In this document: positions 1 through 64,000 of the stretch, in pieces
Numbering within the stretch: the first letter of the stretch is position 1
Layout of the letters: every line of letters begins with the position of its first letter
Assembly: GCF_902506195.1 (NCBI RefSeq)
Contig: NZ_LR732817.1
Span: forward strand, 124,001-188,000
DNA length: 64,000 nt
From: Citricoccus sp. K5
GTDB taxonomy: Bacteria > Actinomycetota > Actinomycetes > Actinomycetales > Micrococcaceae
Direction: 5' to 3'
The notes under the pieces: model-generated
Told to the model about the DNA's origin: nothing
The model's database searches: none
The model's input: only the letters and a program-made list of their open reading frames with translations
Made by a program: the position numbers and the translations under genes

Positions 1-542
1 ACCTGCCGGTGATCTTCTTCGTCCAGAACAACCAGTACGCCATCTCCGTGCCGCTGGCCCGCCAGACGGTCGCACCGTCGCTGGCGCACAAAGCTGTTGG
101 TTACGGCATGGCGGGGGAGCGCGTGGACGGCAATGACCTTGTGGCGCTGCTCGCCGTCCTCGAGCGCGGAGTGCGACTCGTGCGCGGCGGTGCGGGTCCC
201 CTGCTGGTCGAGGCGCAGACCTACCGGATCCAGGCCCACACCAACGCCGACGACGCCACGCGGTACCGCGAGGACGCGGAGGTGCAGGAATGGCTGGCCA
301 AGGACCCGGTGAAGCGGATGCGTGCCTACCTCACCGGCCGCGGCCTCCTCGCTGACGAGCTGCAGGCCCGCTTCGAGCAGGAGGCCGAGCAGGTCGCCGC
401 CGAGCTGCGGGACGGCCTCAACCAGGAGGTCACCGGCGACCCGCAGGATCTCTTCGCCCACGTCTTCACCGTCCCCACCCCGCAGCTGGCCGAGCAGTCC
501 GCCCAGCTGTCCGAGGAACTCGCCGGCGAGGAGGCATCATGA
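1..542 (+). CDS. 2-oxoacid dehydrogenase E1 component alpha subunit, 3' part
   Basis: This is the carboxy-terminal part (about 180 residues) of a thiamine-diphosphate E1 alpha subunit; the reading frame is open from base 3 and the start lies outside the window. The segment begins with the family-typical FFVQNNQYAIS stretch, which follows the ThDP-binding region, then GERVDGND and AQTYRIQAHTNADDATRYR, matching the phosphorylation-loop region of pyruvate or branched-chain E1 alpha. With E1 beta it decarboxylates a 2-oxoacid and passes the acyl group to E2. The stop overlaps the E1 beta start (ATGA), so the subunits are translationally coupled. Pyruvate versus branched-chain substrate cannot be decided from this fragment. 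Confidence 0.9.
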   Translation, partial: LPVIFFVQNNQYAISVPLARQTVAPSLAHKAVGYGMAGERVDGNDLVALLAVLERGVRLVRGGAGPLLVEAQTYRIQAHTNADDATRYREDAEVQEWLAKDPVKRMRAYLTGRGLLADELQARFEQEAEQVAAELRDGLNQEVTGDPQDLFAHVFTVPTPQLAEQSAQLSEELAGEEAS

Positions 543-1699
543 GCACCCGCCAGACCACCGGCCCTGACGCCGGTTCAGTCGACGCCGTGGAAACCGCGGT
601 GGACGCGGCCCGTGAGTCCACCACCCGGGCCGGCGGGGCGGGCGTCCCGGGCCCGCGCCCCGAGTCCCCGGCGGCTCCGATCCATACGGGGCCGGTGACG
701 ATGGCCAAGGCCCTCAACGCGGCCTTGGCCGATGCGCTGGCTGCCGATGCCGGCGTCGTGGTGTTCGGCGAGGACGTGGGCACCCTCGGCGGGGTCTTCC
801 GCATCACGGACGGACTGGCTGCGCGCTTCGGGACGGAGCGGTGCTTCGACACCCCGTTGGCCGAATCCGGGATCGCCGGCATGTCCGTGGGCATGGCGAT
901 CAACGGGATGCGGCCGGTGATCGAGATGCAGTTCGACGCCTTCGCCTACCCGGCCTTCGAGCAGATCGCCTCCCACGTGGCGAAGATGCGCAACCGCACC
1001 CGGGGAGCCGTGGCCATGCCGATCGTCATCCGCATCCCGTACGCCGGGGGCATTGGCGGAGTGGAGCACCACTGCGATTCCTCGGAGGCCTATTACGCGC
1101 ACACCCCCGGGCTCAAGGTCGTCACCCCGGCCACCGTGACGGACGCCTACCTGCTGCTGCGGGCGGCCATCGACTCGGACGACCCGGTGGTCTTCATGGA
1201 GCCCAAGAAGCTGTACTTCGCCAAGGACCGGGTCGACCTGGACGCTCTGAAGGAGCAGTACGAGTCAGGTGACGGACCGTGGGCCGCGCTGGAATCCGGC
1301 GGGGCCGCCGTCGCGCGGACCGGGACCGATGCGACGCTGATCGCCTACGGGCCGTCCCTGCCCACCGCGATGGCCGCGGCGGCCGCCGCCCAGGATGAGG
1401 GTCGCTCGCTGGAGGTGGTGGACGTGCGCACGATCGTGCCCTTCGACGACGCCACCGTGGCCGCGTCTGTGTCCAAGACCGGCCGGGCCGTGGTCATCAC
1501 CGAGGAGACGGGCTTCGCCTCCGTGGCCGCGGAGATCGCCGCCCGGGTGCAGCAGCGCTGCTTCCACTCCCTGGCCGCGCCCGTGCTGCGGGTGACCGGT
1601 TTCGACATCCCCTATCCGGCGCCGAAGCTGGAGCACCATTTCCTGCCCTCGGTGGACCGCATCCTGGACGCCGTGGACGACCTGCAGTGGGAGGACTGA
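539..1699 (+). CDS. 2-oxoacid dehydrogenase E1 component beta subunit
   Basis: Beta subunit of a heterotetrameric ThDP-dependent E1 (386 residues). The first 55 or so residues are an Ala/Gly/Pro-rich extension; the family fold then starts at MAKALNAALADAL with the typical VVVFGEDVGTLGGVFRIT and CFDTPLAESGIAG segments, and ends with a transketolase C-terminal domain (DVRTIVPFDD, VVITEE). The start is the ATG overlapping the E1 alpha stop. A start at the internal Met near base 711 would remove the extension, so the extension could be spurious, but the ATGA overlap favours the longer form. One base separates its stop from the E2 start. Confidence 0.92.
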   Translation: MSTRQTTGPDAGSVDAVETAVDAARESTTRAGGAGVPGPRPESPAAPIHTGPVTMAKALNAALADALAADAGVVVFGEDVGTLGGVFRITDGLAARFGTERCFDTPLAESGIAGMSVGMAINGMRPVIEMQFDAFAYPAFEQIASHVAKMRNRTRGAVAMPIVIRIPYAGGIGGVEHHCDSSEAYYAHTPGLKVVTPATVTDAYLLLRAAIDSDDPVVFMEPKKLYFAKDRVDLDALKEQYESGDGPWAALESGGAAVARTGTDATLIAYGPSLPTAMAAAAAAQDEGRSLEVVDVRTIVPFDDATVAASVSKTGRAVVITEETGFASVAAEIAARVQQRCFHSLAAPVLRVTGFDIPYPAPKLEHHFLPSVDRILDAVDDLQWED

Positions 1700-1700
1700 C

Positions 1701-3233
1701 ATGACCATCCGCACCTTCCTGCTCCCGGACCTGGGAGAGGGCCTGACCGAGGCGGACATCATCCGGTGGCTGGTGGACGCCGGGGACACCGTGGCCGTGG
1801 ACCAGCCGATCGTCGAGGTCGAGACCGCCAAGTCGCTCGTCGAGGTGCCCAGCCCCTTCGGCGGCACCGTGGCGACCCTGCACGCCGAGGCCGGCACCAC
1901 CCTGGACGTGGGCAGGCCTCTGGTCTCCGTCGAGGACGGCGTGGCCGGTGGTTCGGAGGCCGCGCCCGCCGAGGGTGCCCAGTCCTACCGCGAAGAGGAA
2001 CGCGCCGGGGTCCGGCCTGAGGCTGCAGCCGTCTCGGGGCAGGCGCCCGGCGCGGCGGACACGGTTCGGCCTGCGGCGAATGCGGAGGAAGGGGAGGCGG
2101 ACGACGCCGGCTCCGGCAACGTCCTGATCGGCTACGGCACTCCCGGTGGTGCAGCGACCGGCCGTACCCGGCGGCGCAAGGCTGCCGCGGCTTCTCCGGT
2201 CGTCGCGTCGTCGACCGTCGCGTCACCGGCCGCAGGCTCGCCGACAGAGGCGCCCGAGCCGTCTCGCCCGGCCCCACGGGTGGTCAACCCCCTCGTGCGC
2301 CGGCTGGCCCGCGAGCACGGAGTGGACCTCACCACCGTGCGGGGAACCGGGCCTGGCGGCCTGATCCTGCGCACCGATGTGCTGGCTCGCGCCGGCGCGG
2401 GGACGGCCGCCTCTGTCGCCTCTGCCTCCTCGGCCTCCACGGAGACGACGGGTGCCGAGCCGACTGCGGCCGGTGAGGGATCGTGGGCTCCGGAACCCAC
2501 GGAAGAACTGGACCCGCGCACGGGACTGGGGGTGGCCGGCGTCGAGCAGGTCTCCGGGGTGCGCAAGGTGACCGCCGCGGCCATGGCCCGCTCGCGTCGC
2601 GAGATCCCCGAGGCCACGATCTGGGTGGACGTGGACGTCACCCCGCTGCTGGAGCTGCGGACGTCACTGAAGGCACGCGGGGACCAGGAAGTGCCGGGGC
2701 TGCTGGCCTTCGCCGCCCGGTTCGCGCTCGCAGGCCTGGCCCGATTCCCCGAGCTGGCGAAGCGCTTCGAGGAGGACGGCGCGGGCGGGCACCGGATCGT
2801 GTCCTTCGACGGCATCAACCTCGGCTTCGCGGTGCAGACCGAGCGTGGTCTGGTGGTGCCGGCCATCCGGGGCGCCCACGCCATGACCGCCCGGCAACTG
2901 AATGCCGAGCTGCGCCGGATGACCGAACTGGCCCGCTCCGGCAGAGGGACTCCGCGGGACCTGTCCGGCGGGACGTTCACCATCAATAACTACGGGGTAT
3001 TCGGCACCGACGGATCCGCGGCGATCATCAACCACCCGGAGGTCGCGATCCTCGGGATGGGAAGGATCATCGACCGGGCCTGGGTGGTGGACGGCGAGCT
3101 GGCCGTGCGCAAGGTCATGCAGCTCTCCCTGGTCTTCGACCACCGGATCTGCGACGGCGGGACGGCCGGCGGATTCCTGCGGTTCGTCGCGGACTGCTTC
3201 GAGAACCCGGTGGGGGTGCTGGCGGACCTCTGA
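1701..3233 (+). CDS. Dihydrolipoamide acyltransferase (E2) of a 2-oxoacid dehydrogenase complex
   Basis: E2 core of the complex (510 residues). An N-terminal lipoyl domain carries the lipoylated lysine in VEVETAKSLVEVP (Lys44). An Ala/Pro/Glu-rich linker follows, then a peripheral-subunit-binding domain near residues 193-230 (NPLVRRLAREHGVDL, GTGPGGLILRTDVL), a second linker and the catalytic domain ending in DHRICDGG (His481, Asp485 form the HxxxDG acyltransferase motif). It transfers the acyl group from lipoate to CoA. A single lipoyl domain and this gene order fit branched-chain complexes of actinobacteria (BkdABC-like) at least as well as pyruvate dehydrogenase. No E3 (lipoamide dehydrogenase) gene follows, so E3 must be encoded elsewhere. 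Confidence 0.93.
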   Translation: MTIRTFLLPDLGEGLTEADIIRWLVDAGDTVAVDQPIVEVETAKSLVEVPSPFGGTVATLHAEAGTTLDVGRPLVSVEDGVAGGSEAAPAEGAQSYREEERAGVRPEAAAVSGQAPGAADTVRPAANAEEGEADDAGSGNVLIGYGTPGGAATGRTRRRKAAAASPVVASSTVASPAAGSPTEAPEPSRPAPRVVNPLVRRLAREHGVDLTTVRGTGPGGLILRTDVLARAGAGTAASVASASSASTETTGAEPTAAGEGSWAPEPTEELDPRTGLGVAGVEQVSGVRKVTAAAMARSRREIPEATIWVDVDVTPLLELRTSLKARGDQEVPGLLAFAARFALAGLARFPELAKRFEEDGAGGHRIVSFDGINLGFAVQTERGLVVPAIRGAHAMTARQLNAELRRMTELARSGRGTPRDLSGGTFTINNYGVFGTDGSAAIINHPEVAILGMGRIIDRAWVVDGELAVRKVMQLSLVFDHRICDGGTAGGFLRFVADCFENPVGVLADL

Positions 3234-3368
3234 ACGGGCCCGCGCCGACGTCATTGACTGTGTGGGGAGAGCGTGGTTCCCGGCTTGATGATCGTCAAGA
3301 TGTATGGCTTGGTTGCGAATCTTGGCGCGAGTTCCTCGGTTGTGAGTCAAAAAGCAGGCTGAATTGAC

Positions 3369-3381
3369 TATTATGGCGTGA
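3369..3381 (+). promoter_or_regulatory. Predicted -10 element, leaderless start of the RamB-like gene
   Basis: TATTAT at 3369-3374 lies 6 bases before the ATG at 3381, the spacing expected if transcription begins at the start codon. No convincing -35 hexamer is seen 16-18 bases upstream and no Shine-Dalgarno sequence precedes the ATG. The 3234-3377 gap otherwise shows no terminator hairpin. Confidence 0.4.
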
Positions 3382-4895
3382 TGGTGCTCACTTCTTCCGC
3401 TGCCTCTGATACTGCGGCTACCTCTGTTGTCTCCGCTGCCACGGCCGCCGGTGCCCACACCGTCACCCCCGATCTTGACCCGGTGGTGCTCGGCCGGCGC
3501 CTGCGCCACCTGCGCAAGGAGGCCGGGCTGACCCTGGACCAGGCCGCCGAGGCCGTGGGGGCCACCGGTTCCCACCTGTCCCTCGTGGAGAACGGCAAGC
3601 GGGAGCCCCGGCTATCCCTGCTCTCCAGGCTGGCCGGTCTCCACGGCACCACGGTGGAGGAACTGCTGGCATCCGAGGCCCCGAGCCGCCGGGCCGCCCT
3701 GGAGATCGTGGTGGAGAAGGCTCAGCGCACTGACCACTATGCGAGCCTGGGGCTGCCGCAGATCAAGATCTCCCCACGCACCCCCACGGCGGTACTGGAG
3801 GTCATCGCCGGGCTGGAAGCGGAGCTGAACCGGCGCATGGAGGAGCAGGCCGCCACCCCGGAGGAGGCCCGGCGGGCGAACTCCGAGCTGCGGCAGGAGA
3901 TGAAGGAGCGCAACAACCACTACCCGGAACTGGAACGGAAGGCGCAGGACCTGCTGGACGCCGTCGGGCATTCCGGTGGGCCCCTCAGTCATCATGCGGC
4001 CGCTGACCTGGCCGACTATCTGGGGTTCTCGGTGCACTCCGTCTCGAACCTGCCGCACTCCACGCGCTCGGTGACGGACCTGAAGAACCGGCGGTTCTAC
4101 CTCTCCCGGGCCCGCAACCCGGATCACGATCCGCGGTCGGTGCTGCTGCAGGCCATCGCCGCCTATGTGCTCGGGCATGGGGAGCCCGCCGACTACTCGG
4201 ACTTCCTGCGCCAGCGCGTCTACACCAACTACTTCGCGGCCGCCCTGATGATGCCGCAGAAGGAGACGGTGAAGTTCCTGAAGAATGCCAAGACCCAACG
4301 GGACCTGGCCATCGAGGATGTGCGGGACGCCTTCGGGGTCTCCTACGAGTCCGCCGCGCACCGGTTCACCAACCTGGCGACGGAGCACCTCGGGATCACG
4401 TGCCACTTCCAGAAGGTCCACGAGTCCGGCATCATCCACAAGGCCTACGAGAACGACGGCGTCTCCTTCCCCGCCGACCACACCGGGGCCATCGAGGGGC
4501 AGCAGGTGTGCCGGAACTGGACCTCACGCGAGGTGTTCGGCGTGGCCGACCGGTTCCGGGCCTTCAACCAGTACACGGACACCCCGGCCGGAACGTACTG
4601 GTGCACCGCCGTGGTGGAGGCGCACTCCTCCGGGTTCTACTCCCTGTCCATCGGCGTGCCCTTCGACCATGCCCGCTGGTTCCGTGGCGCGGACACCACC
4701 TCGCGCTCCGTGTCCCGGTGCCCGGATCCCACGTGCTGCCGGGTGCCCTCACCGGATCTGGAGGCCGACTGGGGTGGACACGCCTGGCCCGCCGCCCGCG
4801 CCAATGCGCACCTGCTGGCCGCCCTGCCGGCCGGCGCCTTCCCCGGCGTGGACGAGGTGGAGGTCTTCGAGTTCCTCCGGGCGCAGGGGGCATAG
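3381..4895 (+). CDS. XRE-family short-chain acyl regulator (RamB/ScfR-like)
   Basis: Cytoplasmic regulator of about 504 residues. A Cro/C1-type helix-turn-helix lies near residues 37-96 (LGRRLRHLRKEAGLTLDQAA, SHLSLVENGKREP). The middle resembles the IrrE/ImmA-like domain of RamB-type proteins and the C-terminal part has the Cys-rich segment SRCPDPTCCRVPS, as in regulators sensing short-chain acyl-CoA metabolism (RamB, MmcR/PrpR families, about 470-500 residues). Such proteins usually control acetate, propionate or methylcitrate genes; here it follows a 2-oxoacid dehydrogenase operon and may respond to its products (inference). The ATG at 3381 is chosen over the GTG at 3378 because a TATTAT box at 3369-3374 would start transcription on or next to that ATG. 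Confidence 0.85.
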   Translation: MVLTSSAASDTAATSVVSAATAAGAHTVTPDLDPVVLGRRLRHLRKEAGLTLDQAAEAVGATGSHLSLVENGKREPRLSLLSRLAGLHGTTVEELLASEAPSRRAALEIVVEKAQRTDHYASLGLPQIKISPRTPTAVLEVIAGLEAELNRRMEEQAATPEEARRANSELRQEMKERNNHYPELERKAQDLLDAVGHSGGPLSHHAAADLADYLGFSVHSVSNLPHSTRSVTDLKNRRFYLSRARNPDHDPRSVLLQAIAAYVLGHGEPADYSDFLRQRVYTNYFAAALMMPQKETVKFLKNAKTQRDLAIEDVRDAFGVSYESAAHRFTNLATEHLGITCHFQKVHESGIIHKAYENDGVSFPADHTGAIEGQQVCRNWTSREVFGVADRFRAFNQYTDTPAGTYWCTAVVEAHSSGFYSLSIGVPFDHARWFRGADTTSRSVSRCPDPTCCRVPSPDLEADWGGHAWPAARANAHLLAALPAGAFPGVDEVEVFEFLRAQGA

Positions 4896-4953
4896 GGGAC
4901 AGCAAAGGGATGGAGGGCAGTCGCGGGGCGGGGGAGGGGGACCTTCTCGCCGG

Positions 4954-6318
4954 TCAACCGTCCCGGGGCTGTTCCCGGTAGCCGATCCCGGCGCCCGCCG
5001 GGGCGAGCAGGGCGGACAGGTGCCGGTGGATGTTGCGCGCAGGGACGGAGGTCAGCAGGACGTGGTCCAGCCCGTCTGACTCTACGAGGTAGTGGCCGGC
5101 CTCGCCGGCATGCAGGTACGTGACCCGGCCGCCATCGCCCTCCGCCTGCCACACCACCCACGGTTCGGTCCAGGCGGCGTGGAGGGCAGCATCAAGCCCC
5201 GCAGGCGAGGGCGTCTGCTGCGTGACGCGGCGGTCGAAGTCCTCGAGCCGCACCGGTGCCTGCTCCACCGCCGTCCGCCATGCCGGGGTGATGCCCAGCC
5301 AGCTGCCGCAGGTCTCCGCCAGACGCCACAGGGGGAGGAAGTCGACTCGGGTGCCATTCGGGGTGGGGTGGAGGATCCCCTGGCCGTCGGAGCCTATGGA
5401 CCCGACGGGCGTCTGGGCCAGTAGCAGGGTCTGCCCCTCGGCGCCATGGAACAGCGTCAGCCGGGTCTCCCTGCCGTCCCGGTGCGCGGTCAGCGTGGCC
5501 CGGCCGGCCGGTTCGAGCAGCGGTCCGGTCACCGTGGTGCCCTGCGGGGAGAGCCCGATGCCTGGTTCCGTCAAGCCGGCGGAGACGAGTTCGGTCCACG
5601 GGCTGGACTCCAGGTCAGAGCCCGACGCCGGCCCCTCGCCGGTCGCTGCCAGGTGCAGCAGCAGTCCGGCCGCCTCGTCGGTGAGCACCGGTCCTGCGGA
5701 GCGGAAGGGCTGCTCCGGGGCGAGGACGCTGAGCGCCTCCAGCGGTGCCCCGTGCCGGACGGAGGCCGCCTCGGCGAGGCGGGGGAGCACGGGTGCTCGC
5801 GGACCCTCGGGGGCATCGTGACGCGTGGCTCCGTTGATGCGCACCCGGTCACCCAGGTCCCAGGCCATCTGGTCCCACCGGGTCAGCTGCCGCTCCGAGC
5901 AGGTGAGGGTCAGGGCGAACGCGGTGCCCTCGTGCACCACGAAGTACTGGGTCACGTGCACCAGGGAACCTGGTGCCGTGTGCAGGAACTCGAGCCGCCG
6001 GCCGGACGTCGGGTTCAGCCCGGTCGGCGCCCACAGGTCCACGTCGAGGATGCGGAGCAGGGGCAGCTGGACCATGAACTCGCTCATCGCCTGGGTGGAG
6101 TACTGAGCGGTGGTGACGGTGCAGGTCTCGAGGGTCGCCACCAGGCTCGGCCGGTGGCCGTCCGAGTCCTGACCGGTCCCCTCGGGCGCCGTGAAGACGG
6201 AGACGTCGGCCGTGGACTGCGCTGCATGTTCCCAGCCGGAGGGGACGGAGAATTCGTACCCGCCGAGCCGGTCCGAGGACCACGGCCGTTCGGTGCCGTG
6301 GCGTCGGGATGCTGACAT
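4954..6318 (-). CDS. Hypothetical protein with LpqN/DUF1795-like N-terminal domain
   Basis: 454-residue protein without signal peptide or membrane segment. Residues 19-160 or so (GGYEFSVPSGWEHAAQ onward, then VTQYFVVHEGTAFALTLTCS) look like the LpqN/Mog1/PsbP-like fold found in DUF1795-type actinobacterial proteins. The C-terminal half (LFHGAEGQTLLLAQTPVG, DFLPLWRLAETCG) is reminiscent of secretion-associated chaperones of ESX systems, but I cannot assign it. It is last in a four-gene minus-strand operon with a WXG/LXG-like effector candidate; its ATG overlaps the upstream stop by one base (TGATG), so it is co-translated with the small membrane protein. A chaperone or accessory role for the effector is inference only. 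Confidence 0.75.
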   Translation of the reverse strand: MSASRRHGTERPWSSDRLGGYEFSVPSGWEHAAQSTADVSVFTAPEGTGQDSDGHRPSLVATLETCTVTTAQYSTQAMSEFMVQLPLLRILDVDLWAPTGLNPTSGRRLEFLHTAPGSLVHVTQYFVVHEGTAFALTLTCSERQLTRWDQMAWDLGDRVRINGATRHDAPEGPRAPVLPRLAEAASVRHGAPLEALSVLAPEQPFRSAGPVLTDEAAGLLLHLAATGEGPASGSDLESSPWTELVSAGLTEPGIGLSPQGTTVTGPLLEPAGRATLTAHRDGRETRLTLFHGAEGQTLLLAQTPVGSIGSDGQGILHPTPNGTRVDFLPLWRLAETCGSWLGITPAWRTAVEQAPVRLEDFDRRVTQQTPSPAGLDAALHAAWTEPWVVWQAEGDGGRVTYLHAGEAGHYLVESDGLDHVLLTSVPARNIHRHLSALLAPAGAGIGYREQPRDG

Positions 6319-6728
6319 CAGGTTTCCTGCCTGTCACGGTCCTGCTGAGTGGTTCGTTCGTCTGCTTCGAGCTGGCGCACCCAACCGGGCTTGAGGCGTT
6401 CCGGGAGCCAGTAGGAGGCCACGAAGGCCAGGATCAGCCCGGCCCACAGGACGATGAGCAGCGTGGTGTGGATCGGATTCCCCGGGTTGGTGATGAGATT
6501 CTCCGTACTCGGACTCACGCGGAGCAGGATCATCGCCATGATGGCAGCGAGGGTCAGGACGAGGATGGAGGGGGACAGCACGAACCAGTACTTTCCCCCG
6601 ATCACGATCCGGACCGCGCGGATCCACAGGATCCTGGTCCGTCCGGTGTAGGCGCCCCACGTGAGGGCCACCATGCCCGCGGCGACGAGGGGAAGAAGGA
6701 TGAGGAAGAAGACGAAGATCGGTTCCAT
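6318..6728 (-). CDS. Small integral membrane protein, candidate accessory or immunity protein
   Basis: 136 residues with three predicted membrane spans: one at the N-terminus (PIFVFFLILLPLVAAGMVAL), one around residues 50-68 (SPSILVLTLAAIMAMILL) and one around residues 87-107 (TTLLIVLWAGLILAFVASYW), then a charged cytoplasmic tail. No family recognised. It sits 42 bases downstream of the glycine-zipper effector-like gene and overlaps the next gene by one base. A small multi-span protein right after a putative membrane-active secreted protein is the usual place for an immunity protein, but no sequence feature proves this. Confidence 0.7.
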   Translation of the reverse strand: MEPIFVFFLILLPLVAAGMVALTWGAYTGRTRILWIRAVRIVIGGKYWFVLSPSILVLTLAAIMAMILLRVSPSTENLITNPGNPIHTTLLIVLWAGLILAFVASYWLPERLKPGWVRQLEADERTTQQDRDRQET

Positions 6729-6770
6729 GGGTAGGGGAAGCCTAACGCGTGTCCGTCCGCGATCGGCGGC

Positions 6771-7955
6771 TCAGCCCCAGACCTTCTCCCAGGCCGTGCC
6801 CCAGCTCGCATCCTCGCCGTCCAGCGCGTTGTCGAGCATCGCGCCGAGGTTCTCGCCCGCCAGCCCACCGGCCGTGCCGCCGGCATAGCCGCCGGCGATG
6901 GCCCCGACGGCTGCACCTCCGGCGAGACCGGCTCCACCGCCGACGATGGTCCCTGCTACGGGGACCACGCTTCCCGCTGCCGCCCCGGCGGAACCGAGGG
7001 ATGCACCTCCGGCCAGGGCCCCGACGAAGATGCCGCCGGCGCCACCGATGATGTTGCCGAGGGCGTTGCCCGCCAGGCGCAGGCCCGCGGACTGTCCGGC
7101 AGAGCCCATGCGTTCCCACCAGTTCATCTCAGGGTGCTGCTCGAGGTCGTCGTTCCACTCCTGGGAGAAGGCGTTGGCTCCGGTGATGACGTAGTCCACG
7201 CCAGGGATGAAGTTCCCGGCCTTCCGTGCCCAGGCGGGGACGTCAGGCAGGTTCCCGAACCGCTGCGTCTCGACTGTCGGCACGGGGACCCTGACCCTGC
7301 CGTCGGCGCGGATCGTCGTCTCCGTCAGCACGATGCGTTCGGCCGGGATGATGGTCCCGTCGGCGTGGGCGATGTTGATCCGGGAATAGTCGAGTGTGCG
7401 GACCCGCACCTCCGCGGAGAAGCGGAACTCGTAGGTGGGCACCCGCAACTGGCCCAGGGCCTCCGTGACCGCTCCGCGGATCATGCCGTCGTACGGGGAC
7501 GACCATGGAACGGTCGGCGCGGCTCCCGGATCCGCATGCTTGATGTTGTTGGCGCAGTCCTCCTCCAACTGCAGCATCTTCTCGGCGACGCCGTTCACCG
7601 CGTCCTGGACTTCCTGCGCGTCGGACTCCTCCGAATAGCAGGCCATGCCTCCGGAGACCGCGGCGTCGTACTCGCCCTTGATGGACTCCAGGTCATCGCA
7701 GTACTGGTGGAGGGCCAGCTTGACCACGTCCGTGCTACCCTCCAGGCCCTCGCCCATCTCCTGCGGCTTGTCGAAGGCATTGACCAGGGACGTCTCGTCG
7801 GGAACCACCACCCAGGTGGCGATCTCCCGCCAGCACGACCGGGCGTCGTCGGCCGTGGTCTTGAAGGCCGTGCCGGCAGTGTGGATGGCGGTGGCGTCGG
7901 TGCGCAGGGCGGCCGTGTCCGGGAACTCTGGGAGCCCGCTGAGGTCAACTGTCAT
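6771..7955 (-). CDS. WXG/LXG-like secreted effector candidate with C-terminal glycine-zipper membrane region
   Basis: 394 residues in three parts. Residues 1-150 are helical, with a Trp-rich turn (CWREIATWVV) and heptad-like spacing, as in WXG100/LXG N-termini of type VII substrates. The middle (150-260) is beta-rich. Residues 285-375 are almost entirely Gly/Ala/Val in repeated GxxxG spacing (GNIIGGAGGIFVGALAGG, VGGGAGLAGGAAVGAIAGG), a glycine zipper of the kind that inserts in membranes. No catalytic toxin motif is visible, so a pore-forming or membrane-anchoring role is more likely than an enzyme. Its ATG overlaps the upstream DUF6507-like stop (ATGA) and has a strong GGAGGAGG ribosome site. 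No EccC ATPase is in the window. Confidence 0.7.
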   Translation of the reverse strand: MTVDLSGLPEFPDTAALRTDATAIHTAGTAFKTTADDARSCWREIATWVVVPDETSLVNAFDKPQEMGEGLEGSTDVVKLALHQYCDDLESIKGEYDAAVSGGMACYSEESDAQEVQDAVNGVAEKMLQLEEDCANNIKHADPGAAPTVPWSSPYDGMIRGAVTEALGQLRVPTYEFRFSAEVRVRTLDYSRINIAHADGTIIPAERIVLTETTIRADGRVRVPVPTVETQRFGNLPDVPAWARKAGNFIPGVDYVITGANAFSQEWNDDLEQHPEMNWWERMGSAGQSAGLRLAGNALGNIIGGAGGIFVGALAGGASLGSAGAAAGSVVPVAGTIVGGGAGLAGGAAVGAIAGGYAGGTAGGLAGENLGAMLDNALDGEDASWGTAWEKVWG

Positions 7956-8293
7956 CGTGCCTCCTCCTCCGTACTGGCGACGTCGTCCGCGGCCGTCCGA
8001 GCCGTATCGGCCATCTGCTGGTCGCCGGTGACGAAGGCGTTCACCATCTTGTCCGCCTCATTGACGACGTTGTTGCCGGTGTGGTCCAGTACTGTGGCCA
8101 GCTTGCCCTGGTAGCCGTCGTAGACCTCTTGGAGTGCTCCCATGATCAGCGAACTGTTGGCGGTGCCGGCCGCTGTCTGCACGGCGGTGGACAACGTGGT
8201 CCGCTGTCCGTCGAAGTCCTGGACATGGCCCCGGGTGCTGCTGATGACCTCGCGGGCCCTCTCCACGTTGACCTCATAATCGGGCAGTCCCAC
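7952..8293 (-). CDS. WXG100-like small helical protein (DUF6507-like)
   Basis: About 113 residues, predicted all-helical with no signal peptide, in the size class of WXG100/DUF6507 partners that dimerise with type VII substrates. It ends in a charged tail and is translationally coupled to the next gene. Start choice: a TTG at 8353 and an ATG at 8308 are both in frame, but neither has a ribosome site. The GTG at 8293 has GGAGGG 8 bases upstream (8301-8306), so it is preferred; the mature N-terminus would be VGLPDYEVNVERAREV. Family membership rests on size, helicity and gene context, not on a decisive motif. Confidence 0.65.
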   Translation of the reverse strand: MGLPDYEVNVERAREVISSTRGHVQDFDGQRTTLSTAVQTAAGTANSSLIMGALQEVYDGYQGKLATVLDHTGNNVVNEADKMVNAFVTGDQQMADTARTAADDVASTEEEAR

Positions 8294-8487
8294 TGGGGTT
8301 CCCTCCATTGTGCTGATCCGAAGAAGGAGGGCGTCCGCCGTTCCGCTGAGCAATCTACAATCCCTGATGGGTCGCCGCCATGGGGAGGACTACCCATGTG
8401 GTCCTGGCGAAGGGGGAGAAGCCTAGGGCATAGGGCGGCAGCTGTCCCGTATTTGTGAGAAAATGGAGTTCAGCCAAACTCACGGAA

Positions 8488-8517
8488 AGCACCCGGCCCG
8501 TGGACGGGCCAGGTGCT
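8488..8517 (+). repeat. Inverted repeat / hairpin in the carD upstream region
   Basis: AGCACC (8488-8493) pairs with GGTGCT (8512-8517), and GGCCCG (8495-8500) with CGGGCC (8505-8510), around a TGGA loop with a single mismatch. The hairpin would lie in the 5' leader of carD if transcription starts upstream. No U-run follows, so it may stabilise or regulate the carD transcript rather than terminate. The remaining 8294-8487 stretch between the divergent operons shows no gene. Confidence 0.5.
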
Positions 8518-8554
8518 GGGGGAGGCCTTCGCACCGAAGGAAAGTGACGTATAC

Positions 8555-9097
8555 ATGCAGTTGAGCCCCGGCAAGCTTGTTGTTCACCCCCACCACGGTC
8601 CCGCGGCGGTCACGAATCGTACGCAGCGCACCGTCAAGGGGACGGAGGTGACTTACATTGAGCTCACCATCCGGAGCAACAACCTGGTGGTGTCCATCCC
8701 GGAGTCCAAGGTGGAGGAGATCGGCGTCCGTGAGGTCTACGGACGGGCCCACCTGCGCACCCTCCTCGAGGTCGTGCAGGAGCCGTCCGGTGTGGAGGAG
8801 AAGCAGTGGTCCCGCCGGATGAAGGCCAACCAGGAGCGGGTGGCCTCGGGTCTGCTTGAGCAGATCGCTGAAGTGGTCCGGGACCTGGGCCGCCGCCGCG
8901 ACACCAAGGGCCTGTCCATGGCCGAGAAGGACCTCTTCCGCGCCGCCCAGGCACCGCTGGCCGCTGAAGTCGCCCTGGCGCTGGAGATCTCGGAGGAGGA
9001 GGCCGTGGAGGTCATCGACGCCGTGGCCAACGGCGCCTCCCTGGACGAGCTGGGCTTCGCCGCTGACGCCTCGGGCGCGGAACCGGCCATGGCCTGA
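8555..9097 (+). CDS. carD: CarD-family RNA polymerase-binding transcription regulator
   Basis: 180 residues from the ATG at 8555, which gives the family-typical N-terminus MQLSPGKLVVHPHHGPAAV; longer versions start inside the upstream hairpin and are rejected. The N-terminal Tudor-like RNA polymerase interaction domain (residues 1-60) is followed by a basic helical DNA-binding domain containing the conserved Trp in KQWSRRMKANQER, which wedges into the upstream edge of the -10 element. CarD stabilises RNA polymerase open complexes, especially at rRNA promoters, and is typical of actinobacteria. The gene stands alone and converges on the LmbE deacetylase gene with only 3 bases between the stops. 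An Ala/Glu-rich tail is the only variable part. Confidence 0.93.
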   Translation: MQLSPGKLVVHPHHGPAAVTNRTQRTVKGTEVTYIELTIRSNNLVVSIPESKVEEIGVREVYGRAHLRTLLEVVQEPSGVEEKQWSRRMKANQERVASGLLEQIAEVVRDLGRRRDTKGLSMAEKDLFRAAQAPLAAEVALALEISEEEAVEVIDAVANGASLDELGFAADASGAEPAMA

Positions 9098-9100
9098 GGG

Positions 9101-9847
9101 TTAGCCGCCGAGTCCACCCAGGTCGAACACCCGGAACGTCACGGCGTGGTCCGAGCCGGCCTGCGCGCCACCGGCCCGGAGGATCTCCGGGATGAACTCC
9201 TCCGGCTTCGGGTGGCCGGTGACGTGCTTCAGGTAGGCCTCGTGGCGGTTCAGGGAGGCGACGGCGGCCGTCACCGCCGCGCCATCCACCGGCGCGGCGT
9301 GGGTCGGGCGCTCGTGGCCGGCCACCAGGAGGGCGGAGACGTGCCACGGCTCCAGGCCCTCGGCCTCGGCCAGGTCGCGGAAGATCCAGGGGTTGTCCGC
9401 GTCCCGCACACCGTCCACCACGGCCAGCCCGGCGGCGCGGTGATCGGCCTGGTTCAGACCGCCGTAGGCCTCGAAGTCGAAGTTGGCGGTGACCACGGCA
9501 TCCGGGCGCACCGTCCGCACTGTGCGGGCGATGTCCCGGCGCAGCGCCAGCCCATATTCGAGCATTCCGTCCGGATGGTCCAGGATCAGCAGGTTCTCCA
9601 CGCCCACCTCCGAACAGGCGCCCCGTTGCTCTGCGGCGCGCAGAGGCCTGACGACGTCCGGCGGCTCGGCCATACCGGCCTCGCCCGCCGTGAGCAGCAG
9701 ATAGGTGACCTCGATGCCACGCGCTGTCCACGCGGCGACGGCTGCTGATGTGCCGTACTCCATGTCATCCGGGTGGGCGACGATGCACAGCACCCGGGAC
9801 CAGCCGTCGTCGGGAACGGGGGGCAGGGAGGGGATGATGTCAATCAT
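9101..9847 (-). CDS. LmbE/PIG-L family zinc deacetylase (MshB-like)
   Basis: 248 residues. The zinc-binding motif AHPDDMEYG occurs near residue 25, with a later H-containing segment GLNQADHRAAG, as in GlcNAc-type de-N-acetylases including mycothiol enzymes MshB and Mca. The family hydrolyses N-acetyl groups from glucosaminyl lipids or thiols. The start is the ATG at 9847; the longer reading frame runs into the divergent SDR promoter and is not used. Without MshA/C/D neighbours the exact substrate stays open; the length is short for MshB (about 300), so it could be a generic bacillithiol/mycothiol-type or glycolipid deacetylase. Confidence 0.85.
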   Translation of the reverse strand: MIDIIPSLPPVPDDGWSRVLCIVAHPDDMEYGTSAAVAAWTARGIEVTYLLLTAGEAGMAEPPDVVRPLRAAEQRGACSEVGVENLLILDHPDGMLEYGLALRRDIARTVRTVRPDAVVTANFDFEAYGGLNQADHRAAGLAVVDGVRDADNPWIFRDLAEAEGLEPWHVSALLVAGHERPTHAAPVDGAAVTAAVASLNRHEAYLKHVTGHPKPEEFIPEILRAGGAQAGSDHAVTFRVFDLGGLGG

Positions 9848-9882
9848 GGGCTCAGACCTTCCGGCCGTATCAGTGGTGCTCC

Positions 9883-9927
9883 TAGGGTGGCATAGCGAAC
9901 GCCCGGCCAACGTATGAGGGGGACACC
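9883..9927 (+). promoter_or_regulatory. Predicted promoter and ribosome site of the SDR at 9928
   Basis: TAGGGT at 9883-9888 fits the TANNNT -10 pattern used repeatedly in this window. It would give a leader of about 33 bases ending in GAGGGGG, a good Shine-Dalgarno site just before the ATG at 9928. This contrasts with other TAGGGT boxes here that abut the start codon. Confidence 0.35.
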
Positions 9928-10839
9928 ATGAAGGACGATGACCTGACGGAGGCCGGGCGTCATGCGCGGTCCATGGCGGGATCCGACGGCACCATGCCGG
10001 CCCAGCAGCAGGAGCCACCCGGACTCACCGCGCCCATGGACCCGGTGCCGGACCACGGCGAGTCCAGCTGGGTCGGCCGCGGACGGCTGGAGGGGCTGAA
10101 GGCACTGATCACCGGGGGTGATTCGGGCATCGGACGGGCCGTGGCCATCGCCTTCGCCCGGGAGGGCGCGGACGTGGCCATCAACTACCTCCCCGAGGAG
10201 GCCGAAGACGCGCAGGACACCATCGGGTGGATCGACAAGGCCGGCCGGAACGCCGTCGCGGTCCCCGGCGACCTGCGTGACGAGGCGGAGTGCCAGCGGA
10301 TCGCCGAGGAGGCCGTGGCCGGGCTGGGCGGGCTGAACATCCTGGTCAACAACGCCGGCTACCACTGGGCGCGTGGCGAACCGGGACTCGGCGGACTGCG
10401 CACCCAAGACCTGGACCGCGCCGTGAAGACCAACCTCTACGGCACACTCTGGCTGAGCAGGGCCTGCCTGCCCCACCTGGGTGCCGGGGACAGCATCATC
10501 ATCACGACGTCGGTGCAGGCCTACCAGCCCTCGGAGACGATGATCGACTACGCCGCCACCAAGGCGGCCCTGAACAATGTCACGGTGAACCTGGCCGGAG
10601 ACTTGGGTCCGCAAGGCATCCGCGTGAATGCCGTGGCTCCGGGGCCGGTGTGGACGCCGCTCCAGCCGGCCACCAAGGAGCCGGAGGCCGTCTCGCACAT
10701 GGGCGCCGACACCCCGCTGGGGCGGATCGGTCAGCCAGCTGAACTGGCCGGGGCCTACGTGTTCCTGGCCAGCCCCGCGGAGGCCAGTTTCGTCTCCGGC
10801 TCCGTGGTGGGTGTGACCGGCGGCCTGCCGGTGTTCTGA
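9928..10839 (+). CDS. Short-chain dehydrogenase/reductase, general-stress type (YhdF/YdaD-like)
   Basis: 303 residues with the extended SDR N-terminus typical of the stress-associated group (QQQEPPGLTAPMDPVPDHGE precedes the fold). The NAD(P) motif is TGGDSGIGRA near residue 65, the structural motif is NNAG, and the catalytic pair is in YAATK. Family members are cytosolic NAD(P)-dependent oxidoreductases of unknown physiological substrate, often induced by general stress. The gene is divergent from the LmbE deacetylase and converges on the TIGR01777 gene 8 bases away. No further specificity can be read from the sequence. Confidence 0.88.
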   Translation: MKDDDLTEAGRHARSMAGSDGTMPAQQQEPPGLTAPMDPVPDHGESSWVGRGRLEGLKALITGGDSGIGRAVAIAFAREGADVAINYLPEEAEDAQDTIGWIDKAGRNAVAVPGDLRDEAECQRIAEEAVAGLGGLNILVNNAGYHWARGEPGLGGLRTQDLDRAVKTNLYGTLWLSRACLPHLGAGDSIIITTSVQAYQPSETMIDYAATKAALNNVTVNLAGDLGPQGIRVNAVAPGPVWTPLQPATKEPEAVSHMGADTPLGRIGQPAELAGAYVFLASPAEASFVSGSVVGVTGGLPVF

Positions 10840-10847
10840 GCCGGCGG

Positions 10848-12416
10848 TCAGCGTCCCAGCACGTGCCGCAGGGCCGATTCCAGGTCCGGCTGGCGGTAGG
10901 CGTATCCGGACTCGTGCGCCAGGTCCGCCCGGGCCTGCTGGTCCGCCTCCACCAGCAACCGGTTGCCCTCAGAGCCCAGCAACGCCGTGGGGGCGGCCGC
11001 GGGCAAGGGAACGGCCGAAGGGCGGCGAAGCACCCGTCCGAGGGTGGCGGCGAAGTCCCGGGCCTGGACGGGCTCCGGCGCGGTGCCGTTGACCGGCCCC
11101 TCCACGGTGTCCGTGAGCGCGGCGTGGGCGAAGAGCCCTACGATGTCGTCGATCGAGATCCAGCTCTGCCACGGGTTCCGGTCCTTGCCGGTGCCCAGGG
11201 GGCCGCCCGCGCCGAGGAGGAACAGCGGCAGCAGCTGCTGCAGGACACCACCAGCCGGTGTCAGCACCAGGCCGGTACGGATCATCGCCGTCCGGACCCC
11301 AGCCCGGGCGGCCGGCGCGGTGGCGCGCTCCCACTGCTGGCAGACCTCGGCCAGGAAGTCGTCCCCGGGCGGATCAGTCTCCCGCAGGCCCTCACCGCGA
11401 GGGCCGGTACCGGCCTCGGCTCCGTAGTAGCCGACCGCGGACGCGTTCACGAGGGCCCGGGGTTGGCCGTCGTCGGCCAGCTCCGCGAGCGTCCGGGCGA
11501 GCAGGCCGGTGGCCGCCAGCCGGGACTGCAGCACCTCGGATCGGTGGGCCTCCGAGAGTCGCCCGCCGATGGTCTCACCGGACAGGTTCACCACGACGTC
11601 GGCACTCCGGAGCGCTTCGGCGTCCAGTGTCCCGGCGGCCGGGTCCCACACGATCGTCTCGTCCGCAGGGGTGTGGTGGCCGCCGCGGACCAGGCGCAGG
11701 ACCCGGTGTCCACCGCTGCCCAGCAGGGCGCACAGTTGGGTGCCGATCAGGCCGCTGGCCCCGGACACGGCGATGGTCAGCGGGCGGGAGTCGCCGGACC
11801 CGTCGGACTCAGCGGATGGCACGGGGTGGGCGGCGTGGAAGGCCAGGTCCTCGCGGAGCTGGGCTGCCCGGTAGGCGAACTGCCGGTCCAGCTCGGACTC
11901 GAGGCGCTCCTCCGTCCACCGCCCGGCCCGGGACCACACCGAGCCCTTGCGGCGCAGGACCGCTCCGGCCGGGAGCTCGTACTCGATGTGGTCGACGACC
12001 ACGCACCCGGGGCGGCCGTCCGCGGTGTCCGCCTCCCCGGGGGCCGCGTCCTCGAAGCTGTGCGTGTGGACCCAGGACTTCAGCGGACCAGAGGACATCT
12101 CGTCCCGGAACATGCGGTCCGGCTCTAGGGCGGTGTGCCGAGCCGTCCAGGGGACCTCGGGGGCGAACCACTGCGGTAACCGGAAGGGCAACACGGTCCT
12201 GGCCAGGCCGGTGGCGGACTCCAGGCCCAGGCCCAGCGAGCCCGGCGCGCTGATGCCCAACCGGGCGACCGAGCCGACGTCGAGCCCTTCCGGTTCACGC
12301 CGCACGGAACCGGCGAACGGTGGCGTGAGGCGGACGAGCGCACCGCGCCGCGAGAACCAGGCGAACACGGCGGATCGATCATGGGGGACCAGGGAGCGAC
12401 GCTCAAAGACGGGCAT
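10848..12416 (-). CDS. TIGR01777-family NAD-dependent epimerase with N-terminal SRPBCC-like domain
   Basis: 522 residues. Residues 1-190 or so (MPVFERRSLVPHDRSAVFAW onward) form an SRPBCC/START-like domain. An SDR-type NAD-binding domain starts at IAVSGASGLIGTQL, with NLSGETIGGRLSEAHR and the WISIDDIVGLFAHA segment typical of the SulA/YfcH epimerase family. The substrate is unknown for the family. The start is the ATG at 12416; a 633-residue version starting at 12749 would run antisense through the divergent MFS gene and is rejected. Confidence 0.87.
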   Translation of the reverse strand: MPVFERRSLVPHDRSAVFAWFSRRGALVRLTPPFAGSVRREPEGLDVGSVARLGISAPGSLGLGLESATGLARTVLPFRLPQWFAPEVPWTARHTALEPDRMFRDEMSSGPLKSWVHTHSFEDAAPGEADTADGRPGCVVVDHIEYELPAGAVLRRKGSVWSRAGRWTEERLESELDRQFAYRAAQLREDLAFHAAHPVPSAESDGSGDSRPLTIAVSGASGLIGTQLCALLGSGGHRVLRLVRGGHHTPADETIVWDPAAGTLDAEALRSADVVVNLSGETIGGRLSEAHRSEVLQSRLAATGLLARTLAELADDGQPRALVNASAVGYYGAEAGTGPRGEGLRETDPPGDDFLAEVCQQWERATAPAARAGVRTAMIRTGLVLTPAGGVLQQLLPLFLLGAGGPLGTGKDRNPWQSWISIDDIVGLFAHAALTDTVEGPVNGTAPEPVQARDFAATLGRVLRRPSAVPLPAAAPTALLGSEGNRLLVEADQQARADLAHESGYAYRQPDLESALRHVLGR

Positions 12417-12440
12417 GGGCCAACTCTTCCACATCCGACC

Positions 12441-12453
12441 TAGGGTGAGGGGG
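12441..12453 (+). promoter_or_regulatory. Predicted -10 TAGGGT giving a leaderless MFS transcript
   Basis: TAGGGT at 12441-12446 ends 6 bases before the GTG start at 12453, so the transcript would begin at the start codon. No ribosome-binding sequence intervenes. The 36-base gap to the divergent TIGR01777 gene also has to hold that gene's upstream signals. Confidence 0.4.
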
Positions 12454-13658
12454 TGAGTAGGAACCTGGCCGTCGACCGTGGGCCCTCGGGCCTGTTGGGG
12501 TTGCTGTGGATCGCGATCTGGGGCTTCTCCGGCTTCTTCCTCAGTTACTCGACCATGGTGCCCATCGCCCTGGACCGAGGACTCTCCTCCGTCACCGGCG
12601 GGACCCTGCTGACGGTCATGATGGTCAGCGTCATCGCGGTCCAGCCCTTTGCCCCAGCTCTCCGGCAGCGCTGGGGCCCGCGGCGGGCGATCGGCGGGGC
12701 GCTGCTGCTGATGGCGGCCGGGCACGGATCCGCCCTGGTCATCAGCCACTCCATGGCGTCCCTGATGGTGACCGGGCTCGCCGTCGGCTGTGGTTTCGGG
12801 ATACTCGTGGTCTTGGCGACGGCGGCCGTCCCGGCGGTCTCGCGCCCCGGCCGGGCTGGCCGGGCCCTCGGGCAGTTCGGGGCCACCACGTCAGCGGCCG
12901 CCGCCGTCGGAGCGCCGCTGGGGCTGTGGTTCAGCGGCGTGGTCCCGCTGGAGACGTTCCGGCTCGTCGCCGCCGCCCTGGTGCTGCTGGCCTTGCTGAC
13001 GTTGCCCCGGGTCCCAGGCCAGGTCAGTCCACTTCCCGGCCGGCTGCCGCCGGCAGCCGCCGTGGTGGAGGTACCCGGATCCGCGTCTCCTGCGGAACCG
13101 GCCGCCGCACGCCCTGATGCGGCCCGCGCGTCGGGCCAGGCCTGGTCCGGACTGGTCCCGGTGCTGCTCCCGTTCCTCGTCGGCATGGCCGCCTACGGAC
13201 TGGTCATCGCCTTCGGCCCGGGCGGGGCAACGGCGAATCCGGCCCTGTTCATCGCCACCATGCAGGGTTCCTCGGTGGTGGGGCGATGGGTGGCCGGTTC
13301 TCTCACGGACAGGAGAAGCCCCGCGGCGGTGTACTCGGTTGGCATCGCCATGACGATGGCCGGACTGCTGGCCACCACCTTTGCCCCGCCGGGATGGCTG
13401 CTGGCCGGAGGCCTGGCAGTGATGGGACTGGGGATCGGGACCGTGCAATCGGCGAGTCTCGTCATGGCCTTCGCCCGGGCCAGCAGCCACGGTGCCGCCA
13501 GTGTCGGATGGAACATGAGCTTCGATATCGGCCTGGGTCTGGCCGGGGTGTTCGGCGGACTGGGGTTCACCTACCTCGGACCGGGTGCCACCTTCGCCGG
13601 GGTGGCGGGGCTGCTGCTGCTCGCCTCGATCCCGCTCTGGCTGCGCCGCCGTCGCTGA
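12453..13658 (+). CDS. MFS transporter, CynX/NimT-like
   Basis: 401 residues with about twelve hydrophobic spans in the cytoplasmic membrane. The first half has the loop after TM2 (APALRQRWGPRRAIGG), and a central cytoplasmic Ala/Pro/Glu-rich loop lies near residues 195-225. The second half includes VGRWVAGSLTDRRSP, the repeat of the MFS loop motif. The overall look (GILVVLATAAVPAVSRPGR) resembles CynX/NimT-type carriers for small anions or drugs, but the substrate cannot be read. The start is a GTG directly downstream of a TAGGGT box with no ribosome site. Confidence 0.85.
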   Translation: MSRNLAVDRGPSGLLGLLWIAIWGFSGFFLSYSTMVPIALDRGLSSVTGGTLLTVMMVSVIAVQPFAPALRQRWGPRRAIGGALLLMAAGHGSALVISHSMASLMVTGLAVGCGFGILVVLATAAVPAVSRPGRAGRALGQFGATTSAAAAVGAPLGLWFSGVVPLETFRLVAAALVLLALLTLPRVPGQVSPLPGRLPPAAAVVEVPGSASPAEPAAARPDAARASGQAWSGLVPVLLPFLVGMAAYGLVIAFGPGGATANPALFIATMQGSSVVGRWVAGSLTDRRSPAAVYSVGIAMTMAGLLATTFAPPGWLLAGGLAVMGLGIGTVQSASLVMAFARASSHGAASVGWNMSFDIGLGLAGVFGGLGFTYLGPGATFAGVAGLLLLASIPLWLRRRR

Positions 13659-13783
13659 ACGGCCTCATCGACGTCACACGACATGACCGTCCGAGCCCAA
13701 GGCCGCATTCGGCGTCAATTCCTGCGACTCAGTTGCCGAGGGGCGGGCCGTCTGTGGAAGACTGGTCGGCACGTCACGCACCC

Positions 13784-14016
13784 AGCGCGGGAGAGTGCCG
13801 CAACCCCACCGCCGGAGGTCCCTGGACCGACCGGACACCGGGGGGAGTGGCCGCCGAAGGAGCAATTTCTCCCCGAGAATCTCTCAGGCACCGGTACCGC
13901 GCAGGGCATGGCGACTCTGGAAAGCTCCGGGGGCCCAAGCGCCCTCGGACACCGACGGTGCAAGGACGTATCCTCCAGATACGGGCGGAATCTCTCAGGT
14001 TGATGACAGAGCGGGG
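13784..14016 (+). ncRNA. Tandem glycine riboswitch upstream of gcvP
   Basis: Two successive aptamers are recognisable. The first runs from about 13784 to 13908 and carries the core GCCGAAGGAGCAA followed by GAATCTCTCAGG. The second runs from about 13911 to 14016 and carries CACCGACGGTGCAAG followed by GCGGAATCTCTCAGG and a closing GACAGAGCGGGG. This tandem arrangement binds glycine and switches on glycine cleavage genes. About 40 bases separate the second aptamer from the gcvP start, enough for an expression platform acting on the ribosome site GGAGGA at 14046. Bases 13659-13783 hold no gene and presumably contain the promoter. Confidence 0.93.
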
Positions 14017-14055
14017 AGGTACCGTTCCGTGCCCACAGCGCCCTGGAGGACCACC

Positions 14056-17091
<3,036 letters not shown>

Positions 17092-17102
17092 CAGGACCCA
17101 CC

Positions 17103-18320
17103 ATGAGCGAGAGCACGAGCAACAGCACCACGCCGCTGCACGGCGTCCACATGGAGGCCGGCGCCTCCTTCACCGACTTCGGCGGCTGGCAGATGCCCCT
17201 GAAGTACGGCTCGGAGCTGGCCGAGCACCAGGCCGTCCGCACCTCCGCCGGACTGTTCGACCTGTCCCACATGGGTGAGGTCCGAGTCACCGGCCCGCAG
17301 TCGGCCGAGGCGCTGGACTACGCCTTGACGGCCCGGGTGTCCGCCGTCGCCCCGGGGCGGGCCAAATACTCGCTGATCTGCACCGAGGCAGGGACCATCT
17401 TGGACGACCTGATCGTCTACCGGGTGGATGGGGGCGGCGGTGACGCGAGCGAACCGGAGACCCGTGAGTTCCTCGTGGTCCCCAACGCCGGCAACGCGCC
17501 GGCCGTGGCCGCTGCGCTGACCGAGCGCTCCGCCGGATTCGACGCCACGGTCCGCAACGAGTCCTCGCAGACGGCGCTGGTCGCCGTGCAGGGACCGCAG
17601 GCCGCCCGGATCATCGCCGCCGTCCTGCCGGAGGCAGAAGCGGCCGAGCTGGACGGAATGAGGTATTACTCCGCCCGCCCGGCTACGATCCGGACCGGCG
17701 GGGACGCTGGCGAGATCACTGTCCTGGCTGCCCGCACCGGGTATACCGGCGAGGACGGCTTCGAGCTGATCATCGGACCCGTGGCGGACCGTGGGGTGTT
17801 GTCCACCGCGGCCACCGCGGTCTGGCACACGCTCCTTGAGGCGGCGGAGGGCCTTGGCGTCGGCCTACTCCCGTGCGGGTTGGCCAGCCGGGATTCCCTG
17901 CGCCTGGAGGCCGGCATGCCGCTCTACGGCAACGAGCTCGACCTCGGCCACCTGCCGAGTGAATCGGGGGCCGGCAATGCGGTGCCGCTCAAGACCAAGG
18001 AGGGTGACTTCGTCGGCAGAGACGCTCTGCTGGCCGCCCTTGAGGCCGGCACCGGCATCACCACCGGCCAGACGATCGTCGCGTTGAAGGGCACCGGCCG
18101 CCGGTCGGCGCGGGCCGGGTATCACGTGCTCGACGGCGGCGGCCACCGGATCGGTGAGGTCACCTCCGGGGTCCCCAGCCCCACGCTGGGTCACCCAATC
18201 GCCCTGGCCCGCATTGATGTCGCGTTCAAGGACGCCGGCACGGAGCTCTCCGTGGACCTGCGCGGCAAGGCCGAGCCGTTCACCGTGGTGGAACCGCCGT
18301 TCTACCGCCGCGCCCAGTAG
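17103..18320 (+). CDS. gcvT: Aminomethyltransferase, T protein of the glycine cleavage system
   Basis: 405 residues, slightly longer than the usual 365-375. It takes the aminomethyl group from lipoyl-GcvH and makes 5,10-methylene-THF plus ammonia. Typical segments are FTDFGGWQMPLKYGSELAEH at the N-terminus, LFDLSHMGEVRV, the GYTGEDGFEL motif near residue 220 and LRLEAGMPLYGNEL, plus a C-terminal barrel ending in VVEPPFYRR. It is co-transcribed with gcvP under the glycine riboswitch. Small Gly/Asp insertions (VDGGGGDASEPET) account for the extra length. gcvH, normally the third gene of the operon, is absent. Confidence 0.95.
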   Translation: MSESTSNSTTPLHGVHMEAGASFTDFGGWQMPLKYGSELAEHQAVRTSAGLFDLSHMGEVRVTGPQSAEALDYALTARVSAVAPGRAKYSLICTEAGTILDDLIVYRVDGGGGDASEPETREFLVVPNAGNAPAVAAALTERSAGFDATVRNESSQTALVAVQGPQAARIIAAVLPEAEAAELDGMRYYSARPATIRTGGDAGEITVLAARTGYTGEDGFELIIGPVADRGVLSTAATAVWHTLLEAAEGLGVGLLPCGLASRDSLRLEAGMPLYGNELDLGHLPSESGAGNAVPLKTKEGDFVGRDALLAALEAGTGITTGQTIVALKGTGRRSARAGYHVLDGGGHRIGEVTSGVPSPTLGHPIALARIDVAFKDAGTELSVDLRGKAEPFTVVEPPFYRRAQ

Positions 18321-18384
18321 TGCCGCCGCGGCCGCCGCGCCAGCCGACGGGCCGGCGTCGTCCAGCCTTGGGGTTCCGGGAGAG

Positions 18385-18425
18385 GAGGGCCCGCTTGGTA
18401 GACTTCCCTGAGCTTGCGGGCCCTC
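18385..18425 (+). repeat. Perfect 10-bp inverted repeat downstream of gcvT
   Basis: GAGGGCCCGC (18385-18394) and GCGGGCCCTC (18416-18425) are exact reverse complements around a 21-base loop. No U-run follows. It may end the gcvPT transcript or sit in the leader of the next gene. The loop contains TAGACT (18399-18404), a possible -10 box. Confidence 0.5.
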
Positions 18426-18495
18426 CGCGTCACCTTGGTTCTCCTCTGTTGCCCGAGCTTCAGTGCCACCTCGATCACCCCACTGCAGGAAGAAC

Positions 18496-19641
18496 ATGAC
18501 AGAACAGCGAACGGCCCGACGGGTCCCCGTACTGGGCATCATCGCGTTCGTCCTGCTCGCGGCACTCCTGCTCACCCTGGGCGTGTTGAGCGCCATCAAG
18601 GGCGTGCGCACCGCCGAGTCCAACGGCCACGTGGTGCGCGTGGAGGATGGCAGGACCTTCGTGGTGAACATGGACGGGACCGAGGAGACCGTGACGCTGG
18701 CCGGTGTGATGGTGCCCCGGCTGGCGGCCGAGGGGGAGGAACCCACTGTGGAGAACTGCCTCGCGGACGAGGCCATGACCAACCTGGCTACCCTCCTCGA
18801 GCCGGGGGACATGGTCCAGCTGGAGTATCCGGAGGAGTCGGACGGCCCCGAGGGCACCCGGCTGGCCCTGGTCCACCACGGGGGAGAGGTCGTCAACCTC
18901 CAGCAGACCGAGGCAGGGTTCGCCGTGCCGCTGTCCGAGCAGCCGAGGGAGGGGTTCGGCAGCGAATTGCGCGAGGCCCAGACGACCGCGCGCAGCGAGG
19001 AATCCGGACTGTACTCCTCCGCCGCCCCGTGTACCCTGGCCGGCCGGATCGGACCCGCGCTGACCGCCTTGGAGGGCCTGCCGGAGGACCGTCCCACCAC
19101 CTCCGCCGAGGCAGAGACCCAGATCGAGACGATCTCGGCCGCCGTCGAGCAGGGCGTGGCCGCGGAGAAGGCCTTCGCCACCATCGATCCCGAGGAGACC
19201 TCCCTGGCCTCGCTCGCCTGGGCCGCGGACGTGCCCCGACTGCAGGAGAAGTTGACGGGCGCCCTGTCCGCCGCGCAGGCCGAACTGAAGGCACTGGACG
19301 GCACACGCAACGTGCTGGAGACCCGTGAGCGGGAGGAACTCGAACGCCAGGCCGAGGAGAAACGGCAAGCTGAGGCGAAGCGCCAGCGCGAGGCTGCTGA
19401 ACGCCAGGCGGAGGCGCAGCGCGAGAAGGCTCAGCGGGAGGAAGCCGAACGCCAGGCCGAGGAAGAACGGCGCCAGGCCGAGGAATCAGCCTCTGCCGAT
19501 GACTCGGCCTCTGCTCCTGCTTCCTCGCCCCCGCCGTCGTCCCCGTCCCCGTCGCCGACGCCGACTTCCAGCCCGGCGTCTCCGTCCTCCAGCCCGGCCT
19601 CTCCGTCCTCCACGGACACCGACGCCGGCGGAGACGACTAG
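18496..19641 (+). CDS. Membrane-anchored protein with degenerate nuclease-like (SNase) fold, coiled coil and Ser/Pro tail
   Basis: 381 residues. One N-terminal membrane span (residues 13-35, IIAFVLLAALLLTLGVLSAI), then a region at about 45-140 that follows the layout of thermonuclease domains (HVVRVEDGRTFVVNMDGTEE, LAGVMVPRL, LALVHHGGEVVNLQQTEAGF). The catalytic Arg/Glu residues of true staphylococcal nucleases are not evident, so it is probably not an active nuclease. Residues 270-330 are a Glu/Arg/Gln/Ala coiled coil (RQAEAQREKAQREEAERQAE) and the last 50 residues are Ser/Pro-rich, cell-wall-spanning in look. Start: ATG at 18496 after AGGAAGAA. Function unknown; a surface-exposed scaffold is possible. 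Confidence 0.7.
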   Translation: MTEQRTARRVPVLGIIAFVLLAALLLTLGVLSAIKGVRTAESNGHVVRVEDGRTFVVNMDGTEETVTLAGVMVPRLAAEGEEPTVENCLADEAMTNLATLLEPGDMVQLEYPEESDGPEGTRLALVHHGGEVVNLQQTEAGFAVPLSEQPREGFGSELREAQTTARSEESGLYSSAAPCTLAGRIGPALTALEGLPEDRPTTSAEAETQIETISAAVEQGVAAEKAFATIDPEETSLASLAWAADVPRLQEKLTGALSAAQAELKALDGTRNVLETREREELERQAEEKRQAEAKRQREAAERQAEAQREKAQREEAERQAEEERRQAEESASADDSASAPASSPPPSSPSPSPTPTSSPASPSSSPASPSSTDTDAGGDD

Positions 19642-19659
19642 GGTCCGCGCGGCGACCGC

Positions 19660-20088
19660 ATGACCATCTCGCCGCCGCCCGGGGACGGGCCGGAGCCGAC
19701 GTCGGCCGCTGGGCAGGCGCCCCGCGCCCACGGTTTCCCCTCTCCTGCCCGGGACTACCTGGACGGCGGGATCGACCTGAACCGCGAGCTCGTCCGGGAC
19801 CGTACCTCGACGTTCCTGATGCGGGTGTCCGGACAGGCCATGGTCGGCTCCGGCATCGGCGACGGGGACGAGCTGGTCGTGGACCGGGCGGCCACGCCGC
19901 AGGACGGCTCGGTGGTGGTGGCCGTGGTCAATGGAGAACTCCTGGTGCGTCGGCTGGTCCTCGGGGCGGCAGGGGGCCGGCGTACCGTGACCCTGCAGAC
20001 CGACGACGGGGCGGCGCCCCTCACCGTGGAGGATGCGGATGCCCTGGAGATCTGGGGCGTGGCCACGTACTGCCTGCACCGCCTGTGA
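19660..20088 (+). CDS. umuD: UmuD-like S24 protein with both catalytic residues replaced
   Basis: 142 residues, alignable without gaps to E. coli UmuD numbering by eye. The self-cleavage region reads AHGFPSPARDY with His24-Gly25 in place of Cys24-Gly25. The position of the catalytic serine (Ser60, normally GDSM) is Ala60 in VSGQAMVGSGIGDGDELVVD, and the catalytic lysine (Lys97) is Arg97 in NGELLVRRL. The rest of the fold is well kept. It should therefore not cleave itself to UmuD' and is better called a pseudo-protease partner of UmuC. The stop lies 39 bases before umuC. No LexA-type box is seen upstream. The codons are clear in the DNA (gcc for Ala60, cgt for Arg97). Confidence 0.9.
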   Translation: MTISPPPGDGPEPTSAAGQAPRAHGFPSPARDYLDGGIDLNRELVRDRTSTFLMRVSGQAMVGSGIGDGDELVVDRAATPQDGSVVVAVVNGELLVRRLVLGAAGGRRTVTLQTDDGAAPLTVEDADALEIWGVATYCLHRL

Positions 20089-20127
20089 GCGTACGGTGAA
20101 GCCCACGGTCGACGCAGGAAGGGCAAT

Positions 20128-21438
20128 GTGGTGACTGATCACCTGGCTTTGGTGGACGTCAACAACTTCTACGTCTCCTGCGAACGGGCCTTCGATCCCG
20201 GGCTGGAGAACCGGCCGGTGGTGGTGCTGTCCAACAACGACGGCTGTGTGGTGGCGCGGTCTCCGGAGGCGAAGGCACTCGGGCTCAAGACCGGGATGCC
20301 GTGGTTCCAGATCGCCCCGCAGGCCGCCCAATGGGGACTCGTGGCGCGATCCTCCAACTACGAGCTCTACGGGGACATGTCCGCCCGCGTGATGGAGCTG
20401 TTGGGCCGTTGGGGCACCTGGCAGCAGGTGTACTCGATCGACGAGTGCTTCATCGGGTTGACCGGCACCCCGCAGCAGGCTCTGCAGGCCGGGAGAGAGG
20501 CAAGGGCGGCGGTGGCCCGGCACCTCGGGCTCCCGGTGTGCGTGGGGATCGCCTCGACCAAGACCCTGGCGAAGTTCGCCAACCACGTGGCCAAGAACAA
20601 CCCGCACGACGCCAGAATCGGAGGCGTCTTCTCCATGGACGCGGCTCTGCCCGCCTTCGTGGACCGGTTGATGGAGCGGCTCCCGGCCACCGAGGTCTGG
20701 GGTGTGGGCCGCATGTCAGGGGAGAAGCTGGAACGGCTGGGAATCCGGAGTATCGCCGAACTGCGTTCCGCCGACCCGGCGTGGATTCGATCCCGGTTCT
20801 CCGTGGTGCTGGAACGGACCGTCCTGGAACTGAGCGGGGTGCCGTGCATTCCGGACGTGGATGAGCAGGCGGGCCCGGCCCAGGTCATCTTCTCGCGCTC
20901 GTTCTCCAGGCCGGTGACGACCGGTGCGGACATGGACGATGTCATGAACCTCTACGCGCAGCGCGCCGCAGCCCGCTTGGCAGTGCAGGGCCAGCAGGCC
21001 AGGACCGTCCTGGTCACGGCCGGGACCTCCCGGTTCTCCGGGCCCGGTGGATCGGTCTCCAGGTCCGTGGCCCTTCCGCGTGCCACTGCAGACCCGATTG
21101 CCATCACCCGGGCGGCCGTGGGCGCGATGCGGTCCGTGCTGCGGGAGGGAGTGCCCTACACCCGCGCCGGCGTCATGCTGTCCGGGTTGGGACCAGCGGG
21201 AACGGGGCAGGAGATGCTGACCGGATTCGAGGACATCGAGGGACCAGATGGATCCGACGGCGGCCCCGACCGGCATCTGGAGGACGTCCTGGAGCGTGTC
21301 CGCGGGCGGTTCGGCGGAACTTCGATCGGCCTCGGGCCTGGCGGTCTGGCCGAGCAGGGGACGTGGACCATGCGCCGTGAGTTCGCTTCGCCGCAGTACA
21401 CCACGAGGTTCTCGGAGTTGCCCGTGGTCCGGGCCTGA
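20128..21438 (+). CDS. umuC: Y-family translesion DNA polymerase UmuC
   Basis: 436 residues. It is the polymerase subunit of a Pol V-type translesion enzyme. The palm motifs are intact: metal-binding Asp in [15 protein letters not shown] near residue 9 and the SIDE motif in [10 protein letters not shown] (Asp105, Glu106). The thumb/finger helix-hairpin-helix is in AEVWGVG-like [20 protein letters not shown], and the C-terminal little-finger domain follows. Two adjacent GTG codons (20128, 20131) can serve as start, after AGGAAGGG. It is downstream of the cleavage-dead UmuD homologue, which would otherwise be its activating partner. Confidence 0.93.
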
Positions 21439-21445
21439 GGCGGAG

Positions 21446-22141
21446 TCAGCCCAGGGACAGGGTGACGAGCCCCAACTGCGCGGCGCGGATGATCACCTGG
21501 ACGCGGTCCCGGACCTCGAGCTTGTCCATGATCTTGGACAGGTTGGCCTTCACGGTGGATTCGGAGATATGCAACTCCTCGGCGATCTCCGGATTGGAGC
21601 GGCCCCGGGCCAGCAGCCGCAGCACATCGAGTTCACGAGGCGTCAGGTCCGAGCCGTCCGGGTCTCCGGCGGCCACCGTGGCGGTCCCGACGCCAGGGCG
21701 GTCATCCTCGATGGAGGAGAGCAGCTTGCGAGTCACAGCGGGGGAGAGGACGGACTCCCCGCGGTGCACGCTCCAGATGGCGCCGATGATCGTCTCCGGG
21801 TCGGCGTCCTTGAGCAGGTAACCGGCCGCGCCCGCCTTCAATGCCGGCACGAGGTAGGGCTCCGACGTGAACGTGGTGATGGCCAGGACGCTGGTGTCCG
21901 GGAACTCCGCGGTGATGCGCTCGGTGGCCTCGACGCCGCCCATGACGGGCATCTGCATGTCCATGAGGACAACGTCCGGGTGGACGGCGCGAGTGGATTC
22001 CAATGCCTCCTCGCCGTTGGCGGCGATGCCCACGCACTCCATGTCGGCGGTGTTCTCAACCAACAACTTAAGTGCTCCGCTCATTAACGGTTGGTCGTCG
22101 ACGATCAACACAGACAGAGGGGAGGCAGAGGAATCGGGCAT
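21446..22141 (-). CDS. NarL/LuxR-family response regulator
   Basis: 231 residues. Receiver domain (1-125) with acidic Asp15/Asp16 and phospho-acceptor Asp61 in VVLMDMQMPVMGG, then a LuxR-type helix-turn-helix (LTPRELDVLRLLARGRSNPE, ISESTVKANLSKIMDKL). It binds DNA on phosphorylation. It is divergent from a secreted-peptide gene and a HisKA_3 sensor kinase, its likely partner; the shared 155-base gap is the likely control region. The output genes are not visible. It converges on umuC with 7 bases between the stops. Confidence 0.93.
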   Translation of the reverse strand: MPDSSASPLSVLIVDDQPLMSGALKLLVENTADMECVGIAANGEEALESTRAVHPDVVLMDMQMPVMGGVEATERITAEFPDTSVLAITTFTSEPYLVPALKAGAAGYLLKDADPETIIGAIWSVHRGESVLSPAVTRKLLSSIEDDRPGVGTATVAAGDPDGSDLTPRELDVLRLLARGRSNPEIAEELHISESTVKANLSKIMDKLEVRDRVQVIIRAAQLGLVTLSLG

Positions 22142-22261
22142 GGGTTCAGCGTAGTCGTGAAAACGGCGAAAGGGCTTGACGTGTTCAAACCGGTGTTGGC
22201 CCCTGTTCCGGCGCCACGCCGTGCTCCAACCTAGGAATACGCTGTAAAAGTCCTCTGAATG

Positions 22262-22297
22262 TGGAGAACGCCTCGTCGGCCGGTGATAATGAAGCTA
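22262..22297 (+). promoter_or_regulatory. Predicted promoter of the peptide-kinase operon, leaderless
   Basis: -35 TGGAGA (22262-22267), a 17-base spacer and -10 GATAAT (22285-22290) place the transcription start at or next to the ATG at 22297. The peptide gene has no ribosome site, in agreement with a leaderless mRNA. Confidence 0.5.
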
Positions 22298-22518
22298 TGA
22301 AACGCACCCTTTTGGCCTCAGCGGCCGCTGTGCTCGTCTCCTCCGCCCTCCTCGTTTCCCCGGCTGCGGCCGCGGAAGCCCCGACCCCGTCATCAGCGTT
22401 GTCCCCCACGCTCCAGACCCAGCCCCTCGCCAAGAGTTCCTCCGGTGGTATGTCCACCATGGGAATGGGGGCAGGTTCTCAAACCTTTTGGTGCGTGACG
22501 TTCAAGCTCTTCTGCTGA
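22297..22518 (+). CDS. Small secreted peptide with two C-terminal cysteines
   Basis: 73 residues. A classical signal peptide (MKRTLLASAAAVLVSSALLV, cleavage likely after the Ala run at 23-26) leaves a mature peptide of about 47 residues rich in Ser, Thr, Pro and Gly. Its last residues read FWCVTFKLFC, with Cys66 and Cys73 and an aromatic cluster; Cys73 is the final residue. A seven-residue disulfide or thioether ring is possible. No known peptide family recognised. It is 10 bases upstream of a sensor kinase gene and divergent from the partner response regulator, so it may be the signal sensed by that system (inference). Start: the ATG at 22297 preceded by a -10 box, not the upstream in-frame ATG at 22261. 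Confidence 0.7.
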   Translation: MKRTLLASAAAVLVSSALLVSPAAAAEAPTPSSALSPTLQTQPLAKSSSGGMSTMGMGAGSQTFWCVTFKLFC

Positions 22519-22528
22519 TCAGGAACTC

Positions 22529-23752
22529 ATGACTCAGATACTGCCGGCTGGTCCTTTTCAAGGGCCGGCCGGTTTCTGGCATTCTCGGCCTCTAAGTCGG
22601 GCGCTCCTCGTTTTGGTGTCCGTCTTTATTACGATCTCGCTCGTCTCCGACATTTTCTTGGCTCTATCGGACGATGCACGATTGTCGCCAGAGGTCACGT
22701 TGGTGAACCTGCTGACCTGTTTGGCCTTTTACGTGCTGTGGACTCGTACTACTTTTGCCTTTGCTGCTCTAATCCCAGCGTTGGTGACAGGCCACTTGAT
22801 GAACAGCATCGACAGCAATGCGCTGCCAATGCTCTTGATGCCTCTCATGCTGGCCTCCGTTGCTGCAACCGCAACGAGACTCTTCAGTTACCTGGCGCTC
22901 GCGATCGCTCTTTCTTGGGCCCTGTTGATGCCGATCTCTTTCCCGGATGGTGGTGACATCGCTTGGATCTCGGTGCCCTTCAGCCTCGCAGCCTGGGGCA
23001 TCGGTTTCTTCATCGGTTGGTCCCTCGACCGTCGTGCGCAAGACCGGCGACGGCTAGCTGAGGCCACTCGACGAGCAGCGATAGCTGCCCAGGAAGAGCG
23101 ACGTTCCCTGGCCCGGGACCTGCATGACATCGTGGCCCACAATCTGACCATCATCTCGATGCAGGCACGTGCCGCCACCTATGCCGGAACAGATGAGGCC
23201 GCCAAGACGGCGGTGGATGTCATCGGCAGCTCGGCCGGCGAAGCTCTGGGTGACCTGCGGCGGATGTTGTCCCTGTTGCAGGCGGAGGGCCTGGTGGCGG
23301 GCGATCAGGAATCCGCGCAACGGGAACTCGGTGAAGGAGCCTCCGCGCTGGATCTCGAGTATGGCGCGGTGAAGTTCGGACGGATGCTGGAGGGCCTGGG
23401 GATCTTCACGACCGTGGACACTGGCGATCTGGAGCAGGACATTCCCCAGAGTGTTGAGACCGCCTTGTATCGCGTCCTCCAGGAGGCCGTGACCAATGTG
23501 GCCAAGCACTCCGGGGAAGGTGGCGAATGCCGCATCGCCGTGCACGTCCGGGAGGGGCAATTGGAGCTCGCCGTGGACAACACCCTGCCGATGAGTGGAT
23601 CGGCCACGCGCGCGGGATGGAATTCCTCCGGCAGCGGTCTGATCGGGATGCGGGACCGCGTGGACGCCTTCGGGGGGACCATGTCCTCGGTGCGCGACGG
23701 TCAGTGGTGGAGGGTCCGGGCTGAGGTTCCCCTGCACGGAGCCAACGCCTAG
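22529..23752 (+). CDS. HisKA_3-family sensor histidine kinase
   Basis: 407 residues. The N-terminal 165 residues hold five or six membrane spans with almost no extracellular domain, so the signal would be sensed within or near the membrane. The dimerisation/phosphoacceptor helix is EERRSLARDLHDIVAHNLTI (His199), and the HATPase domain shows LQEAVTNVAKHS and GSGLIGMRDRVDAFGG. It should phosphorylate the divergent LuxR-type regulator. AGGAA precedes the ATG. The membrane-domain part (about 22600-22960) is visibly poorer in G+C and uses codons such as ttt, att and tct more than its neighbours, hinting at recent exchange of the sensor half. Confidence 0.92.
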   Translation: MTQILPAGPFQGPAGFWHSRPLSRALLVLVSVFITISLVSDIFLALSDDARLSPEVTLVNLLTCLAFYVLWTRTTFAFAALIPALVTGHLMNSIDSNALPMLLMPLMLASVAATATRLFSYLALAIALSWALLMPISFPDGGDIAWISVPFSLAAWGIGFFIGWSLDRRAQDRRRLAEATRRAAIAAQEERRSLARDLHDIVAHNLTIISMQARAATYAGTDEAAKTAVDVIGSSAGEALGDLRRMLSLLQAEGLVAGDQESAQRELGEGASALDLEYGAVKFGRMLEGLGIFTTVDTGDLEQDIPQSVETALYRVLQEAVTNVAKHSGEGGECRIAVHVREGQLELAVDNTLPMSGSATRAGWNSSGSGLIGMRDRVDAFGGTMSSVRDGQWWRVRAEVPLHGANA

Positions 23753-23764
23753 TCAGATTATTGA

Positions 23765-23780
23765 TGTGACATGCGTCACA
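23765..23780. promoter_or_regulatory. Perfect Crp/GlxR-type palindrome TGTGA-N6-TCACA
   Basis: TGTGACATGCGTCACA matches the Crp-family consensus at all ten arm positions. A second, tighter palindrome TGTGGTCACA follows at 23783-23792. The site is about 250 bases upstream of the MFS gene at 24033, past a strong hairpin, so its target may instead be an antisense or short transcript. Confidence 0.55.
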
Positions 23781-23923
23781 TATGTGGTCACAAGACTAGC
23801 CAAAGGTCCAATGGCAGTCAGGTCGCCACGCGGGTTAACCTGAAAGGGCCCCATGAGACGGTGCACACGGATCGGACGGTGGAATAAGCCCGGGGGGATA
23901 CGGGCCCACCAATCCAATATCCG

Positions 23924-23956
23924 CTGAGAGGCGGTGGCTATGCCACCGCCTCTCAG
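23924..23956. terminator. 15-bp perfect hairpin, probable terminator after the kinase gene
   Basis: A 15-base stem (23924-23938 with 23942-23956) is closed by a TAT triloop, and GTGTTT follows. This is the strongest hairpin of the 23753-24032 gap and would end transcription from the kinase operon. The gap holds no convincing gene. Confidence 0.65.
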
Positions 23957-24032
23957 GTGTTTAAGGGACACGTTCTCGGTGAGGCCCGTCTCACGGGCGG
24001 TGCAGTCTGGCCCTCACATTAGGGTGTCAAGA

Positions 24033-25277
24033 ATGAACGCCCCGTCTGGCGTGGACGCTGCGCAGCCAGCACGCACACGCTTTTCCTGGATCCCCATCGT
24101 CATCGCCGGCGTGGCTGCCGCCATGCATATCTGGAAACTCCCTGAGGCCTTGTCATTCGTCCAGGATGACCTGGGGATGACCCTCATCGAGTCCGGAGTG
24201 CTGCTCGGCATCGTCCAGGTCGGTTCGATGGCCCTGGGCCTCGCGATCTCCCTCTTCTCGGAAGTTCTCGGGCTGCGGCGCACGCTACTCATCGGGCTGA
24301 GTCTGCTGACCGTGGGCTCGCTGGCTGGAGCCTTCGCGGAGACCACCGGCTTCCTGATGGCCACCCGCGCCTTGGAGGGTGTTGGCTTCCTGATGGCCAC
24401 CGTGGTGGCGCCGCCCCTGATCCGTCTGATCACGCCGCCCGCCAGGACGAACATCGCCATGGGCTGGTGGGGCTCCTTCCAAGGGCTGGCCACTTTCGTG
24501 GCGGTTCTGGCATCCACCCTGCTGCTCACGAGCGTCAGCTGGCAGGTCTGGTGGGTCGTGATGGCGGTGGTCACCGCGGCAACCATCCCCCTGATCGTGG
24601 TGTTCGTGCCCCCACCGCCGTCGGACCGTGACTCCAATGTGAGGCTGGCGGCACGGCGCGTGGGCGCCACCGTGAAGACCCTGACCCCGTGGATGGCCGG
24701 CATCGTCTTCGCCTGTTACACCCTGCAATGGGGTTCGGTCATCGGCTTCCTGCCGACGATCTTCGATGAGGCCGGAGTCGGAGGGCTCTGGCCGGGTGTC
24801 TTCACCGCGATCGTCGGCGGGGTGAACGGGGTGGGGAACATCCTCACCGGCCGGCTGCACCAACGGGGCATCCCCATGCGGCGGCTGGTGCTGATCGGCT
24901 TGGGCACCATGGGTGTGGCCTCGATCATCACCTTCGCGCCGGACTGGTCGGGTGTGCCGGGTGGACTGGTGGTGCAGATCCTCGCCGTGACGCTGTTCTC
25001 CGGAGTCGGCGCCCTGGTTCCCGCCAGCCTGAACCGGATCGCCGTGGACATTGCCCCGCCCAACGGCTCCGGGGCAGCGGCAATGGGGCTGATGGTCCAG
25101 ATCTACAACGGGGCCAACTTCGTCGGACCCATCATCCTGGCCACCATCGCCACCGCTGCGGGCAGCTGGCACTTCTCCTGGGTCATGACCGTCTCGGCGA
25201 CGCTGTTGGGCATCATGCTGGCCTGGCGGTTCCTCTCCGCACGCCGACTGGGCATCGACTTCCAGCATCGCGTCTGA
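24033..25277 (+). CDS. MFS transporter, CynX/NimT-like
   Basis: 414 residues, about twelve membrane spans. Typical carrier loops are SEVLGLRRTLLIGLSLL after TM2 and GRLHQRGIPMRRLVLIG in the second half; ALEGVGFLMATVVAPPLIR in TM4 is characteristic of the CynX/NarK-like branch. The substrate cannot be assigned. The start is the ATG at 24033; TAGGGT at 24020-24025 ends 7 bases before it, suggesting a leaderless or nearly leaderless message. It converges with the FrnE-like gene 32 bases downstream. Confidence 0.85.
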   Translation: MNAPSGVDAAQPARTRFSWIPIVIAGVAAAMHIWKLPEALSFVQDDLGMTLIESGVLLGIVQVGSMALGLAISLFSEVLGLRRTLLIGLSLLTVGSLAGAFAETTGFLMATRALEGVGFLMATVVAPPLIRLITPPARTNIAMGWWGSFQGLATFVAVLASTLLLTSVSWQVWWVVMAVVTAATIPLIVVFVPPPPSDRDSNVRLAARRVGATVKTLTPWMAGIVFACYTLQWGSVIGFLPTIFDEAGVGGLWPGVFTAIVGGVNGVGNILTGRLHQRGIPMRRLVLIGLGTMGVASIITFAPDWSGVPGGLVVQILAVTLFSGVGALVPASLNRIAVDIAPPNGSGAAAMGLMVQIYNGANFVGPIILATIATAAGSWHFSWVMTVSATLLGIMLAWRFLSARRLGIDFQHRV

Positions 25278-25309
25278 CGCGGCTCCAGGGACGTCGGTCG
25301 GGGGGAAGG

Positions 25310-26059
25310 TCAGTCGCAACCCTGGGGGCCGCAGGCCTGTCCGTTGAGATCGTCCGGCCCACCAGCACCCCTCGGGTTGCCGGGCGCCGACTGCACCATC
25401 TGTAGCGGCTGGAACTCCGTCCAGGACTGTTCGAGTGCCTGGGTGAAGACCTCGGTGGGCTGGGCGCCGGAGATGCCGTATTTGCGTCCGAGTACGAAGA
25501 ACGGGACCCCGGTGACCCCCAGGGCTTGCGCGGTGGCCAGATCCTGCTTGACGGCCGTCTCCCAACGGTCCTCGGACAGGGCCTCGTGGACCTGCTCGGC
25601 GGTGAGCCCGGCGGCGGTGCCGAGCTCCACCAGCACCTCCTCGTCACCGATGTTCCTGCCGCCCTCGAAGTGGGCGCGGAACAGCTGTTCCTCAAGGTGC
25701 TCGGCCGTCTGCAGTGAGACCGCCTTGGCGCGTTGGATCACCCGGTGGGCCTTCCACGAGTTCGCCACCACGAGACGGTCGAAGTCGTAGTCCAAGCCTT
25801 CGGCGGCGGCCTGCTCGGTCACGTGCGCCAGCATCGCGGTCACCTGCTCGCGGGGCATGCCCTTGGCCTCGGAGAGGTAGTCGATCTCCTGGCGGTGATC
25901 GTGCTCAGGCAGCGTGGGATCGAGCTGGAAGCTCTTCCACTCCACCTCGACCCGATCACGGTGCTCGAACGATTCCAGGGCCCTCTCGAACCGGCGCTTG
26001 CCGATGAAGCACCACGGGCAGCCGACGTCGGAAAAAATCTCGATCTTCACCTCAATCAC
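25310..26059 (-). CDS. DsbA-family oxidoreductase, FrnE-like
   Basis: 249 residues, cytoplasmic (no signal peptide). The thioredoxin-fold CPWC motif is at Cys14-Cys17 in FSDVGCPWCFIGKRRFERAL, the cis-Pro region is GVTGVPFFVLGRKYGISGAQ, and a helical insert lies between. FrnE-like proteins act as disulfide isomerases or in stress redox repair. An extra C-terminal CGPQGCD adds two cysteines outside the fold, which could form a second redox pair. It is followed upstream by pyridoxine kinase on the same strand, 72 bases away. Confidence 0.9.
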   Translation of the reverse strand: MIEVKIEIFSDVGCPWCFIGKRRFERALESFEHRDRVEVEWKSFQLDPTLPEHDHRQEIDYLSEAKGMPREQVTAMLAHVTEQAAAEGLDYDFDRLVVANSWKAHRVIQRAKAVSLQTAEHLEEQLFRAHFEGGRNIGDEEVLVELGTAAGLTAEQVHEALSEDRWETAVKQDLATAQALGVTGVPFFVLGRKYGISGAQPTEVFTQALEQSWTEFQPLQMVQSAPGNPRGAGGPDDLNGQACGPQGCD

Positions 26060-26131
26060 AACCCGGGGTGAGGCGGGGGTATTCCTGGCCGGCCGGCGTC
26101 GGGGTCCGGGGGACGACGCCGGCCGCGCACC

Positions 26132-26977
26132 TCAGGCGCGGCGCAGACCGCCCTGCCACAGGGCGTCGAACGGGGTGTTGCCGGTGACGCGCTGGCGGAT
26201 GCCCTCGGTGACGAACTCCTTGGCGCGGCGGGCCGCCTCCAGTGGCGTGGCACCCTTGGCGAGTTCCGCGGTGACGGCGGCGGCCAGGGAGCAGCCGGCG
26301 CCGGAGACCCCGTGGTCGCCGATCTTGGGCGCGGAGAGGACCTCGAGGGTCTCGCCGTCGTAGAAGACGTCCAGGGCGTCCGGACCGTCGAGCTTCATGC
26401 CACCCTTGGCGAGGACGGCCGCGCCGGAGACCTCGTGGATGCGCTTCGCCGCTTCCTTCAGGTCCTCCAGGGTGCGGACGGTGACCCCGGACAGCTGCTC
26501 GGACTCGAAGTGGTTCGGGGTGGTGAAGGTGGCGAGGGGCAACAGCTCGGCCTTGAGGGCGCGGTCCGTGTCCAGCGCGTGGCCGGGCTCCTGGCCCTTG
26601 CAGATCAGCACGGGATCGAGGACCACGTGGTCCCACTCCTGATTCCTCAGGGCGGTGGCCACCGTGGAGATGGTCTCCGGGGAGCCCATCATGCCGAGCT
26701 TGGTGGTCTTCAAAGAACCGGCATAGTCGGCCTGGATGGCCTCCAGCTGGTTGGCGATCACGTCCGCCTGAACCGGGACGAAGCGGTGGTTCCAATCGTC
26801 CTTCGGGTCGAAGGAGACGATGCAGGTCAGCGCCACGATCCCGAAGGTGCCCAGCTCCTGGAAGGTCTTCAGGTCCGCCTGGGCGCCGGCGCCGCCGGTT
26901 GCTTCGGAACCGGCGATGGTCAAGGAGAGAGCGGGGGTGTGCACGTCGTACTGATCAGTGGAAGGCATGCGCACCAT
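26132..26977 (-). CDS. pdxK: Pyridoxine kinase of the ThiD-like (Gram-positive PdxK) type
   Basis: 281 residues. It phosphorylates pyridoxine/pyridoxal and possibly hydroxymethylpyrimidine. It matches the S. aureus/B. subtilis type PdxK in SLTIAGSEATGGAGAQADLK, TFQELGTFGIVALT, LDPVLICKGQEPG, and the anion-hole and catalytic Cys motif DHGVSGAGCSLAAAV. This ribokinase-fold branch differs from E. coli PdxK/PdxY. Start ATG 26977 is preferred for its AAGGGG ribosome site; ATG 26968 is an alternative. A pathway link to the many PLP enzymes nearby (gcvP, glyA) is possible but not shown. Confidence 0.88.
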   Translation of the reverse strand: MVRMPSTDQYDVHTPALSLTIAGSEATGGAGAQADLKTFQELGTFGIVALTCIVSFDPKDDWNHRFVPVQADVIANQLEAIQADYAGSLKTTKLGMMGSPETISTVATALRNQEWDHVVLDPVLICKGQEPGHALDTDRALKAELLPLATFTTPNHFESEQLSGVTVRTLEDLKEAAKRIHEVSGAAVLAKGGMKLDGPDALDVFYDGETLEVLSAPKIGDHGVSGAGCSLAAAVTAELAKGATPLEAARRAKEFVTEGIRQRVTGNTPFDALWQGGLRRA

Positions 26978-27003
26978 GTTAATCCCCTTCGGCCGGTGGC
27001 GGG

Positions 27004-27480
27004 TCAGACCGCCGCAGGGGTCGCTTCGGGACGGACGACGTTCACCAGCGGCTGGGCCACGGCGCGGCCCAGGGCCATCAGGATGGCGGCCGGGAAGCCG
27101 ATGATCGGAATGAGCATGGGCACCAGGCCACCGACCCCGGAGAACAGCACCGCCAGTCCATAGAGCATGCCGACCAGTGCGTAGCCGATCACATGGATCC
27201 ACTGGTTGGTCTTGTGGCGGAAGAGCCAGTTCACCAGCAGGCACAGCGGCAGACCGATGACCAGACCGGCCAGACCGACGGTGGTCAGCAGCGGAGTCAG
27301 GGAGCCATAGGCCTGTAGCGCCGGGATGAAGTTCAGCACCAGCACGATCGCGGCCATGAGCAGGTTCGGCGCCAGCCAGGCCACGAGGAAGCCGTAGAGC
27401 GACATCTTCAGGCGTGGGCGGGGTCCGGCGGCGTCGGGCCGCTTGCGGCGGCTCGGCTTGACCGGAATGGGGGTGGTCAT
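27004..27480 (-). CDS. Hypothetical four-span membrane protein
   Basis: 158 residues with a basic N-terminus (PVKPSRRKRPDAAGPRPRLK) and four hydrophobic spans, including NLLMAAIVLVLNFIPAL, GLAGLVIGLPLCLLVNWLF and LVPMLIPIIGFPAAILMAL. No family recognised. It is 26 bases upstream of pdxK on the same strand and may share its transcript. The preceding gap (27481-27547) is too short for another gene. Confidence 0.75.
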   Translation of the reverse strand: MTTPIPVKPSRRKRPDAAGPRPRLKMSLYGFLVAWLAPNLLMAAIVLVLNFIPALQAYGSLTPLLTTVGLAGLVIGLPLCLLVNWLFRHKTNQWIHVIGYALVGMLYGLAVLFSGVGGLVPMLIPIIGFPAAILMALGRAVAQPLVNVVRPEATPAAV

Positions 27481-27547
27481 GGGCGTGCTCCAGTAGTGGC
27501 GGTGGCGGAGGGGCCGTGCCAGTCTACCGGCGGGAGCGTCCGCCCGC

Positions 27548-28696
27548 TCAGGCGAACGCGATGCCGTCCATCAACTTGCGGGCCGTGCGCACGCTGCCGG
27601 TGACGAGGACGGTGGGTTCGCCGGACGCTGATGACCGGCCTGCCTCTGAGGCGTCCCCAGAATCGACCTCCACCACCAGGTCCGTGTGGCCCGTGGGATG
27701 CTCCACCCGCGTCTCGGCCGCATCGTGGTCACCGCTCAGACCCGCCACCACCGTGCCTGGCACCTGCCAGGCCACCGCCACCGAAGCCCCGGCGAACACT
27801 CCGATGGCCTCATGGACGCGCTTCGGGATGAAGCACCGCGTGTTGAACGTCCCCCCGCTCCGGGCCGGAGCCACCAGGCAGACCTTCGGCACCGTGGTCT
27901 CGCTGACGTCCCCCAGCCCCATGGCGACGCCGGCCTCGAGCCGCACGGCCTCGACCGCGGCGCACAGCTCGGCATCGGCCTCCAGCGCGGCGGGCTCCTC
28001 GGTCCCCTCCAAGCCCAGTGCCGCGGCATCGATCACGACGACGGGCATCCCGTTGTCCACGCACGTCACCTCGACCCCGGCGAAGGTATCGATGCGGTTC
28101 CCCGTGGGGAACAGGGCTCCGCAACTGGACCCGGCGGTGCCCTGGTAGTCCAGGACCACCGGGGCCGCGGTCCCCGGCACCCCCGCGATCTCCGCATCGC
28201 CCTCGTACGCGACGCGACCGGCCGGCGTCGTGACCCGGGCGCGGGCCACGGAACCGGTGTTGACCATGTGGATGACCACCTCGGTGGTGCCGTCCTGGGC
28301 GGGGACGAGGCCGCGTTCGACCGCGAAGGGACCGATGCCGGCGAGGATGTTGCCGCAGTTCTGCCGGTCAGAGACGGTCGCCTCGTCGACGGAGACCTGG
28401 AGGAACAGGTAATCCACTCCGCCGTCTGAGCGCGGAGAGACCACGGCGACCTTGCTGGTCAGGGGGTGCGCTCCACCCAGCCCATCAATCTGCCGTGCGT
28501 CCGGGGAGCCCATCAGTCGAAGCAGCAGGGCATCCCTGGCGGCCGGATCGGCGGGTAGATCCTCAGCCAGGAAGTACAGTCCCTTGGAGGTTCCTCCGCG
28601 CATGACCATGCACCGGACCTCGGTGGCGGGCCCGACCGGGAGAGTGTCCCTGCCGTGGTGGGCGGTTGTGGTGGGCGAGGCGGGGTCTGGGCTCAC
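27548..28696 (-). CDS. PrpF/GalD-family isomerase (4-oxalomesaconate tautomerase-like)
   Basis: 382 residues of the diaminopimelate-epimerase-like PrpF fold. Diagnostic segments are RCMVMRGGTSKGLYF near the start (MRGGTSKG is the family signature), ARQIDGLGGAHPLTSKVAVV, DRQNCGNILAGIGPFA and SSCGALFPTG. Family members isomerise 2-methylaconitate (PrpF) or 4-oxalomesaconate (GalD/LigU of gallate and protocatechuate meta-cleavage). With LigM elsewhere in the window the aromatic role is attractive, but the two cannot be told apart by eye. Start: GTG at 28696 has GAAGGA 7 bases upstream; the in-frame ATG (28735, 28732) and TTG (28744) lie in the divergent operator and lack ribosome sites. Confidence 0.85.
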   Translation of the reverse strand: MSPDPASPTTTAHHGRDTLPVGPATEVRCMVMRGGTSKGLYFLAEDLPADPAARDALLLRLMGSPDARQIDGLGGAHPLTSKVAVVSPRSDGGVDYLFLQVSVDEATVSDRQNCGNILAGIGPFAVERGLVPAQDGTTEVVIHMVNTGSVARARVTTPAGRVAYEGDAEIAGVPGTAAPVVLDYQGTAGSSCGALFPTGNRIDTFAGVEVTCVDNGMPVVVIDAAALGLEGTEEPAALEADAELCAAVEAVRLEAGVAMGLGDVSETTVPKVCLVAPARSGGTFNTRCFIPKRVHEAIGVFAGASVAVAWQVPGTVVAGLSGDHDAAETRVEHPTGHTDLVVEVDSGDASEAGRSSASGEPTVLVTGSVRTARKLMDGIAFA

Positions 28697-28745
28697 GGTG
28701 TATTCCTTCGCCAAATCGGCTGCGGCCTGCATCATCTGTGACAAA

Positions 28746-28757
28746 ATTGTTTACAAT
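28746..28757. promoter_or_regulatory. GntR-type palindromic operator between PrpF/GalD gene and GntR gene
   Basis: ATTGTTTACAAT has perfect ATTGT/ACAAT arms, the typical shape of an FCD-type GntR site. It contains TACAAT (28752-28757), a good -10 for the divergent GntR gene, so binding would repress that gene and probably the isomerase gene too. Confidence 0.6.
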
Positions 28758-28793
28758 CAGTTCCATCATGGCTGACGAGCGGGGGAGATTCCA

Positions 28794-29459
28794 GTGGCAA
28801 CAGCAACGCGGACCAGTGCTGCGGTGAACGCGACCGACGTGGCCGACCAGATTCGCGCGGCCATCTTCGCTGGCGAGCTGGTGCCGAACCAGCGGCTCGT
28901 GGAGGCTGACCTGGCCGAGATGTACGGGGCCAGCCGCGGCCATGTGCGCACCGCCCTGTCTGAGCTGACGGTCGAGGGCCTCGTCGAGCGGATCCAGAAC
29001 CGCGGTGCCCGCGTCCGGTCCGTCCCCGTGGAGGAGGCGATCGAGATCGTGGAGGTCCGCTCTGCCCTCGAGGCGCTGTGTGCCGCACGGGCGGCCATGC
29101 GCATCACCGATGCCGAGGCCGAGGAGCTGCGTCAGATCGGGCGGAGCATGGAAACCGCCGTCGAGACCGGGGATCAGGCCGCCTACGCCCAGGGCAACAC
29201 AGACCTGCACTCCACCCTGATTCGCCTGTCCGGACAGAAGACGGCCGCCGCGACGATCGACCGGCTCCGCGCCCAGGCCGTGCGCTTCCAGTACCGCCTG
29301 TTCGCCAAGCCGGGACGCTCGCAGCAGTCCCTGCCCGAGCATCTGGCCATCATCGACGCCGTCTGCGCGCGCGAGCCGGAGGAAGCGGCCCGGGCCATGC
29401 GCGAGCACCTGATGTCCGTGGGTGCGGCCATCGAGGAATCGGTGCGGTCCGGGGCCTGA
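28794..29459 (+). CDS. GntR-family (FCD) transcription regulator
   Basis: 221 residues. Winged helix-turn-helix at residues 15-75 (QIRAAIFAGELVPNQRLVEA, YGASRGHVRTALSELTVEGL), then an all-helical FCD ligand domain with metal-binding His in DLHSTLIRLSG and the later PEHLAIIDAV. It probably controls the divergent PrpF/GalD-like gene through the palindrome at 28746, with the isomerase's pathway intermediate as ligand (inference). GTG start at 28794 after GGGGGAG. Confidence 0.92.
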   Translation: MATATRTSAAVNATDVADQIRAAIFAGELVPNQRLVEADLAEMYGASRGHVRTALSELTVEGLVERIQNRGARVRSVPVEEAIEIVEVRSALEALCAARAAMRITDAEAEELRQIGRSMETAVETGDQAAYAQGNTDLHSTLIRLSGQKTAAATIDRLRAQAVRFQYRLFAKPGRSQQSLPEHLAIIDAVCAREPEEAARAMREHLMSVGAAIEESVRSGA

Positions 29460-29504
29460 GGACTGGAGCAACCGACGGCTGTCCTTCCGGTGATCAGTCG
29501 GTGG

Positions 29505-30878
29505 TCAATTCATGCTCAACGGCTGCTTGCTGGTCTCCTTGGCCAGGGCGACGGCGATCAGCGACACGGCGGCAGCGGCCATCAGGTACCAGCCGGGAGC
29601 TATGGTGCTGCCGCTGGTGGCGATCAGCCAGGTGGCCACCAGGGGTGCGGTCCCGCCGAAGAGCGCGTTGGAGAGGTTGAAGCTCACGGCGAACCCTGAG
29701 TAGCGGACCTTGGTGGGAAACATCTCGGCCAGAAAGCTCGGCAGGGTGCCGTCGTTGAGGGTGAGCATCCCGCCGAGCAGGATCTGCACCAGGAGGACCA
29801 CGAGGAAATTGTCCGTGTCCAAGAGATGGAACGCCGGGATGGTGAAGAGCAGGAAGGCCACCGATGCGCTCATCAGCACCCGTTTGCGGCCGAAGCGGTC
29901 CGAGAGTGAACCCGTGACGAAGATGAAGCCGATGTAGGTCACCAGGGCAACCGTGGTGGCGAAGTAGGACGAGGTCTGGTCGAGGCCGAGCTCCTCGGAA
30001 AGATAGGTCGGCATGTAGCTGAGGATGACGTAGAAGCCCACGGCGTTCAGCAGCACGGCACCGGCCGCTTGCACGAGGCTCGCCCAGTGGTCGCGGAACA
30101 GGGAACTCACGGGGGCCTTGACTGCTTCATCCTTGACGGCCATCTCGCGGAAGGCCGGGGTGTCCTCCAGCTTGCTGCGGATGTATCGGCCGATCAGGCC
30201 CATGGGTGCGGCGAGCAGGAAGGGCAATCGCCATCCCCAATCGGTCATCTGCTGGCTGTCCAGCGTTGCCGTCAGGATCGTGGCGATGAGTGACCCGAGC
30301 AGCAGGCCGGTCGCCGTGCTGGCGGGGACCACTGCGGCATAGACGCCGCGCTTCCCTGGTGGGGCGTATTCCACGAGGAAGGCCGAGGCCCCGGCGTACT
30401 CGCCGGAGGCCGAGAAGCCCTGGATGAGGCGGAGCAGGAGCAGCAGGAGCGGCGCCCAGATGCCGATGGTGACGTAGCCCGGGATGAGAGCGATGAGGAA
30501 GGTGGCCAGGGACATCAGCAGGATGGACCAGGACAGGGCGACCCGGCGTCCGAAGCGGTCGCCGATGTGACCCCAGAAGAAACCACCGAGCGGGCGCACC
30601 AGGAAGGACACGGCGAAGAGCGAGAAGGTCAGCATGAGGCCCGTGGCCGGGTCTGAGTCGGGGAAGAACACCGCTGTGATGGTGACAGCGAGGTAGCCAT
30701 ACATGGCGTAGTCGAACCACTCGACGAAGTTGCCGATGAAGCTGGCTGTGACCACCCTCCGGCGCGTGGCGGTGTCCACCGGAGTATGGGTCTGCCCGCT
30801 GAGGGTCGAGCGCGTTCCGGCGGCGGGTGGCGGCTCGGTGGTGCCGGGGGCAGCAGTGCGGAGCGATGGATCGGTCAC
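29505..30878 (-). CDS. MHS-type MFS transporter (ProP-like metabolite:H+ symporter)
   Basis: 457 residues, twelve spans. The MHS signature is clear: IGNFVEWFDYAMYGYL at the start, GGFFWGHIGDRFGRRVAL, LIQGFSASGEYAGASAFLVE and EMFPTKVRYSGFAVSFNLS. Such carriers move betaine, proline, alpha-ketoglutarate or shikimate with protons. The promoter carries the same composite element as the creatinase and BCCT genes, so creatinine, creatine or a product such as sarcosine is a plausible substrate (inference). GTG start; ribosome site weak. This gene lies downstream of the IclR regulator on the same strand, with 133 bases between them. Confidence 0.9.
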   Translation of the reverse strand: MTDPSLRTAAPGTTEPPPAAGTRSTLSGQTHTPVDTATRRRVVTASFIGNFVEWFDYAMYGYLAVTITAVFFPDSDPATGLMLTFSLFAVSFLVRPLGGFFWGHIGDRFGRRVALSWSILLMSLATFLIALIPGYVTIGIWAPLLLLLLRLIQGFSASGEYAGASAFLVEYAPPGKRGVYAAVVPASTATGLLLGSLIATILTATLDSQQMTDWGWRLPFLLAAPMGLIGRYIRSKLEDTPAFREMAVKDEAVKAPVSSLFRDHWASLVQAAGAVLLNAVGFYVILSYMPTYLSEELGLDQTSSYFATTVALVTYIGFIFVTGSLSDRFGRKRVLMSASVAFLLFTIPAFHLLDTDNFLVVLLVQILLGGMLTLNDGTLPSFLAEMFPTKVRYSGFAVSFNLSNALFGGTAPLVATWLIATSGSTIAPGWYLMAAAAVSLIAVALAKETSKQPLSMN

Positions 30879-30897
30879 GGTGGTCTCATTTCAGCAG

Positions 30898-30963
30898 TTG
30901 CAATGAATGCAATCGGGTTGCGCGATTGCTACCAGTCTGCTGATGTGACGTAGGCCACGTCAA
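30898..30963 (-). promoter_or_regulatory. Promoter and shared composite operator, copy 1 (MFS gene)
   Basis: Read on the minus strand: -35 TTGACG (30963-30958), 18-base spacer, -10 CAGACT (30939-30934). The spacer contains a GTGA-N6-CCAC half-palindrome. Downstream of the -10, at 30898-30929, lies a block whose plus-strand reading is TTGCA-N5-TGCAA-N4-GTTGC. Copies 2 and 3 share this block. The operator sits about 8 bases further from the -35 than in the other copies. Confidence 0.65.
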
Positions 30964-31011
30964 GGGCTTGAGTCCTGGGAGGAGCGGTGTTCTGGCGGGG
31001 ATGCGCGGCCT

Positions 31012-31800
31012 CTAGGCCGGGGTCCATCCCAAGCGCAGGGAAATGCGCCGGGCGGCCTCCCGGCAGGCGGTGGCGAGGCGGGCGATCTCGTCCTGGGGAA
31101 CGCGGTAGAAGGGGGCGGCGACTAGAACGGCTGCCACCACCTCGCCTCGGTGGTCCCTCACAGGGGCAGCGATGCCCACTTCGTCCGGGGAGGTCTCGCA
31201 GTGGTTGACCGCGTGGCCATCCTGCCGCACGGTGGCGAGCCGCTCGAGGTACTCGTCCACGTCTACGGCGGACTCGAAGGCCACGCGACCGGAGGACACC
31301 AACTCACGCACCCGGTCTGGGCCGGTGTGCGCCAGGAAGACCTGGACGCTCGCGCTCAGGCCGGTGGCGTAGCGGCTGCCCAACACGGAAGTGTGCTTGA
31401 CCTGCTGTCGGCTGGGAACTTGTTCCACGGTGACGGCGGTGGTGCCGTCCCAGATGTTCAGGGCGGTCGTCTCCCCGGTGGTCTCGGAGAGCTCGCGAAG
31501 GTCTTCCATGGCGACGCGCCGGACATCCAGGCCCGCCAGCAGGGGTCCGGCCACGGCGATCAGTCCCAGGCCCAGCCGATACTTACGGGAAGCCTCATCC
31601 CGCTCGACCACCTTCTCCTGCTCGAGCGTGGCGAGGATCCGGGACACGCTGGACTTGTGCAGCCCCACCTGAGCGGCGATCTCGGTGACCCCTTGAAGCG
31701 GCTCATCCACCGTGAAGCACCGGATGACCTGCAGGACATTGACGATGACGGACGCGCCACGGGCGCTGTCGCCCGTTTCGGTCCCAGCGGTGGTGGCCAT
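31012..31800 (-). CDS. IclR-family regulator of the creatinine island (predicted)
   Basis: 262 residues. N-terminal helix-turn-helix (GVTEIAAQVGLHKSSVSRIL, residues 38-60) and C-terminal IclR effector domain (TSVLGSRYATGLSASVQVFL, GIAAPVRDHRGEVVAAVLV). It lies between the MFS and creatinase genes, both carrying the shared operator, so it is the best candidate for the regulator binding it; the ligand may be creatine or creatinine. Start ATG 31800 is chosen for its GGGAGAAG ribosome site over the ATG at 31827. Confidence 0.92.
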   Translation of the reverse strand: MATTAGTETGDSARGASVIVNVLQVIRCFTVDEPLQGVTEIAAQVGLHKSSVSRILATLEQEKVVERDEASRKYRLGLGLIAVAGPLLAGLDVRRVAMEDLRELSETTGETTALNIWDGTTAVTVEQVPSRQQVKHTSVLGSRYATGLSASVQVFLAHTGPDRVRELVSSGRVAFESAVDVDEYLERLATVRQDGHAVNHCETSPDEVGIAAPVRDHRGEVVAAVLVAAPFYRVPQDEIARLATACREAARRISLRLGWTPA

Positions 31801-31841
31801 GGAGCTTCTCCCGATGGTCGTTCTCACGATGGGGCCCCCGA

Positions 31842-31874
31842 GTGGGGGTGAGCAGCGGTGCTGCCCACCCCCAC
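31842..31874 (-). terminator. Strong stem-loop between creatinase and IclR genes
   Basis: GTGGGGGTG (31842-31850) pairs with CACCCCCAC (31866-31874), continued by GCAGC/GCTGC around a GGT loop with one mismatch. Both flanking genes are on the minus strand, so the hairpin would reduce read-through from creatinase into the regulator gene. No U-run is present. Confidence 0.5.
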
Positions 31875-31926
31875 GATGTCACGGCCGGCGTCCCCGCGGG
31901 GTGAACTCCACCGGCTGAGGGCCGGG

Positions 31927-33183
31927 TCAGGCGTCGATGATGTTGTTCTCGGGACCGAAGCCGAACTTCGTGATGTTCTCCACGCCGCCATCCTCTCCGA
32001 TGACCAAGATGTCGTGCTCGCGGTAACCACCGGCGCCCGGCTCACCGTCCATGACGGTGATCATCGGCTCCATGGAGACCACCATGCCCGGCTCCAGGAC
32101 CGTGTCGATATCCTCGCGCAGCTCCAGACCGGCCTCGCGGCCGTAGTAGTGGGACAGGACCCCGAACGAGTGGCCATAGCCGAAGGTGCGGTTGGGCAGC
32201 AGGCCGTGGCCGATGTAGATCTCGTTGAGCTCGTGGGCGATGTCCTGGCAGACGGCACCCGGCTTGATCAGCTCGAGGCCGCGGCGGTGGACCTCCACGT
32301 TGACGTTCCACAGTTCCAGGCTGCGCTCGTCCGGCTGGCCGAGGAACAGGGTGCGCTCCAGGGCGGTGTAGTAGCCGGAGGTCATGGGGAAGCAGTTCAG
32401 GGACAGGATGTCCCCGCGCTGCAACTGGCGGGTGGTGGCCCAGTTGTGGGCGCCGTCCGTGTTGATGCCGGACTGGAACCAGACCCAGGTGTCCCGGACC
32501 TCGCGGTGCGGGAAGGTCTTGGCGATCTCGTGCACCATGGCCTCGGTGCCGATCAGGGCGACCTCGTATTCGGTGATGCCCTCGCGGATGGCCGCCTTGA
32601 TGGCCTCGCCGCCGAGGTCGCCGATGCGGGCGCCGTGCTTGATGACCTCGATCTCCTCGGCGGACTTGATCATGCGCTGGCGCATGGCGTCCTGGGACAC
32701 GTCCAGCAACTCGGCGCCGTCGAAGGCGTCCTGGATGCGCTGGCGGGTCAGGCCCGGCAGGAAGTCGTCCTCCACGCCGATCCGGGAGGCCTTCACGCCG
32801 TCCCGCTTCAGGGCCTCCTGAAGGCCGTAGAAGAAGTTGTCCCGCTTCCAGTCGGTGTACACGATGTTCTCGCCGTAGCTGGTGCGCCAGGGCATGCCGG
32901 CATCGATGTTGGCGGTGACGGTGGTGGAGTTGGTGGCGGTGACCACCAGGGCGTAGTTGCGCCCGAAGGTGGTGTAGAGGAAGTCCGAGTAGTACTTGAT
33001 GCCGTGGTAGCTGGTGAGGATGACGGCGTCCAGGGATTTCGCGGCCATGATCTGGCGCAGGCCGGTCAGGCGGCGCTCGAACTCGGCGTCGGAGAAGGTC
33101 AGCTGCTGCTTGGAGCCGTTGTGCAGGGTCTTCAGGCGCTCCAGCTCGGAGACGGACTGCGCGGTGCTGGGGGTGGTGGTCAT
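31927..33183 (-). CDS. Creatinase (creatine amidinohydrolase)
   Basis: 418 residues of the M24B 'pita-bread' fold. It hydrolyses creatine to sarcosine and urea. It follows Pseudomonas creatinase closely: LTSYHGIKYYSDFLYTTFGR, ANIDAGMPWRTSYGENIVYT, WFQSGINTDGAHNWATTR with the catalytic His246 (His232 in Pseudomonas numbering), FGYGHSFGVLSHYYGREAGL and EPMITVMDGEPGAGGYREHD. The metal-ligand set of true aminopeptidases P is not kept, as expected for creatinase. Start ATG 33183 after GAGGAG. It is transcribed from its own promoter with the shared operator. Confidence 0.95.
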   Translation of the reverse strand: MTTTPSTAQSVSELERLKTLHNGSKQQLTFSDAEFERRLTGLRQIMAAKSLDAVILTSYHGIKYYSDFLYTTFGRNYALVVTATNSTTVTANIDAGMPWRTSYGENIVYTDWKRDNFFYGLQEALKRDGVKASRIGVEDDFLPGLTRQRIQDAFDGAELLDVSQDAMRQRMIKSAEEIEVIKHGARIGDLGGEAIKAAIREGITEYEVALIGTEAMVHEIAKTFPHREVRDTWVWFQSGINTDGAHNWATTRQLQRGDILSLNCFPMTSGYYTALERTLFLGQPDERSLELWNVNVEVHRRGLELIKPGAVCQDIAHELNEIYIGHGLLPNRTFGYGHSFGVLSHYYGREAGLELREDIDTVLEPGMVVSMEPMITVMDGEPGAGGYREHDILVIGEDGGVENITKFGFGPENNIIDA

Positions 33184-33205
33184 GGTGTTCTCCTCGGAAA
33201 GTAAG

Positions 33206-33262
33206 TTGCATCGAATGCAACGGCGTTGCATTCATTGTGGGATGTGCGGTGGGTCACGTCAA
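33206..33262 (-). promoter_or_regulatory. Promoter and shared composite operator, copy 2 (creatinase)
   Basis: Minus strand: -35 TTGACG (33262-33257), 17-base spacer, -10 CACAAT (33239-33234). The spacer holds GTGC-N6-TCAC (one mismatch to GTGA-N6-TCAC). The operator block at 33206-33237 reads TTGCA-N5-TGCAA-N4-GTTGC on the plus strand and overlaps the -10 and the start site, the classical position for repression. Leader of about 40 bases before the ATG. Confidence 0.7.
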
Positions 33263-33287
33263 GGGGCACGACGGCGGCCCGTGGCGG

Positions 33288-34118
33288 TCAGCGGGGCAGG
33301 TCCAGTTCCGCGGTGAGATCGGTCCCGAGGTCCGCGGCGACCTGCTCGTAGAGCAGCCGGCCCTTCTCGGGCGAGGAGCCGTCCGGCGCCGAGAGGCAGC
33401 CCGTGTCCGGGGTGCGCGAGGACACCGCGGGAAGGCGGTCGAACCGCGGCAGGTCGGCCGGGGGGTGGCTCACGGCGCGGTCCATGGCCACGAGTTCGGG
33501 GCGCAGATGCAGCATGAGCGAGGTCTCCAGGACCCCTCCGTGCTCGATTTCCCAGCCTGGGAAGCCCTCCGGGTAGACCGCCGCCAGCGTGTCCTCGGAG
33601 ACGTAGTCCCAGTAGGAGAGCAGGAGGACGGTGGGGCTGTCCCGTGGCGGTCCGGCGCTGGCCCTGGCGCCGGCGCCGGTGTCGGCCAGCGCCAGATCCG
33701 CGGCCTCGTACAGGAACTGGTAGTTCTCGTAGTGCCCGTTGAGCACCACGAGGTTGCGGACGCCCTGGCGCAGGAACCCGGCCATGATGCAGCGCGCCTG
33801 GGCGATCAGGGCCGCGGCGTCCAGGCTGACGGTGCCGGCCAGGTGGTCGCCGCCGCCGGACTTCTGCTGCGACTTGTAGCCGTAGGCCAGCGGCTCTGCC
33901 ACCTTGGCGCCGATCCGGGACCCCACCGCCTCGGCGATGGTCGAGGACAGGATGGCGTCCGTTCCCAGGGGCAGGTGGGGGCCGTGCTGCTCGAAGGCTC
34001 CGGCCGGCAGGATCACGGTGGAGTGCTCTCCGGCGGCCCAGTCGCGGTAGGTGTGGGCGTCCAGGTGGGCCAGGCGCGTGGGCTGGGCCGGGGCCGGGGT
34101 TTCGGGGGTGCTGGTCAC
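33288..34118 (-). CDS. Creatininase (creatinine amidohydrolase)
   Basis: 276 residues. It opens creatinine to creatine. The creatininase-family metal ligands are visible: Glu, His and Asp in LPAGAFEQHGPHLPLGTDAI, and His and Glu in VVLNGHYENYQFLYE. A long segment between (SGGGDHLAGTVSL) matches creatininase rather than the mycofactocin peptidase MftE branch. It starts with GTG overlapping the BCCT stop (GTGA), so transporter and enzyme are translationally coupled. The family also includes other amidohydrolases, but a creatinase gene next door makes creatininase the sensible call. Confidence 0.92.
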   Translation of the reverse strand: MTSTPETPAPAQPTRLAHLDAHTYRDWAAGEHSTVILPAGAFEQHGPHLPLGTDAILSSTIAEAVGSRIGAKVAEPLAYGYKSQQKSGGGDHLAGTVSLDAAALIAQARCIMAGFLRQGVRNLVVLNGHYENYQFLYEAADLALADTGAGARASAGPPRDSPTVLLLSYWDYVSEDTLAAVYPEGFPGWEIEHGGVLETSLMLHLRPELVAMDRAVSHPPADLPRFDRLPAVSSRTPDTGCLSAPDGSSPEKGRLLYEQVAADLGTDLTAELDLPR

Positions 34119-35896
34119 GTCTTCGGTGTCCTCTCGGTGGTCGTCCGGTAGCCGTAGGGGTCCTGCGGCTCCGTGAGGGTCCCAGGACCCACGCCGAGGC
34201 GCGGATCGGGGCGGGGGATACCGTCCTCATCGCACAGCTCGTCCTCCGCGCGGTGCCCCGGGTCGTTGATGTCCTTCTCCAGCTGCCGGGTCTCCCGGGT
34301 CCGGGACCGGAGGCGCCGGACGAGGTTGATGATCATCAGCACGATCACGAAGGAGAACGGGAAGCCGCCGATGATGGTGCCGGTCTGGACCGTGTCCACG
34401 GCGTCCACCCCACCGATGGACAGCAGTACCAGGGCCACGGTGGCGATGGAGGCCACCAGGACCACCCGGAACCAGGGGCCGGACTTCTTGGGGGCCGAGA
34501 CGAACTCCGCGAGGGCGTAGGTGCCGGAGTCCAGGGACGTGACGTAGTAGGTGGCCACCAGGATGGTCGCCACGATGATCAGCAGCGTGCCGATCCACGG
34601 CACCATCTCCAGCATCGAGAACAGGGCGGAGGAGGTGTCCTCGGCCGCGTCGGCGGAGATCTGCCCGGACTCGTTGTCGTAGTGGATGCCGGCGGAGCCG
34701 ATGACGCCCACCCAGACCATGACGATCAGGGACGGGATGATGGTCACGCCCAGGACGAACTGGCGGATGGTGCGGCCGCGGGAGATGCGGGCGATGAAGC
34801 CGGCCACGAAGGGCGAGAAGGCGATGACCCAGCACCAGATGAACACGGTCCACCAGCCGTTCCAGCTGTCCGACCAGTCCGCCAGCGGCGTTCCGGCGCC
34901 CTCGGCCCCGGCGAAGAAGCTCATCGGGATGAAGTGCTGGAAGAACGAGCCGAACGTCTGGGACATGTTGGAGAGCAGGTAGACCGTGGGGCCGAAGACG
35001 AAGACGGCGACGACCAGCACGATGGACAGGATCGAGTTCGTCTCGGAAATGCGCTTCATCCCCTTGTTGACGCCCAGGAACGCTGAGACGGCGGTCAGGA
35101 GGCCGAAGGCGAGGATGACGATGACCCACACCAGGGTGCTGCTCTCGATCGGCAGCACCTGGGTGGCGCCGGAGGTGAACTGCATGGCCGCGAAGCCGAA
35201 CGACGTGGCCAGTCCGAGCACGGTGGCCAAGATGGCCAGCAGCTCGATCACGACGCCGGCCGGCCGCTGGACGCGTCTCGGCAGCAGGTCCACGGTCGCC
35301 TCGCGGAACGTGAGGGTCTTGCCGAGGTTGTGGTGGGAGTAAGCCAGGCAGATCGCGACGACGCAGTACATGGCCCAGGCGGTCAGGCCCCAGTGGAAGT
35401 AGGTCCACACGATCCCGCCCTCGCCCGGGTTCGCACCCGTGGGGATCACGGGGGTCCCCTCGCGCAGCATGACGGGCTCCGCCACGGACCAGAAGATCAG
35501 GCCGATGCCCTGGCCGCAGGCGAAGAGCATGGAGTACCAGGCGAAGTTGCTGTGCTCCGGCCGCGCCTTGGGCCCGCCGAGCCGGACCGTGCCGACCTTG
35601 CTGATGCACAGCCAGGCGCAGACGCCGACGGCGATGAGGGAGTAGAGCACAAACCACCAGGTGAACCCGCCGGTGACGAAGGTCCTCAGGCGGCCAATCA
35701 GGGCAGCAGCACCCTCGGGGTTGACCGTCACGGCCACCACGGCCGCGATGATCAGCACCGGCGGCAGGATCATGATGATGGCCCGGTCCAGAGGCGGGAT
35801 GATCCGTCCTCGGAATCGCGGGAGGGTGACCGTCCGTTCGCTCCCCGCGGCGGGGCTGTCCTCGGTGACGGTGGCGGATTTCTCAGGGGTGGACAT
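34115..35896 (-). CDS. BCCT-family transporter, predicted creatinine/creatine or betaine uptake
   Basis: 593 residues, twelve spans. BCCT signatures: SNFAWYSMLFACGQGIGLIF, the GWWTVFIWCWVIAFSPFVAG block in TM8, and IARISRGRTIRQFVLGV after it. These carriers take up quaternary or N-methylated compounds (betaine, choline, carnitine) with Na+ or H+. The coupling with creatininase and the shared operator point to creatinine or creatine uptake here (inference). Start ATG 35896 with GGAGGAAG; a longer reading frame upstream runs through the promoter and is rejected. Hydrophilic N- and C-terminal tails, the latter with an Arg-rich stretch RRLRSRTRETRQ. Confidence 0.93.
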   Translation of the reverse strand: MSTPEKSATVTEDSPAAGSERTVTLPRFRGRIIPPLDRAIIMILPPVLIIAAVVAVTVNPEGAAALIGRLRTFVTGGFTWWFVLYSLIAVGVCAWLCISKVGTVRLGGPKARPEHSNFAWYSMLFACGQGIGLIFWSVAEPVMLREGTPVIPTGANPGEGGIVWTYFHWGLTAWAMYCVVAICLAYSHHNLGKTLTFREATVDLLPRRVQRPAGVVIELLAILATVLGLATSFGFAAMQFTSGATQVLPIESSTLVWVIVILAFGLLTAVSAFLGVNKGMKRISETNSILSIVLVVAVFVFGPTVYLLSNMSQTFGSFFQHFIPMSFFAGAEGAGTPLADWSDSWNGWWTVFIWCWVIAFSPFVAGFIARISRGRTIRQFVLGVTIIPSLIVMVWVGVIGSAGIHYDNESGQISADAAEDTSSALFSMLEMVPWIGTLLIIVATILVATYYVTSLDSGTYALAEFVSAPKKSGPWFRVVLVASIATVALVLLSIGGVDAVDTVQTGTIIGGFPFSFVIVLMIINLVRRLRSRTRETRQLEKDINDPGHRAEDELCDEDGIPRPDPRLGVGPGTLTEPQDPYGYRTTTERTPKT

Positions 35897-35930
35897 GTCG
35901 ACTTCCTCCAGGGGGCACAGTCGCTGGCTG

Positions 35931-35988
35931 TTGCACTTAAGGCAACGCGGTTGCGCTACAGAATGACAGTGACTCAGGTCACCGTCAA
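35931..35988 (-). promoter_or_regulatory. Promoter and shared composite operator, copy 3 (BCCT-creatininase)
   Basis: Minus strand: -35 TTGACG (35988-35983), 17-base spacer, -10 CATTCT (35965-35960). The spacer contains a complete GTGA-N6-TCAC palindrome (35969-35982). The operator block at 35931-35962 reads TTGCA-N5-GGCAA-N4-GTTGC on the plus strand and overlaps the -10, as in copy 2. Confidence 0.7.
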
Positions 35989-36006
35989 GCCCTGGCCGGG
36001 AGGACG

Positions 36007-36666
36007 TCAGATGACGCTGCGGACCGCCGCGTCGAAGTGGCGGACGTGCTCGGCGGCGATGGACTCCGCCCGCTCCTGGTCGCCGGCCAGGATCGCGTCC
36101 AGCAGGCCGAGGTGCTCGCGGATGTGGCCGGCGACGTCCGGGAGGCGGTCCACCACCACGCACCAGATCCGGGTGGCGAGGTTGTCCAGGCGGATCAGGG
36201 ACTCCTCGAGATGGTGGTTGCCCGCCGTGCGGTAGACGAGCCGGTGGACGGCCAGGTCCAGCGCCATCACCTCCCGCTGCGGGGTGGTGTGGTCCAATCG
36301 CTCGATCCCCTCCCGGGCCTCCAGCAGGGCTGCGCGGGTTTCCGGGCTCACGTTCCCCGCAGCCTTGCGGGCGGCCAGGGGCTCCAGGAGCTGGCGCACC
36401 TCGGAGACGGCGGCCAGCTCGGTGATGTCCACGCGGGTGGCGAAGGTGCCCCGCCGGGGATAGGAGACGACCAGGTGATCCGTCTCGAGGCGCTTCAGGG
36501 CTTCCCGCAGCGGCGTGCGCCCGAATCCGAGGTCACTGACGAGTTGGAGTTCCTGGAGCGGCTCGCCGGGGGCGATGTCCAGCATGATCAACCGGTCCCT
36601 GAGGGCGCGGTAGGCCTGCTCGGCGAGCGAGAGGCCGGTGGGGGCAAGGTTCGTTGCGGTGGTCAT
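36007..36666 (-). CDS. GntR-family (FCD) regulator of the glyA-sox operon (predicted)
   Basis: 219 residues. Winged helix-turn-helix (ALRDRLIMLDIAPGEPLQEL, GFGRTPLREALKRLETDHLV) and FCD domain (LDLAVHRLVYRTAGNHHLEE, HIREHLGLLDAI with metal-binding His). Divergent from glyA across a 125-base gap that carries a clean palindrome, so it likely controls both itself and the glyA-soxBDAG-sdaA operon. It is a different family from the IclR upstream, so the island is under two-stage control. Confidence 0.92.
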   Translation of the reverse strand: MTTATNLAPTGLSLAEQAYRALRDRLIMLDIAPGEPLQELQLVSDLGFGRTPLREALKRLETDHLVVSYPRRGTFATRVDITELAAVSEVRQLLEPLAARKAAGNVSPETRAALLEAREGIERLDHTTPQREVMALDLAVHRLVYRTAGNHHLEESLIRLDNLATRIWCVVVDRLPDVAGHIREHLGLLDAILAGDQERAESIAAEHVRHFDAAVRSVI

Positions 36667-36709
36667 GAGGTCCTTCGGCTCGTCGGACGGTCCGCATTCC
36701 TGCAGGCCC

Positions 36710-36759
36710 TTGACGGGGTGTGATCATCATCATACTGTAGACCGCAGCTTGATATATCA
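36710..36759 (+). promoter_or_regulatory. glyA-sox operon promoter with GntR-type operator
   Basis: -35 TTGACG (36710-36715), 17-base spacer, -10 TACTGT (36733-36738). The palindrome TGATATATCA (36750-36759) lies just past the predicted start at about 36745, a repressor position and a typical FCD-GntR site. A leader of about 47 bases ends in the AGGAG ribosome site of glyA. Confidence 0.6.
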
Positions 36760-36791
36760 GTTGTCTTCAAGAGGCGTACCAGGAGATCATC

Positions 36792-38159
36792 GTGACCATG
36801 ACCCGCGAGATGGCCGAGGCCATCCCCACTGAATTGACTGCTGACCTGGCCGAGCTCGACCCCGAGATCGCGGCGCACCTCGACGCCGAGCTGGGGCGGC
36901 AGCGCGAGGGGCTGGAGATGATCGCGTCGGAGAACCACACCGCCGCCGCCGTCATGCAGGCCCAGGGCTCAGTGCTCACGAACAAGTACGCCGAGGGGTA
37001 CCCCGGCAAGCGCTACTACGGCGGGTGTGAGCATGTGGACGCAGTGGAGAGCCTGGCCCTGGAGCGGGTCAAGGCGCTCTTCGGTGCCGGGTTCGCCAAT
37101 GTCCAGCCCCACTCCGGCGCGCAGGCCAACGCCTCGGTGATGCACGCGCTGATCCGGCCGGGGGACACCGTGCTCGGGCTCAACCTCGCCCACGGCGGGC
37201 ACCTGACGCACGGGATGAAGATCAACTTCTCCGGCCGCCTCTATGACATCGTCCCCTACGGCGTGGACGAGTCCACCCACCGAGTGGACATGGACGAGGT
37301 GGCCGCCCTGGCACGCGAACACCGGCCGAAGATGATCATCGCCGGGTGGTCCGCCTACCCGCGCCAGCTGGACTTCGCCCGCTTCCGCGAGATCGCGGAC
37401 GAGGTCGGCGCCTACCTGATGGTGGACATGGCCCACTTCGCCGGGCTCGTGGCCACGGGCCTGCACCCCTCGCCCGTTCCGCACGCCCATGTGGTCACCT
37501 CCACCACGCACAAGACCCTGGCCGGTCCCCGTGGCGGCATCATCCTGACCAATGACGCGGGCATCGCCAAGAAGGTCAACTCCGCCGTGTTCCCCGGCCA
37601 GCAGGGCGGTCCACTCGAACACGTGATCGCCGGCAAGGCCGTGGCGTTCAAGATCGCCGCCTCCGAGGGCTTCCGGGACCGCCAGGAGCGGACCCTGGCC
37701 GGCGCGCGAATCCTCGCCGAGCGGCTCATCCGCCCGGACGTGACCGAGCACGGGATCACTGTCCTCACCGGCGGTACGGACGTGCACCTGGTCCTCGTGG
37801 ACCTGCGAGACTCCCCGTTGGACGGCCAACAGGGCGAGGACCTGCTGGCCGCCGTGGACATCACGATCAACCGCAACTCCGTCCCCTTCGACCCGCGCCC
37901 GCCGATGGTGACCTCCGGCCTGCGCATCGGCACCCCGGCCCTGGCCACCCGCGGATTCGGCGAGGAAGCCTTCCGCGAGGTCGCGGACATCATCGCCGAG
38001 ACGCTCAAGGCGGGTGCAGCCGGTGCGGCCGGCGCCGGCACCACCGACAGCACCCAGGACGAGGCCCTGACCGGCCTGCGCGAACGCGTCCGAGATCTGG
38101 CGGCCGCCCATCCCCTGTACCCGAACATGACCGAATTCCTCACCACGAAGGGGGCCTGA
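36792..38159 (+). CDS. glyA: Serine hydroxymethyltransferase, catabolic copy
   Basis: 455 residues, PLP enzyme interconverting glycine plus methylene-THF and serine plus THF. The PLP lysine is Lys241 in [15 protein letters not shown]; substrate regions are [20 protein letters not shown] and [12 protein letters not shown]. It starts the sox operon, where it consumes both the glycine and the methylene-THF made by sarcosine oxidase. An Ala/Gly insert near residues 405-420 is unusual but outside the active site. The cell probably has another housekeeping glyA elsewhere (inference). GTG start after AGGAG. Confidence 0.95.
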
Positions 38160-38160
38160 C

Positions 38161-39378
38161 ATGGCCGAGAAGCTTCCCGAGCACCCGGACTTCCTGTGGC
38201 ACAACCCTGACCCGAAGGCCAGCTATGACGCCGTGATCGTCGGTGGCGGCGGCCACGGCCTGGCGACCGCCTACTACCTGGCGTCCAGACACGGCATGAC
38301 CAACATCGCCATCCTCGAGCGGGGCTGGCTGGCCGGCGGCAACATGGCCCGCAACACCACGATCATCCGCTCCAACTACCTGTGGGACGAGTCCGCGGCG
38401 ATCTACGAGCACTCCCTCAAGCTGTGGGAGGGGCTGCCGGAGGAACTGGAGTACGACTTCCTGTTCTCCCAGCGGGGCGTGATGAACCTGGCCCACACCC
38501 TGCAGGACGTGCGCGAGTCCCAGCGGCGTGTGAATGCCAACGTGCTCAACGGCGTGGACGCGGAGTGGCTGGACCCGCAACAGGTCAAGGAGGCCTGCCC
38601 CATCATCAACATCGGGGACGACATCCGTTACCCGGTCATGGGGGCCACCTACCAACCACGCGCCGGGATAGCCAAGCACGACCACGTGGCCTGGGCCTTC
38701 GCCCGCAAGTGCGACGAGATGGGCGTGGACATCATCCAGAACTGCGAGGTCACCGGCTTCATCAAGGACGGCGAGCGCGTGGTGGGTGTGGAGACGTCCC
38801 GCGGCCGCATCAACGCCGGCAAGGTGGCCCTCGCGGCCGCCGGTCACTCCTCGGTGCTGGCCGACCTGGCCGGGTTTCGTCTGCCGATCTCCTCGCACCC
38901 GCTGCAGGCGCTCGTCTCCGAACTCTTCGAGCCGGTCCACCCCACCGTGGTGATGTCCAACCACGTCCACGTGTACGTCTCGCAGGCACACAAGGGCGAG
39001 CTGGTCATGGGTGCCGGGATCGACTCGTACAACGGCTACGGCCAGCGCGGCGCGTTCCACGTGGTGGAGGAGCAGCTGGCTGCCGCCGTCGAGCTGTTCC
39101 CGATCTTTGCCCGCGCGCACCTGCTGCGCACGTGGGGCGGGATCGTGGACACCACCTTCGACGCCTCACCGATCGTCTCCACCACCCCGATCGACCAGAT
39201 GTACGTCAACTGCGGTTGGGGCACGGGCGGCTTCAAGGGCACACCAGCCTCCGGCTACACGTTCGCCCACACCATCGCCACCGACAAGGCCCACCCGCTG
39301 AACGCCCCGTTCGCTCTGGACCGCTTCGAGACCGGACACCTCATCGACGAGCACGGCGCCGCCGCCGTGGCCCACTAG
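38161..39378 (+). CDS. soxB: Sarcosine oxidase beta subunit
   Basis: 405 residues. FAD-binding subunit of heterotetrameric sarcosine oxidase, which oxidises sarcosine with oxygen and THF to glycine, methylene-THF and hydrogen peroxide. The dinucleotide motif is [39 protein letters not shown] carries the His/Thr/Arg region near the covalent flavin of SoxB. The C-terminal [17 protein letters not shown] is conserved in the family. ATG one base after the glyA stop; the operon is tightly packed. Confidence 0.96.
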
Positions 39379-39401
39379 GAAGGTACAGGCAGGAGAAAAC
39401 C

Positions 39402-39767
39402 ATGCTGCTGATCGACTGCCCGCACTGCGGGCCGCGCAACGAGACCGAATTCCACTACGGGGGCCAGGCCCACATCGCCTACCCCAAGGATCCCCACTCC
39501 CTGGACGACCGGGGCTGGGCCGAATACCTCTTCTACCGCGACAACCCCAAAGGGCTGTTCGCCGAGCGCTGGCAGCACGGCGGCGGGTGCCGCAAGTGGT
39601 TCAACGCCCTGAGGGACACCCACACCTACGAGTTCGCCGCCACGTACCCGGCCGGTTCGCCGCGGCCCGATGCCGGCGACCTCCCGGACCCCGGCCACGG
39701 CAACTCCACCCGGACCACCCCTTCCAGCCCTGCCAGTGCGAACACCGATCACGGAGGTCACCAGTGA
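39402..39767 (+). CDS. soxD: Sarcosine oxidase delta subunit
   Basis: 121 residues. The small zinc-binding subunit: [20 protein letters not shown] with Cys6 and Cys9, and [15 protein letters not shown] with the further Cys and His. [20 protein letters not shown] is typical. The C-terminal 30 residues (Pro/Ser/Asn-rich) are longer than usual. The start is the ATG at 39402 after AGGAGA; its stop overlaps the soxA GTG. Confidence 0.95.
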
Positions 39768-42715
39768 GCACCGCCAACACCCGGCGTCTTGAGGCCGGCC
39801 GCGCCCCCGGCCACGGCATCGACCGCAGCCGCGAGATCACCTTCACGGTGGACGGCACCCAGTACGCCGGCCACCCCGGCGACACCCTCGCCAGCGCCCT
39901 CATCGCCAACGGCCGCCTCGACTGCGGACCATCGCTCTACGAGCGCCGCCCACGCGGCATCCTCTCCGCCGGCGTCGAGGAGCCCAACGCCCTCGTCACC
40001 GTCGCCGCGCGCTTTGCCGGGCACGTGGACGAGTCCATGCTGCCGGCCACCGCGGTGGGTCTGACCGAGGGGCTGCACGCCACGTACCTCTCCGGTCTGG
40101 GCGTCATGGACCCCACCAAGGATGAGGCCGTCTACGACCACAAGTACGTCCACGTCGACGTCCTGGTGGTCGGCGCGGGGCCGGCCGGGCTGGCCGCGGC
40201 CCGCGAGGCCGCCAAGTCCGGCGCCCGCACCATCCTCATGGACGACCAGCCCGCCCCGGGGGGCTCCCTGCTCTCGGGCCGCGACGGAGACGGCGAGGAC
40301 CTGATCGACGAGATGGATGCCCGCGACTGGGCCGCCGCCACCCTCCGCCGCCTCGCCGGCGCCGAGGACTTCACCTACCTGCCGCGCACCACGGCTTTCG
40401 GCTCGTACGACGCCAACTTCGTGGTCGCCGTGGAGTCCCGCACGGATCACCTGCCGGCGCGCGAGCGGCCCGGGGTGTCCCGCCAGCGGATCTGGCACGT
40501 CCGCGCCAGCCAGGTGGTGCTGGCCACCGGCGCCCATGAGCGCCCGCTGGTCTTCGCCAACAACGACCGCCCCGGCATCATGCTGGCCGGCGCCGTGCGC
40601 ACCTACCTGAACCGGTACGCCGCGCTGGCCGGTGAGAGGATCGCGGTGGCCACCACCAACGACTCCGCCTACCGGCTCGTCGCGGACCTGCACGCCGCCG
40701 GCGTCACCGTGGCGGCCGTCGTCGACTCCCGGCCGGAGGCCTCGGCCACTGCCCTGGAGGTCCTCGAGTCCACGGACGTGCGCGGGATCTTCGGCGCCGC
40801 CGTGGTGGACACCGCCGGTGACGGCCCCGCCGGCCGGATCAGCGGCGTGACCGTCTCCGCCCTGGACTCCGACGGTGCCCTGACCGGTGAGCCGGAGACC
40901 CTGGACGTGGATCTTCTGGCCGTCTCCGGTGGCCACTCGCCTGTGGTGCACCTGCACAGCCAGCGCCAGGGCCGTATCGCCTGGAACCGAGAGCTCGCGG
41001 CATTCGTACCGTCCGCCCGCGTCAAGAACCAGTTCACCGCGGGAGCTCTGACCGGGGCCGTGACCCTGGGTGAGGCGCTGTCCCAGGGTGCCGAGTCCGG
41101 CCACCAGGCCGCCCGGGCCACCGGCTCCTCCGCCCCGCTGCTGGTGCCGAGCGCCCCGGCGTCCCCCGCCCCGGGAACCGTCCGGCCCGTGTGGCTCGCC
41201 CCGGCCCTGGCGGGGGAGCCCGCCGACTGGACCACCCACTTCGTGGACCTGCAGCGGGACCAGACCGTGGCGGACGTGCTGCGGGCCACGGGCGCCGGGA
41301 TGCGCTCGGTGGAGCACGTCAAGCGCTACACCTCCATCTCCACCGCCAATGATCAGGGCAAGACCTCGGGGGTCAACGCGATCGGCGTGATCGCGGCCGC
41401 CCTGAATGAAGGCGATCTCGGAGATGTCGGGACCACCACCTTCCGCGCGCCGTTCACGCCCGTGGCCTTCGCCGCCGTGGCCGGCCGCCGCCGCGGTGAG
41501 CTGTTCGACCCGGCCCGCGTCACCTCGATCCAGCCCTGGCATGAGGCCGCCGGCGCACTGTTCGAGGACGTGGGTCAGTGGAAGCGGCCCTGGTACTTCC
41601 CGCAGGACGGGGAGGACATGGACGCCGCCGTGTATCGCGAGTGTGCCGCCGTGCGGGACTCGGTGGGCTTCATGGACGCTTCCACCCTCGGCAAGATCGA
41701 GGTCCGCGGGGCAGACGCCGCCGAGTTCCTCAATCGCATCTACACCAACGGCTTCCTCAAGCTGAAGGTCGGCATGGGCCGCTACGGGCTGATGTGCTCC
41801 GCGGACGGCATGCTCTTCGACGACGGAGTGACCATGCGCCTGGCCGAGGACCGGTTCCTGATGACCACCACCACCGGCGGGGCCGCCAAGGTCCTCGACT
41901 GGGTGGAGGAGTGGCACCAGACCGAGTGGCCGGAACTGGACGTGGTGTTCACCTCGGTGACCGAGCAGTGGAACACCGTCGCCGTCGTCGGGCCCAAATC
42001 CCGCGAGGTGGTGGCGAGAGTGGCCCCGGACCTGGACGTCTCCAACGAGGCGTTTCCGTTCATGGCCTTCCGCGAGACCACCCTGGCCAACGGGACCCGC
42101 GCCCGGATCTGCCGCATCTCCTTCTCCGGCGAACTCGCCTACGAGATCAACGTGGAGGCCTTCTCCGGCCTGTCCACGTGGGAGGCCGTGGCGCAGGCCG
42201 GCGCCGAGTTCGGGATCACCCCGTACGGCACCGAGACCATGCACGTGCTGCGGGCCGAGAAGGGCCTCATCATCATCGGCCAGGACACGGACGGCACCGT
42301 GACGCCGCAGGACGCCGGGATGGGCTGGGCGGTGTCCACGAGGAAGGACTTCGTGGGCAATCGCTCCTTCTCCCGGGCGCACACAGCCCGCGAGGACCGC
42401 CGCCACCTGGTGGGTGTGCTGCCCGTGGACCGCACCACGCGGCTCGCGGAGGGCGCCCAGCTGGTGACGGCGGGCACCCCGCTGACGCCCGACGCCGGCC
42501 CGGTCCCGATGATCGGCCACGTCACCTCCTCCTACAACTCGCCCGCGCTGGGCCGGACCTTCGGTCTGGCCCTCGTGGACAACGGCCGCAACCGCATCGG
42601 TGAGATCGTGCGCTCGCCGATCGGCGCCGGTGCTCCGGACGGCGAGAACTACGTCGAGGTGGAGATCGCCTCGCCCCTCCTCTACGACCCCGAAGGGACC
42701 CGCCGTGATGGCTGA
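39764..42715 (+). CDS. soxA: Sarcosine oxidase alpha subunit
   Basis: 983 residues, as expected for SoxA. An N-terminal 2Fe-2S-ferredoxin-like domain without cluster ([20 protein letters not shown]) is followed by an NAD-binding flavoprotein domain ([20 protein letters not shown] near residue 134, and [19 protein letters not shown]). The C-terminal 390 residues form a GcvT-like THF-binding domain ([20 protein letters not shown]), which captures the formaldehyde-level carbon as methylene-THF. GTG at 39764 overlapping the soxD stop, with GGAGG upstream. Confidence 0.96.
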
Positions 42716-43328
42716 GACTCTGATGACCCGATCCATCCGCACCTCCCCGGCGGCCCACCTGGAGTCCCTCATGGTGGCGGCCGAGGTGACCGGCGCCCGC
42801 GCCGTGTCCCTGCATGAGCTGCCCTTCGCTGTCCAGATCGGCCTGCGGGCCGTTCCGGACTCCGAGTCCGCGCGGGCCCTGGAAGCAGTCCTGGGCGTCC
42901 AGTTGCCCGCCGGTCACGGCCAGAGCACGGGGGACGCCTCCGGTCAGCACGTGCTGTGGCTGTCCCCGGACGAGTTCCTCGTGGTGGACGTCTCTCGTGA
43001 ACAGTCCACGGGTGATGTGGACTCGCTCGAGGCCGCCCTCGAGGGGGTGCCGGGCCAGGCTCTGGATCTCTCCGCCAACCGCACGATCCTCGTGCTGGCC
43101 GGGCCCGCGGCCCGAGACGTCCTGGAGAAGGGGTGCCAGGCGGACCTGCACCCGCGCTCCTTCCCCGTCGGTCACGCGATCGTGACGGCGGTGGGGCCGG
43201 TCCCGGTGCTGCTGCACCGCTCCGGCGAGCGAGAGTACCGCGTCTATCCCCGTGCATCCTTCGCCGACTTCCTCGTACGCTGGTTGGTGGATTCCATGGC
43301 GGAGTTCAGGCAGGAGGAAGTGCTATGA
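42708..43328 (+). CDS. soxG: Sarcosine oxidase gamma subunit
   Basis: 206 residues; the fourth subunit, structural and GcvT-like in fold. The N-terminus [19 protein letters not shown] and the segment [19 protein letters not shown] (the family usually shows WLGPDEWL-like here), and [20 protein letters not shown], fit SoxG. ATG overlaps the soxA stop by 8 bases; its stop overlaps the sdaA start (ATGA). Confidence 0.93.
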
Positions 43329-44767
43329 CGCTCAGCGTGCTGGACTTGTTCTCGATCGGCCTGGGGCCGTCGTCGTCCCACACCGTGGGGCCGATGCGTG
43401 CCGCGCGGCTCTTCGCCCGGGGGCTGGCCGATTCCGGCCGGCTGGGTGAGGTGGTGCGGGTCAAGGCCGTGCTGTTCGGCTCCCTCGGGGCCACGGGGGA
43501 GGGCCACGGCTCGGACGACGCCGTGATCCTCGGCCTGGCCGGGCTGGACCCGGAGACCGTGGGCGCGGACGAGGCCCCCCGGGTGGTGGCCGACGCCGCC
43601 GAATCGGGTCGGTTGAGGCTGGACGGCACGCACGAGGTGGACTTCGTCAAGGCTGAGGACGTGGTGCTCAACGGCTGGGAGTCACTACCCGGCCATCCCA
43701 ATGGGATGCGCCTGGCCGCCTATTCTTCCGAGGCGGCCGCTGAGTCCGCTGGGACCGGGGCCGACGTCGATCCGGAGAGGGCCGGCGTCGTGATGTCCCA
43801 GGAGTACTACTCGGTGGGCGGCGGGTTCGTGGTCACGGCGGAGGACTTCAGCAACCCGGTCGATGCCGAGCCGGAGGTGCCCGAGCCCTACCCGTTCGCC
43901 AGTGGGGCCGAACTGCTGCAGCGCTGCCGCGAATCCGGGCTGTCCGTGGCCGGCGTGATGCATGCCAACGAGCTGACTCGGCACTCCGCCGAGGAGATCC
44001 GCACGGCCCTGTTGGACGTCTGGGCCGTGATGCGGGAATGCGTGGAGAACGGCTGCAGTCGCACCGAGGAGGTGCTGCCGGGCGTGCTGTTGGCCAAGCG
44101 GCGCGCCCCCGGGTTGCGGCGCCGGCTGCGCGAGCAGCAGGCCAAGGGGGACACCCTGGACACGCTGTGGGCCATGGAGTGGGTCAACCTCTTCGCCCTG
44201 GCCGTGAACGAGGAGAACGCCTCGGGCGGCCGGGTGGTCACGGCCCCGACCAACGGTGCCGCCGGGATCATCCCCGCCGTGCTGCACTACTTCGACATGT
44301 TCCGCGAGTGCGATGACGACCGGGTGGAGGAGTTCCTGCTCACCGCCGGCGCCATCGGCACCCTGTTCAAGCGCAACGCCTCCATCTCCGGCGCCGAGGT
44401 CGGCTGCCAGGGCGAGGTGGGCTCGGCCTGCTCCATGGCGGCCGGGGCCCTGTGCGCCGTGCTGGGCGGCACCCCGGAACAGGTGGAGAACGCCGCGGAG
44501 ATCGGGTTGGAGCACAATCTCGGGTTGACCTGCGATCCCATCGCCGGGCTCGTGCAGATCCCCTGCATCGAACGCAACGCCATCGCCTCCGTGAAGGCCA
44601 TCAACGCCGCCCGCCTGTCCCTGGCCGGAGATGGCACCCACCGGGTGAGCCTGGACGAGGCCATCACCACCATGCGGGACACCGGCCGGGACATGATGTC
44701 CAAGTACAAGGAGACCTCGCGCGGCGGCCTGGCCGTGAATGTGGCGGTGAACCTCCCGGAGTGCTGA
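43325..44767 (+). CDS. sdaA: L-serine dehydratase, single-chain iron-sulfur type
   Basis: 480 residues with fused beta and alpha domains. It deaminates serine to pyruvate and ammonia using a [4Fe-4S] cluster. Substrate-binding SIGLGPSSSHTVGPMRAARL is at the N-terminus; cluster cysteines lie in GSACSMAAGALCAVLGG, LTCDPIAGLVQIPCIERN. The ATG overlaps the soxG stop, and AGGAGGAAG precedes it. As last gene of the operon it drains serine made by SHMT into central metabolism. Confidence 0.95.
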   Translation: MTLSVLDLFSIGLGPSSSHTVGPMRAARLFARGLADSGRLGEVVRVKAVLFGSLGATGEGHGSDDAVILGLAGLDPETVGADEAPRVVADAAESGRLRLDGTHEVDFVKAEDVVLNGWESLPGHPNGMRLAAYSSEAAAESAGTGADVDPERAGVVMSQEYYSVGGGFVVTAEDFSNPVDAEPEVPEPYPFASGAELLQRCRESGLSVAGVMHANELTRHSAEEIRTALLDVWAVMRECVENGCSRTEEVLPGVLLAKRRAPGLRRRLREQQAKGDTLDTLWAMEWVNLFALAVNEENASGGRVVTAPTNGAAGIIPAVLHYFDMFRECDDDRVEEFLLTAGAIGTLFKRNASISGAEVGCQGEVGSACSMAAGALCAVLGGTPEQVENAAEIGLEHNLGLTCDPIAGLVQIPCIERNAIASVKAINAARLSLAGDGTHRVSLDEAITTMRDTGRDMMSKYKETSRGGLAVNVAVNLPEC

Positions 44768-44773
44768 GCCGCG

Positions 44774-45247
44774 CTACGGCGTGGAGGTGCTGAGGTCCTG
44801 GACGTTGTGGCGCAAGGTGCGCAGGGCTGCTGACAGGGCCTCGAGCTGCTGCTGATCCAGTCCGTCCACCAGGCGGCTCTGGAGGGCGGCCACCTCGTCC
44901 TGCAGGCGGGTGACTGCGGCCCTGCCCCGGGGCGTGGCCCGGAGCAGCAGCCGCCGCGCGTTGTCCGGGTCCTGGGCGCGGCTGATCAGGCCCTGCTCGA
45001 TGAGCGGCCCGATGGTCCCCGCCATCGACTGGGCCCGGACGAAGGAGCGCCGGGCCAGCTCCGAGGACGTGATGCCCGGCCTGGAGAGCAGCACGGTGAG
45101 GGCCGTGTACTGGGCGGCGGTGAATCCCCGGCTGCCGGCGATCCTCTCGACCTCGGGGCGGAGCCCGGTGTCCAGCAGCTTGATCATGTAGATGAACCAG
45201 CCGTCGATGACGAGGTCCGGTGCGGTCTCGGCGTTTTTGCACGTCAT
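44774..45247 (-). CDS. MarR-family regulator of the acyl-CoA synthetase operon (predicted)
   Basis: 157 residues. Winged helix (ITSSELARRSFVRAQSMAGT, residues 60-80) and the wing DPDNARRLLLRATPRGRAAV. Starts at ATG 45247 with GGGAGG. Divergent from an acyl-CoA synthetase with a perfect palindrome in between. Regulators in this position typically bind the CoA thioester made by the synthetase (CouR-like); the ligand here is unknown. Confidence 0.9.
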   Translation of the reverse strand: MTCKNAETAPDLVIDGWFIYMIKLLDTGLRPEVERIAGSRGFTAAQYTALTVLLSRPGITSSELARRSFVRAQSMAGTIGPLIEQGLISRAQDPDNARRLLLRATPRGRAAVTRLQDEVAALQSRLVDGLDQQQLEALSAALRTLRHNVQDLSTSTP

Positions 45248-45297
45248 GGTGCCTCCCAGAGGTGTGCGGGAACGGGTGCGGCCGGTACCTGCGACCC

Positions 45298-45326
45298 TTG
45301 ACGTTCGTTTCAGGTTACCTGAAACT
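45298..45326 (+). promoter_or_regulatory. Acyl-CoA synthetase promoter with perfect MarR-type operator
   Basis: -35 TTGACG (45298-45303), 17-base spacer, -10 GAAACT (45321-45326). The 19-base palindrome GTTTCAGGTTACCTGAAAC (45307-45325, 9-base arms, one central base) covers spacer and -10, so regulator binding excludes RNA polymerase. It is the only such palindrome seen in the gap. Confidence 0.75.
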
Positions 45327-45358
45327 GGGGGTGATCCACAGCAGACGGAGGCCTGTCC

Positions 45359-47002
45359 ATGTACGAGAACTATGCGGTCCTGTGGCACGAGATCGCCCTG
45401 CGCGCCCCGGACCGGATGGCGGTCCGCTCCACCGGTGGGGACTACACCTACGGCGAGTTCGACGCCGCCGCGGCAATGGTGGCGGAGGAGCTGGCGGATC
45501 GGGGCGTGGTCTCCGGCTCGCGGGTGGCGTTCTTCCTCCACAACACCGCCGAGTATCTCGTGCTGTTCTACGCCTGCCTCAAGCTGGAGGCGATCCCGGT
45601 CTCGGTCAATTACCGCTACCTCGGGGCGGAGCTCGCCGGGCTCCTCACCGTGGCCGAGCCGGTGGCCCTCGTCCATGCCAGCGGCTCCCGGGCGCAGGTG
45701 GAGGACGCCCTGGACCGACTGGACGGAACCGCAGGCCGGCCGGAGTTGCTCATCGAGATCGGCAGCGGACTCGACGGACCGGACGGCCGGGAGTGGGCCG
45801 GCGTCGTCCGCGTCCGGTTCGAGGAGCTGGCCGCGCCGGAGCCGGAACGGACCGCATCCCCGCGGCGGTTCGAGCCCGGCCGGGACGCGGAGCTGTACAT
45901 CTTCACGGGCGGGACCACCGGCACCCCGAAGGCCGTGGTGTGGAGGATCGGCGACCTGCTGCACATCCAGCAGTCCTCCATCTACGGACCTGTCGGCCGG
46001 GACCTTCCGGCCGATCTCGACGCTGCGGTGGGGATCGCCGTGGAGGGCGGCTTGCCGCCCGTCCGGACCCTGCCTCTGGCGCCCTTCATCCACGCGACGG
46101 CACTGTTCAGCGCCATGAACACGCTCGCACTCGGCGGCACCGTGGTGATCAACCCGGATCCCAGCTTCCGCGCCGGGGACGTGGCCCGGCTGATCGTGGG
46201 AGGGGAAGTGACCCGGCTGATCGTCGCCGGAGACGCGGTGGCCCTGCCCCTCCTGGACGCATTGGAGAAGGAACTCGATGGCCGGGAGTCCAGCCTGACC
46301 TCGGTGATCAGCTCGGGGATGCGGTTCAGCGATGACACCAAGCGCCGCATCCACGCCCTCGGCCGGGTGGCGATCGTGGACATCCTCGCCTCGACGGAGG
46401 GCGGCCCCTACGCGGTGGCCACCACCACCCGTGCTGAAGACCTGCCGGCACGATTCCGGCTGAGCGAGGACGCCGTGGTCCTGGACGAGGCACAACGGGA
46501 GGTCCAGGACCACCCCGGGGCGATCGGCGTCCTGGCCTATCGCGGTGCGCTGCCCGTGGGCTACCTCCATGACCCGGTCACCTCCGCGGAGACCTATCCC
46601 GTGATCAACGGTGTCCGCCACTGTTCCCCCGGCGACTACGTCCGGGTGGGGGAGGACGGGTTCATCGACCTGCTCGGGCGGGGCAGCTCCGTGGTGAACA
46701 CCGGCGGGGAGAAGGTCTTCCCCGGAGAGGTGGAGGAGGCACTGCTGGAGCACCCGGCCGTGGCCGACGCCGTGGTCTTCGGTGTCCCCGACCCCCGCTG
46801 GGGTGAGGCGGTGGCGGCCGTCGTGGCCCTGGAGCCGGGCCTGGACGTGACGGAGCGGGACCTGATGGAGCACCTGGCCGGGAGGGTGGCCGGCTACAAG
46901 AAGCCCCGCACCCTGGTCCTGCGCGACTCGCTCGACCGCGGTCCCACGGGGAAGCTGAACCTGAAACGCCTGAAGGCCTCGATCCGGGAGGACGTCCAGT
47001 GA
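45359..47002 (+). CDS. AMP-dependent acyl-CoA synthetase/ligase
   Basis: 547 residues. It activates a carboxylic acid with ATP and CoA. The P-loop-like motif is YIFTGGTTGTPKAVVWR; later GRGSSVVNTGGEKVFPGEVE and the C-terminal PTGKLNLKRLKAS lysine region are intact. The acyl substrate is not deducible; similarity of the layout to aryl or medium-chain ligases fits the neighbouring aromatic enzymes. ATG after GGAGG, overlapped downstream by the acyl-CoA dehydrogenase GTG. Confidence 0.92.
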   Translation: MYENYAVLWHEIALRAPDRMAVRSTGGDYTYGEFDAAAAMVAEELADRGVVSGSRVAFFLHNTAEYLVLFYACLKLEAIPVSVNYRYLGAELAGLLTVAEPVALVHASGSRAQVEDALDRLDGTAGRPELLIEIGSGLDGPDGREWAGVVRVRFEELAAPEPERTASPRRFEPGRDAELYIFTGGTTGTPKAVVWRIGDLLHIQQSSIYGPVGRDLPADLDAAVGIAVEGGLPPVRTLPLAPFIHATALFSAMNTLALGGTVVINPDPSFRAGDVARLIVGGEVTRLIVAGDAVALPLLDALEKELDGRESSLTSVISSGMRFSDDTKRRIHALGRVAIVDILASTEGGPYAVATTTRAEDLPARFRLSEDAVVLDEAQREVQDHPGAIGVLAYRGALPVGYLHDPVTSAETYPVINGVRHCSPGDYVRVGEDGFIDLLGRGSSVVNTGGEKVFPGEVEEALLEHPAVADAVVFGVPDPRWGEAVAAVVALEPGLDVTERDLMEHLAGRVAGYKKPRTLVLRDSLDRGPTGKLNLKRLKASIREDVQ

Positions 47003-48198
47003 ACACCAGCACCGGCGAGCCCGCACCCTTCCTCGGCGGCGCCGACTTCTACGGCTACTCGGATCTGCTCACGGGTGCCGAGCTGACCGTCCTGGCCCGC
47101 CTGCGCCGGTACTTGGAGGAGGAGGCCGAGCCCGTCCTCGCCGACTATTGGGAACGCGGGGAGACACCGTTGTTCCTCCGGGACGGCCTGGCCGGGCTCG
47201 ACCTGGTGGAGCCCGCGGAGCTGCGCGACGCCGGCGAGACGGTCCGGTCTCTGTTCATCGGTTTCCGGAACCTGGAGTTCTCCCGCGTGGACGGCTCCCT
47301 GGCGATCCTCTTCGGCGGCCAGGCCGGCATGTTCCGCACCGTGGTCCACGCCGGCGGCAGCGAGGAGCAGCTGGCGCGGTGGGGAGCGGACATGGCGTCC
47401 TTCAGAATGACCGGCTGCTTCGCGCTGACCGAGCCGGACCACGGCTCGGACATCGCCCGCGGTGTCCAGACCGAGGCCCGGCAGGAGGGTGACGGCTGGG
47501 TCCTGAACGGGGCCAAGCGGTGGATCGGGAACGCGGCGTTCTCCGAGTACGTGGCTGTGGCTGCGAAGGACGCCGACGACGGCCAGGTCAAGGTCTTCCT
47601 GGCCCGCACTGATGATCCGGGCCTGGAGATCGCCAAGATCGAGGGCAAGACCTCCCTGCGCATGGTCCACAATGCCGACATCCGCCTGGACGGGGTGCGG
47701 GTCCCGGAGAGCCACCGGCTCCAGCGGATCAACTCGTTCGCTGACCTGAACCGCACCTTCGAGACCTTGCGGCCGGACGTGGTCTGGAATGCCACCGGGC
47801 TTCAGATCGGCCTGTATGAGGCCGTGCTGGAGTACACCAGACGGCGCGAGCAGTTCGGGCGGCCGATCGCGTCCTTCCAGCTCGTCCAGGACCACCTCGT
47901 GACCATGCTGGGCAACGCCAATGCGTCCCTTGCCCTCGCGGTCCGACTGTCTCAGCTCGCGGATGCCGGCGGTGTCAGCGGGGAGCAAGCTGCCCTGGCC
48001 AAGACGTGGGTCTGCCGCCACATGCGCCAGAGCGCGGCCCTCGGCCGGGAACTGCTCGGCGGCAACGGCATCCTGCTGGAGTACAAGGTCGCTCGATTCC
48101 ATGCCGACGCGGAGTCCCTCTACACCTTCGAGGGCACCGACCAGATCAACACCCTCATCGTGGGGCGGGCCATCACCGGCCACAGCGCCTTCGTGTAG
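46999..48198 (+). CDS. Acyl-CoA dehydrogenase
   Basis: 399 residues. FAD-dependent alpha,beta-desaturation of an acyl-CoA. FAD-binding CFALTEPDHGSDIARGVQTE and WVLNGAKRWIGNA, and the C-terminal YTFEGTDQINTLIVGRAITG with catalytic Glu378, are as in glutaryl-CoA and related dehydrogenases, where the base sits in this position. GTG start overlapping the synthetase stop. Together the two genes would activate and desaturate one substrate, for example a phenylpropanoid or branched short-chain acid (inference). Confidence 0.92.
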   Translation: MNTSTGEPAPFLGGADFYGYSDLLTGAELTVLARLRRYLEEEAEPVLADYWERGETPLFLRDGLAGLDLVEPAELRDAGETVRSLFIGFRNLEFSRVDGSLAILFGGQAGMFRTVVHAGGSEEQLARWGADMASFRMTGCFALTEPDHGSDIARGVQTEARQEGDGWVLNGAKRWIGNAAFSEYVAVAAKDADDGQVKVFLARTDDPGLEIAKIEGKTSLRMVHNADIRLDGVRVPESHRLQRINSFADLNRTFETLRPDVVWNATGLQIGLYEAVLEYTRRREQFGRPIASFQLVQDHLVTMLGNANASLALAVRLSQLADAGGVSGEQAALAKTWVCRHMRQSAALGRELLGGNGILLEYKVARFHADAESLYTFEGTDQINTLIVGRAITGHSAFV

Positions 48199-48249
48199 AG
48201 GTCTGCGCCGCAAGCCTGAAGAGATGATCCAGAAATCTGCCGCAGGGTG

Positions 48250-49737
<1,488 letters not shown>

Positions 49738-49805
49738 GCTGAATCGTCGCTGAGCGGGTTCGGGCCAGTGTGGGCCGGACTCGTAAGGAGTCCACTTCCT
49801 GCCGG

Positions 49806-49861
49806 CAGCACTGAGGCCGTGCCTCCCTCCAACCTTCGAGGGAGGCACGGCCTCAGTGCTG
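49806..49861. terminator. 24-bp perfect hairpin between ligM and IclR genes
   Basis: Bases 49806-49829 pair perfectly with 49838-49861 around an 8-base loop. It sits between convergent ligM and IclR and ends 8 bases before the IclR stop, so it can terminate both transcripts. No U-run on either side, as often in high-GC actinobacteria. Confidence 0.85.
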
Positions 49862-49868
49862 ATGCGGA

Positions 49869-50654
49869 TCAGGCCGTGCGCAGACGGTCTTCGGGTAACG
49901 CCTCCTCGGGCCCATTGAGGGCGCGGGAGATCCTCTGTGCGGTGGAGACCAGCGGGGGGATGAGCTGGTGCGGGGTGAAGCGGTCCTTCGGTGCCGTGAT
50001 GCCGACAGAGGCCACGGGGTGGCCGTGTGGTCCGACGATCGGAGCGGCCAGGGCGATCACCCCGACGGCGATCTGATCATAGGCAACGGCGACGCCGCGC
50101 TGCCGAACCTCGGCCAGAAGTTGGCGAAGCCGGTTCGGGTCCGTGTCGGTGTGGGGTGAATAGGCGGCGAGCGGCTGGCGCAGCAGGTCGTCGAGTTCGT
50201 CGGGGGGCAGGGACGCCAGCAGGACGCGGCCGGTGGCCGTGGCATGCATGGGCCAGCGCCCGCCGAAGCGGCTGGTGACCGGGGCCCCGCCCGGAGCCAG
50301 CATCGACTCCAGGTAGAGCACGTCCTGCTGCACAGAGACCGAGAGGTGGATGTTCGTGTTGGTCGCGTGGTGCAGGCCGTGGAGGTAGGGGTGGGCCAAC
50401 TGCTTCAGGCGCAGGCGGTGCCCGGCGAGTGAGCCGAGTTCCAGGACCTTGAGGCCGATGGTGTACTCCCCGTCAGGCTGACGGTGGAGGGCCCCCCATG
50501 CGGTGAGCTCGCCGACGAGACGATGTGTGGTGGGGAGGGTCAGCCCCGACCGCCGGGCGATCGAACTCAAGGTCTGGCTGTCGTGCCGGTCGGTGAAGGT
50601 GTCCAGGATGGCCAGGACGCGGCCGGCGGCGGTGGGTTTGGATGGAGATGCCAA
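49869..50654 (-). CDS. IclR-family regulator of ligM (predicted)
   Basis: 261 residues. Helix-turn-helix (TLSSIARRSGLTLPTTHRLV, residues 28-47) and IclR effector domain (HATATGRVLLASLPPDELDD). The start codon is TTG at 50654; the choice is supported by AAAGGAG 6 bases upstream and by the absence of a better codon. It converges on ligM and shares the ATAGGTAT half-site with the ligM operator. The ligand may be vanillate or a product (inference). Confidence 0.9.
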   Translation of the reverse strand: MASPSKPTAAGRVLAILDTFTDRHDSQTLSSIARRSGLTLPTTHRLVGELTAWGALHRQPDGEYTIGLKVLELGSLAGHRLRLKQLAHPYLHGLHHATNTNIHLSVSVQQDVLYLESMLAPGGAPVTSRFGGRWPMHATATGRVLLASLPPDELDDLLRQPLAAYSPHTDTDPNRLRQLLAEVRQRGVAVAYDQIAVGVIALAAPIVGPHGHPVASVGITAPKDRFTPHQLIPPLVSTAQRISRALNGPEEALPEDRLRTA

Positions 50655-50668
50655 GACGACTCCTTTGG

Positions 50669-50684
50669 CGTGATCTGAGTCACA
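50669..50684. promoter_or_regulatory. Crp/GlxR-like site in the IclR leader
   Basis: CGTGATCTGAGTCACA matches TGTGA-N6-TCACA at nine of ten arm positions. It lies between the predicted promoter and the TTG start of the IclR gene at 49869-50654. Confidence 0.45.
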
Positions 50685-50703
50685 TCAGTCTAAGGATGGA
50701 TCC

Positions 50704-50732
50704 ACTATAGGGATAGGTATGGCTTGCGTCGA
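50704..50732 (-). promoter_or_regulatory. Promoter of the ligM-linked IclR gene with ATAGGTAT half-site
   Basis: Minus strand: -35 TCGACG (50732-50727), 17-base spacer, -10 TATAGT (50709-50704). ATAGGTAT (50713-50720, plus strand) lies in the spacer, allowing autoregulation. A GTGA-N6-TCAC site at 50670-50683 lies in the leader. Confidence 0.55.
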
Positions 50733-50755
50733 CCGGAGGGCGACGGTGGGTGCAC

Positions 50756-51607
50756 TCAGACCGCGAAGGGCTGGACTGTGGACCCGGGGGCGCCTGGCGG
50801 CGAGATCCCCGAGGAGGCCGAACCCAGGGCCCGGGACAGGGCGCGCGCCGTGGCATTCAGCGCCGGCAGAACCTGGTGCACAGTCCGTGACCCGTCGATC
50901 TTCAGCGTGACGCTCAGGGCGGCCACCACCCGGTCGCTGGGCCCTCGGACGGGCACTCCCACGGCGAACGTGCCGAGGGTGATGGTCTCCGTCAGCACGG
51001 CCACCCCGGTGCGGTGCACCTCCGCCAGCATTCGGCGCAGGGTGTCCGGATCGGTGATGGTGTGGTCCGTGTAGCGCTTCAGTGGGCTGGCCAGCACGTC
51101 CTGGCGGACGGCCGCTGGCGCGGAGGCCAGTAGGACCATGCCCGTGGCGGTGGTGTGCAGGGGCCAGCGCCCGCCGAGCCGGCTGAGCACGTGGGCACCG
51201 GAGTGCCGTTGCAGCGACTCCACGTACACCACGTCATGGCCGTCCCGGACGGAGAGGTGCACGTTGGCCCGGACCGCAGCCTGGAGGTCCGCAAGGTAGG
51301 CCGGGGCCACGTCCCGCAGCTGCAGCATCTGCGGCTCGAGGCTGCCCAGTTCCAGTACCCGCAGTCCGACGGCGTACCGCCCCTCCGCGGTCCGCTCGAG
51401 TGCGCCCCAGTCCCGGAGTTCACCGACGAGTCGATGCGCCGTGCTCAAGGTCAGGTCCGCGCGGCGGCTGATCTCGCTCAAGGTCAATTCGAGATGGTCC
51501 TGGTCGAAGACGTCCAGGACGGACAGGACGCGGCCCGCGGCCGTGCGATGGTCCTCAGCGGCGAGGGCCTCGTGCAAGGCGGGGTGTTCCCCGGTTGATG
51601 GGTGCAT
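50756..51607 (-). CDS. IclR-family regulator, second copy
   Basis: 283 residues. Helix-turn-helix (LTLSEISRRADLTLSTAHRL) and effector domain (LHTTATGMVLLASAPAAVRQ). Close in layout to the IclR gene at 49869, so the pair probably arose by duplication. Start ATG 51607 after GGGAGGAG. Divergent from an SDR gene, its likely target. The C-terminal Ser/Pro tail is extra. Confidence 0.9.
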   Translation of the reverse strand: MHPSTGEHPALHEALAAEDHRTAAGRVLSVLDVFDQDHLELTLSEISRRADLTLSTAHRLVGELRDWGALERTAEGRYAVGLRVLELGSLEPQMLQLRDVAPAYLADLQAAVRANVHLSVRDGHDVVYVESLQRHSGAHVLSRLGGRWPLHTTATGMVLLASAPAAVRQDVLASPLKRYTDHTITDPDTLRRMLAEVHRTGVAVLTETITLGTFAVGVPVRGPSDRVVAALSVTLKIDGSRTVHQVLPALNATARALSRALGSASSGISPPGAPGSTVQPFAV

Positions 51608-51627
51608 CGAGTGGACTCCTCCCGGGA

Positions 51628-51643
51628 TGTGATGTCCCTCACC
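51628..51643. promoter_or_regulatory. Crp/GlxR-like site in the IclR-SDR divergent gap
   Basis: TGTGATGTCCCTCACC matches TGTGA-N6-TCACA at nine of ten arm positions, 21 bases upstream of the IclR ATG. Confidence 0.45.
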
Positions 51644-51763
51644 ATGGTGGGACGTCTCCGGACGATCAGACCTCGGCTTCCGTCGGGCGGAAGCCCTCGG
51701 TGCCTCAGTGCCGACCGTCTTCCGCGGGAAGGAATCCGGACTGTGGGCCGGAGGCAGAACACC

Positions 51764-51778
51764 TAGATTCGCTGACCA
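51764..51778 (+). promoter_or_regulatory. Predicted leaderless promoter of the SDR at 51778
   Basis: TAGATT at 51764-51769 ends 8 bases before the ATG and no ribosome site intervenes. No good -35 is seen. Confidence 0.35.
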
Positions 51779-52716
51779 TGACCGACGAGCACCACACACC
51801 ACAGCGCCAGGATCCCGCGGGGCGGACGGAAGGGGCCTCGGCGAATGCGGGCGGTTCACACCGGCCCCTGGCCGGGCAGGTGGCCCTCGTCACCGGCTGC
51901 GGCAAGCCGGATGGCATGGGGCAGGGGATCGCCGGGGCGCTGGCCTCCCGTGGTGCATCGCTCGTCATCACGGACCGCGAGCCCCGCGGTGTCGCCAACG
52001 ACCGCCAGCGGAGGCTCGGGCAGGTTCCATCCAGTGGCCTGGACGAGTTCGCGGGCCAGTTGCGCCGGGCGGGTGTGGATGTGGTCACCGCACTGGGGGA
52101 CATCTCCCAGCGGGCCGACGTCGCCGGAATTCTGCAGACCGTGCAGGACCGCTTCGGGCGGCTGGACATCCTGGTGAACAACGCGGCGGCTCCGCAGGGC
52201 CCGGACCGCCGGGACATCGAAGAGGTGCCGGACGAGGCCTTCGACCTGCTGATCGACGTCAATGTGCGTGGTACCTACGCCATGTGCCGAGCGGCCGTAC
52301 CGCTCATGCGGTCCGCGCGCTACGGGCGGATCGTCAACATCTCCTCCATGGCCGGGCTCTCGGCGGCACCGTTCTCCGTGGCCTACTCCGCCTCCAAGGC
52401 CGCAGTGATCGGCCTGACCCGCGCCCTGTCCATGGACGTGGGGCCGTGGGGGATCACGGTCAACGCGGTCTGCCCCGGTCTCGTGGCCACCAGCAGGGCC
52501 ATCCTGGACCCCTCCGCGGACCTTGATGTGGACTCCACGCTGGCGCAGCGCGGCCGGAACATCCCGGTCGGCAGGGTGGGCCAACCGGCGGATATCGGCG
52601 AGCTCGTCTCCTTCCTGGCCTCGCCGGGCGCCGGCTACGTCACCGGCCAGGCCATTCCCGTGGACGGCGGCGGCCTGACCCCCTTTCCGCTCCGCCAGCC
52701 ACCTTCTGACACCTGA
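51778..52716 (+). CDS. Short-chain dehydrogenase/reductase
   Basis: 312 residues. NAD(P) motif ALVTGCGKPDGMGQGIAGAL, structural NNAAA, catalytic Ser/Tyr/Lys in VNISSMAGLSAAPFSVAYSA SK and FLASPGAGYVTGQAIPVDGG. The GCGKPDGMG form of the glycine motif and the long loop after beta2 (GVANDRQRRLGQVPSSGLDE) resemble the partial SDR at the window end. Divergent from the IclR regulator, hence probably catabolic; substrate unknown. Confidence 0.88.
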   Translation: MTDEHHTPQRQDPAGRTEGASANAGGSHRPLAGQVALVTGCGKPDGMGQGIAGALASRGASLVITDREPRGVANDRQRRLGQVPSSGLDEFAGQLRRAGVDVVTALGDISQRADVAGILQTVQDRFGRLDILVNNAAAPQGPDRRDIEEVPDEAFDLLIDVNVRGTYAMCRAAVPLMRSARYGRIVNISSMAGLSAAPFSVAYSASKAAVIGLTRALSMDVGPWGITVNAVCPGLVATSRAILDPSADLDVDSTLAQRGRNIPVGRVGQPADIGELVSFLASPGAGYVTGQAIPVDGGGLTPFPLRQPPSDT

Positions 52717-52799
52717 TCACCGTGATCGTCAGGGCCGCTCCCGACTCCGGGCGGTCGACGATGCGGATCTCGCAGCCGCGCACCACAAGTCGGTCCATA

Positions 52800-52840
52800 T
52801 AGTTGCCTCAGGCAACTAGATGGGCGTAGGGTGCGGACCA
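52800..52840 (+). promoter_or_regulatory. Auto-operator and leaderless promoter of the MarR gene
   Basis: The palindrome TAGTTGCCTCAGGCAACTA (52800-52818, 9-base arms) contains a possible -35 TTGCCT (52803-52808); -10 TAGGGT (52827-52832) follows with an 18-base spacer. The ATG at 52840 is 7 bases after the -10, giving a leaderless mRNA. Binding at the palindrome would block the -35. Confidence 0.65.
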
Positions 52841-53307
52841 TGGACACCGAGGACCTGGACCTGCATCGCAGTACCCTCCGCGCGCTGACCAGGCTCATGT
52901 CGCAATGGTCCTCGCTCGAGCTGCAACGGCAGATCACCGCCGACTGTGGTGTCTCCCTGGACCCGGTCTCGGTGCGCGCCCTCTACGGCCTCGGCACCGC
53001 CGGCGGCACCTCCAGCCCCAGCGCCCTGGCCGACGAGTTGCACCTCACCCGGCCCTCCACCTCAAAGCTCATCGCGCGCCTCGTCGACGCGGGCCTCGTG
53101 GACCGCCACCCCGACGAGTCCGACGGCCGCTCCGTGCAGCTGGAGCTGACCGAGGAGGGCCGCCGGACCTTCGAGACGCTCTTCGACGCCGGCGTCGACA
53201 TGCTCGTCACAACCACCGCCGGCTGGGACAGGGCCGACCTGCGGGCCCTGGCCACCCTGCTCACCCGCTTCACCGGTGGAACCACCACCGACCGCCCCAC
53301 GCCCTGA
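52840..53307 (+). CDS. MarR-family regulator
   Basis: 155 residues. Winged helix (SPSALADELHLTRPSTSKLI, about residues 55-75) and wing PDESDGRSVQLELTEEG. The start is the ATG at 52840, not the GTG at 52831, because of the leaderless promoter. It is followed by an SDR gene 16 bases downstream and carries its own palindromic operator upstream, so a self-regulated two-gene operon is likely. Confidence 0.9.
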   Translation: MDTEDLDLHRSTLRALTRLMSQWSSLELQRQITADCGVSLDPVSVRALYGLGTAGGTSSPSALADELHLTRPSTSKLIARLVDAGLVDRHPDESDGRSVQLELTEEGRRTFETLFDAGVDMLVTTTAGWDRADLRALATLLTRFTGGTTTDRPTP

Positions 53308-53323
53308 TCGAAAGGCCATCACC

Positions 53324-54163
53324 ATGTCCCGCACCTACGTCATCACCGGAGCCGCCTCCGGCATCGGCAAAGTCACCGCCGAGATCCTTCGCGAGCGCGG
53401 GGAGACCGTCATCGGCGTCGACCTGAAAGACGTCGAGGTTGCCGGCGATCTCTCGAACCACGAGGGCCGCCTCGCTGCGGCCGCGGAGGCCGCGCAGCTC
53501 GCCGGTGGAACCGTCGACGCCGTCATCCCGTGCGCCGGCCTCTCCGTGATGAAGCCCGTGACCGTCGCGGTGAACTTCTTCGGCATGGCCGAGTTCCTCG
53601 AGGCACTGCTGCCCGCTCTCGGTCGGTCCGAGGCGCCGCGAGTCGCCCTGGTCTCCTCCATGGCCTCGTTACAGCCCGTCTCCACCGCTCTGGTCGACGC
53701 CATGCTCGCCGGTGACGAGGAGCAGGCCCTGTCCATAGCGGGCTCGCTCGCGGAGGCGTCGCCCGAGTCGAACCCCATCTACTCGTCCTCGAAGCGCGCC
53801 ATCTCCCGCTGGGTGCGCCGAGAGGCCCCCACCGAGGCGTGGGGCGGCGCCGGCATCCCGCTGAACGCGGTCGCGCCCGGCACCGTCGTCACACCGATGA
53901 CCAAGGACCTGCTGGCCAGCGAGCGGGGCCGTGCGATGACCGACGCCTACGTGCCGATGCCACTGAACTCCCATCAGGGTGCGGAGAGCATCGCCCACCT
54001 CCTGATCTGGCTGACCTCCGTGGAGAACACCCACTGCACGGGTCAGACCGTCTACTGCGACGGCGGCGCTGACACCGTGCTGCGCGGCGACGACGTGTGG
54101 TCCTGGAACGACGAGGCCATGGCCCGGAAATTCCGGGAGATCGGGGCGCGCCTGCGGGGCTGA
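53324..54163 (+). CDS. Short-chain dehydrogenase/reductase, 3-alpha-HSD-like
   Basis: 279 residues. NAD motif YVITGAASGIGKVTAEIL, short second segment VGVDLKD-like VIGVDLKDVEVAGDLSN, catalytic YSSSK in PIYSSSKRAISRWVRREAP and a C-terminal CDGGADTVLRGDD. The order (no NNAG but IPCAG, and a long helix between Ser and Tyr) resembles 3-alpha-hydroxysteroid/carbonyl reductases of actinobacteria. ATG with AAAGG upstream. Substrate not known; expressed with MarR. Confidence 0.87.
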   Translation: MSRTYVITGAASGIGKVTAEILRERGETVIGVDLKDVEVAGDLSNHEGRLAAAAEAAQLAGGTVDAVIPCAGLSVMKPVTVAVNFFGMAEFLEALLPALGRSEAPRVALVSSMASLQPVSTALVDAMLAGDEEQALSIAGSLAEASPESNPIYSSSKRAISRWVRREAPTEAWGGAGIPLNAVAPGTVVTPMTKDLLASERGRAMTDAYVPMPLNSHQGAESIAHLLIWLTSVENTHCTGQTVYCDGGADTVLRGDDVWSWNDEAMARKFREIGARLRG

Positions 54164-54173
54164 CACCTCGGGC

Positions 54174-55085
54174 CTACCGGGCCGGTGCGTACTGCGGTGC
54201 CGGTTTCCGGCGCTCCTCGTCATAGACGGGTGAGGACAGCAGGAACGGGATGGCGGCCTTCCGCTCCTCGTGCAGCGGCTCGTCGGGGAAGGATTCCTCG
54301 ATCGCGCGGTGACGTTGCACGACCCCGGCCTTGAACTCGGGGTGCGTGAGGATGAACATGTCACCACGGCGGATCCCCTCCAGGACCCTCTCGCCGGCCT
54401 CCTCCGCACTCATGTACGGCTGTGTCAGCTGGAACGCGGTGGCCTCCGGGCCGGGAGCGGTATATCCCGAGGCGCCGTACTCGGCAGGCCGTTTGGCTAC
54501 CGAGGAGGCGATGTTCGAATGAGTGGGCCCGGGACAGTAGGCCGAGACGCCGATGCCCTCGGCCAGCAACTCGATGTGCAGGGCCTCGGACAGGGCGATG
54601 ATCGCGGCCTTGGACATCGAGTAGAGGCCGGCCACCACCGGCATCAGCCCAGCCATGGAGGAGGTGTTCACGATGTGCCCGCCGTGGCCATGCCGGCGGA
54701 TGGCCGGCAGGAAGGTCTGGATGCCGTGGGCCACGCCCTTGATGTTCACGTCGATCAACCAGTCCCAGTCGGCGGGAGTGGCGTCCGAGACGGCTCCGGC
54801 CAGGCCGATCCCGGCATTGTTGACCAGCAGGTCCACGCGTCCCTGTTCGGCCTCGATGCGCTGAGCGGTCTGCTGCATGGCGGCCAGGTCCGTCACGTCC
54901 ACCTGAAGGGTGGCGACCTCGAGACCCCGAGCGGAGAACTCCGCCTGGGTCTCGGCCAGATGGTCCGTGCTGCGTCCGGTGACGTAGACGGTCATGCCCG
55001 CGCGGGCGCAGGCCAGGGCGATACCGCGGCCGATGCCGCTGCTACCGCCGGTGATGACGGCAACGCGACCGGTGAGTTCGTGCAT
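54174..55085 (-). CDS. Short-chain dehydrogenase/reductase
   Basis: 303 residues. NAD(P) motif AVITGGSSGIGRGIALACAR, NNAGIGLAGAVSD, catalytic YSMSK. The C-terminal 60 residues (MFILTHPEFKAGVVQRHRAI) are typical of SDRs acting on hydrophobic alcohols. First read on the minus strand it is the last gene of the CoA-transferase operon, 41 bases after the amidohydrolase stop. Converges on the MarR-linked SDR. Confidence 0.88.
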   Translation of the reverse strand: MHELTGRVAVITGGSSGIGRGIALACARAGMTVYVTGRSTDHLAETQAEFSARGLEVATLQVDVTDLAAMQQTAQRIEAEQGRVDLLVNNAGIGLAGAVSDATPADWDWLIDVNIKGVAHGIQTFLPAIRRHGHGGHIVNTSSMAGLMPVVAGLYSMSKAAIIALSEALHIELLAEGIGVSAYCPGPTHSNIASSVAKRPAEYGASGYTAPGPEATAFQLTQPYMSAEEAGERVLEGIRRGDMFILTHPEFKAGVVQRHRAIEESFPDEPLHEERKAAIPFLLSSPVYDEERRKPAPQYAPAR

Positions 55086-55126
55086 GGGAGATCCTCTCGA
55101 TGGTGCCGGAGGTGCCGGCTGGCGGT

Positions 55127-56071
55127 TCAGGGGGTGGACGGAGAGCCGGATGCAGTGGCGGTGCCCGGCAGCCGGAGCAGCCGGGCGGCATTCTCCCGCA
55201 GGATCAGGGGCCTCACGGAATCCCTGAGGGGCAGCTGGTCGAAGGCCTCCATCCACCGCTCCGGGGTGATGACCGGGAAGTCCGAGCCGAAGAGCACCTT
55301 GTGCTTGAGCAGGGTGTCCGCATATTGCACCAGCTGCGGCGGGAAGTACTTGGGCGACCAGCCGGAGAGGTCGATGTAGACCCGCGGCTTGTGGAGGGCG
55401 ATGGACAGGGCCTCGTCCTGCCACGGGAAGGACGGGTGGGCCATGATGATGTCCATGTCCGGGAAGTCCGCCGCCACATCGTCGATGGCCAGCGGGTGGG
55501 AGTACTTCAGCCGCACCCCGCCCCCGCCGCGGGAGCCGGCGCCCACCCCGGTCTGTCCCGTGTGGAACAGCGAGATCAGGCCGAACTCCTCGATGACCTC
55601 GTACAGGGGGTAGACCGACCGGTCGTCGGGGTAGAACCCCTGGACGCCGGGATGGAACTTGAAGCCACGCACGCCGTAGTCGCGGGCAAGGATCCGTGCC
55701 TCCCGCACGCCGGCCGCGCCCCGGGCCGGGTCGATGCTGGCGAACGGCACCAGCACGTCCGGATGCTCGGCTGCCAGTTCGGCGATCTCGCGGTTCCCAG
55801 GAACGGGCTCGTCGCCGGTGGCGGAGATCGAGTCCACGGTGAAGACGACGGCGGCCATGCGGCGCTCGCGGTAGTAGGCGGCGAGCTCGGGGACGGTGTA
55901 TCCGTGCATCGTGCCGATCCCGAAGTACTCGCCCATCTGCTCGCCGGACTCGACCGGGCCGGCGTCGTCCTTCACCGAACGGTGGACGTGGACGTGGACA
56001 TCGATGGCGGCCAGGTCCTGCCACTGCTGCAGGGACGGCGCGCCCGCGCCCTGCTGGGAACCGGTGCTCAT
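55127..56071 (-). CDS. Amidohydrolase-2 family protein (ACMSD/decarboxylase-like)
   Basis: 314 residues of the metal-dependent TIM-barrel group. N-terminal metal motif IDVHVHVH, then GFKFHPGVQGFYPDD, IIMAHPSFPWQDEA and LFGSDFPVITPERWMEAF with the late Asp. The family includes decarboxylases of aromatic acids and hydrolases of beta-diketo acids. ATG 56071 overlaps the CoA-transferase B stop (ATGA). With a CoA-transferase and an SDR it may end a side-chain or ring pathway; reaction unknown. Confidence 0.85.
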   Translation of the reverse strand: MSTGSQQGAGAPSLQQWQDLAAIDVHVHVHRSVKDDAGPVESGEQMGEYFGIGTMHGYTVPELAAYYRERRMAAVVFTVDSISATGDEPVPGNREIAELAAEHPDVLVPFASIDPARGAAGVREARILARDYGVRGFKFHPGVQGFYPDDRSVYPLYEVIEEFGLISLFHTGQTGVGAGSRGGGGVRLKYSHPLAIDDVAADFPDMDIIMAHPSFPWQDEALSIALHKPRVYIDLSGWSPKYFPPQLVQYADTLLKHKVLFGSDFPVITPERWMEAFDQLPLRDSVRPLILRENAARLLRLPGTATASGSPSTP

Positions 56072-56739
56072 GCCGGGACCGCCACGACGTAGTCGGCCTC
56101 GGTCTGCAACCGGACGTCCTCCGCGGTGACGCCGGGGGCGCACTCGACGAGCGTCAACACCCCGTCGAGCACGTGGAAGACCGCCAGGTCCGTGTAGACC
56201 CGGGTGACGACGCCGCGGCCGGTCAGCGGGAAGGTGCACTCCTGGACGAGCTTGGACTGACCCTTGCGGTCGACATGCTCCATGCAGACCCAGACCTGAG
56301 GGGTCCCGGCCACGAGGTCCATGGCACCGCCGACGGCCGGATTGCGTCCCGGCACGTACCAATTGGCCAGGTCGCCGGCCTCTGACACCTGCAGTGCTCC
56401 CAGGATGGTCACATCCAGGTGGCCGCCGCGGATGATCGCGAAGGAGGTGGCCGAGTCCACGATGGCCCCGCCGGGGATCATACTGGTCGGCTGCTTCCCC
56501 GCGTTGGTCAGATCCGGATCCTCGGCGCCGGGCTCGGGTGCGGGGCCGAGGCCCAGGATCCCGTTCTCGGACTGGAGGAAGACCTCCCGGTCCGCGGGGA
56601 TGTGCTGGGGCACCGCCAGCGGGATGCCCACCCCGAGGTTGACGGTGTAGCCGTCCACCAGATCCGCGGCCAGACGCTGGGCGATCTCGTCCCGTGTGCG
56701 CCCGGTGATCCGGGGCGATGCGGTTTTGGTCATGGACAT
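56068..56739 (-). CDS. 3-oxoacid CoA-transferase subunit B
   Basis: 223 residues. The catalytic glutamate is in LQSENGILGLGP, and GGHLDVTILGALQVSEAGDL plus GMGGAMDL-like VGGAMDLVAG are class I CoA-transferase features. It moves CoA from succinyl-CoA (or another donor) to a 3-oxoacid. Downstream partner of subunit A (2-base gap). Resembles ScoB, PcaJ and CatJ equally. Confidence 0.93.
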   Translation of the reverse strand: MSMTKTASPRITGRTRDEIAQRLAADLVDGYTVNLGVGIPLAVPQHIPADREVFLQSENGILGLGPAPEPGAEDPDLTNAGKQPTSMIPGGAIVDSATSFAIIRGGHLDVTILGALQVSEAGDLANWYVPGRNPAVGGAMDLVAGTPQVWVCMEHVDRKGQSKLVQECTFPLTGRGVVTRVYTDLAVFHVLDGVLTLVECAPGVTAEDVRLQTEADYVVAVPA

Positions 56740-56741
56740 GG

Positions 56742-57494
56742 TCAGCCCTTCTGGAGCGAGGCGGCCCGCCGGGGCAGGTCGGCCGGGATGGGTGCTGCAG
56801 TCATCACCACGTGGTCCACGAAGACCCCGGGGAGGTGGATGTCATCCGGGTCCAGCGACCCGGTGTCCACCAGCCGTTCGACCTCCACGAAGGTCGTCCG
56901 CCCGGACATGGCTGCCAGCGGATTGAAGTTGCGGGCGGAGAGATGGAAGCGCAGGTTGCCCTTGGGATCGGCCTGCTGCGCCTTGACGAGGCCGAAGTCC
57001 GCCGTGATGCCGTACTCGAGGACGTGTGCCCGTCCGTCGAACACCCGTTCCTCCTTCGCCGGCAGCAGCTCGCCCGGGGTCCCCCCGGAATAAGAGGCCG
57101 GGAACGTCCCGTCCGAGAGCATGGTCTCCGCACCGGAGGGCGTGAAGAAGGCGGCGATCCCGGCGCCACCGGCCCGCATGCGCTCCGCCAGGGTGCCCTG
57201 CGGGATCAGCTCCAGCTCGACGCGACCCGCGAAGTACTCGTCGTAGAACTCGGGCAGCACGGGGAAGGATCCGGTCAGTCGGCGGACCCGGCCCTCCATG
57301 ACGAGCCGGCCGATGCCGGTGAAATCGTCACCCACGTTGTTGACGTAGAGGTGCAGGTCCTTCTTGCCGAGATCGGACAGGGCGTTGAGCAGGGCGTCCG
57401 GGCGTCCGGAACTGCCGAAGCCGCCGACGGCGATCGAGGCACCGTCCCAGACAGCATCCAGGTGCTCGTGGAGGTCGGTGCGGAACTTGTTCAT
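56742..57494 (-). CDS. 3-oxoacid CoA-transferase subunit A
   Basis: 250 residues. GASIAVGGFGSSGRPDALLN is the CoA-binding glycine-rich segment (GGFG) and LIPQGTLAERMRAGGAGIAA is typical of subunit A. The first gene of a four-gene minus-strand operon. Start ATG 57494; the ribosome site is weak (AGGA). Confidence 0.93.
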   Translation of the reverse strand: MNKFRTDLHEHLDAVWDGASIAVGGFGSSGRPDALLNALSDLGKKDLHLYVNNVGDDFTGIGRLVMEGRVRRLTGSFPVLPEFYDEYFAGRVELELIPQGTLAERMRAGGAGIAAFFTPSGAETMLSDGTFPASYSGGTPGELLPAKEERVFDGRAHVLEYGITADFGLVKAQQADPKGNLRFHLSARNFNPLAAMSGRTTFVEVERLVDTGSLDPDDIHLPGVFVDHVVMTAAPIPADLPRRAASLQKG

Positions 57495-57853
57495 CACGGT
57501 GCGTCCTACTTCTCTTCTGGTTCTCGAGAGGGGAAGGCCGGGTCTGGCGCCGGCGGATGGTGGCATCGACCGGTGATGGTCCGGTCATGCAGTAGTCAAT
57601 CCCCACTGGCCCCTGGGGGTCATCCCGGTTTCCGCGCGGTAGAAGACGGAGGTCCGGCGGGGTCCTGCAAGCTGGGATTGTGACCCTGATCACGGTGAAT
57701 CCTTCCATGCGGCGGAAAGCCCGTGGCAGCGTGCCGGCGGACGGAGCACCGTGGAGGCAGCAGCACCACCGGCATCTGAATCCGGTGATGCGCCCACCTC
57801 ACCCGCCGGCGCCTCGTCCTCGGCGCCACCTGCCAGAAAGGGACCCCCTGAGC
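57495..57853. other. 359-base divergent control region without a gene
   Basis: Separates the CoA-transferase operon from the alcohol dehydrogenase operon and must hold both promoters. It contains the Crp/GlxR-like site at 57679-57694 and short inverted repeats near 57570-57625. The frame of the downstream gene stays open here but shows no start with a ribosome site. No RNA gene recognised. Confidence 0.6.
57679..57694. promoter_or_regulatory. Crp/GlxR-like site upstream of the NDMA alcohol dehydrogenase operon
   Basis: TGTGACCCTGATCACG matches TGTGA-N6-TCACA at nine of ten arm positions, 160 bases upstream of the first ATG. Confidence 0.5.
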
Positions 57854-58957
57854 ATGAAGACTCGTGCGGTCGTATGCCGCGAACCCGGAACGCCCTGGGA
57901 AGTCACCGAACTCGACCTCGACGAGCCGAAGGCCAACGAGGTCCGCATCAAGATGATGGCCGCGGGAATGTGCCATTCGGACGACCACATCCAGAAGGGT
58001 GATGCCGCCATGCGCATGCCCGTGGTGGGCGGGCATGAAGGTGCCGGCATCATCGATGCGGTGGGCGAGGGCGTGACCCGCGTGCAGGTGGGAGACCACG
58101 TGGTGTGCTCCTTCATCCCGGCCTGTGGCTCCTGCCGCTACTGCTCCACGGGTCACCAGAACCTGTGTGATTCCGGGAAGAACGCCGCCACCGGCGAATT
58201 CCCGGACGGCACCTTCCGTTTCCACCAGGACGGTGTGGACTTCGGCGGCCTCTGTGTGCTGGGGACCTTCTCGCAGCACACGGTGGTCTCCGAGTACTCC
58301 GTGATCCCGATCCCGAAGGACCTGCCCTTCGACGTCGCCTGCCTGGTGGGCTGCGGTGTTCCCACAGGATGGGGTTCAGCCGTCCACGCCGCCGGTGTCC
58401 AGGTGGGGCAGACCGCGGTCATCTTCGGAGCCGGCGGGGTCGGCATGAACGCCGTCCAGGGTGCGGCCATGTCCGGCGCCAATCGCGTGGTGGTGGTGGA
58501 CCCGGTGGAGTTCAAGCGGGACAAGGCCCTCGAGTTCGGGGCCACCCAGGTGTTCGCCACGGCGCAGGAGGCCACGGACTTCGTCATCGAGGCCACCTGG
58601 GGTGAACTGGCCGACCACGCCATCATCACGGTCGGCAGCCTGCATGACCAGGTCATCCATGACGCCATCAACATCGTCGGCAAATCCGGCCAGGTGACCA
58701 TCACCGCCGTCGGCAACGGGTCCATCAAGGAGCACCCGGGCGCGCTGATCGGCTTCCAACGCCGGATCCAGGGCGCCATCTTCGGTGGCTGCAACCCTCT
58801 GCATGACGTGCCCCGCCTGGTCAGCATGTACCAGAACGGCAAGCTCAAGCTCGACGAGCTGATCACCAACCGCTACTCCATGGCCCAGGTGAACGAGGGC
58901 TACCAGGACATGCTCGACGGCAAGAACATCCGCGGCATCATCACCATCGACCACTGA
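57854..58957 (+). CDS. NDMA-dependent (mycofactocin-family) zinc alcohol dehydrogenase, copy 1
   Basis: 367 residues. Zinc MDR enzyme of the Rxyl_3153/NDMA-type group, in which NAD stays bound and electrons leave to an external carrier, mycofactocin in known cases. Catalytic zinc Cys40 in AGMCHSDDHIQKGD and GGHEGAG; structural zinc cysteines in CGSCRYCSTGHQNLC; Rossmann motif IFGAGGVGMNAVQGA; GCNPLHDVPRLVSMYQNGKL at the end is characteristic. ATG 57854. It opens an operon with an aldehyde dehydrogenase and a second copy. No mycofactocin genes are in the window. Confidence 0.92.
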   Translation: MKTRAVVCREPGTPWEVTELDLDEPKANEVRIKMMAAGMCHSDDHIQKGDAAMRMPVVGGHEGAGIIDAVGEGVTRVQVGDHVVCSFIPACGSCRYCSTGHQNLCDSGKNAATGEFPDGTFRFHQDGVDFGGLCVLGTFSQHTVVSEYSVIPIPKDLPFDVACLVGCGVPTGWGSAVHAAGVQVGQTAVIFGAGGVGMNAVQGAAMSGANRVVVVDPVEFKRDKALEFGATQVFATAQEATDFVIEATWGELADHAIITVGSLHDQVIHDAINIVGKSGQVTITAVGNGSIKEHPGALIGFQRRIQGAIFGGCNPLHDVPRLVSMYQNGKLKLDELITNRYSMAQVNEGYQDMLDGKNIRGIITIDH

Positions 58958-58985
58958 GCCAGCGCCCGAGACGGAAGAGAACACC

Positions 58986-60476
58986 ATGACCGCAGTCATC
59001 GATCCCCAGGCCACCCTCGACACCCCGTTACTGGCGGACAACGTCCAGCTGATCGGCGGGGACTGGGTCCCCGCCGCCTCCGGCGAGACCATCGACGTCA
59101 TCAATCCGGCCGATCGCGGCCTCCTGGGCCGGGTGCCCCGGAGCAACGCCGAAGACGTGGACGCCGCCGTCCAGGCCGCCGAGCGCGCCCTGCCGGGCTG
59201 GCGTGACACGAATGCCACGGCCCGTGCCGGGCTGCTGTTGCGCTGGGCATCCCTCGTGGAGGAGAACGCCCAGGTCCTGGACCAGCTGGAATCCCGCGAC
59301 GTCGGCCGCCCCCACTGGGGGCCCTCGCCCCTGGCGGGGATGATCCGCTTCATCGCCGGGCAGACGGACAAGGTCCAGGGCGTCTCGCTGCCGACCTATT
59401 CGCCGGACGTCCTCGGCTTCACCCTGCGCGAGCCCTACGGAGTGGTCGGGGCCATCATCCCGTGGAACGCCCCCGGCCCGATGTTCACCAACGAGGTCGC
59501 CGCGGCGATCGCCGCGGGCAACACCATCGTCATCAAGCCGGCCGAGGATGCTCCCCTGGCACCCCTGGCCTTGGCCCGGCTCGCCATGGACGCCGGGATC
59601 CCGGCCGGCGTGATCAACGTGGTCACCGGACTCGGATCCGAGGCCGGTGCCGCCATCCCGAGGCATCCCGGAATCCGGCGTGTGGGATTCACCGGCTCGC
59701 CGGCCACGGGCTCACTCGTGATGGAGTCCTGTGCCCGGAACCTCATCCCCCTCCATCTCGAACTGGGCGGGAAATCGCCCCAGGTGATCTTCCCGGATGC
59801 TGACCTCTCCGTGGCCGCACCTGCCATCGCCACCGGCATCACCCTCAACACCGGGCAGATCTGCGCCGCGGGCTCCCGCGTGGTGGTGCATCGCAGCGTC
59901 CACCAGGAAGTGGTCGAGCGGTTGGCCGAGGCCATGCAGAAGGTCACCGTGGGTCCCTGGCACCAGCAGGTGAACATGGGCCCGTTGATCAACGGTCGCC
60001 AGCACGAGCGGGTCATGGGATACATCGAGGCCGGTAGGGCCGGCGGTGCTGATGTGGTTGTGGGGGGTGACGCGCCCTCCGGTGCCGACTACGGTGACGG
60101 ATTCTTCGTCAACCCCACCCTCTTCGACAACGTCAGCCCGGACATGAGAATCGCCCAGGAGGAGATCTTCGGTCCGGTGCTCTCCGTCATTCCAGTCGAC
60201 AGCGAGCAGGAGGCCATCGAGGTGGCCAACGGCGTGGACTACGGGCTGGTCGCCTCCGTGTGGACCCAGGACGTGGGCACCGCCGTCCGGATGTCCCGGG
60301 CGCTGCAGGCCGGCCAGGTGGGCGTCAACAACGCCCTGGGCGCCGGCGTCATCGGCGGCCCCTTCGGCGGCTACAAGAGCAGCGGCTTCGGCCGGACCAT
60401 GGGCGCCGACGCCGTCCTCAACTGGACGCAGATCAAGACCGTCTCGATGCGTGGCGCCACGCCCGCGGCCCACTGA
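58986..60476 (+). CDS. Aldehyde dehydrogenase
   Basis: 496 residues. NAD(P)-dependent oxidation of an aldehyde to an acid. Catalytic Cys293 in NTGQICAAGSRVVVHRS, Glu259 in LHLELGGKSPQVIF, and Asn161 in IIPWNAPGPMFTN, with the cofactor motif GFTGSPATGSLV. It stands between two alcohol dehydrogenases, so it removes their aldehyde product. ATG 58986 after AGAGAACACC; 28 bases from the preceding stop. Confidence 0.95.
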   Translation: MTAVIDPQATLDTPLLADNVQLIGGDWVPAASGETIDVINPADRGLLGRVPRSNAEDVDAAVQAAERALPGWRDTNATARAGLLLRWASLVEENAQVLDQLESRDVGRPHWGPSPLAGMIRFIAGQTDKVQGVSLPTYSPDVLGFTLREPYGVVGAIIPWNAPGPMFTNEVAAAIAAGNTIVIKPAEDAPLAPLALARLAMDAGIPAGVINVVTGLGSEAGAAIPRHPGIRRVGFTGSPATGSLVMESCARNLIPLHLELGGKSPQVIFPDADLSVAAPAIATGITLNTGQICAAGSRVVVHRSVHQEVVERLAEAMQKVTVGPWHQQVNMGPLINGRQHERVMGYIEAGRAGGADVVVGGDAPSGADYGDGFFVNPTLFDNVSPDMRIAQEEIFGPVLSVIPVDSEQEAIEVANGVDYGLVASVWTQDVGTAVRMSRALQAGQVGVNNALGAGVIGGPFGGYKSSGFGRTMGADAVLNWTQIKTVSMRGATPAAH

Positions 60477-60496
60477 ACGAAAGGCAGACCGACATC

Positions 60497-61681
60497 ATGG
60501 CTATCACCACACCCACGGCGGCCAGCGACCAGCCCACCAGCGTGCGCGCCAGCGGGGGCACCATCACCACCCGGGCGGCCGTCGCCCGGGGACCCCATGA
60601 CGGCTGGCAGGTCACCGACCTGCAGCTGGACCCGCCGAAGGCGCACGAGGTCCGGGTCAAGCTCCATGCCTCCGGCCTGTGCCACTCGGACCACCACATC
60701 ACCGCCGGGGACGCCCCGGTCCGCTTCCCGATCGTGGGCGGCCACGAGGGCGCAGGCATCGTGGAGTCGGTCGGCCCGAGCGTCACCCGGGTGAAGCCGG
60801 GCGACCGCGTGGTCTGCGCCTACATCCCGGCCTGCGGCTACTGCCGACCGTGCTCGACCGGGCATCAGAACATGTGCGTCAAAGGGCTCAACGCCGGGAC
60901 GGGCATGTTCCTGGACGACACCTTCCGGTTCCACGACGGTGACGGACAGGACGTCGGCGGGTTCTGCACCCTGGGCACGTTCTCCCAGTACACGGTGCTC
61001 TCCGAGTACGCCGCCGTCCCGCTGCCGGATGACATCCCGTTCGAGCTCGGCGCGCTCGTGGGCTGCGGCGTCCCCACCGGGTGGGGATCCGCCGTCTATG
61101 CGGCCGAGGTCCGCGCGGGGGACACCGTGGTGATCTTCGGAGCCGGCGGAGTGGGCTCCAACGCGGTCCAGGGGGCCCGCTACGCCGGGGCCAAGAACGT
61201 GATCGTCGTGGATCCCGTGGCCTTCAAGCGGGAGTCCGCGCTCGAGCTGTTCGGGGCCACCCATGCGTTCGCCACGGCCCAGGAGGCCCATGACTTCGTG
61301 GTGGAGACCACCTGGGGGCAGCTGGCTGACAAGGTCATCATCACCGCGGACGCCGTCACCCAGGAGATGGCCAACGCCGGCATCGCGATGACCGGCAAGG
61401 GCGGCAAGCTCACCATCACCTCGGTCGGCCACCTGAACGAGCAGGCCGTGACCATCCATGCCGGACTGCTCATCAGTTACCAGCGGCAGATCCGCGGGGC
61501 CCTGTTCGGTGACTGCAATCCGTTGTATGACATCCCGAAGCTGCTGGGCCTCTACCGGACCGGAGACCTCAAGCTCGAGGAACTCATCACCCGGAAGTAC
61601 ACCCTCGACGAGGTGAACACGGCCTACGAGGATCTGCTGGCCGGCCGCAACATCCGCGGCATCATCGTCCACGAGCAGTAG
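60497..61681 (+). CDS. NDMA-dependent (mycofactocin-family) zinc alcohol dehydrogenase, copy 2
   Basis: 394 residues. Same family as copy 1 (SGLCHSDHHITAGD, CGYCRPCSTGHQNMC, IFGAGGVGSNAVQGARYAG, FGDCNPLYDIPKLLGLYRTG) with an N-terminal extension of about 25 residues. Sequence differences in the substrate region suggest a different alcohol range, not a recent duplication. ATG 60497; 10 bases upstream of the UGSC gene. Confidence 0.92.
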   Translation: MAITTPTAASDQPTSVRASGGTITTRAAVARGPHDGWQVTDLQLDPPKAHEVRVKLHASGLCHSDHHITAGDAPVRFPIVGGHEGAGIVESVGPSVTRVKPGDRVVCAYIPACGYCRPCSTGHQNMCVKGLNAGTGMFLDDTFRFHDGDGQDVGGFCTLGTFSQYTVLSEYAAVPLPDDIPFELGALVGCGVPTGWGSAVYAAEVRAGDTVVIFGAGGVGSNAVQGARYAGAKNVIVVDPVAFKRESALELFGATHAFATAQEAHDFVVETTWGQLADKVIITADAVTQEMANAGIAMTGKGGKLTITSVGHLNEQAVTIHAGLLISYQRQIRGALFGDCNPLYDIPKLLGLYRTGDLKLEELITRKYTLDEVNTAYEDLLAGRNIRGIIVHEQ

Positions 61682-61691
61682 GAGCGCGTCC

Positions 61692-62282
61692 ATGACCCAG
61701 ACCATCCTCGATCCCACCGGCAGGGGGGCCCAGCACGCGGACGCCGCCGCAGGCACTGCCGGCCAGCAGGACCGTCCGACTCCGGAGCTGGCGCCCCGGC
61801 CGGCGTCGTTGGCCGGCGCCCGGATCGGACTGCTGGACAACACGAAGCACAACGCCCTGCTGTTCCTGACCGTGGTGGGGGAGCTCCTCGTGGAGGAGCA
61901 CGGTGCCGCGTCCGTCGGCATCGTGGAGACCAAGAAGAACTTCTCCATCCCCGTGGACGAGGAGATCGTCTCCCGGTACCGGGAGTCGTGCGACGTGGTG
62001 GTCACCGGAGTCGGTGACTGTGGTTCCTGCAGTGCCGCCGCCGTGGCGGACGGGATCAACTTCGAGCGTGCCGGCCTGCCGGCCGCCGTGGTCCTCACCG
62101 ATGCCTTCGACATCACCGGCCGCACCATGGCCGGCGTGCAGGGGGCGCCGGACTATGAGTGGATTAGGACCGAGCACCCGATGGCCGTGCTGACTGAGGA
62201 ACAGGTGCGGGAACGTGCTCGCCTGCTGCTGCCGGAGATCCTGTCCACCCTGACGGACCCGGACCAGGAGGCGCGAGCATGA
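61692..62282 (+). CDS. UGSC-family protein, cysteine form (CGSC motif)
   Basis: 196 residues. The family is named for a U-G-S-C motif with selenocysteine; here it is Cys110-Gly-Ser-Cys113 in VVTGVGDCGSCSAAAVADG, read as an ordinary codon (tgt) with no stop. After a disordered 40-residue N-terminus comes IGLLDNTKHNALLFLTVVGE and a C-terminal AAVVLTDAFDITGR. A thiol-redox or metal role is likely but no function is established. Its stop overlaps the next ATG (ATGA). Linked here to alcohol and aldehyde dehydrogenases. Confidence 0.85.
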   Translation: MTQTILDPTGRGAQHADAAAGTAGQQDRPTPELAPRPASLAGARIGLLDNTKHNALLFLTVVGELLVEEHGAASVGIVETKKNFSIPVDEEIVSRYRESCDVVVTGVGDCGSCSAAAVADGINFERAGLPAAVVLTDAFDITGRTMAGVQGAPDYEWIRTEHPMAVLTEEQVRERARLLLPEILSTLTDPDQEARA

Positions 62283-63394
62283 CAGCGGCGTCCGTGCAGC
62301 ACGAGCAGCCCGTTCAGTCTCTCGATCCGGTCGCCGCCCAGAGCGCGATCGAGCACGCCTACGAGCAGGGGTGGACGGACGGGCTGCCCGTGGTGCCGGC
62401 CACCCAGGACCTCGTGGACCGGTTCCTCGCGGCCGCTGGCCGCCCCGCCGGCGAAGTGCTCAGCCACCTGAAGCAGGTCGACCGCACCGTGACGGTCGAA
62501 CTGCTGGCCATCAACGCGGCCATGGCAGGCTGCCGGCCGGAGTACTTCCCGGTGGTCCTGGCCGCCTGGCAGGCGCTCTCCCAGGAGCGGACCACCGGTG
62601 GCGGCGGCTGGCAGTCCACCAGTGGACCGGCCCCGTTGATCATCGTCAACGGACCGCTGCGCCAGGAACTCGGATTCAACAGCACCGGCGGGGTGTTCGG
62701 GCCCGGCTTCCGGGCCAATGCCACCGTGGCCAGGGCCATCGGCCTCACCGTCCGCAACGTGTACGGGATCCGCCCGCACGAGCTCGAACAGGCCACGCAG
62801 GGCCTGCCCGGGCGGTGGTCCATCTGCCTCGCGGAGAACGAGGAGGAAAGCCCCTGGGCACCTCTTGCGGAAGACCTCGGGATCAGCGGCAACGCCGTGA
62901 CATCCACGTTGTTGCGCACCAGCGAGTTCGTGGACAACCGGCATACGTCCGATCCGGCGCAGTTGCTCGCCGACTTCGCCGACACCATCGGCCGTTCCGG
63001 CCCGTGGATCTTCAGGAATGCCGGCGCCGGAGTGGTGCTGTGCCCCGAGCATGCCAACCAGCTGGCGAAGGCCGGGTTCTCCCGTACCGACGTGGCGGCC
63101 TGGCTCGCCGAGCACGCCGGACGCACCACGGGACAGCTCGCCGCCGTGGGCAAGGACCGGGCCAACGAGAACGGAGTCCGGTTCCCGGGGGCCACCGGGG
63201 ACACCACAGACCCGGAACAGTTCCAGCGCACCATCGCCGACCCGGCCTCCATGATCGTGGCCGTGGCAGGGTCCCGCAACGCCGGGATCTCCATGGTGGT
63301 GCGGTACTTCGCCGACTGGTCCGGGAAGCCCGTGGCCATCACCACCGGAACACCGGAATCCACCGGCACGTCACCACAGAAGGACGATCGATGA
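62279..63394 (+). CDS. Protein of unknown family co-translated with the UGSC protein
   Basis: 371 residues, no signal peptide or membrane span. Notable: EQGWTDGLPVVPATQDLVDR near the N-terminus, NAAMAGCRPEYFPVVLAAW with Cys85, GFRANATVARAIGLTVRNV, and AVAGSRNAGISMVVRYFADW at the C-terminus. I do not recognise it; the Cys and the Gly/Asn-rich core hint at an enzyme. Overlaps both neighbours by ATGA, so UGSC protein, this protein and the SDR are made in fixed ratio and may form a complex (inference). Confidence 0.75.
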   Translation: MTAASVQHEQPVQSLDPVAAQSAIEHAYEQGWTDGLPVVPATQDLVDRFLAAAGRPAGEVLSHLKQVDRTVTVELLAINAAMAGCRPEYFPVVLAAWQALSQERTTGGGGWQSTSGPAPLIIVNGPLRQELGFNSTGGVFGPGFRANATVARAIGLTVRNVYGIRPHELEQATQGLPGRWSICLAENEEESPWAPLAEDLGISGNAVTSTLLRTSEFVDNRHTSDPAQLLADFADTIGRSGPWIFRNAGAGVVLCPEHANQLAKAGFSRTDVAAWLAEHAGRTTGQLAAVGKDRANENGVRFPGATGDTTDPEQFQRTIADPASMIVAVAGSRNAGISMVVRYFADWSGKPVAITTGTPESTGTSPQKDDR

Positions 63395-64000
63395 CCAGCA
63401 CTGACGTCGAGGAACGACTGGCGGGCACACCGCTGGAGGATCCGCTGGCCGCTCAGGGCACCGCCCGGATGGCCGGGCGCCGAGCCCTCGTCACGGGGGC
63501 CGGACAGAACGGGGACCTGCCCGGCGTCGGGTACGGCATCGCCCGGCTCCTGGCGGCCCGCGGCGCCTCCGTGGTGGTGCTGGACCGCAGCGACGAGGCG
63601 GCCCAGCGCACCGTCGACCGGATCACGGCCGAGGGCGGCACGGCCCATGCCCTGACCGCGGACGTGACCACCGACGCCGCGTGTGAGCAGGCCGTGACCG
63701 AGGCCACCGGACTCCTCGGCGGATTGGACACCCTGGTGAACAACGTGGCGAGCGGGGACCGGGCGGGGATCTTCGAGGTCACCCCCGAACGGCTCGACGA
63801 ACTGATGAACATCAACTTCACCTCCGCCTGGTCCGTCACCCGCCACGCGGTGCCCCACCTGCCCCCGGGCAGCGCCATCCTCAACATCTCCTCCGTGGGC
63901 GTGAGCGCTCGCGGGCCCGGAATGCCGTACTGCGTGGCCAAGGCCGGGCTGGAGAACTTCAGCGTGGGAGCGGCCTCCACGCTCGGACCGCAGGGCATCC
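63391..64000 (+). CDS. Short-chain dehydrogenase/reductase, truncated by the window end
   Basis: At least 203 residues. NAD motif ALVTGAGQNGDLPGVGYGIA (an insert splits the glycine motif, as in the SDR at 51778), NNVASGD, catalytic Ser in ILNISSVGVSARGPGMPYCV and the Tyr/Lys pair in YCVAK. The ATG overlaps the upstream stop. Not complete, so the C-terminal substrate lid is unseen. Confidence 0.88.
   Translation, partial: MTSTDVEERLAGTPLEDPLAAQGTARMAGRRALVTGAGQNGDLPGVGYGIARLLAARGASVVVLDRSDEAAQRTVDRITAEGGTAHALTADVTTDAACEQAVTEATGLLGGLDTLVNNVASGDRAGIFEVTPERLDELMNINFTSAWSVTRHAVPHLPPGSAILNISSVGVSARGPGMPYCVAKAGLENFSVGAASTLGPQGI

Follow-up and report, generated by a model that had tools for sequence, protein, structure and literature searches.

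What brings the genes for uptake and breakdown of creatine and creatinine under common control in the soil actinobacterium Citricoccus sp. K5? The window analysed here, a stretch of 64,000 nt from this organism (coordinates are window positions), holds three such units: an MFS transporter gene, a creatinase-iclR unit, and a BCCT transporter-creatininase unit. According to the original prediction, all three carry one composite promoter-operator, with the IclR-family protein as the best candidate binder. Sequence comparison indicates a widely conserved element, most likely an IclR binding site, through which two uptake proteins would be tied to the breakdown of creatine and creatinine; regulator, operator and target set are thereby named, and transporters for creatine and creatinine are predicted. 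Creatinase and creatininase are enzymes of clinical creatinine assays, and the locus puts parts for a creatine-responsive sensor on offer.

The three-box element and its promoters

Before the MFS gene, creatinase and the BCCT-creatininase pair lies a conserved 25-bp core whose coding strand reads GCAAC-N3-GTTGC-N7-GCAAC (Table 1). It had been predicted as a 32-base block in minus-strand promoters, at plus-strand positions 30898, 33206 and 35931; these positions were confirmed, but the part kept in relatives is 25 bp rather than 32. The plus-strand reading TTGCA-N5-TGCAA-N4-GTTGC has one mismatch in the BCCT copy (GGCAA for TGCAA). The TTGACG -35 and CANNNT -10 hexamers were found at all three promoters as described (coordinates read by hand), whereas the supposed overlap with the -10 does not apply at creatinase, where the core instead begins 4 bp downstream of it. 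The MFS copy is atypical, with 42 bp from TTGAC to the block (compared with 33 and 34) and ATTGC as its middle box; a similar operator occurs in two genomes of the same genus, G034 and G102. Many BCCT sites of relatives read GTTGCC...TGCAAC.

At up to three mismatches, the pattern as first predicted matched the window five times against 0.49 expected, a number that no shuffle reached; among the five are two that overlap the creatinase copy. The 25-bp coding-strand form gave four window matches at up to two mismatches (0.09 expected), one of them overlapping the creatinase copy. Genome-wide, the looser pattern at up to three mismatches was swamped (17 matches versus 28 in the reversed control), and the 25-bp form was used in its place. 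At up to one mismatch, the latter has exactly three matches in the host genome (G000) and none in the reversed-pattern control; the same operator thus stands at all three units and, at this threshold, nowhere else in that genome.

Table 1. Genes and regulatory features of the creatine/creatinine cluster in the window.
Feature	Position	Strand	Basis or remark
MFS metabolite/H+ symporter, predicted creatine uptake	29505..30878	-	family call; also in loci without creatininase
Three-box operator, MFS unit, GCAACCCGATTGCATTCATTGCAAC	30897..30921	-	1 mismatch to consensus (ATTGC for GTTGC)
MFS promoter	-35 TTGACG 30958..30963; -10 CAGACT 30934-30939	-	sequence; 42 bp to block, atypical
Imperfect CRP-like palindrome GTGG-N6-TCAC, MFS spacer, GTGGCCTACGTCAC	30945..30958	-	sequence
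IclR-family regulator, predicted to bind all three blocks	31012..31827	-	Pfam HTH_IclR and IclR_C; co-occurrence
Creatinase (M24 / Creatinase_N)	31927..33183	-	domain match
Three-box operator, creatinase unit, GCAACGCCGTTGCATTCGATGCAAC	33205..33229	-	perfect; sites upstream of creatinase in relatives
Creatinase promoter	-35 TTGACG 33257..33262; -10 CACAAT 33234-33239	-	sequence; 33 bp to block
Imperfect CRP-like palindrome GTGA-N6-GCAC, creatinase spacer, GTGACCCACCGCAC	33244..33257	-	sequence
Creatininase	33288..34118	-	TIGR04448 above cut-off
BCCT transporter, predicted creatinine uptake	34115..35896	-	PF02028; occurs with creatininase
Three-box operator, BCCT-creatininase unit, GCAACCGCGTTGCCTTAAGTGCAAC	35930..35954	-	sites at BCCT in relatives
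BCCT promoter	-35 TTGACG 35983..35988; -10 CATTCT 35960-35965	-	sequence; 34 bp to block
CRP-like palindrome GTGA-N6-TCAC, BCCT spacer	35969..35982	-	sequence
FCD-type GntR regulator, rival binder	36007..36666	-	TTGATATATCA-like site at SHMT promoter

The CRP consensus is GTGA-N6-TCAC, and a palindrome of this kind had been predicted between the -35 and -10 hexamers. It is present in all three spacers, imperfect in those of the MFS and creatinase units. Across relatives, 62 of 87 promoters have GTG and CAC in matched register, compared with a mean of 0.07 in 500 shuffles, but the initial T of TCAC is variable; the host genome encodes three cNMP-binding domains. As part of a creatine regulon signature, however, the palindrome and -35 are not specific, as they also occur at other catabolic promoters. 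The pattern TTGACnGTGA-N7-CAC, considered as a creatine-specific mark and rejected, had 31 matches in eight genomes, 12 of them at creatine-cluster coordinates. Gene readings covered 18 of the 19 non-cluster matches: seven front a gene that resembles a catabolic, transport-related or secreted one (judged from translations), about ten lie within or beside coding sequence and resemble chance, and one (L231) is less clear. GTGA-N6-nCAC in the spacer is probably a separate, general site for a CRP-like protein.

Coupling of the element to the IclR gene

The IclR protein of the window combines an N-terminal helix-turn-helix domain (PF09339, 1.6e-12) with a C-terminal effector domain (PF01614, 5.6e-29), both above cut-off, and H-K-S-x-V-S-R in its recognition helix is invariant in 12 aligned members. 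A creatinase match at E <= 1e-100 was obtained for 178 of the 395 family genomes, with identities of 79-97% among the relatives listed; nine of 16 genomes checked contained creatinase and no creatininase above cut-off.

The check proposed with the original prediction, whether the block accompanies creatinase or creatininase in relatives, was run and supports it. Among 295 family genomes, 122 have both the IclR and creatinase, four the IclR only, two creatinase only and 167 neither. At up to one mismatch, the block occurs in all 122 genomes with both genes, a genome-wide count across related genomes in which placement beside the genes is known among the matches listed. Where both genes are missing, the block appears at the control rate (43/167, compared with 48/167 for the reversed pattern). 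The role of the IclR as best candidate binder is strengthened by its near-perfect co-occurrence with creatinase and by the two creatinase-only genomes, G017 and G030, in which such an IclR is missing and the creatine genes are not accompanied by the block. Counting against it, both contain block-like matches elsewhere, one in G017 and three in G030, all with one mismatch; those of G030 lie on contigs other than that of creatinase. In 12 genomes chosen for having matches or for missing either the IclR or creatinase, one-mismatch matches numbered 26, versus five in the reversed control, and such matches resemble chance, the neighbourhood inspected being that in G017 only.

Of 39 family loci from IclR-bearing genomes, 36 have the block in front of creatinase, MFS, BCCT or creatininase, the misses comprising two second creatinase copies and one locus with the IclR on another contig. 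In other families, regulon genes are preceded by it at all 20 loci (19 under a stricter filter). Among named loci, 70 of 80 carry it and none has a reversed-pattern site; eight of the ten misses are cut by a contig end. Within family loci, no block was found upstream of 40 iclR, 27 gntR2 and 25 SHMT genes. On the opposing side, six of 11 leading creatinases (several being second copies) and six of ten leading creatininases in family loci lack it within about 330 bp. At locus L256, where the IclR is present and the creatinase match begins at residue 98, the preceding 1.2 kb contains no block, and G273, with an IclR at 58% identity, lacks both creatinase and block. Sequence comparison shows that the element exists, where it lies, that it is conserved and that it is coupled to the IclR gene.

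The predicted tie between the element and both transporters gains weight from three MFS genes that lie outside the creatine cluster and yet have this composite promoter. In the loci compared, BCCT accompanies creatininase and MFS is independent of it; the MFS protein would carry creatine and the BCCT protein creatinine.

A probable repressor and its rivals

The block is very probably the operator of the IclR-family protein, which would repress the three units until released by a small molecule; what we infer is the binding, the repression, the effector and what each transporter carries. In 98 promoters chosen by the block pattern at up to two mismatches, the block starts 32-34 bp after the -35 TTGAC in 84; the MFS promoters of the window and its two nearest relatives (42 and 49 bp) are outliers from this spacing and count against the operator reading. 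As the block spans the inferred transcription start, repression is the most likely mode of action.

Proteins of the IclR family occupy their operators as dimers or tetramers. The IclR protein of the window would bind three half-sites of alternating direction (GCAAC, GTTGC, GCAAC) that run from a few bp past the -10 to about +22, where it would block RNA polymerase. It would repress all three units as long as substrate is absent; iclR follows creatinase on the same strand at a distance of about 100 bp and is thus probably co-transcribed with it. A small molecule, most likely creatine, would free the protein from DNA, whereupon creatine would be taken up by MFS and creatinine by BCCT. Creatininase would convert creatinine to creatine, and creatinase would then make sarcosine for the products of the adjacent sarcosine oxidase genes, which are probably under a separate GntR-type regulator. 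Autoregulation through an operator of its own was rejected as a rule, none being found upstream of the 40 family iclR genes or of 20 from other families. There are exceptions: in L312 the block stands directly before iclR, and in L099 the creatinase block occupies the gap common to iclR and creatinase.

PcaU and PobR are IclR proteins able to activate. That the creatine IclR binds the block as an activator of the PcaU type is unlikely; three-box sites are on record for the IclR proteins PcaU, PobR and HmgR (PMC8222616), but the block sits downstream of the -10 at a distance from the -35 that is fixed in 84/98 promoters, a repressor position, and with a -35 (TTGAC) near consensus the promoter should need no help. 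It is very improbable that the neighbouring GntR-type regulator binds the block in place of the IclR. Its gene adjoins the BCCT promoter and is often present in this neighbourhood, and of the 14 gntR2 genes in loci from other families one (L201) has a two-mismatch match upstream. Yet in the two creatinase genomes with this gntR and without the IclR, no block accompanies the creatine genes, and the 27 upstream regions of gntR2 in family loci lack it too. Moreover, a different palindrome, TTGATATATCAA (up to one mismatch), occurs in 20 of 41 loci, including both creatinase-only genomes, and lies below the -10 in seven SHMT upstream regions inspected; the sox promoter is probably the target of the GntR protein instead. 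Hardly credible, finally, is a block working as RNA, its 5'-end boxes forming one of two mutually exclusive hairpins: the block begins near the inferred transcription start, neighbouring boxes are complementary and the free pair 13/19 can pair (G-U counted) in 66/98 promoters, as it would in a symmetric protein site, but this pair is unpaired in 32/98, the block tracks the presence of the IclR gene, and the box letters are nearly invariant, which is partly built in because promoters were chosen by pattern at up to two mismatches.

Known systems and a sister regulator

The motif had not been recognised from the literature, but three boxes are a known IclR architecture, and 32 orthologous groups have predicted operators of this kind (Suvorova and Gelfand 2021, PMC8222616). 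Like these, the putative creatine IclR operator has three alternating boxes, one pair for each group arrangement: the outer pair is laid out as in group 1 (GKTYCRYW3-4RYGRAMC, 17 bp), the inner one as in group 2 (TGRAACAN1-2TGTTYCA, 15-16 bp) (PMC8222616). This arrangement was found in the window, the relatives and the logo. The letters GTTGC/GCAAC depart from the consensus GKTYC/GRAMC, with G for Y as the fourth base, and the regulon differs in being that of creatine; neither 'creatin' nor 'Arthrobacter' occurs in the main text of that paper (PMC8222616). An IclR regulator of creatine genes was not found in the open literature searched, a scope without RegPrecise and the supplement of PMC8222616, where such a regulog may be listed. 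The type of switch is known, and its use for the creatine/creatinine pathway seems undescribed.

CahR of Pseudomonas putida belongs to an AraC-like family. It likewise regulates creatine use but is proteobacterial (title cited in PMC12951989). In Corynebacterium glutamicum, AmtR represses genes for creatine/creatinine transport and breakdown, and homologous transporters adjoin creatinase or creatininase in several species (PMC8864220). AmtR thus resembles the proposed IclR repressor in acting on creatine/creatinine genes in an actinobacterium, but it is a general nitrogen regulator of the TetR family, and the paper makes no mention of IclR (PMC8864220). SoxR of Arthrobacter sp. TE1826 is similarly encoded in a cluster for creatinine use (soxA-crnA-creA), yet is a LysR-family negative regulator of soxA (PMC4941409). 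The structure 3obf, named just a putative IclR-family regulator, matches members of the creatine IclR clade, scoring, over the effector domain only, 255.8 bits with the L098 protein, 162.6 with the window IclR and 107.7 with a sister-clade protein. Because the effector domain of a close relative has a crystal structure, the ligand is directly testable.

A sister IclR, nested in the creatine IclR clade, accompanies a block variant with one base changed per half, located at N-carbamoylsarcosine amidohydrolase, which represents the other creatinine route. The two operators, GTTGCA...TGCAAC and GTTGCT...AGCAAC, are one symmetric base apart, and a single contact may therefore insulate the sister regulators, which can be neighbours in one genome. 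We lean towards a history in which duplication of one ancestral creatine IclR, already with a three-box operator, gave rise to a copy that came to serve the N-carbamoylsarcosine amidohydrolase route. The sister regulator would illustrate cleanly how a repressor may acquire a different operator after duplication. A gene for an ATP-dependent hydantoinase-like fusion was also observed near N-carbamoylsarcosine amidohydrolase.

Co-occurrence of the block with IclR and creatinase genes

The original prediction proposed a promoter-operator shared by the MFS, creatinase and BCCT-creatininase units, with the IclR protein as its best candidate binder; all three of its blocks were found in the window. 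Their common coding-strand form is GCAAC-N3-GTTGC-N7-GCAAC, the MFS copy carrying one mismatch. At up to one mismatch, the 3.88-Mb host genome contains only these three matches, and none to the reversed pattern used as a chance control. Adjoining the MFS unit, window 27548-29459 holds a gene for a 4-oxalomesaconate tautomerase and a divergent one for a GntR/FCD regulator; homologues of both occur together in the same-genus loci L089, L090, L121 and L122.

Genes of the window, in order of transcription where given, and variant blocks (GTTGCT-N5-AGCAAC) at other loci
Feature	Sequence	Position	Strand	Remark
BCCT transporter	window	34115-35896	minus	first
Creatininase	window	33288-34118	minus	second; TIGR04448 above cut-off
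Creatinase	window	31927-33183	minus	third
IclR-family regulator	window	31012-31827	minus	fourth
MFS symporter	window	29505-30878	minus	fifth
GntR/FCD regulator	window	36007-36666		upstream of BCCT; divergent from SHMT (serine hydroxymethyltransferase) and sarcosine oxidase beta
Variant block	L123	6395-6419	minus	
Variant block	L124	6490-6514	minus	
Variant block	L125	6683-6707	plus	
Variant block	L126	6391-6415	plus	
Variant block	L132	6680-6704	plus	
Variant block	L078	5534-5558	plus	

Searches of the family matched the IclR protein in 126 of 295 genomes (E ≤ 1e-30), the block in 170 of 295 (at most one mismatch) and creatinase in 178 of 395. Among the 295, 122 genomes carry both IclR and creatinase, 4 IclR only, 2 creatinase only and 167 neither. 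Counted genome-wide, with placement beside genes taken only among the matches listed, and across related genomes, so that p-values are not to be read at face value, the block occurs in 122/122, 3/4, 2/2 (though away from the creatine genes) and 43/167 of these, the last against 48/167 for the reversed pattern. Mean matches per genome were 2.54 against 0.60 for the control where both genes are present, and 0.32 against 0.36 where neither is.

Placement was assessed in 40 family loci from 37 genomes, picked for diversity; 39 loci from IclR-bearing genomes were counted (window in, L095 and L096 out). In 36 of the 39, a block (at most two mismatches, within ~330 bp) lies upstream of creatinase, MFS, BCCT or creatininase. 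The three misses comprise L081 and L085, each a second copy of the creatinase cluster, and L116, from a genome whose IclR gene is on another contig; at L081 (8952-13221, genome G127), iclR matched only in pieces and no block was seen at the creatine genes. Genes with no regulon gene close upstream on the same strand carry the block in 13/14 (MFS), 10/11 (BCCT), 5/11 (creatinase) and 4/10 (creatininase) cases; for those with one, the figures are 17/32 for creatinase, 10/15 for MFS, 0/10 for BCCT and 0/16 for creatininase. As controls, no block was found upstream of iclR (0/40), homologues of the GntR/FCD gene (gntR2, 0/27) or SHMT (0/25) in family loci, nor upstream of iclR (0/20) or SHMT (0/11) in other families, where gntR2 gave 1/14, a two-mismatch match in L201. 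In three clusters (L094, L103, L104), creatinase is present twice: one copy has a block to itself or follows a block-bearing MFS gene, and the other copy has none.

In three genomes of the same genus, MFS genes located outside the cluster (~2.5 Mb off on the same contig in G060, on other contigs in G082 and G119) carry the whole composite promoter, which a mere artefact of clustering would not explain.

Across the order, 40 of 396 genomes encode the IclR protein (E ≤ 1e-45), 13 of them within the family. Loci were fetched from 20 of the 27 IclR-bearing genomes outside it, and in all 20 a block (at most two mismatches, within 400 bp) precedes an MFS, creatinase or BCCT homologue (19/20 once distant MFS proteins are dropped). 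The best 80 of 327 relatives from a scan of named genomes, whose loci partly overlap those already described, include Arthrobacter, Glutamicibacter, Pseudarthrobacter, Kocuria, Sinomonas, Nesterenkonia, Brachybacterium, Georgenia and Nocardiopsis; here, a block at no more than one mismatch lies upstream of a regulon gene in 70/80, and 112 of 124 block sites are so placed (reversed pattern, 0). In eight of the ten misses, a contig edge cuts the locus within or ahead of one of three genes (IclR, creatinase, MFS). In another, L312, no creatinase is visible and a block sits immediately ahead of iclR. L256 is a genuine miss: creatinase is matched there from residue 98 on, and nothing in the 1.2 kb ahead of that match comes closer to the block than five mismatches.

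Promoter geometry and a second element in the spacer

In 84 of the 98 promoters with a block at up to two mismatches, the TTGAC of the -35 box lies 32-34 bp before the block; eight of the other 14 lack TTGAC in the preceding 60 bp and six carry it elsewhere. Outliers among MFS promoters stand at 42 bp (window) and 49 bp (G034 and G102). The aligned promoters show a TAnnnT -10 after a 17-bp spacer, which puts the first box ~4 bp past the -10; reckoned from the inferred transcription start, the block at roughly -3 to +22 would thus occupy a repressor position.

Inside the spacer, 62 of 87 promoters carry GTG and CAC in matched register at a distance of 11 bp, against a mean of 0.07 and a maximum of 2 in 500 shuffles. 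Relative to the -35, GTG and CAC shift together by a single base (46 promoters in one register, 16 in the other), the behaviour expected of a site for a separate protein. Fourteen of the 23 promoters listed without a spacer GTG come from other families. Eight genomes yielded 31 matches to TTGACnGTGA-N7-CAC (reversed pattern, 1), 12 at creatine-cluster coordinates; 7 of the other 19 precede genes whose translations, judged by eye, suggest a catabolic, transport-related or secreted product. The window sarcosine oxidase promoter (SHMT side, 36667-36791) also has GTGA-N6-TCAT in its spacer, with TTGATATATCA below the -10. Because the spacer element recurs at these other genes, the layout looks modular, combining a general CRP-like spacer site with an operator for the pathway at the start. 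The host genome holds three matches to the cNMP-binding domain, a putative binder of the spacer element, and TTGATATATCA is a candidate operator of the tabulated GntR. The TTGATATATCA form was also seen in 19 of 40 other fetched loci. Near position 1501 of L217, L218 and L237, TTGAC-GTGA-N7-CAC promoters precede TTCCAYGATATGAAA, which by eye resembles an operator for a further regulator, perhaps one governing purine or allantoin use.

Probable effector and predicted transporter substrates

A creatininase above cut-off is absent from 9 of 16 genomes tested, 13 of them picked since none was seen near creatinase, and strain Rue61a grows on creatine and sarcosine, not creatinine, according to the available text of PMC3534580; creatine is thus a better guess than creatinine for the effector. 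Among 56 related loci, with the count limited to genes inside the fetched stretch and five second-copy or IclR-less loci left out, BCCT is found in 22 of 30 with creatininase and 1 of 26 without, and MFS shows no such tie (18/30 and 20/26). From these gene neighbourhoods, BCCT is predicted to serve creatinine and MFS creatine.

Creatinase genomes without the IclR, and a sister regulator

Two creatinase-bearing genomes, G017 and G030, have best IclR matches of only 31% and 29% identity. Their creatine genes without a regulon gene upstream show five-mismatch block matches at best, and no TTGAC promoter was seen in the upstream stretches inspected. In both, the creatine genes lie below gntR2 on the same strand, suggesting transfer to another control. 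One-mismatch block matches occur once in G017, before a frame resembling a recombinase by eye, and three times in G030, on other contigs.

Some genomes encode a second IclR at 44-50% identity; the window genome has none, its next IclR being at 32%. In a tree of 70 IclR proteins, whose long outgroup branches drew a tool warning, seven such sisters group in a single clade (100/99) that falls within the creatine rows. Near them, a variant block, GCAAC-N3-GTTGCT-N5-AGCAAC, was detected; the sister gene lies within the fetched stretch at all six variant-block loci except L132. Positions 13 and 19 are free in the pattern; across the creatine block set they hold T and A in 1% and 2% of cases, respectively.

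IclR regulators fall into two motif groups, with three-box sites predicted in 32 orthologous groups and PcaU, PobR and HmgR among those named in the portion consulted of PMC8222616. The block matches that architecture but has GTTGC where theirs has GTTYC; the main text of that study mentions neither creatine nor Arthrobacter. A literature search found no IclR regulator of creatine genes, the pathway regulators met in the sources' accessible text being AmtR, SoxR and CahR. The three-box IclR architecture is thus already known, and the apparently new parts are the creatine regulon and the sister pair.

The variant block lies upstream of an N-carbamoylsarcosine amidohydrolase-like gene, an activity that represents a second creatinine route. 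The one protein searched against N-carbamoylsarcosine amidohydrolase 1nba matched at 3.5e-163; a second gave the isochorismatase fold only, and the remaining ones look similar by eye. Of the three sister loci whose neighbours were scanned, two have a gene for a hydantoinase A-B fusion close by.
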